Part shown: one piece after another, positions 1 through 21,823 of the stretch
How the letters are laid out: every line of letters begins with the position of its first letter
Position numbering within the stretch: the first letter of the stretch is position 1
Virus record (IMG/VR): IMGVR_UViG_3300028361_000137
Location: 1-21,823 of that record
Direction: 5' to 3' (one strand)
DNA from: a virus
DNA: 21,823 nt
Position numbers and translations under genes: made by a program
Notes under the pieces: generated by a model
Seen by the model: only the letters and a program-made list of their open reading frames with translations
What the model was told of the DNA's origin: nothing
Database searches by the model: none

Positions 1-48
1 GGACACCAGAAACGCATAACCGCGCGTGCCTTCAGTGAGAATTGTCAT
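1..48 (-). CDS. Head decoration-like protein (5' end only)
   Basis: An ATG at 46-48 on the minus strand opens a frame that runs off the left edge. It encodes MTILTEGTRGYAFLVS. An AGGGG ribosome site lies 8 bases upstream, just inside the end of the DUF2213 gene. The short N-terminus and its place right after the protease/scaffold gene resemble phage head decoration (lambda gpD-like) proteins, which stabilise the expanded capsid. Only 16 codons are visible, so the family call is an inference from gene order plus a short N-terminal likeness. Another small head protein is possible. Confidence 0.4.
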   Translation of the reverse strand, partial: MTILTEGTRGYAFLVS

Positions 49-51
49 GTC

Positions 52-576
52 TTATGCCCCTTTCGCTGGCAGGAACGCGCCCCAGGCGTCGTTCGTTACA
101 ACCTTCAGACCGCCCTTGACGCTATCGGCGAAGGCGTCAACAGGCTTGACGTCCTTGGCCAGTGCCTTGAACATGCCGGTGATTTCGGCGTCGCTGGCGT
201 CCTTCACCATTTCGTCGCCGTATGTGCTGGCAACGGCAGCCTTGCGCAGATCAGCGTCGCCCACGTTTGCGCTGTCAACCGTTGGTGCGATAGATTTGAC
301 CAGGGTTTCCAGTGCTACACGATCAGCGACCATCTGGGTCATCTTTTCAGGGGTCAGCGCGGCGTCGGTCAGCTTTTTGGCGTCAGCCTTCAGCGTGCCG
401 ATTTCCTCGTCCTTGGCGGCAATGGCCGCCGTGGATGCGGCCAATGTAGCGGCCTGAGCCGTTTCAGCATCGGCAATCTGCTTTTGCAGCTTTTCAAGCG
501 CCTGCGCGCCCGCGTCTGTCGTCACAACGGAAAGGCCGTCGATCAGGACAGTCCGCGTGTTGATGGCATCTGCCAT
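52..576 (-). CDS. Candidate nested scaffold product from an internal start
   Basis: Met197 of the DUF2213 protein (ATG at 574-576) is preceded by AAAGGA with 7 bases between, a much better ribosome site than most genes in this operon have. Starting here gives a 174-residue protein (MADAINTRTV...) consisting almost entirely of the coiled-coil and C-terminal region. Nested scaffold genes in the same frame as a head protease are known, for example lambda C/Nu3. The sequence shows the start signal and the domain boundary; actual use of the start is inferred. Confidence 0.4.
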   Translation of the reverse strand: MADAINTRTVLIDGLSVVTTDAGAQALEKLQKQIADAETAQAATLAASTAAIAAKDEEIGTLKADAKKLTDAALTPEKMTQMVADRVALETLVKSIAPTVDSANVGDADLRKAAVASTYGDEMVKDASDAEITGMFKALAKDVKPVDAFADSVKGGLKVVTNDAWGAFLPAKGA

Positions 577-1164
577 AATCGGGTCCTTTCGGTCGTTATG
601 CGGGGAAGCGCCCCACCTCGCATGCGCACCGTCACCGATACGCAATTCTTTGCCGCCGCGTGCTTCTGGCACAACAGCAACGTGGTTCATATCGAAGTTG
701 GACATGACGGCATCGTACGGTTCGCCGCTGGGCGACACACCGTCGACAAACTCTATGTCCGCCGAGTAGCCCATCGACAATTCTTTGGGTCCGTCCGCAG
801 CCTCGACGAGAGAGATGGCTACTGCGTCGCGGAACATGAGGGGGACTGTGACGAAGTCGCCATCGCGCATAATGCCGACCGGGTCAATCTCACCAACGGC
901 TAGGTCTTTCCAGCTTTCCGGCGTCACGCCACCTTTAGGGTGGTTGATCGTGATCGGCTTACGCGCGTAGCTGTTGATCGCGTCTTGTGAAAACACCTGA
1001 TCCTCGGGCCGGTAAACCCTGACGATCTTGCGATCAACAAAGCCCATTTCAGACCCGAGATAGTCCTGCACGTTGCCGCCGCGTGCGACTCGCGCAATGA
1101 CCGCCGCGCCATCGCTGGTCCGCTTGATCCCGCCGGCAACTAGCATTACGTCTGTGAAGTTCAT
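52..1164 (-). CDS. DUF2213 family head maturation protease/scaffold protein
   Basis: This 370-residue protein has the layout of DUF2213 phage proteins, found next to portal genes and thought to act in prohead assembly. Residues 1 to about 190 form the globular part, with features such as ITINHPKG, LSMGYSADIEF and MNHVAVVPEARGG; the last resembles prohead-protease folds. Residues 205 to 260 are Ala/Glu/Lys rich and predicted coiled coil, as in scaffolding domains. The C-terminus ends in WGAFLPAKGA. Its ATG overlaps the portal stop as ATGA, which fixes the start and suggests coupled translation. A second strong start sits inside the gene (see 52-576). Family membership is fairly sure; protease activity is inferred, and no catalytic residues are assigned here. 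Confidence 0.8.
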   Translation of the reverse strand: MNFTDVMLVAGGIKRTSDGAAVIARVARGGNVQDYLGSEMGFVDRKIVRVYRPEDQVFSQDAINSYARKPITINHPKGGVTPESWKDLAVGEIDPVGIMRDGDFVTVPLMFRDAVAISLVEAADGPKELSMGYSADIEFVDGVSPSGEPYDAVMSNFDMNHVAVVPEARGGKELRIGDGAHARWGASPHNDRKDPIMADAINTRTVLIDGLSVVTTDAGAQALEKLQKQIADAETAQAATLAASTAAIAAKDEEIGTLKADAKKLTDAALTPEKMTQMVADRVALETLVKSIAPTVDSANVGDADLRKAAVASTYGDEMVKDASDAEITGMFKALAKDVKPVDAFADSVKGGLKVVTNDAWGAFLPAKGA

Positions 1165-2510
1165 TCGTCTGCTCCTTCGTTGTCCAGCTCTTCAGCGTCA
1201 TCGCCATCGCCAGCGTCATCGTCATCGTCATCGCCCGAACCAAAGTATTCAGCCACGCTAATTTCCAGACCGGGAGCAAGACCGCTTTCCGTCAGTGCAT
1301 TTACAAGCGCTTTTGCAATCGCCTCGTCTGGCACAATATCAGTCATATCGTACACGACTTTGAAAGTATCCGCGATGAGCTTGCCAGTTTCAGCGCGCTC
1401 TTTTGTGGTCGGCTGCCAGAGTGGCCGCCACGTGTAATGGATTCCCGGCGGGCGACTGCCGAGGGCCGAGCGGATCAGACATTCGTCCAAGACGGCCATT
1501 GCAGGTGTAAGCTCCAAAGCCTGCAGCACTTTGACGCGGTCGTAATAGCCTCGCGTGTCGGCGTCACCGCTGGCGTTCAACCCGCCGGGCGACATACCGA
1601 ACAACAACGTCATAGGAATCGAGGACGCCGCACTAACCATCTGCATGAAACGGTCCATAAGGTTGGGCAGTGTAGTAAAGTTTGCGCTCTTCTGGTCGTA
1701 TTTGTCTTTGGCGTCCATCAACAACGCGCCGTTAATTCCTTTGCCCGTGGCTGTCAATGCTGCGCGCGCAAGGACAAGCTCCTCGTACGCCTTACCGCCT
1801 GACCTCAGCCCTTCGTTGAAACCGTCAATTGAAATAACATCTATTTTTGCCTCGAAGATAAGGCTCGCTACGTTTGCAACTGTTGCATCGAGGTTGCGCA
1901 CGTCGGTAAGCACCGACTGCAGAACCGGATCGCCCCAACCAAGGTTCAACCCTGAGTAGCGCTCGTCTGGAAGCTCGTCGCCGGTCAGGATAACAAGGCG
2001 TGTTGGGTGGATAACGAGCAGGCCGGTAACTGTGCTCAAATGGTAGAATGTCGGCTTGCCGTACATTGGCGAGCGAGGGTCAGCCTCAAGAGCGCCAGCC
2101 ATCAGGTCTTGACGGCTTATTACTGTAAGGTACTTGATCCCGCCTAAGCCAATGCTCTCAGGATTGAGCGGTTCTTCAAGGTTCTCATCGCCCGTGCCGA
2201 TAAATATTACAGACCCGCCGAACAAGCGTGCTCGCTTAGAACACTTTATTATGGCTGCCTGATAGTTAAGTCGGTTTTCCTCAGCCTCAATGCCTGTGAT
2301 CTGCTCGGCAGTGGCCTGCCATTCGCGCCACTCACGCAGGCTGTCTTCAGCTGGAAGGTCGACAATCTTGCGGGCCACCGCAGAACTACGGTACATCGCG
2401 ACAAGCTGGCCTTCGTCAATTTGGATCAGTTCGTATGTCGAGCTTGATGCCTTGTCGCGGCTTGTACCGAGGCTGGCAACGATGTTGCGAAGGCCGTCTA
2501 CAAAATTCAT
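1161..2510 (-). CDS. Phage portal protein (DUF1073/Phage_portal_3-like)
   Basis: The protein would form the dodecameric ring at the capsid vertex through which the terminase pumps DNA. The N-terminal half (YRSSAVARKIVDLPAEDSLR, then IKCSKRARLFGGSVIFIGT and a later GMSPGGLNASGDADTRGYYD) is typical of DUF1073 portals, and the 449-residue length fits. The C-terminus is very acidic, with a run of six Asp encoded by a GAT/GAC repeat near 1195-1245; acidic tails vary among portals. I chose the ATG at 2508-2510 because it overlaps the terminase stop as ATGA, the coupling seen at the next junction. An in-frame ATG at 2523-2525 would add five residues but has no better ribosome site. Position between terminase and protease supports the call. 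Confidence 0.88.
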   Translation of the reverse strand: MNFVDGLRNIVASLGTSRDKASSSTYELIQIDEGQLVAMYRSSAVARKIVDLPAEDSLREWREWQATAEQITGIEAEENRLNYQAAIIKCSKRARLFGGSVIFIGTGDENLEEPLNPESIGLGGIKYLTVISRQDLMAGALEADPRSPMYGKPTFYHLSTVTGLLVIHPTRLVILTGDELPDERYSGLNLGWGDPVLQSVLTDVRNLDATVANVASLIFEAKIDVISIDGFNEGLRSGGKAYEELVLARAALTATGKGINGALLMDAKDKYDQKSANFTTLPNLMDRFMQMVSAASSIPMTLLFGMSPGGLNASGDADTRGYYDRVKVLQALELTPAMAVLDECLIRSALGSRPPGIHYTWRPLWQPTTKERAETGKLIADTFKVVYDMTDIVPDEAIAKALVNALTESGLAPGLEISVAEYFGSGDDDDDDAGDGDDAEELDNEGADE

Positions 2511-3835
2511 ATCGTGCCAGCCCATGAATTGTCAGTGGCATCCATCAACTCTGTCAAAGCCCAAACAGCCGCATCAAGACGATCTGGAGAGCCTTCGCCC
2601 ACATATCCTGTGAGGGTCATTTGCGTCATCTGTCCCTCCAATTTCTCAAGCCCTTGTGAGTGGCTGACTCTGCCCTGTTCATAAAGTGCTGCAATCGGCT
2701 CAGCCCGAACAGCCTTGCCCTTTGATGCAGTCACCAACTTCACATTGGCATATTTGTCTGCAGTGCGGATCACACTCTCAACCATAGCACCACCGTAATT
2801 CCGCTCAGCCACGATAAGTGCTGCGCCATGCTCCTTGTAGCGCTCGACCGCGCGCCTGCCCCATCCGGACGGCGAAAGGTTGCACGTCGCATCCTCAAGA
2901 ATTGCGAACCGTCCATCAACCAACTTGGCTGCGACGATGATGCCGATTTCATCCGCGCCACTTTCTGGGTCTCCATCAGCGCCACTCGGATCAACTGCAA
3001 CAACAATCCGCTGCACATCGGCAAAGGCTTCGTGCTGTAGCATAGCGTCGGTCCAAAGTGCACCCGGCACATCCTCTAGCAGCTCGGCATCTATCTCTTG
3101 CCGTCCCAATCGGGTGCCTTGGTATCTCTCTTTAATCGACTCAAGGAATGGCAAGGCAAGGTTCGCAGCATTGTCATATGTGCTGCCTCGGGTCAGAACG
3201 CTGCGAGGGTCTTTCATTAAAGCACGCACCAGAGGCACCGGCTTCGGCGTTGTCGTGACGATGGCTCGTGGATTATCGCCTAGGCGGAGCCCAAACATGG
3301 CCATGTCCCAAGTGGATTGTGCATTCTTCCATGCTGCCAATTCGTCTGCCCACATCGCGTCTGCCTGCGGACCTCGGAGGCGTTCTGGCTCCTCAGCCGA
3401 GAACAGCGTTGCAACAGCGCCGTTAGACCACGAAACGCGGCGCTTAGAGGGCTCATATGTCGGCCTGCCTAGGGCTGCCCCCAGAATGGTCTTGTCCCTG
3501 CTCCAGCACACAGATAAAAGGCCACTATCGCCCTCTACCATAACATCGCGTGCATCGCCTGCAGTTGGAGCGACCATCGTTATGCGACCGCAACCAGCCT
3601 TGACCTGCTCACGAACCCACTCAGCACCTGCTCGGGTTTTACCGGCACCGCGCCCAGCGACATACATCCATTGCCTCCAATCGCCTTCCGGAGCAAGCTG
3701 AGAGGGGCGTGCCCACCAGCCGCCCCAAGTCCAGTTTAGCTCAGCCATTGCCTCATCGCTAAGCTTCGCCAGCTCCTTCTTCTGGAAGGCTTCGGGCTGC
3801 GAGGCCAGCCATGCGGCTGGCGAAAGCTCTGGCAT
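2507..3835 (-). CDS. terL: Terminase large subunit
   Basis: The ATPase-nuclease motor that packages phage DNA. Residues 61-67 are the Walker A motif GRGAGKT, preceded by WMYVA. The Walker B motif with catalytic Glu is MWADE at about 161-165, and TTTPKP near 194-199 is the coupling motif. The C-terminal RNase H-like nuclease begins at VAVDPSG (Asp about 282) and closes with [14 protein letters not shown] near 417-430. At 442 residues it is a typical length. The start lies inside the small-subunit gene (77-base overlap), with GAGG about 12 bases upstream. A later Met30 start would fall just after the small-subunit stop but lacks proper ribosome-site spacing. Identification is secure. Confidence 0.95.
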
Positions 3836-4283
3836 CGTTAGTTACATCCTCAATTTGGATCGCAGCTCCGTCTTTGCCTGTCAATTCGGACTTATCAGCA
3901 AGGCCAAGGTCGCGTGCGATAATGTTGGCATTCAACATGTCAGCAGCAGCTCCGGTGAACTTCTGGTCGTAGATAATCTTCTCTACCTTCGCTATGACGG
4001 CTTTTAAATCATCCCTGTCTCTGCGCCAAACCACCCAAGTGTTTGTCTCAATATCCAAGAAGATCGTCAGGCCTGCGAGCGTCATTGCCCGCATCTTCTC
4101 GACATTCTCGCGCTTGGTTGTGCCTTGAAAAGATACCAGCCGCTCTTCAAGAAGGGGAGTGCTAGCGACCCAGTTGAAATACTCAACACAGGCAAGCCAC
4201 AACTCATCTGGCCCTGCGAACTTCGGGTTGGCTCCGTGCGAGGAGCGCATCTCCCAGAATCTGTTGCCTTTTGGAGCCGCCAC
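3759..4283 (-). CDS. terS: Terminase small subunit (P22 gp3-like)
   Basis: The 174-residue protein lies directly upstream of and overlaps the large terminase gene. Its sequence ([23 protein letters not shown], split here by family resemblance, then [18 protein letters not shown] and [27 protein letters not shown]) follows the DNA-packaging protein gp3 family of P22-like phages. That family recognises the packaging site and feeds DNA to the motor. The start codon is GTG at 4281-4283 with AGAGG five bases upstream. The C-terminal tail is Ala/Glu rich. The phage's own packaging site is often in or near this gene, but I see no diagnostic sequence for it. Confidence 0.85.
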
Positions 4284-4305
4284 AATAACCTCTTTCGGTG
4301 TGTTT

Positions 4306-4338
4306 AAAACTCAGGCAGGAATTGCTTCCTCCTGGGTT
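4306..4338 (-). terminator. Terminator-like hairpin between nusG-like and terminase genes
   Basis: On the minus strand this reads CAGG-AGGAA-GCAA-TTCCT-g-CCTG followed by AGTTTT. The result is a 9-base-pair stem with one bulged G, closed by a GCAA tetraloop and followed by a short T run. That is the shape of an intrinsic terminator, though the T run of four is short. It lies downstream of the NusG-like gene and upstream of the terminase small subunit. Its 3' side can instead pair with the end of the upstream gene (see 4306-4419). Confidence 0.45.
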
Positions 4339-4419
4339 AAATGGCAGGGCGCGGGCGATAAGCTGCGACTTCGCTGCCGAAAAGCCTATATGGCTCGATT
4401 CAACTATGCCTGAGTTTTG
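4306..4419. repeat. 12-bp perfect inverted repeat spanning the intergenic gap
   Basis: AAAACTCAGGCA at 4306-4317 and its exact reverse complement at 4408-4419 are separated by 90 bases. The right arm contains the last codons of the NusG-like gene (Lys-Thr-Gln-Ala); the left arm is the 3' side of the terminator-like hairpin. The two pairings exclude each other. The inner loop is GC-rich and could fold further (GGCAG with CTGCC). Confidence 0.7.
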
Positions 4420-4901
4420 CCGATAAGAAAAGGAGAAATTTTGAAACTCATCGGAAAACCTTCCAGAAACACATTTACATATCCGCCAGACTCAGAAATG
4501 ACCTCACCCTTAAAGCCCTTGAATGGGCCTGAGAGAGCAGTGACAGAGTCTCCCTTCAGGAACTTAGTCCGGGTGTTGCCGTCTTGAGCTCCTGCGAGGC
4601 AGAACTCATCAAGCTCTTCTCCAGAGACTTCACCGACCTTGCCGAAAGACAGCATCCGAGAAACAGACGGCAAGTCTACCCCAGCAACACTCCCCTCTCC
4701 AAGAGGCCAAGAATCAGTGCGACAGAAGAACACGCCGCCGATTAGAGGCTTCTTCAGAATTTCAACGCGGTTCTGCCGAGGCACTCTCCTGCGAAAATGA
4801 AACCAAGGACAAGAAACATCTTTCCCCTCAGCTGCCAAGGCCCTGACAAGATCCATCGCCTTCGACGGCTCACAGTAGCACACATACCATTTATCGCTCA
4901 T
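4404..4901 (-). CDS. NusG/RfaH-like transcription antitermination protein
   Basis: A 165-residue NusG paralogue. The NGN domain covers about residues 4-100: KWYVCYCEPSKAMDLVRALA opens it as in NusG (WYVvyt...), and KKPLIGGVFF matches the rPLfPGYvFv strand. The KOW domain follows at about 115-140 (FLKGDSVTALSGPFKGFKGE), with the classic GDxVxxxxGPFkGxxG signature. NusG-family proteins bind the RNA polymerase clamp and reduce pausing or termination; RfaH-type paralogues need a specific DNA signal. I start at the ATG 4899-4901, because AAGGA is 8 bases ahead of it but only two or three bases ahead of the ATG at 4905-4907. The position just before the packaging genes suggests control of late transcription, which is inference. 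Confidence 0.85.
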   Translation of the reverse strand: MSDKWYVCYCEPSKAMDLVRALAAEGKDVSCPWFHFRRRVPRQNRVEILKKPLIGGVFFCRTDSWPLGEGSVAGVDLPSVSRMLSFGKVGEVSGEELDEFCLAGAQDGNTRTKFLKGDSVTALSGPFKGFKGEVISESGGYVNVFLEGFPMSFKISPFLIGKTQA

Positions 4902-4920
4902 TTCCATCTTCCTTCACCAA

Positions 4921-5394
4921 AAGGTTCCAAAAAGGTTCCAAGTTCGCTTTTTTCGCTATAATCCAAAACTCTGCCGACAGTTTATAATATACTCCTTTCT
5001 TTCTTCTCTAGACCAACGAAGAAGAGGTAAAGAAAAAAGGAACCTAGGAAAACACCAGGGGAGTTTTAGATCGAGTGTTTTGCTGGAACTTGGAACCTTG
5101 TAAGCCGTTGATTTCTAATACCACCCAAATTTCAACACTTTTCCAACTCTCCCTTTTTTGCCCATTTTGCCGACGCCCAAAAAACATTCCCGATAAAGGG
5201 TTTTGCGAATATTTCGTAAACACACCCCCAAACGAAAGATTATTCTCTAAATGAAACCTTTCTATAGGCCTGAGGTTCCACAAAGACACCATAATTCCGT
5301 TCGGAGAGCGCCTAAAGTCGAAAAATTATTCAATGAAATTTAAGGAAAGTAAATCATTTCTTTTATTTTCAACCCCAAAAGTTCCAAGTTCCAA
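4921..5394. repeat. Dispersed GGTTCCAAGTTC repeats (iteron- or operator-like)
   Basis: AAGGTTCCAAGTTC occurs at 4932-4945 on the plus strand and, identical over 14 bases, on the minus strand at 5086-5099. A near copy, AAAGTTCCAAGTTCCA, is at 5378-5393. Shorter GGTTCC-type units lie at 4921-4930, 5039-5044 (minus) and 5274-5279. I noticed no further copies elsewhere in the window. Such clusters can be binding sites for an initiator or a regulator. Confidence 0.55.
5044..5292 (-). CDS. Uncertain small ORF in AT-rich region
   Basis: An 82-codon frame (MVSLWNLRPIERF...) is open here with an ATG start, but its ribosome site (GGA three bases before the ATG) is poor. It resembles no family I know. 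It overlaps two repeat units, one of which encodes GSKF near its end. Base composition differs from the neighbouring genes. It is listed because the gap is otherwise unexplained; it may be chance. Confidence 0.22.
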   Translation of the reverse strand: MVSLWNLRPIERFHLENNLSFGGVFTKYSQNPLSGMFFGRRQNGQKRESWKSVEIWVVLEINGLQGSKFQQNTRSKTPLVFS

Positions 5395-5396
5395 TT

Positions 5397-5795
5397 TCAT
5401 TTCACCCCCACCCAACCACCAAAGTCCTGAAATCTCGCAAGATCATACCTCTTCCTCCCGCCAATTTTACCCGAATTCCCAGCCCGAACCAGCCATTCTG
5501 GCTCAGCCCAGAAGGCCGATTTGCCCCCTTCCAGCCCACCAATCACCCCAGAGCAGAGGTCTGCAGCCTTCATTTCCAGAAGCACATTGACCTGTTGCGG
5601 CGACGCTTCAACCCAAAGCTGCCCAGCGGAATCACACTTCACCAGCTTGAGTTCTGCGAAGATCAGGCGTCTTTCGACCACTGCAACAGCATCCGGAAAG
5701 CCCATGGTTCCGCCACGTTTATTCTCGACCCACCAGCAGGAACTGGCCTCTTTCCTGAGCCATTCTCTGACATCACTTTCGCTGTTGAATGTCAA
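5397..5795 (-). CDS. PD-(D/E)XK (VRR-NUC-like) nuclease
   Basis: A small 132-residue protein with the nuclease signature GFPDAVAV (Asp about 35), followed by IFAELKL (Glu 48, Lys 50) and a conserved-type Gln in SPQQVNVLL near 67-68. This spacing is that of compact VRR-NUC and Holliday-junction-resolvase-like nucleases of phages, which act on branched or flap DNA during replication and recombination. The start is TTG at 5793-5795, overlapping the stop of the small upstream gene as TTGA, so coupled translation is likely. It is the last gene of the replication operon before the AT-rich gap. The fold call is good; the exact substrate is unknown. Confidence 0.7.
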   Translation of the reverse strand: MTFNSESDVREWLRKEASSCWWVENKRGGTMGFPDAVAVVERRLIFAELKLVKCDSAGQLWVEASPQQVNVLLEMKAADLCSGVIGGLEGGKSAFWAEPEWLVRAGNSGKIGGRKRYDLARFQDFGGWVGVK

Positions 5796-5965
5796 GACTT
5801 TCTGGTCCAGTGCGACTTGGGGATTTCAATTTCCCTCTCGAGTTTTAAAACTGATTCTGTGTGGTCTTTTTCAAGGTAAAGCTCATCCAGAAGCTGGCGC
5901 ACAGCCATCCTCAACTCTCCCAAGTCGCCACTTGCTTCTTTCAGCTTCTTTTTATTTGTTTTCAT
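5792..5965 (-). CDS. Small charged protein, 57 residues
   Basis: The frame starts with MKTNKKKLKEASGDLGELRM and ends in HWTRKS. It fits exactly between its neighbours: the ATG overlaps the primase-helicase stop (TGATG), AAGGGG lies 7 bases upstream, and its TGA overlaps the TTG start of the nuclease gene. The product is highly charged and probably largely helical, without membrane segments. I do not recognise a family. The perfect packing and ribosome site are the evidence that it is real. Confidence 0.65.
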   Translation of the reverse strand: MKTNKKKLKEASGDLGELRMAVRQLLDELYLEKDHTESVLKLEREIEIPKSHWTRKS

Positions 5966-8187
5966 CACATCGCCCCTTCCATAATATCATCCGGCTTGAT
6001 CAGGTGTCCTCGGATCACCGCGAGCGGATCATCCGCTCTCTGGCAAAGATCAAAAAGCTCATCATTCACCATCGCATATTGCAGCCGCCCTTTCACCTTT
6101 ATGCGCTTGCCCCACGCCCGCACACCACTGTCTTGCATCGCACGCCGAAGCTCATAGTCGCTGTCGAAAACTCGCCCTTGTGCGTTCGCCTGTGCCCAGC
6201 CGACGACGCTTTTGAGCAGCATGCCGCCCGGTCGCCCGAGGTCTTTCAACTGCTCTGCCAATGCTGCTGCTTCTTGTTGGGCCTCCGACCGCGAGCCTTC
6301 AATCAACTCTCGCTTGCGCTCAGTCATGGGTGCACGCTCAGCAGGAGAGACATAGTCAGCATAGCCATTTGCCCACGCCTTAATTATGCTCAGCCCGCCA
6401 CTCTGGATCCAGTGTCGGAAGGCCACGAACTTTTCGCGAGACCATGGCGTCTCAGACACTTCAGGATAGAGCCAGCGCCTGTCGTCATTCTCCATCTTCA
6501 GAGCGCGCATCGAGTTCGAGCAAGCGAAGATGTGGCACCAGTTGTCGATTGTGTATTGGCGCATGTATTTCTGGTTTACCGTGACGTCTGGATCTGTGAT
6601 GATTGACTTCAGGGCGTGGTAGGCGCGCCAGCTGGCTCCGGAGTAAATCTCGTTGACAATTGCAAGACGCTTGTGGGCCACCCAGTCGTTGAAGGCTGAG
6701 GTGATGTCGCTTTCGCCGGGGAAGCCCACATTGCCCATCCCGACCAGTGGTCCGAGGACAATTGAGCCTAGTGTGGTCTTCCCGATGCCTTGGGTTTCAC
6801 TCACCAGCAGCAGCCCATACCCCATGCGCACGTCGGGCTGTGAGATCAATGTCGCGCACCACCGTTCAACCTGCTTCCGCTCATCCTCGTTCACGAACAT
6901 ATAATTCAGGAACTCAAGCCATGGCCCCGCGTCGCCGGTCGATGGCTTGATGTTTGAAGGCACATGAAGGTTGATCGCATTTGTGCCGCGATAATCGACC
7001 AGCCTTGCCGAGTGGTCAGGGCGATAGCATATCTTGGCCGAGCGCCCCTTGTAGCTCTTCACCAACAGCTTTGTTGTTTCTGAGGCATGGCTGAATCCGG
7101 CGACCATCTTGTTGAGCACCGACTCAGACCTGATTATCTCTGGCATCTCTGTGCACACGAATGCATCAGCCTCTTCGACATATGCCCACATGCGCTTGAA
7201 TGAATCGCGCAGCACAGTTATCGGCCGGCCAGTTCCGGCTGGGTTCGGCAATAGGTCGGTGGCCCATGTAGCAGGGCTGAGCAAGTCGCGCATCGTCGGC
7301 CCGGTGTAGAATTGAGAGGCTCCAATCGACTTGAACATCTCTTGCGGGAAGTCATCAGCAAGGTCAAATGCAGGCTTGAAGCGGCCATTGAACTCAACAG
7401 AGAATGTCGCAATTTTCAGAGCCTTGCTTATCGGCGCAATTGCAGCCTTGCCCGGCTCATCATTATCGGCGACGATATATGCTCGCTCTATGCCTTGCTT
7501 CGCGAGCAACGACCACTCAGTGCGATTGGGGCTCATCGCTCCGCCAACCCAGCCGACATGAGCGGCCCCACGCAACTCGGCTCCCCACGGATGTGCGTCG
7601 CAAGCCTTGCGCGCCGCTGCACTCTTGCCCTCAGCCAACCACCTGCAGTGAGATGCTGCCTTCGCCCCTTCGTGGACGAACACCGTCTTGTGGTCCTTGA
7701 GTTGGTCGAGACCCCAGAGCGGCAACTCACCGTCTGGCTCAGATGTGCGCCATTGGTCGTCGTCCCAGTAGGTGAATGGCACATAGTTCTTCTGCACCTC
7801 TCCATCGACGCCGAAGCGTTCAATGCGCACCTGTATCATCAGTATCTCGGACCCGTCCAGCGAGCGGAATTCGAAGATGTTCTTCGGATCAGAATCCCGC
7901 ATCATCGGTGGCGGGTTGGTGATGCGGCTGAGGTGCTTGATGCGAGGGAAGCTGAGGGTGGCCCAGACGTTGGTTATGGCCGCTTGCTCGCTCTCTGTTG
8001 GTGCGTGCTCGAGCGAGGAGCAGCTGGCCAGTCCGTCCTTGCCGAAACGGATCACCGCCACATCTGTCCAGTAAGCGCCATGGGTTATGCGCACGACTGC
8101 TGTTTTCAGCGAGCGCGGCTCAGCGCCAACCCGATTAAGGTATTCCCGAACGGGTTCGATCTCTGCGAGATTGCTCACTTTTGTCAT
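5965..8187 (-). CDS. Primase-helicase (Toprim plus SF3-like helicase)
   Basis: A 740-residue replication protein. A Toprim-like primase part lies around residues 155-260: Glu in FVHEGAKAA (about 173) and the acidic pair in YIVADNDEPGKAA (about 240-246). The C-terminal ATPase has Walker A SETQGIGKTT (about 463-472), Walker B RLAIVNEIYSG (about 507-517) and the sensor stretch HIFACSNSMRALKMENDDRRW (given here only as its position, about 552-572). These match the DUF5906/primase-C type helicases of phages and plasmids. Together they would unwind DNA and lay primers for the adjacent polymerase. I start at ATG 8185-8187, which overlaps the upstream stop as ATGA with AAGGA ahead of it. The frame stays open a further 21 codons upstream, but that part overlaps the Cys-rich gene. 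Confidence 0.88.
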   Translation of the reverse strand: MTKVSNLAEIEPVREYLNRVGAEPRSLKTAVVRITHGAYWTDVAVIRFGKDGLASCSSLEHAPTESEQAAITNVWATLSFPRIKHLSRITNPPPMMRDSDPKNIFEFRSLDGSEILMIQVRIERFGVDGEVQKNYVPFTYWDDDQWRTSEPDGELPLWGLDQLKDHKTVFVHEGAKAASHCRWLAEGKSAAARKACDAHPWGAELRGAAHVGWVGGAMSPNRTEWSLLAKQGIERAYIVADNDEPGKAAIAPISKALKIATFSVEFNGRFKPAFDLADDFPQEMFKSIGASQFYTGPTMRDLLSPATWATDLLPNPAGTGRPITVLRDSFKRMWAYVEEADAFVCTEMPEIIRSESVLNKMVAGFSHASETTKLLVKSYKGRSAKICYRPDHSARLVDYRGTNAINLHVPSNIKPSTGDAGPWLEFLNYMFVNEDERKQVERWCATLISQPDVRMGYGLLLVSETQGIGKTTLGSIVLGPLVGMGNVGFPGESDITSAFNDWVAHKRLAIVNEIYSGASWRAYHALKSIITDPDVTVNQKYMRQYTIDNWCHIFACSNSMRALKMENDDRRWLYPEVSETPWSREKFVAFRHWIQSGGLSIIKAWANGYADYVSPAERAPMTERKRELIEGSRSEAQQEAAALAEQLKDLGRPGGMLLKSVVGWAQANAQGRVFDSDYELRRAMQDSGVRAWGKRIKVKGRLQYAMVNDELFDLCQRADDPLAVIRGHLIKPDDIMEGAM

Positions 8188-8393
8188 TGCTTTTCCTTCA
8201 TTGCTTCTTGGCAAGGCTTGCAGCACCATTCGCCATTTATTCTTTTCCAACCGTACAGCCTCGCACTCACAAGTGCGTCTGAAATGCCAAAAGCACCACG
8301 AGAGGTTTCTTCACAGGCGTTTCTTCCGCCTGGCCCGACTCCTGCGACAAAGAAGTTGCACCTAGCCTCGCACCAAATTCCCTTGCTGCTCAT
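8184..8393 (-). CDS. Small Cys-rich (zinc-binding-like) protein
   Basis: A 69-residue protein with paired cysteines: CEARC at residues 8-12, one Cys near 27, and CCKPC at 57-61. This suggests a small zinc-binding fold. Its ATG overlaps the polymerase stop as ATGA, and its stop overlaps the primase start as ATGA. It is therefore embedded in the replication operon and is probably translated by coupling. The function is unknown; a polymerase or primase accessory role is only suggested by position. Confidence 0.7.
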   Translation of the reverse strand: MSSKGIWCEARCNFFVAGVGPGGRNACEETSRGAFGISDALVSARLYGWKRINGEWCCKPCQEAMKEKQ

Positions 8394-11248
8394 CCTTCTG
8401 TATCTCCTATGTATCTTGATTGGGTGATCGAAAACACCAAGAAGTTATCGCCCACAGTATAAATTTTCCCCTTGAACGCCCACAGGCTCTTGCCTACGCG
8501 CCCCTTGTTGATGATTTCTGGCCCCAAATTCTTGAAGTTGAACCTGTTCACCTTGCCCATGATCGTCCCAGAGTCGTCGCTGAGGCGGATTTGCAAGAAG
8601 TCGGTCCGCCCGTCTGTTATCTCGTGTCCGCGTTTTTGCACGTTGATTATCTCGTTCTCGTCGCGCGGGTTGATCTTGATCGGTGTGCAAAACACCATAG
8701 CCTCGTATGGCTCCTTCGACGGCTTCAATTTACCAATCGGTGTTGGCGGTGTGTTGATGTTGCGCTCTGACGGATCAGGCATCACTCGCTTGAAGGCATC
8801 CGACACAGGCGAGAGAGAATCAATGTCGGTTTTCGGGTCAGCCAGAAGCTTCTTCGCTCTTTCAGGCATTGGCTCCCCACGGTTGCGTGCGCCGATGATC
8901 TGGCTAACGAGCTTCGGACCAATTCCTTTGACGTTCTGCAGCGGTCCGACGAGGACCTTCTTGCCATCTTTTGAGCCAGCCGTCCACTTGTCGGTCGACA
9001 GGTCACCATCAACAGGCAGGTAGTCGTAGCCCTCGTTTCGCATCTCGCGCAGCAACTCGATCTGGCGCGCAGGGTCGCTCTCGTGGGTTAGGGTCGCAGC
9101 TGCGAACTCGAATGGATGGTTGGCCTTCAGCCAGCAACACCAGTAGCTGATATACCCGTAAGCCACAGCGTGCGACTTATTGAAGGCCCAAGAACCGAAT
9201 GTATTGATCTGGTCCCAGATCTCAACCGCCTTTTCCTCAGGAACCCCATTCGACCCTGAGCCATCGACGAACTTCTTCTTGAACTGCTCAAAGAACTCAT
9301 TGCCGAGGCTCTTTGACATGCCCTTGCGGACAGAGGACGTATCTGCCCAGCTCAGCCCGCCCATCTCGCGCACAATGCGCATAACCTGTTCTTGGTAGAT
9401 CACAACGCCGTAGGTGTCGGACGTCAACGAATCAAGCATGGGGTGAATGCCGGGCGGAATTGTCCCGCTCATCCGCCTGTTCGCCCATTGCGTCGCACCG
9501 CCAGTCGCGAGCGGGCCGGGGCGCGCCAAAGCAGAGATTGCAACAATGTCGTTGAACCTGTCGACGACGACCTGCCGAGTCAACGACTGCAGCGCATTGC
9601 CATTCCATTGAAAGATGCCAGAGAACTCACCGCGATTGAGAACAGCGAAAGCAGCTTCATCGTCGAGTGGCACGCGCTGCAAGTCCTGCATCGTCATCCC
9701 AGCAGCATAAACTGCATCCTCGAAAACGGAAAGCTGCGTAAGGCCCAGAGCGTCGATCTTCAGCAGCCCCAACCGTCCCTCAGCATCGATCTTGTCGCAC
9801 ATCGTCGCATTTGTGCGGTGATCAATGGCGACATAGTTGCTGATTGGCTCGCTGGCGACGACCACCCCAGCGGCGTGTTGTGAATAATGCCTTGGGTGTC
9901 CCTCCATCTGTCCAGCAATTACTGCCTCTGGATATTCAGCCAGAAGCTCTTTGCCGGGAACAGTCTGCATCAACGTATCAATAAGCGTGTCGGTGGCACG
10001 AGAGTCGGCTCCGGACCGCTCAATTAATGACTCTGCCACAGCGTCGCACTTCCATCGCGGTATCTTCAGTGCTGCCCCTGCCTCTTGCAGCGATGACCGT
10101 GCCTTAAACATCGCGACTGTGCCGAGGCGCGCCACCCGGTCAATGCCGTATGTCTTGCGCAGATAATCGAACACCCGATGGCGTTGCTGGTCCGAGAAGT
10201 CAATGTCAACGTCTGGCAGGTCTGATCTGTTCAAGTCAATAAAACGCTCAAAGATCAATCCGAACGGTATCGGGTCAACTGTGGTGATCTCGAGCAGGTA
10301 ACAAACCAATGACCCACAAGACGATCCGCGCGCTGGCCCAACAGCCATCTCCTTGCGCGCCCACTGGCAAAGGTCGGCGACCAGATAGAAATAGTCCTCG
10401 AAATTCTTGGCCGCAATCAGCTCTAGCTCAAGGTCCATGCGCGCGGCATATTCCGGACGGGAAAGGTCGCACCCGATCCGCGCCGCGCCATCAATGCACA
10501 TTTCACGCAAAGGCTTGGGGCGCGGTGGGTGGACGATCTCAGCAGAGCGCAAACCAGCCTTGCACTGCCCCCAGATATCGTTCCTAAGCGACAGTGCAGC
10601 TTTCAGCTCAGCCTCGCCCAGCACCGACTTCCGACCAACCTCCTCGAGCCACTCTGCGTCGCTCTGGATGTGTTGTTGGTAGGTCTGGGTCGAAGCGCCG
10701 CGACCGCACAAGACCTCATACACCCCCTCGTCCTCGATGCGCGGATAGAAATTCTCCGTGGCGGCGACCATTCGCAGCCCAGACGCGATTGCACGCTTTA
10801 CGTGACCCTTGGCTGATGCCCCACAGAGGCCGTATACCGTGGTCGAGGAAGGCTCAACCAGATCAAGCTTGGCCCGGTGCCCCACGACGCGATAGACCCC
10901 TTCTGCAGCCATCGCTTGGGCGTATGTCAACAGCGGTTGGTAGCGGAATTGTTCCGTGGCCAGCTCGACAAGGCGATTGATTGGTGCGACCTCATCAATG
11001 GCGATGAATGTCCAATAATCGACCGTTGGCTTCTTTTCGTGGATCGACTCAGCAACTGCCAGCTCAACCCCGAAAACCGGACGCAGATCATTCTTTTTTG
11101 CCAGAGCCTCCCACCGCACCCAGCCGAATGTCGAGGCACGATCAGTGATCGGGGCGACAGGCCATTCAACCTCTTTTATGCGGCTCATGCAATCATCAAT
11201 TGTTCCTGCCGCTTTGCGAAAGCTGAATCCAGTCCTAAGTCTCGGCAT
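8390..11248 (-). CDS. dnaE: DNA polymerase III alpha-like (family C) polymerase
   Basis: A 952-residue replicative polymerase. The palm has GPARGSSCGSLV (about 304-315), the acidic pair in LPDVDIDFSD (Asp about 346-350) and the third Asp in LLKIDALGL (about 499). HAAGVVVA (about 458) is another family landmark. A helix-hairpin-helix (NVKGIGPKLV) and an OB-like fold follow near the C-terminus. The N-terminal PHP domain is recognisable (RTGFSFRKAAGTIDD, then APITDRASTFGW) but has lost the metal-binding His residues. It is shorter than E. coli DnaE (about 1160). I chose ATG 11246-11248: the family starts just before this segment, and GAAGGA lies upstream. The frame continues 33 codons further upstream through the 42-residue gene. 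It works with the DnaQ-like gene downstream of 12147. Confidence 0.92.
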   Translation of the reverse strand: MPRLRTGFSFRKAAGTIDDCMSRIKEVEWPVAPITDRASTFGWVRWEALAKKNDLRPVFGVELAVAESIHEKKPTVDYWTFIAIDEVAPINRLVELATEQFRYQPLLTYAQAMAAEGVYRVVGHRAKLDLVEPSSTTVYGLCGASAKGHVKRAIASGLRMVAATENFYPRIEDEGVYEVLCGRGASTQTYQQHIQSDAEWLEEVGRKSVLGEAELKAALSLRNDIWGQCKAGLRSAEIVHPPRPKPLREMCIDGAARIGCDLSRPEYAARMDLELELIAAKNFEDYFYLVADLCQWARKEMAVGPARGSSCGSLVCYLLEITTVDPIPFGLIFERFIDLNRSDLPDVDIDFSDQQRHRVFDYLRKTYGIDRVARLGTVAMFKARSSLQEAGAALKIPRWKCDAVAESLIERSGADSRATDTLIDTLMQTVPGKELLAEYPEAVIAGQMEGHPRHYSQHAAGVVVASEPISNYVAIDHRTNATMCDKIDAEGRLGLLKIDALGLTQLSVFEDAVYAAGMTMQDLQRVPLDDEAAFAVLNRGEFSGIFQWNGNALQSLTRQVVVDRFNDIVAISALARPGPLATGGATQWANRRMSGTIPPGIHPMLDSLTSDTYGVVIYQEQVMRIVREMGGLSWADTSSVRKGMSKSLGNEFFEQFKKKFVDGSGSNGVPEEKAVEIWDQINTFGSWAFNKSHAVAYGYISYWCCWLKANHPFEFAAATLTHESDPARQIELLREMRNEGYDYLPVDGDLSTDKWTAGSKDGKKVLVGPLQNVKGIGPKLVSQIIGARNRGEPMPERAKKLLADPKTDIDSLSPVSDAFKRVMPDPSERNINTPPTPIGKLKPSKEPYEAMVFCTPIKINPRDENEIINVQKRGHEITDGRTDFLQIRLSDDSGTIMGKVNRFNFKNLGPEIINKGRVGKSLWAFKGKIYTVGDNFLVFSITQSRYIGDTEG

Positions 11249-11363
11249 CTTTTTTCTCTTCCTTCTTTTCTTTGTCCCAAGGGGTTTTGCCAAGAGAAAT
11301 TTTCGGAGGAACTCTCCATCCAGTGCTGGGGGCGGTATTTGTGCCATTCTTGAGAACGCGCAT
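11235..11363 (-). CDS. Small basic protein, 42 residues
   Basis: This frame starts at ATG 11361-11363 (MRVLKNGTNTAPSTGW...) and ends in KKEEKKDAET. It fills the gap between the 79-residue gene and the polymerase, with AAAGG upstream and a 14-base overlap with the polymerase start. It shows no known domain; the C-terminal third is a Lys/Glu run. Support comes from operon packing and the ribosome site. It is in a different frame from the N-terminal extension of the polymerase reading frame, so only one of the two is likely to be used. Confidence 0.5.
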   Translation of the reverse strand: MRVLKNGTNTAPSTGWRVPPKISLGKTPWDKEKKEEKKDAET

Positions 11364-11380
11364 TTCCCCTTTCTTCTTTT

Positions 11381-11620
11381 TCACAGCTCGCCCCTTTCTA
11401 TTATCAACCGAACTCTTCTCATCGCAGCTTTCTGGGTCAGTGCCCGATCAACAACTGACCAACCACCCTCTGTCTTTCTCCAAATCTTGACGTAGCTACG
11501 TTTCAGAGACTTGGGCAAAGGGTCATGCCAATTCCTCCTGCGGCCTGTGACATTGCCTGCAGCTAGCCGAATGCTCTGGACAGCCCAGCCCTTGCGGTAT
11601 TCTCTTCGCTCGCCAATCAC
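11381..11620 (-). CDS. Small basic hypothetical protein, 79 residues
   Basis: The start is GTG at 11618-11620, overlapping the exonuclease stop as GTGA, with GGGAAG just upstream. The protein (MIGERREYRKGW...) is Arg-rich with several Trp and has no membrane segment or Cys cluster. It lies between the proofreading exonuclease and the polymerase genes. I do not recognise a family; its basic nature would allow nucleic-acid binding, which is inference. Confidence 0.65.
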   Translation of the reverse strand: MIGERREYRKGWAVQSIRLAAGNVTGRRRNWHDPLPKSLKRSYVKIWRKTEGGWSVVDRALTQKAAMRRVRLIIERGEL

Positions 11621-12147
11621 AGCTCTTCCCTTTCTCGCAATTCAATGAAGCAGCGCGTCAGCGCCGCAACATCGACCCGTGCCCGGTGAGCGCCGGTGAA
11701 TGGTTCCCCGAACAGGAATTCATGCAGCGCTGAAAGATTCAGCCGATGGCCTTTCAAGTGTTCTGTGCCCTCGACGGTGCAGATCAGATTGGCCGGCCAG
11801 ATAAGCTCCGTCTTTGCACGCTTCATCTCGAAATTGACCATCGCCCTGTCATAGCTCATGTTGTGGGCGACGACTTCGTCAGCACTCTCAATCTGGCCCC
11901 TTACAGATTCTGAGAAGTGGCTGAATGGCGGCTGGCCTTTGACCTGCTCGGGCTTGATGCCAGTTATTCGGGTGATCTCCTCCGAGACTGGGAAGCCGGG
12001 GTCGCAGAAGAATTCAAGCTCTTCGACGACCTCTGTGCCTTCGACGATCTGGCCAAAGTATTCAATTATGCTTGGCTGTTGCGAGAGTGGTTTGACGCTG
12101 TTCTGGATCAATCCAGAAGTTTCGGTATCCAGAATTAATGTACGCAT
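11617..12147 (-). CDS. DnaQ-like 3'-5' exonuclease
   Basis: A 176-residue DEDD exonuclease. Exo I is ILDTETSGL (Asp7, Glu9), Exo II is VAHNMSYDRAMV (Asp100), and Exo III is GAHRARVDVAAL (His154, Asp159), which makes it the DEDDh type. It corresponds to the epsilon proofreading subunit and probably acts with the adjacent alpha-like polymerase, whose PHP domain lacks metal ligands. The ATG has AAAGG 8 bases ahead and lies inside the last 13 bases of the HNH gene. Assignment is secure; physical binding to the polymerase is inferred. Confidence 0.9.
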   Translation of the reverse strand: MRTLILDTETSGLIQNSVKPLSQQPSIIEYFGQIVEGTEVVEELEFFCDPGFPVSEEITRITGIKPEQVKGQPPFSHFSESVRGQIESADEVVAHNMSYDRAMVNFEMKRAKTELIWPANLICTVEGTEHLKGHRLNLSALHEFLFGEPFTGAHRARVDVAALTRCFIELREREEL

Positions 12148-12668
12148 TTTGAATGCCTTTCTTTGTGGCTTTCTGACATTTTCTTCTTGGATTCTTCAGA
12201 ATGCTTCAGCCCTGTTCTTGGGTGTTCTTCTTTTGGAAGAGCAAGCATCCGTTCCCGATTTGCCTTTGCCACCCTCCCCCTTCCTTCTTTTGAGACCTCT
12301 GGAAATCCAATCCTTTTCTGCACTATCGATCTGTTCTTTCTCCACTCCAAATTTCTTTCAGCATTGTCTTGGGCATTCTGCTTTGCAGTCCCCAAATAAA
12401 GGTGGCTTGGATTAATGCACCAGCCATTGTCGCAGTGGTGACACACAATACCTTCTTTTAAGTTAGCAGGACCTCTTGGGATCGGAGCAACATTCAGGTG
12501 ATAGCTCAGCCGGTGGGCTGCCCATTTCTCTCCTTCAAATACCACCCCACACACATCTTTGGACTCAGAGGGGAGGGGATAATCCTTCCTTGGCTTTCTT
12601 GATCTCGTCAATGGCACCCTGTAGCAGCAGCCACCAACCCAAACGATCGGATTCGGAAATTTAATCAT
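12135..12668 (-). CDS. HNH homing endonuclease with NUMOD3 motif
   Basis: The 177-residue protein has the HNH core GIVCHHCDNGWCINPSHLYL, with residues Cys76-His77-His78 and Asn86-Pro-Ser-His89. It is followed by a NUMOD3-type DNA-binding repeat, HPRTGLKHSEESKKKMSESH, at 149-168. This is the usual architecture of free-standing phage homing endonucleases, which cut at a specific site and spread their own gene. It lies in the replication operon between the NMAD1-like and exonuclease genes, overlapping the first by one base and the second by 13. Its Lys/Glu-rich C-terminus looks less like the neighbouring genes, which agrees with later insertion. No intron is evident in the flanking genes. Confidence 0.88.
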   Translation of the reverse strand: MIKFPNPIVWVGGCCYRVPLTRSRKPRKDYPLPSESKDVCGVVFEGEKWAAHRLSYHLNVAPIPRGPANLKEGIVCHHCDNGWCINPSHLYLGTAKQNAQDNAERNLEWRKNRSIVQKRIGFPEVSKEGRGRVAKANRERMLALPKEEHPRTGLKHSEESKKKMSESHKERHSKCVH

Positions 12669-12985
12669 CAGAATGGCAACTCCTGATTGTTTCGGGCTTC
12701 TTCATCCAACTCGCGCAGCATCTGTGAGTAAACTGCGAGGTCGAGCAGAGAGTCGTCGTGCCCGCCTTTTTCGAACTGCTCGCAATAGCGTCCCAACTTG
12801 CCGACCATTTGAACCATGATGCCAAGGCGGTTGTGATCGTCGACAGAATCACAATTCACCCCACGAGGGAAAAGAGCCATCATCGCACGACCAAAGTTGT
12901 GGTAGTTGTCACCGTACAGCTCATTGCGCTGTTCGTAGGTGTCTGCCCCTTCACGGAGCATCTCAGGAACTCGTGCCACCTTCAC
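12668..12985 (-). CDS. NMAD1/DUF1599-like (MazG-type) protein
   Basis: A 105-residue helical protein. YGDNYHNFG (24-32), a Lys/Arg pair in VGKLGRYCE (63 and 66) and HDDSLLDLAVY (76-86) follow the pattern of DUF1599/DUF6378 proteins. Those are all-alpha proteins related to MazG-type dNTP hydrolases and were described as a nucleotide-modification-associated domain in phages. The role may be trimming or sensing of the dNTP pool. It is joined to the methyltransferase gene by an ATGA overlap. The family call is moderately sure; the substrate is unknown. Confidence 0.6.
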   Translation of the reverse strand: MKVARVPEMLREGADTYEQRNELYGDNYHNFGRAMMALFPRGVNCDSVDDHNRLGIMVQMVGKLGRYCEQFEKGGHDDSLLDLAVYSQMLRELDEEARNNQELPF

Positions 12986-13482
12986 CCCTCCTTCACGAGT
13001 TGGCCAATGACGGCGATGTTGCGCTCAACGACACCTGCGAGAACTAGATAGTGCTGACGCATCTTCAGCGTCCGTCCCGGCACGACGTCATAGTAATTGT
13101 TGAGCAGGTTCTTGAACGAAGTCTCGCACCACCAGCTCTTGTGGGTAAGGTCGTGCAGGGCGCACTCGGTCTTGGCCCATGGCATGCAGAATTGCAGCAC
13201 TCCGCCAGGCACCAGAACGCGCTGGCACTCGAAAAGCATCTCAATGGCGTCGGCCCCAGTCAGGTGCTCGAAGAAGTGATAGGCGTGGATTATGCCGACT
13301 GTTCCATCTTCGCAAGGGATCGCGTCGCGCGGCCAGTTCCAATCTGGTAGGCCCAGCGACAGGTCTCGACCGTGGTTCTTGGTCCCGCTCTCCCCGAGGC
13401 CAATTGAAAGGCCTGCAGGTGGTGTAAGCAATTCAGGCAGGTCGCGGTCCATGCCCATCTTAAATAGGTTCTCAAAGTTCAT
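12982..13482 (-). CDS. Class I SAM-dependent methyltransferase-like protein
   Basis: The 166-residue sequence resembles Methyltransf_11-type enzymes. SIGLGESGTKNHGRDLSLG stands where the SAM-binding loop and following acidic strand belong. IHAYHFFEHLTGADAIEML and CQRVLVPGGVLQFCMPW are the usual downstream motifs (hxxEHL and LkPGG). It is short and the glycine loop is weak, so it could be a trimmed enzyme or one with a small substrate. The ATGA overlaps on both sides place it in the metabolism operon. The substrate is unknown. Confidence 0.65.
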   Translation of the reverse strand: MNFENLFKMGMDRDLPELLTPPAGLSIGLGESGTKNHGRDLSLGLPDWNWPRDAIPCEDGTVGIIHAYHFFEHLTGADAIEMLFECQRVLVPGGVLQFCMPWAKTECALHDLTHKSWWCETSFKNLLNNYYDVVPGRTLKMRQHYLVLAGVVERNIAVIGQLVKEG

Positions 13483-13679
13483 CCCAATCTCTCCAAATCT
13501 TTAGTGTAGAAAATCCTCGGCGCTGTGTTATCGCCGAATTCAACGAGCACGCAAGGCAACTTGCCAGAGACCATCTGCAACACAGTGCCAACCTCTGCAT
13601 CGGATTGTCGGTTGCCTCTGTAAGAAACGCGCGCGCCCGTCCAGCCTTCATCGTCTTTTACTTCTCGCTTCTTTCTCAT
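13479..13679 (-). CDS. Small SH3/KOW-like hypothetical protein
   Basis: A 66-residue protein, basic at the N-terminus (MRKKREVKDDEGW). The rest (GARVSYRGN, GTVLQMVSGKLPCVLVEFGDN, FYTKDLERLG) has the alternating pattern of a small beta barrel, with GxxVxYxG and VEF as in SH3/KOW-like folds. Its ATG overlaps the phosphatase stop by one base and its stop overlaps the methyltransferase start as ATGA. The function is unknown. Confidence 0.65.
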   Translation of the reverse strand: MRKKREVKDDEGWTGARVSYRGNRQSDAEVGTVLQMVSGKLPCVLVEFGDNTAPRIFYTKDLERLG

Positions 13680-14143
13680 CAGAACGCTCCCTCACGAACT
13701 TGCCAGCAGTTGAGGCCAAGGTTGCGCCAAGCCTCAACGACCTTTTCACGGTCTTCAAGCACAAACAGAATGCGGTCTTGAAGGGTCATGCCTTTCTCAG
13801 CCTCTTCAGTTGAGTCGTGCCATGCCTGAAGAAGTTCCACCTTCACCTCAGCGTCGGGGCGGAAGTCGAAGGCCGGACGCATAAGAACAAAGTCAACAAA
13901 CAGATCATTCTCAAGCAGCCATCTCTCGGTTGCGGTTCTGTGCTCCTCGGAGCGCCCGGTGCAGCCGATCAGGATTGGCTCATCGAAGTCAAAGCCGCAG
14001 AACATCTTCACCAACCAAGCAACGTCTGGGTGTGGTGTGTCGTCTTTGCACCCGGCGTTGAATTCATCCCACTGCCCGATTAGGTGCTCGCGATGCGCTG
14101 TGTTGCAGAGAGTTCCGTCTAGGTCAATCACGATCGCTTTCAT
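13679..14143 (-). CDS. HAD phosphatase, polynucleotide 3'-phosphatase-like
   Basis: The 154-residue enzyme has HAD motif I IDLDGTLCNT (Asp7, Asp9), motif II CTGRS (Thr62), a motif III Lys near 101 (DAEVKVELL) and acidic motif IV VLEDRE (120-121). HREHL after motif I and DFRPDAEVK resemble the phosphatase half of T4 Pnkp, which removes 3'-phosphates from nucleic-acid ends. No kinase domain is present here. The start is ATG 14141-14143, one base inside the preceding stop and with GGGAG ahead. An in-frame start 15 bases upstream lies within that gene. A nucleotidase role is the main alternative. Confidence 0.78.
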   Translation of the reverse strand: MKAIVIDLDGTLCNTAHREHLIGQWDEFNAGCKDDTPHPDVAWLVKMFCGFDFDEPILIGCTGRSEEHRTATERWLLENDLFVDFVLMRPAFDFRPDAEVKVELLQAWHDSTEEAEKGMTLQDRILFVLEDREKVVEAWRNLGLNCWQVREGAF

Positions 14144-14406
14144 CAAAACTTCTCCCACAAATCACCGTCGCTGGAAAACCCAGCAGATAGGCTGGCATCG
14201 AGTCCCTTTTCATCCGAGAGCCATTCTGGTATTTCGAAATCGGCCCACTCAACTCCGTCCTTGCGGAGCGTCGGGCCCATCTCAACCTGAGAGGAAGGCA
14301 ACCAGAACGCCTTGTCGGTCTCTCTGTCGGCAGGGTCTTCCCCCACCAGATAAGCACGATCAGTCTCGTGGAAAAGGATCAATGTGTAGATGCTTGTTTC
14401 AGTCAT
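14143..14406 (-). CDS. Conserved-type phage hypothetical protein, 87 residues
   Basis: The protein has the motif KAFWLPSSQVEMGP followed by FEIPEWLSDEKGL. I recall this arrangement from small phage proteins of unknown function (WLPxSQVE, then PxWLAxKKGL). It is acidic, soluble and has no Cys cluster. It is joined by overlap at both ends. No function can be assigned. Confidence 0.7.
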   Translation of the reverse strand: MTETSIYTLILFHETDRAYLVGEDPADRETDKAFWLPSSQVEMGPTLRKDGVEWADFEIPEWLSDEKGLDASLSAGFSSDGDLWEKF

Positions 14407-14687
14407 GGCTGCACTTCCGCTTCCTTTGCGGCTCCGCCTGTGCCGCCTGCCTTAATCCAGGCACTTACCGCACCACACGACCCGAAGCAACCTTGTGGTG
14501 CATCGTTATAAAGCCACATCAACCAATCGCGCATTGCAGCAATGTTTGTGTCGTCACCCTTTGCATAAGCAGCAATCAAGTCATTGGTTACAACGGCATG
14601 AAAGAACGAGCCGCCGGGGATGCCATGCTCAACGTAGCGCATCGCAGCGCCTTGCATGTGGGCAGGCAGTCTTGAATAGTCGGTCAT
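14403..14687 (-). CDS. Conserved-type phage hypothetical protein, 94 residues
   Basis: The sequence RLPAHMQGAAMRYVEHGIPG, then FFHAVVTNDLIAAYAKGDDTN and a Trp-rich middle, fits a widespread small phage family of unknown function (RLPxHMQ...RYIExGxPPGxFL...NDL). It is soluble and overlaps its neighbours as ATGA. Its location next to the DNA glycosylase gene is uninformative about its role. Confidence 0.7.
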   Translation of the reverse strand: MTDYSRLPAHMQGAAMRYVEHGIPGGSFFHAVVTNDLIAAYAKGDDTNIAAMRDWLMWLYNDAPQGCFGSCGAVSAWIKAGGTGGAAKEAEVQP

Positions 14688-15061
14688 GCTGACATCCTTT
14701 CCTTGATTCGCACCCTATTTGTGGCGAGGTCTTCATCGCGCGGCGACCAATCTTTCATCCGCGAAGGCGTGATACCAACGACCAGCGAGTGTGGATCAGA
14801 ATGCGACACCAAATAGCCTCGCAGCTTCATCTCTGCGACCAGCGCGCTCTGACGCTTAAGCAGCCACCCAGCCTTGTCATAAAAGAACCGGACGTGCCCA
14901 GCGCCCATGGAATATTCGCTCGGGATGAACGGACGCCCCAAAGGCTCTTTGCGGGCCTGAGCTGCCTTGATCAGCCCGAACGCACGAGGCAGCTCTCTGT
15001 ATTCAGCAATCAGGTGCTGGCGAGATAGTTCGTTCGGCAGAACGCAATTGATGCGAGTCAT
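14684..15061 (-). CDS. denV: Pyrimidine dimer DNA glycosylase (T4 endonuclease V-like)
   Basis: The N-terminus MTRINCVLPNELSRQHLIAE and the following YRELPR match T4 endonuclease V. Catalytic Thr2 (its alpha-amino group after Met removal), Arg3, Glu23 and Arg26 are all in register. GAGHVRFFYDKAGWLLKRQ is the second conserved block. The enzyme removes UV-induced thymine dimers and nicks the strand. At 125 residues it is shorter than T4 DenV (138) and lacks the WYKYY-containing C-terminus involved in substrate contact. It overlaps the ThyX gene as ATGA. Confidence 0.9.
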   Translation of the reverse strand: MTRINCVLPNELSRQHLIAEYRELPRAFGLIKAAQARKEPLGRPFIPSEYSMGAGHVRFFYDKAGWLLKRQSALVAEMKLRGYLVSHSDPHSLVVGITPSRMKDWSPRDEDLATNRVRIKERMSA

Positions 15062-15810
15062 GCCGTCGCCCTCAGCTGGTCGATCAATTTTACAAGAATG
15101 ATTTTCTGGCTCTCGTCAAATTGCCCCCCTTCACACATCTGAGAGACTGCATTCTCAAGTTCGTGTGCAGCCCGATCAAAGGTCCGACCAAGGAAAAGCT
15201 TGGCCCAAGGGTGAACGCGCAACACCTCAGAGTGCATGGCCTCCATAACCGATCGATACTCACCCTGTGTGCGCCCAGAAGCCCGCTTGCGCGCCGTATC
15301 GGCGATCGTTCTGAGGTCAAATTTGGCGACGATGTTGGTGTGAATGTTGGTCGGCAATATCCCTCTCGCATCTTCGATCTTCGCACCATCAAGGATCATC
15401 TGATCATAGTTGTCGGCGATGGCGTCCATGGTCGCATCATATCTCTGCTTGGCTCGCGGATTTTCGGCGACGGTCGGGCCAGTCTCGTAGCCCCAGCCAT
15501 TGACATTAAGAACACGCATCGTTTGCTGGGCGAAGCTGCCAGTTCGAGTACGCACGAACTGGTGTGTGAAGGCGCGTGTGACATCAGTCACCAAGAAGGT
15601 GTAGGTGATGAATTCCCAAGAGCTTGGTATCGTGTTGGCCATGTAGGCCAATTCCTTTTCGACCATCCCCCAAGGCCAACTTGCGATTTCGTCGAACAGT
15701 CCTGGCTTCATCTCGAGGCGTGTGTTCTTGGTGAAAACAAGAACGTTGGCTGCATGGCGCGCCGGATCGGGGTGGCCGAAGCCTGTGTGGTCAATTAATT
15801 GGACTTGCAT
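15058..15810 (-). CDS. thyX: FAD-dependent thymidylate synthase
   Basis: A 250-residue enzyme that makes dTMP from dUMP using methylene-tetrahydrofolate and FAD/NADPH. The ThyX signature is at 87-99, RTRTGSFAQQTMR; the usual form is RHRxxSxxxxSxR, so His is replaced by Thr and the second Ser by Thr. The second block LPTNIHTNIV...DLRTIADTARKR...EYRSVMEAM is typical of the C-terminal half. The start has AAAGG 8 bases upstream. The gene follows an FAD oxidoreductase gene by four bases, which could be functionally linked. Confidence 0.93.
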   Translation of the reverse strand: MQVQLIDHTGFGHPDPARHAANVLVFTKNTRLEMKPGLFDEIASWPWGMVEKELAYMANTIPSSWEFITYTFLVTDVTRAFTHQFVRTRTGSFAQQTMRVLNVNGWGYETGPTVAENPRAKQRYDATMDAIADNYDQMILDGAKIEDARGILPTNIHTNIVAKFDLRTIADTARKRASGRTQGEYRSVMEAMHSEVLRVHPWAKLFLGRTFDRAAHELENAVSQMCEGGQFDESQKIILVKLIDQLRATA

Positions 15811-15814
15811 TGTA

Positions 15815-16735
15815 TTAGCCTTTCATTTTGTGCAGGTAAGACTCGCTGCGGTTTTTGATCAATCTCTGGATAACGCGGACATCATTGACGACATCATCCA
15901 ATAGCAATCCCGGACGCCAAGTGGCGAAGCGCCCGAGGGAGTAAATGCCATGCTCTTCGCTGGCCCACATAATGAACCGGCGGCGCTTATCTTCTGGCAT
16001 CGGCAGTATCTTGGCGTACTTCTGCTCCTTGGTTTTAACCGCCAATATCTGAGAAGGATGAAGCCCCATCTTCGCAGCACACTGCTCTGCGAATTTGTAT
16101 TCGTCGGCAGGCTTCCAGCCACCGTAGCACTCAGCCACCATCTGGTCGCCAGTGATTGATATCCGCGCAGCAGGGAATGTCGGACCAGCGACATAAAGCG
16201 AACAGTAAGCATCACACCCCTCGAGCCTAGCAATGACATTGGTTCCGGCCCTGCTGTTGAAGTCTTCTTTATCGAACTCATAACCAAGAGCCTTCATAAG
16301 CGAAGGCATTGGGATTGTGCTGATGATCGGGCGGTCCTTGTAGGCCCAGAAAGGATAATCCTGATCGAACTGAATCGGAGCATCAATTAGCTCAGCCATC
16401 TGGTGGAGCAGGTCTGGCGGAGCTATGAACCGGGGTTGGGGAGTTGGGCTAACAGACAGAACAGAGCGCATCGTTGCTGTGCCATTGGTCTTGCGAGAAT
16501 ACGCCATGGCATCGGCAATTGGGTTGCGCCATGCCTCGACGCTCTTTATTGCCATCACCTTCTTGAAGGGGATATTCAGCGTGTCGGCCACAACAGACGA
16601 CCTAAACCGCAAGACTGCAGAGTGGTTGTTCGGAAGCTCCTCCTGCGACTCAAAAACGCCATTGCACTTCTTTCGGAGCATGGCAGCAGCCAGCAGCCCT
16701 GCCATGCCTGCTCCGACGACATCAATCTTTGACAT
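15815..16735 (-). CDS. FAD-dependent oxidoreductase-like protein
   Basis: A 306-residue flavoprotein. The dinucleotide-binding loop is VVGAGMAGLLAA at residues 6-17, with an acidic residue ending the second strand (VFESQ) near 28-31. The C-terminal SLGRFATWRPGLLLDDVVND resembles the FAD-contact segment of amine-oxidase and UDP-galactopyranose-mutase-like flavoproteins. The start ATG 16733-16735 has GGGAG 8 bases upstream; an in-frame GTG three codons earlier is too close to that site. The substrate is unknown; the adjacency to ThyX is suggestive. Confidence 0.75.
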   Translation of the reverse strand: MSKIDVVGAGMAGLLAAAMLRKKCNGVFESQEELPNNHSAVLRFRSSVVADTLNIPFKKVMAIKSVEAWRNPIADAMAYSRKTNGTATMRSVLSVSPTPQPRFIAPPDLLHQMAELIDAPIQFDQDYPFWAYKDRPIISTIPMPSLMKALGYEFDKEDFNSRAGTNVIARLEGCDAYCSLYVAGPTFPAARISITGDQMVAECYGGWKPADEYKFAEQCAAKMGLHPSQILAVKTKEQKYAKILPMPEDKRRRFIMWASEEHGIYSLGRFATWRPGLLLDDVVNDVRVIQRLIKNRSESYLHKMKG

Positions 16736-16916
16736 GCGGAGCACTCCCTGCGATCGAAAGTGAGTGGCGATATTGCAAGCCAGAGAGGGCGGCAGTTAGT
16801 TGGTGCTGCCTGACTTGATCACCGGCAGCGACCAGCTCCTCGAGCGGTATATCCCCTAGCGATTGCGGAACAGGATCAACCTGCAAGCCGCAATTCGGGC
16901 AGCATATGCGCTTCAT
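16722..16916 (-). CDS. Small CPxCG protein, 64 residues
   Basis: It begins MKRICCPNCGLQVDP, a zinc-ribbon-like knuckle, followed by an acidic and then a His-rich stretch. Only one CxxC pair is seen, so a full zinc ribbon is not certain. Its ATG overlaps the upstream stop as ATGA, and it overlaps the oxidoreductase start by 14 bases. The function is unknown. Confidence 0.65.
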   Translation of the reverse strand: MKRICCPNCGLQVDPVPQSLGDIPLEELVAAGDQVRQHQLTAALSGLQYRHSLSIAGSAPHVKD

Positions 16917-17467
16917 GGCTCGGTCCTTTTCAGCTTGGCGACCTTGCCTGTGTATAGCCCAAGCACATCAGTGTCAATTTGATCGCCATTGCGGATGCGT
17001 TCACGAGCAAAGACCTGCAGCGTTTGTGCATGAACGCCGCTCTGAACGCTCGGAGCAAAGCCCTGCTCCTCCAACCGACGTGCGAGGTCGATCGCTTCAT
17101 TGTGCTGGCTTTTGGTAAATGCCAAAGCGACGTCAGTCTTGATCAATGACCCGCCCCCATTAGCCTCAAGCCAGTCCATGGCCCGCTGCCGAGCTTCAGA
17201 GTCTTTGGGTAGCGAGCCAGAGATGAAATCTGCCACCTTGACCTGCCAGCCACGGAACTTGATCTCATCCATTTGCAACTCAGTCATTAGGTCTGGGATG
17301 CGCGAGGTCTTCAGAGAGTTAAGTGCCTTCTTGGCAACCTTTAGGTCTTCCTCCATCTGGGCGACCGCCTCCTCAAAGGCGATTGTCTCTTCAAGTGCCG
17401 AGTTGAGCACCTCGAGTTTGTCGGGAGCAGCCTGAGCTGCTCCCCCGATGTCAAATTCATCGTTCAT
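16913..17467 (-). CDS. Conserved-type phage protein with N-terminal coiled coil
   Basis: A 184-residue protein. Residues about 20-58 form a Glu/Lys-rich helix (EEAVAQMEEDLKVAKKALNS) ending in RIPDLMTELQMDEIKF. A globular part follows (WQVKVADFISGSLPKD, WLEANGGGSLIKTDV). The architecture matches a phage family of unknown function that I recall near replication genes. It starts two bases after the stop of the 267-residue gene, so the two are probably co-translated and may work together. No enzymatic motif is seen. Confidence 0.65.
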   Translation of the reverse strand: MNDEFDIGGAAQAAPDKLEVLNSALEETIAFEEAVAQMEEDLKVAKKALNSLKTSRIPDLMTELQMDEIKFRGWQVKVADFISGSLPKDSEARQRAMDWLEANGGGSLIKTDVALAFTKSQHNEAIDLARRLEEQGFAPSVQSGVHAQTLQVFARERIRNGDQIDTDVLGLYTGKVAKLKRTEP

Positions 17468-17469
17468 GA

Positions 17470-18273
17470 TTACATCGCCTTTTCGGTTGCCGAGTCTTCA
17501 TCGGCCATCGAGTTGACGTCGGCTCGCGCCTCGCCCTTGATCAGTGAGGCAAGGAATTCCAAAGCCTCGGCCTTGATCTGCTTCCAGTCCATGGCGTGAT
17601 CTTCCATGGTGATTTCTGGCAGCGCCAGGCCACGGTCGACCTTCCACCCGGCCCACTCGCCCTGAGCATTGCTTTCTTCGGCAGTCGTCAGGTTGTAGGT
17701 GCGGTAGAAAAGCGGTGCAGTAAACTCGCTGCCATCGCCCCGCTTCAACTTCTCGCCCATCGCCAGTGTGTTCCAGCGCCGCGCCTTCTTCAGCTGGGTG
17801 CTGGTCATCGGCAAGAAGCACATGCGCCGACCGGCAGAAAGGTTGAGCCCAAAGAACTGTGCAGTCTCGGAGATCAAGTTGCCGTTAGGCATGATTGGTC
17901 GGTTCTTGTCGTCTCTGGTCGTCTGGTCCAAGATTGCCGGGTCGGCATGGATGTTGACCAGCCCCTTGCCGGTGTCGCGTGGCGCCCACTCAAGATACTC
18001 CTTGCGGTAGTAAACAGGCAAGAACCAGATGCCGTCGGGGAATATCTCGCCAGTCCCGAGGTCGGCGATCTGGCCTTCCTCAGCCCCTTCAATGTATTCG
18101 CTCTTTGACTTCTTCAGCTGGGGGGAAAGCGACTGCAAGATGCCGAGTCGCGGGACAAGCAGGTCGTCGGCAGTGACCTGCTCGAGGCCGGCACCAGCGT
18201 ATTCTTCAAAGCCGGAATCGGTCGGGGAGGTTAGTTCGCTCTTTTGAGCAGTCGTGAGAGCCTTGTTGGCCAT
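17470..18273 (-). CDS. Conserved-type phage protein, first gene of minus operon
   Basis: A 267-residue soluble protein that opens the minus-strand operon, with AAGGA 9 bases before the ATG. Landmarks are LLVPRLGILQSLSPQLKKSK, FLPVYYRKEYLEWAPRD, RRMCFLPMTSTQLKKARRWN and an acidic C-terminal tail (ADEDSATEKAM). A basic or aromatic body with an acidic tail is reminiscent of phage single-stranded-DNA-binding proteins, and abundant proteins are often first in such operons. That is speculation, as I recognise no OB-fold motif. The downstream 184-residue gene is its likely partner. Confidence 0.7.
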   Translation of the reverse strand: MANKALTTAQKSELTSPTDSGFEEYAGAGLEQVTADDLLVPRLGILQSLSPQLKKSKSEYIEGAEEGQIADLGTGEIFPDGIWFLPVYYRKEYLEWAPRDTGKGLVNIHADPAILDQTTRDDKNRPIMPNGNLISETAQFFGLNLSAGRRMCFLPMTSTQLKKARRWNTLAMGEKLKRGDGSEFTAPLFYRTYNLTTAEESNAQGEWAGWKVDRGLALPEITMEDHAMDWKQIKAEALEFLASLIKGEARADVNSMADEDSATEKAM

Positions 18274-18439
18274 GGGTCGTGTTCCTTTTCACTCAGGTTG
18301 TTAGGCCACCGGAGTCGTGGCTCCTTCTCTATGACTGCAAACCGTGCCCGGAGAAAGGGTTTTCGGCCTTTGTTTTTGTGCTTCTTCATGCCGTTCAGCT
18401 AAGCCCTTGTTTTTCGGTGATTCTTTTTTCACCGTTTCT

Positions 18440-18489
18440 TAAAATAAACCTTTTCTTTTGCGCAGCAATGGCGCATAAAGATTGTACGG
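18440..18489 (+). promoter_or_regulatory. 50-base promoter-like element, copy 1
   Basis: TAAAATAAACCTTTTCTTTT, a 7- to 9-base variable spacer, then ATGGCGCATAAAG-ATTGTACGG. The same layout recurs without gaps at 20072 and 20591. It lies about 270 bases upstream of the first plus-strand gene. A weak sigma70 reading is TTTTCT, 17 bases, CATAAA. A phage-specific promoter or operator is an equal possibility. Confidence 0.55.
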
Positions 18490-18678
18490 AAGCGAGGACG
18501 CGCCCCCTGCCCCTCCCGCGAACCCCGCAGCAGACGCCCGAAAGGGAAAGCGCGAACGTCCGGTGCCAAGCCCCAGACCCTAGCCGTTGAGACCGCCAAG
18601 TGCGGCCCAGACACGGAAGGGAGGAGCGAAGGCGGTTTCCGGCGACAGAGGGAGAGAAAAGCCTCTGCAAAAAAGCAA

Positions 18679-18735
18679 GACGAAACAGGCCGCGCTGGCC
18701 TGTCGCTGCGGATGGGACCGCAGACCTGAAGAGAA
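18679..18735 (+). ncRNA. Hammerhead ribozyme-like element (degenerate stem II)
   Basis: GAAA (18682-18685) is followed by stem III CAGGCC/GGCCTG (18686-18691 with 18697-18702) and UC (18703-18704). Stem I follows: CTGCGG (18706-18711) with CCGCAG (18718-18723), plus G705-C725 around a bulged A. The core is CTGAAGA (18726-18732), which fits the CUGANGA consensus. Stem II is only one firm pair (C681-G733), unless AAGC (18673-18676) pairs with GCTT (18741-18744) across an internal loop. Predicted cleavage is after C18704. It sits just upstream of the first gene's AGGAG. Confidence 0.5.
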
Positions 18736-18757
18736 CCCAAGCTTAGGAGAAGAGAAA

Positions 18758-19069
18758 ATGACAACCATGATCAAACACGAGACTTTCGAAGCCGGTGCCG
18801 AGCAACCAGCCCATGGCTACTGGGTCGATGGGACAGTTGAGGTGACGATCAGGGGAGAAACTCGCCGGGTTAAGGCGATGCTGAGTGGCGAGCAGGTCAC
18901 AGCTTTTGGGCTCACCGGGCGCTACCAGACAGGATCTAAAGCGTGGCCGGCACAGATCACTCGGGTTGTTGATCCTCGCACCAACCGCCCTTGGGACCGC
19001 GTTGAGTTCGGACGCGACGAGCGGGCCGGACGCTGCAAGAAAACAAACATGGTTTTCTTCAAGGATTAA
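18758..19069 (+). CDS. Hypothetical protein, 103 residues
   Basis: The first gene of the plus-strand cluster. ATG at 18758-18760 has AGGAG 8 bases ahead. The protein (MTTMIKHETFEAGAEQPAHG...) is mostly beta-like and basic in its second half, with KAWPAQITRVVDPRTN and a terminal NMVFFKD. The frame stays open upstream to 18587 but only this start has a ribosome site. I do not recognise a family. It would lie on the 3' product of the upstream hammerhead-like element. Confidence 0.7.
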   Translation: MTTMIKHETFEAGAEQPAHGYWVDGTVEVTIRGETRRVKAMLSGEQVTAFGLTGRYQTGSKAWPAQITRVVDPRTNRPWDRVEFGRDERAGRCKKTNMVFFKD

Positions 19070-19074
19070 TCTGG

Positions 19075-19092
19075 GAGGGGCTTCGGCCCCTC
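19075..19092 (+). promoter_or_regulatory. Stable UUCG hairpin in intergenic leader
   Basis: GAGGGGC-TTCG-GCCCCTC is a perfect 7-base-pair stem with a UUCG tetraloop between the first two plus-strand genes. It is not followed by a T run, so a classical terminator is unlikely. It may protect an mRNA end or slow RNA polymerase. It is followed by the CCACCAAACC leader motif. Confidence 0.5.
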
Positions 19093-19121
19093 ACCACCAA
19101 ACCGAACTAGGAGAAACGAAA

Positions 19122-19286
19122 ATGACCGACCAGTACACCGCCCTTAGCAACATGATCTTCAACTTTCAAAAAGAAGTCATGCGCCTTGACGTTGCCAACA
19201 TGGACCCTGAGGTCCGCGCCATGATGGATGTGGTCGAGGCTCAGCTTGACGCCCTTCGCACGGACAAACTGTTTCAATTGCGCTGA
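19122..19286 (+). CDS. Hypothetical protein, 54 residues
   Basis: A small acidic, helical protein (MTDQYTALSNMIFNFQKEVM...) with an ATG at 19122-19124 and AGGAG 8 bases upstream. It is Met-rich and has no membrane segment or Cys. It is too short to place in a family by eye. Its stop codon is one base before the first clear hammerhead ribozyme, so its transcript would end at the ribozyme after cleavage. Confidence 0.65.
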   Translation: MTDQYTALSNMIFNFQKEVMRLDVANMDPEVRAMMDVVEAQLDALRTDKLFQLR

Positions 19287-19287
19287 A

Positions 19288-19340
19288 GTCGAAACGCCCA
19301 ACCGGGCGTCTGGCGGATTGCCTCCCGCCACTGATGAGAC
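19288..19340 (+). ncRNA. Type II hammerhead ribozyme
   Basis: In order: stem II 5' strand GTC (19288-19290) and core GAAA (19291-19294). Stem III is CGCCC/GGGCG (19295-19299 with 19304-19308, loop AACC). UC is 19309-19310, with cleavage expected after C19310. Stem I is TGGCGG/CCGCCA (19311-19316 with 19325-19330). Core CTGATGA is 19331-19337 and stem II 3' strand GAC 19338-19340. Every conserved core nucleotide of the hammerhead is present. The order is that of the circularly permuted type II form, open at stem II. Stem II is only three pairs. It fills the gap between two genes and ends 10 bases before AGGAG. Confidence 0.85.
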
Positions 19341-19362
19341 AGGCACCCATAGGAGAAATAAA

Positions 19363-19932
19363 ATGACCAACGAACAAGCACTCATCACCATGGTCTCTTC
19401 GACCATCGTCGAATTCCACAACGCATACGCCGATCAGCCGGTAAAGAAATTCTCTGACAAAGAGACCGCGATCCGCCGCACATGCGCCGTTCTGGCTGAG
19501 GCTGGGATGGCCTTCGATGAGAGTTGCCAGCTGCGGAAGGTTGAGGCGACCCCCAAACTCAACTTCCACGACGACGCACAGTTCGAAGCAGATTCTGCCC
19601 ACATGCACCAAGAGGCTGAGCCGGTCATCGAGAATGGCCTTGAGATGGATCCTTCAGAAGCGGGGGCATTCGAGACTCCGCTTCCTGCGACTGAACCAAA
19701 GCAACGAGCCAAGTCTCAGCACCAGCCGCGCACCGACAAGGATGTCAAGATTGCGGTCGTCGGCGGAAAGGACGCAGCCAACCCTTATCGTGAGGGCTCA
19801 GCCAGCCACAAGGCATTCGCACTGATCCAGGGCCAGCCAGGCATCACTCGTGCCGAGTTCGAAGCAGCGGGTGGCCGGGTGCGCACCCTGACCCATGGCC
19901 TGAAGATTGGCCAGCTGCGGACGGTGCGGTGA
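19363..19932 (+). CDS. Hypothetical protein, 189 residues (possible winged-helix end)
   Basis: ATG at 19363-19365 has AGGAG 7 bases upstream. The N-terminal KKFSDKETAIRRTCAVLAE and the C-terminal SHKAFALIQGQPGITRAEFE plus RVRTLTHGLKIGQL vaguely resemble DUF3489-type small DNA-binding proteins, in which a helix-turn-helix follows a flexible linker. The middle (residues about 70-130) is acidic, Pro/Gln rich and probably disordered. The 5' part of its mRNA leader is the 3' cleavage product of the upstream hammerhead ribozyme. The family link is weak. Confidence 0.65.
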   Translation: MTNEQALITMVSSTIVEFHNAYADQPVKKFSDKETAIRRTCAVLAEAGMAFDESCQLRKVEATPKLNFHDDAQFEADSAHMHQEAEPVIENGLEMDPSEAGAFETPLPATEPKQRAKSQHQPRTDKDVKIAVVGGKDAANPYREGSASHKAFALIQGQPGITRAEFEAAGGRVRTLTHGLKIGQLRTVR

Positions 19933-20033
19933 TGCGCCGTCTTCTTGAAATCGTCGGCGACCTGATCGGGGTCGTCGCACTCTTTTTTCTTTTGTGGGTC
20001 GGTCTTTGGGCTGCTCACCTTTTTGGAGGATGA
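19932..20033 (+). CDS. Small single-pass membrane protein, 33 residues
   Basis: The frame MRRLLEIVGDLIGVVALFFL... ends in AAHLFGG. It starts one base inside the previous stop (TGATG) and has two Arg followed by about 22 hydrophobic residues, a clear transmembrane segment with the basic end predicted in the cytoplasm. There is no strong ribosome site, so coupled translation is likely. It could be a holin-like, superinfection-exclusion or regulatory membrane peptide; nothing in the sequence decides. Confidence 0.55.
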   Translation: MRRLLEIVGDLIGVVALFFLLWVGLWAAHLFGG

Positions 20034-20071
20034 CCACCAAACACACATTGCAAAAATAATTTGGGCTTTGC

Positions 20072-20121
20072 TAAAATAAACCTTTTCTTTTGCCGTCAGA
20101 TGGCGCATAAAGGTTGTACGG
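20072..20121 (+). promoter_or_regulatory. 50-base promoter-like element, copy 2
   Basis: It has the same AT tract, CTTTTCTTTT and ATGGCGCATAAAG blocks as copy 1, with no gaps. It lies about 40 bases upstream of the ATG at 20160. With copy 3 the similarity extends a further 20 bases to CCACCAAACC. Confidence 0.55.
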
Positions 20122-20159
20122 GAAGTGAAGCCCACCAAACCAAAACCGGAGACACGAAA

Positions 20160-20336
20160 ATGACCAACCGCCAAATAATCAACGCCTTCGCAGCCACCCT
20201 GGCAGACGCCGATCACCCCAACCAGCCAGCTCTGAAGGCAGCATGCAAAGCAGCCGATGCAGAGTTTGGTCGCTTTGCTGGTGAGACGCTCTATGATGTG
20301 CGTCGGGTGGCGGTCAACGAGCAGTTTGGGAGCTGA
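20160..20336 (+). CDS. Hypothetical protein, 58 residues
   Basis: A small Ala-rich helical protein (MTNRQIINAFAATLADADHP...). Its ATG has GGAG about 8 bases upstream. An in-frame ATG inside the preceding repeat (20100-20102) would add about 20 residues but has no ribosome site. It is the first gene after promoter-like copy 2. No family is recognised. Confidence 0.6.
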   Translation: MTNRQIINAFAATLADADHPNQPALKAACKAADAEFGRFAGETLYDVRRVAVNEQFGS

Positions 20337-20340
20337 TCTG

Positions 20341-20547
20341 ATGGAATTTACAACACCGAGAGAGAAGGAGGTCTACAGCAATGCCGTGGCCTTCACCGCC
20401 GTCCGAGGGAGAGGTGTCCAGCGCGTGCGCTTCGACTGTGCGACGATTGCAGAGGCGGCTCTGTGGGCAGCTGAGTTCGGCGACGGCAGGACGATGATCT
20501 ATGCCATCGACGCGCTGGGCGGGAATGCCCACATCTGTAACAGGTAA
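20341..20547 (+). CDS. Hypothetical protein, 68 residues
   Basis: The start is ATG 20341-20343, four bases after the previous stop, with GGGAG 8 bases ahead. The protein (MEFTTPREKEVYSNAVAFTA...) looks like a small alpha/beta domain and ends GGNAHICNR. A sequence such as RGRGVQRVRFDCATIAEA recalls small phage proteins of unknown function. It is probably co-transcribed with the 58-residue gene. Confidence 0.65.
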   Translation: MEFTTPREKEVYSNAVAFTAVRGRGVQRVRFDCATIAEAALWAAEFGDGRTMIYAIDALGGNAHICNR

Positions 20548-20590
20548 AATTGTTGAATTTCAGCACAGTGCAAGAAAAGTTGTGATCTCG

Positions 20591-20640
20591 TAAAATAAAG
20601 CTTTTCTTTTTAGCTTGGATGGCGCATAAAGATTGTATGG
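20591..20640 (+). promoter_or_regulatory. 50-base promoter-like element, copy 3
   Basis: The third ungapped copy, with CTTTTCTTTT and ATGGCGCATAAAG-ATTGTATGG; it differs mainly in the 7- to 9-base spacer. It precedes the 54-residue gene at 20679 and is followed by the shared CCACCAAACC and AGGAG leader. Confidence 0.55.
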
Positions 20641-20678
20641 GAAGAAAAGCCCACCAAACCAACCTAGGAGAGAAGAAA

Positions 20679-20843
20679 ATGTTCAAGGTCATCTTTTACA
20701 ACAAGAACACCGGCGCTGAGCACACAGATGGCGACATCAAAGGTTCCCGAAGCGAGGCGATCTCCAAAGGCCGTGCCACCTGCAAGGCATCGGATGGCTG
20801 GATGGTTCTTTCGATAATCAACAACAGCTTCCTCTTAGATTGA
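20679..20843 (+). CDS. Hypothetical protein, 54 residues
   Basis: ATG at 20679-20681 has AGGAG 8 bases upstream. MFKVIFYNKNTGAEHTDGDI and a Trp-containing second half suggest a small beta-rich domain with a helix (SEAISKGRATCK). An in-frame upstream ATG in the repeat (20619) adds 20 residues but lacks a ribosome site. No family is recognised. It is the first gene after promoter-like copy 3. Confidence 0.6.
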   Translation: MFKVIFYNKNTGAEHTDGDIKGSRSEAISKGRATCKASDGWMVLSIINNSFLLD

Positions 20844-20869
20844 ACCAACTCTCCCGAAAGGAGCCTCCG

Positions 20870-21073
20870 ATGAGACACCAAATGATCACCGCCGACCAGC
20901 GCATCGAAGCTGCAGTTCGCGGCCTCTCAGCTTACTTTGAGCTGGAGAGCCAGACGCGGGCATTTATGAAATTCCGGATCAGGCTGGAGGGGGAGCCAGG
21001 ACCGACCTGCGTCAAGGTTCACAAAAGCCACCCAGCTGCCCCTTTTCTTGAAGCGATGGCAAGCGCAGACTAA
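20870..21073 (+). CDS. Hypothetical protein, 67 residues
   Basis: ATG at 20870-20872 is preceded by AAAGGAG, the best ribosome site in the cluster. An in-frame TTG at 20840 overlaps the previous stop but is less likely. The protein (MRHQMITADQRIEAAVRGLS...) has a helical N-terminus and a short beta-like end. The function is unknown. Its TAA is directly followed by the second clear hammerhead ribozyme. Confidence 0.65.
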   Translation: MRHQMITADQRIEAAVRGLSAYFELESQTRAFMKFRIRLEGEPGPTCVKVHKSHPAAPFLEAMASAD

Positions 21074-21130
21074 GTCGAAACGGGCAGCAATGCCCGTCCG
21101 CCGGAACTGCTCAACCGGTGCTGATGAGAC
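21074..21130 (+). ncRNA. Type II hammerhead ribozyme (second clear copy)
   Basis: In order: stem II GTC (21074-21076) and GAAA (21077-21080). Stem III is CGGGCA/TGCCCG closed by a GCAA tetraloop (21081-21086 with 21091-21096). UC is 21097-21098, with cleavage expected after C21098. Stem I is CGCCGG/CCGGTG (21099-21104 with 21115-21120, one G-U pair). Core CTGATGA is 21121-21127 and GAC 21128-21130. GCGC at 21063-21066 could extend stem II with GCGC at 21134-21137 across an internal loop. All core nucleotides match; stems I and III differ from the first copy by compensating changes. Confidence 0.85.
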
Positions 21131-21154
21131 AGAGCGCAAACCAGGAGAATACAA

Positions 21155-21823
21155 ATGGCCCATCAAGTTGAATCAATCGCATACGCAAACGAAGTTCCTT
21201 GGCATGGTATCGGCAACCGCGTCGAAGAGAACTCGACCGTCGAAGAAATGCAGGTCGCTGCTGGCCTCAACTGGGAGCTTGAGCGCAAGCCGCTGCTGGC
21301 CGACCTCGGCGGCGGCGAAATGCTGCCCATCGAAGGCAAGAGTGCTTGGGTGCGCAATACTGACCGTCGCGTTATGGCAGTCAGCGGCCCCTCGTGGCGT
21401 CCACTTCAACCGGGCAAAACCCTCGAGTTTATGCGCGACTATGTTCAGGCTGGCGCTGCGACGCTCGAGACTGCTGGCTCTCTGCGCGACGGCAAGGTCG
21501 TCTGGGGATTGGCGCGCCTCAAGCATGACTTCGAGGTCCGCCCCGGCGACCGTGTAAATGGCTACCTGCTGATCACGTCGCCCAATGAAGTCGGGACGGC
21601 GATCAGCGTGCGCACGACGACAGTCCGCGTCGTTTGTGCCAATACGATGGCGCTGGCAAATCGGGCTGGGCATGGCCAGACACAATACAAGCAGAACCAC
21701 CTCAGAGAATTCGACGTGACTGCTGCGAAAGAAGCAGTCGGCAATGCCCACGAGCAATTGGCTCAGGCCGAGAAGAATGCGCGCACCCTCGACAAGCTCA
21801 AGCTGAGCATTGCCGATTCAATC
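21155..21823 (+). CDS. DUF932 family protein (3' end beyond window)
   Basis: ATG at 21155-21157 has AGGAG about 8 bases upstream, and the frame is open to the window end (223 codons). EVPWHGIGNRVEENSTVEEM opens the protein as in the DUF932/TIGR03299 phage and plasmid family. RPLQPGKTLEF, AGSLRDGKVVWGLARL, YLLITSPNEVGTAISVRTTT and VRVVCANTMALAN follow in the expected order. These proteins are common on phages and plasmids; their biochemical role is not settled. It is translated from the 3' product of the second hammerhead ribozyme. Confidence 0.88.
   Translation, partial: MAHQVESIAYANEVPWHGIGNRVEENSTVEEMQVAAGLNWELERKPLLADLGGGEMLPIEGKSAWVRNTDRRVMAVSGPSWRPLQPGKTLEFMRDYVQAGAATLETAGSLRDGKVVWGLARLKHDFEVRPGDRVNGYLLITSPNEVGTAISVRTTTVRVVCANTMALANRAGHGQTQYKQNHLREFDVTAAKEAVGNAHEQLAQAEKNARTLDKLKLSIADSI

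Follow-up and report, generated by a model that had tools for sequence, protein, structure and literature searches.

A type II hammerhead ribozyme beside a stop codon in a phage operon, and a placement rule that suggests 3'-end formation within continuing transcripts

The window analysed here, a 21,823-nucleotide stretch of viral DNA (IMG/VR record IMGVR_UViG_3300028361_000137), ends in a rightward operon that holds three putative type II hammerhead ribozymes (Table 1). A DNA similarity search with the whole window in named phages gave no near match. A promoter-like repeat, AAAATAAACCTTTTCTTTT...ATGGCGCATAAAGATTGTA, occurs in three copies that are 82-84% identical (18435-18489, 20067-20121 and 20586-20640), each upstream of a block of small genes, and a similar block also precedes the operon in L004, L005 and L006. 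Between the first copy and the first ribozyme lies a G+C-rich leader of ~200 nt (18480-18700), conserved with L004 in its first part (82%) and not in its middle. Elsewhere in the window, an HNH endonuclease gene (12138-12668, minus strand) adjoins the gene for a DNA polymerase exonuclease subunit, overlaps it by a few bases, and possibly encodes a homing endonuclease.

Table 1. Genes, ribozymes and signals of the rightward operon, in coordinates of the window
Feature	Position	Strand	Basis
Third type II hammerhead, 5' leader of the rightward operon	18678-18741	+	RF02276, 29.3 bits, E 0.024 (5.7e-6 in single-family search)
First gene of the operon, 103 aa	18758-19069	+	ORF; family searches, no family match
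54-aa gene upstream of the target	19122-19286	+	ORF; family searches, no significant family match
UGA stop of the 54-aa gene, 1 nt before stem II	19284-19286	+	Sequence and ORF
Target type II hammerhead	19287-19348	+	RF02276, 36.8 bits, E 2.7e-4; structural descriptor; fold z -2.3
Predicted cleavage point, C19310/U19311	19310-19311	+	H17 position in the core
Predicted pseudoknot, loop I UGCCU (19319-19323) with tail AGGCA (19341-19345)	19319-19345	+	Position and pairing logic of the published type II consensus (PMC3088659)
AGGAG Shine-Dalgarno of the 189-aa gene (ATG 19363)	19351-19355	+	Sequence
189-aa gene downstream of the target	19363-19932	+	Profile match, phrog_7790 (function unknown)
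67-aa gene upstream of the second ribozyme	20870-21073	+	ORF
Second type II hammerhead, before the DUF932 gene (ATG 21155)	21073-21138	+	RF02276, 39.1 bits, above gathering score 37
DUF932 gene (PF06067), downstream of the second ribozyme, running into the window end	21155-21823	+	Family match

A preliminary description, made from the letters and open reading frames, had placed the elements of a type II hammerhead core at 19288-19340 between genes of 54 and 189 residues; both genes are present (19122-19286 and 19363-19932), and each core element can be read directly in the sequence. Stem II pairs G19288-U-C19290 with G19338-A-C19340 (3 bp), followed by GAAA (19291-19294) and by stem III, A19294-C19299 with G19304-U19309 (6 bp, loop AACC). 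C19310 occupies H17 (C17), the cleavage nucleotide by core position. Stem I, U19311-G19316 with C19325-A19330 (6 bp, 8-nt loop), leads into CUGAUGA (19331-19337), so that the catalytic core GAAA / UH / CUGANGA is complete and in type II order. Loops close stems I and III, and stem II, the shortest of the three helices, is open. The suspicion voiced earlier, that so short a stem II may need a tertiary contact, fits the predicted pseudoknot of five Watson-Crick pairs between loop I and the 3' tail. The published type II consensus has such a pseudoknot, commonly of at least four pairs, and stems II that go down to two pairs are reported as common (PMC3088659).

The preliminary description had named the Rfam covariance model as a check. 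In a cmscan of 4227 families, RF02276 (Hammerhead_II) aligns with the motif from end to end, but its score lies 0.2 bits under the gathering score of 37 and the motif is for that reason absent from a default Rfam run. A search with this family alone, over the window's own record, gives an E-value of 6.1e-8, and the folding z is -2.3. We add to the earlier account the loop I/tail pseudoknot, two further type II hammerheads and a 5' edge that adjoins a stop codon.

The second hammerhead starts on the UAA stop (21071-21073) of the 67-aa gene, with a predicted cut between 21098 and 21099 and a pseudoknot of GCUC (21109-21112) with GAGC (21132-21135). The third, in the operon leader, lies ~200 nt downstream of the promoter-like repeat, its 3' edge preceding the first gene's ATG by 22 nt. 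Stem II of this copy consists of one pair, and its core reads CUGAAGA; position 7 of the hammerhead core is the variable one. It pairs UGGG (18713-18716) with CCCA (18736-18739), and its cut is predicted between 18704 and 18705. The counterpart in L004 (2887-2949, 36.7 bits) has the CUGAUGA core and differs from the leader copy in stems I and III, where the changes are compensatory; the pseudoknot is the same. All three copies in the window are on the plus strand just upstream of a Shine-Dalgarno sequence and an ATG, and their pseudoknot sequences all differ.

Using the DUF932 protein as query, we collected 31 viral contigs, five of which carry RF02276 matches (3, 1, 2, 5 and 4 copies). The junction before the DUF932 gene holds a hammerhead in L004, L005, L006, L024 and L028; among these hammerheads the stems differ, stem II is GUC/GAC or GGC/GCC, and the pseudoknots are rewritten. 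At the same junction, L007, L008 and L009 (~4890-5000) carry consecutive plain hairpins with no hammerhead core. These hairpins show compensatory changes between L008 and L009, have no Rfam match, and are possibly another processing element or ribozyme. L009 also contains a long inverted repeat (8245-8381) with weak matches to microRNA precursors on both strands; we regard it as a palindrome and reject a microRNA.

Analysis of the sequence confirms 19287-19348 as a type II hammerhead, predicted to cleave, whose core is intact and which has three stems and a pseudoknot. The type II identity put forward earlier is supported by the core, stems, topology, covariance model, predicted pseudoknot and compensatory variation in related phages. 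That the motif is a non-cleaving look-alike, as its score below the Rfam cut-off might suggest, we regard as highly improbable given its complete core, its pseudoknot, the conservation in relatives and the two sister copies, one of them above threshold. The target resembles the type II hammerheads reported in 2011 (RF02276) in core, permutation, pseudoknot, short stem II, association with phage genes and occurrence as several copies that flank single genes; unlike that set, the host phage and the genes are new (PMC3088659). The closest arrangement is the triple hammerhead around ardA in an Agrobacterium tumefaciens prophage, in which three ribozymes likewise flank individual genes in one transcript; here the genes are others, and one copy precedes the first gene (PMC3088659).

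A strict type II pattern matched at least 120 stretches in viral contigs, and 93 when one genome per species was searched in 84,980 bacterial and archaeal species. The motif patterns fix part of stem II and the core; the pattern behind the 161 listed type II motifs requires neither the pseudoknot nor stems I and III. A pseudoknot of at least four Watson-Crick pairs nonetheless forms in 58% of these 161 motifs, versus 16% with tails swapped, through 62 distinct pairings that almost always involve the first bases of the tail. Stems I and III both form in 82% of the listed pattern matches; the shuffled values are 3% and 9% for the stems separately. A structural descriptor gave 285 unique type II matches in forward sequence versus none in the reversed sequences of 468 loci, a control that bounds false positives and is no measure of enrichment because the loci were partly chosen by pattern. 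This control and the pseudoknot led us to reject chance resemblance for the motifs.

We asked where the motifs sit relative to genes, which were taken as open reading frames and not as annotations, with stops from frames of at least 30, 60 or 100 codons, because a simple gene caller gave spurious opposite-strand genes at many junctions. In 71% of the 285 listed type II motifs, the stop of a frame of at least 60 codons falls from -3 to +9 nt of the motif's 5' edge, compared with 1-3% at shifted positions. When motifs were clustered so that upstream genes were unrelated between clusters, with one randomly drawn member counted per cluster, a stop abuts the motif in 190 of 220 clusters among the matches listed; the remaining 30 (~14%) lack abutment. 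The G of a UAG stop is itself the first base of stem II in 51 of 211 among the matches listed. In 80% of the listed motifs the next 60 nt include a Shine-Dalgarno start, typically 20-30 nt past the 3' edge. Since stem III belongs to the ribozyme anyway, the placement rule in type II alone is indistinguishable from plain compactness, and the functional argument therefore rests on type III hammerheads and twister-P1.

The classes differ in where they cut. The type II cut falls between the ribozyme's two hairpins, leaving stem III at the end of the upstream product and stem I at the start of the downstream one. In type I, the upstream product also ends in stem III, and the 5' end of the downstream product is unstructured. 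Type III cuts near its own 5' end and leaves a bare upstream 3' end, and the twister-P1 cut is likewise 5'-proximal. A need for a 3' hairpin would predict that type III has a separate one. In phage contigs both type III and twister-P1 are, like the target, intercistronic, co-directional and mostly placed before a Shine-Dalgarno start, but unlike the target they cleave near the ribozyme 5' end and have a separate hairpin between stop and ribozyme. Among the type III matches listed, a stop abuts the motif in 1 of 55 clusters, and a spacer of at least 15 nt separates the two in 48 of 55; 44 of these 48 spacers (44 of the 55 clusters) fold to -8 kcal/mol or better, with a mean of -15.6 versus -7.0 for shuffled spacers.

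Twister-P1 served as an out-of-sample prediction. A family search in 391 genomes returned seven matches, four of which, to judge by their sequence, seem to lie on the wrong strand, so we sampled the class by a DNA pattern in viral contigs and inferred the edges of P1 by pairing. The same search for hatchet (RF02678) found no match in the 391 genomes and is uninformative. Among the twister-P1 matches listed, 55 of 71 clusters have a spacer of at least 15 nt, and 44 of the 55 spacers (44 of the 71 clusters) contain a hairpin of -8 kcal/mol or better. Among 576 ordinary non-coding gaps that follow stops, 21% contain such a hairpin, which makes the extra hairpin 3-4 times commoner before these ribozymes (Fisher 2e-18 for type III, 4e-12 for twister-P1). 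The hairpins lie between stop and ribozyme and end flush with the ribozyme; no U-tract follows them in any of 73 type III and 82 twister-P1 cases tested, and we rejected intrinsic terminators on this ground. Among the matches listed, ~20% of clusters in type III and ~38% in twister lack the arrangement.

The order of stop, hairpin and cut is common to hammerhead types I, II and III and twister-P1. Several readings of this order can be weighed. The junctions might be merely compact, the ribozymes being mobile or neutral cassettes with no selected RNA processing and the hairpins ordinary terminators. This would fit the intercistronic gaps, which the motif nearly fills (median 84 nt in the matches listed), and the clusters known around varied phage genes. 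We consider it very unlikely: the stems, the core and the pseudoknot persist through compensatory changes, the extra hairpins are enriched, flush with the ribozyme and free of U-tracts, and, where the 3' side is not compact (no Shine-Dalgarno start within 40 nt), 49 of 73 listed type II motifs still abut a stop, so that compactness alone is insufficient. Alternatively, the extra hairpins may shield an open ribozyme stem against ribosomes or against misfolding with the coding region, in line with where they lie in type III and twister, precisely in the interval from stop to ribozyme. Types I and II, however, are also open-stemmed at the 5' edge, yet stops abut or overlap that stem, and we judge insulation in place of 3'-end protection to be quite unlikely.

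A further possibility is that the ribozymes serve mainly the downstream gene, by giving it a short, structured leader with a 5'-OH end, so that the ribosome-binding site is freed or stabilised. The short distance from type II motifs to the Shine-Dalgarno start and the leader copy at 18678, which has a downstream gene only, speak for it, as does a 5' hairpin on the downstream product in 90% of type II and 87% of type III among the matches listed. Type I products carry such a hairpin in only 17% and occupy the same kind of junction, which led us to reject 5'-end protection as the shared function; moreover, type III and twister have gained an extra 3' hairpin and no compensating extra 5' hairpin. 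A main role for the downstream gene is therefore unlikely in our assessment. As the 5' hairpin is not general, the element shared by the classes is the upstream 3' end, and the comparison suggests 3'-end formation of the upstream message within a continuing transcript as the best-supported function.

We propose that the target probably is functional and cuts its transcript, and that each intercistronic cut forms the hairpin-ended 3' end of the upstream message. The polycistronic rightward transcript would be cut at C19310/U19311, separating the 54-residue gene from the 189-residue gene, and the sister ribozymes would cut at 18704/18705 and 21098/21099. The mature upstream 3' end would then consist of the stop codon, a few nucleotides and a stable hairpin (stem III at the target) with a one-nucleotide overhang and a 2',3'-cyclic phosphate, and should resist 3' exonucleases; hairpins block bacterial enzymes of this kind. 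As no U-tract terminator is used, the polymerase would continue to the next gene. The downstream message would carry its 5'-OH on stem I, which the pseudoknot ties to the leader immediately ahead of the Shine-Dalgarno sequence, and 5'-OH ends evade 5'-end-dependent decay. Catalysis in the cell, protection from exonucleases and an effect on gene expression are what we infer from this arrangement. The leader copy has no upstream gene, so 3'-end formation does not explain it; its upstream product would be a leader RNA, and cleavage would release the ~200-nt leader as a separate RNA.

For the four classes together, we lean slightly towards a single job, termination-free 3'-end formation, with the hairpin built in (types I and II) or added (type III and twister). 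If true, this would explain the interchangeability of the ribozymes and their clustering in phage operons, and the common order makes the role of these clusters simply testable. The target ribozyme, the phage clusters, cleavage and the idea of mRNA processing are of a kind already known: Perreault et al. reported in 2011 that type II hammerheads cluster around prophage genes, with cleavage both in vitro and in E. coli, and proposed that such clusters process long phage transcripts (PMC3088659). The role of prokaryotic hammerheads was called open in a 2017 review (PMC6155905), and a 2023 paper describes the reason for ribozyme gene associations as still unknown (PMC10085705). Our search of the 2011 text found no mention of stop-codon placement (PMC3088659). 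We found no report of stop abutment or the extra hairpin in the literature searched, and claim no priority because most subscription papers lay outside its scope. The contribution of our comparison is the placement rule across ribozyme classes.

Further type II motifs came to light along the way. One, unannotated and with a pseudoknot of 6 bp, is in Anoxybacillus phage A403 (L050 ~3001-3061; MG969427 30297-30357); like the target it precedes a gene of unknown function, but it belongs to a phage of a Gram-positive host and lies 139 nt after the annotated upstream stop, and so is leader-like. L076 (8402-11317) holds seven type II hammerheads within 3 kb, and every one of them starts -1 to +3 nt from a stop. 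One 16-kb contig of a Clostridiales genome (L211, G034:C41) combines a type II hammerhead with a match to twister-P1.
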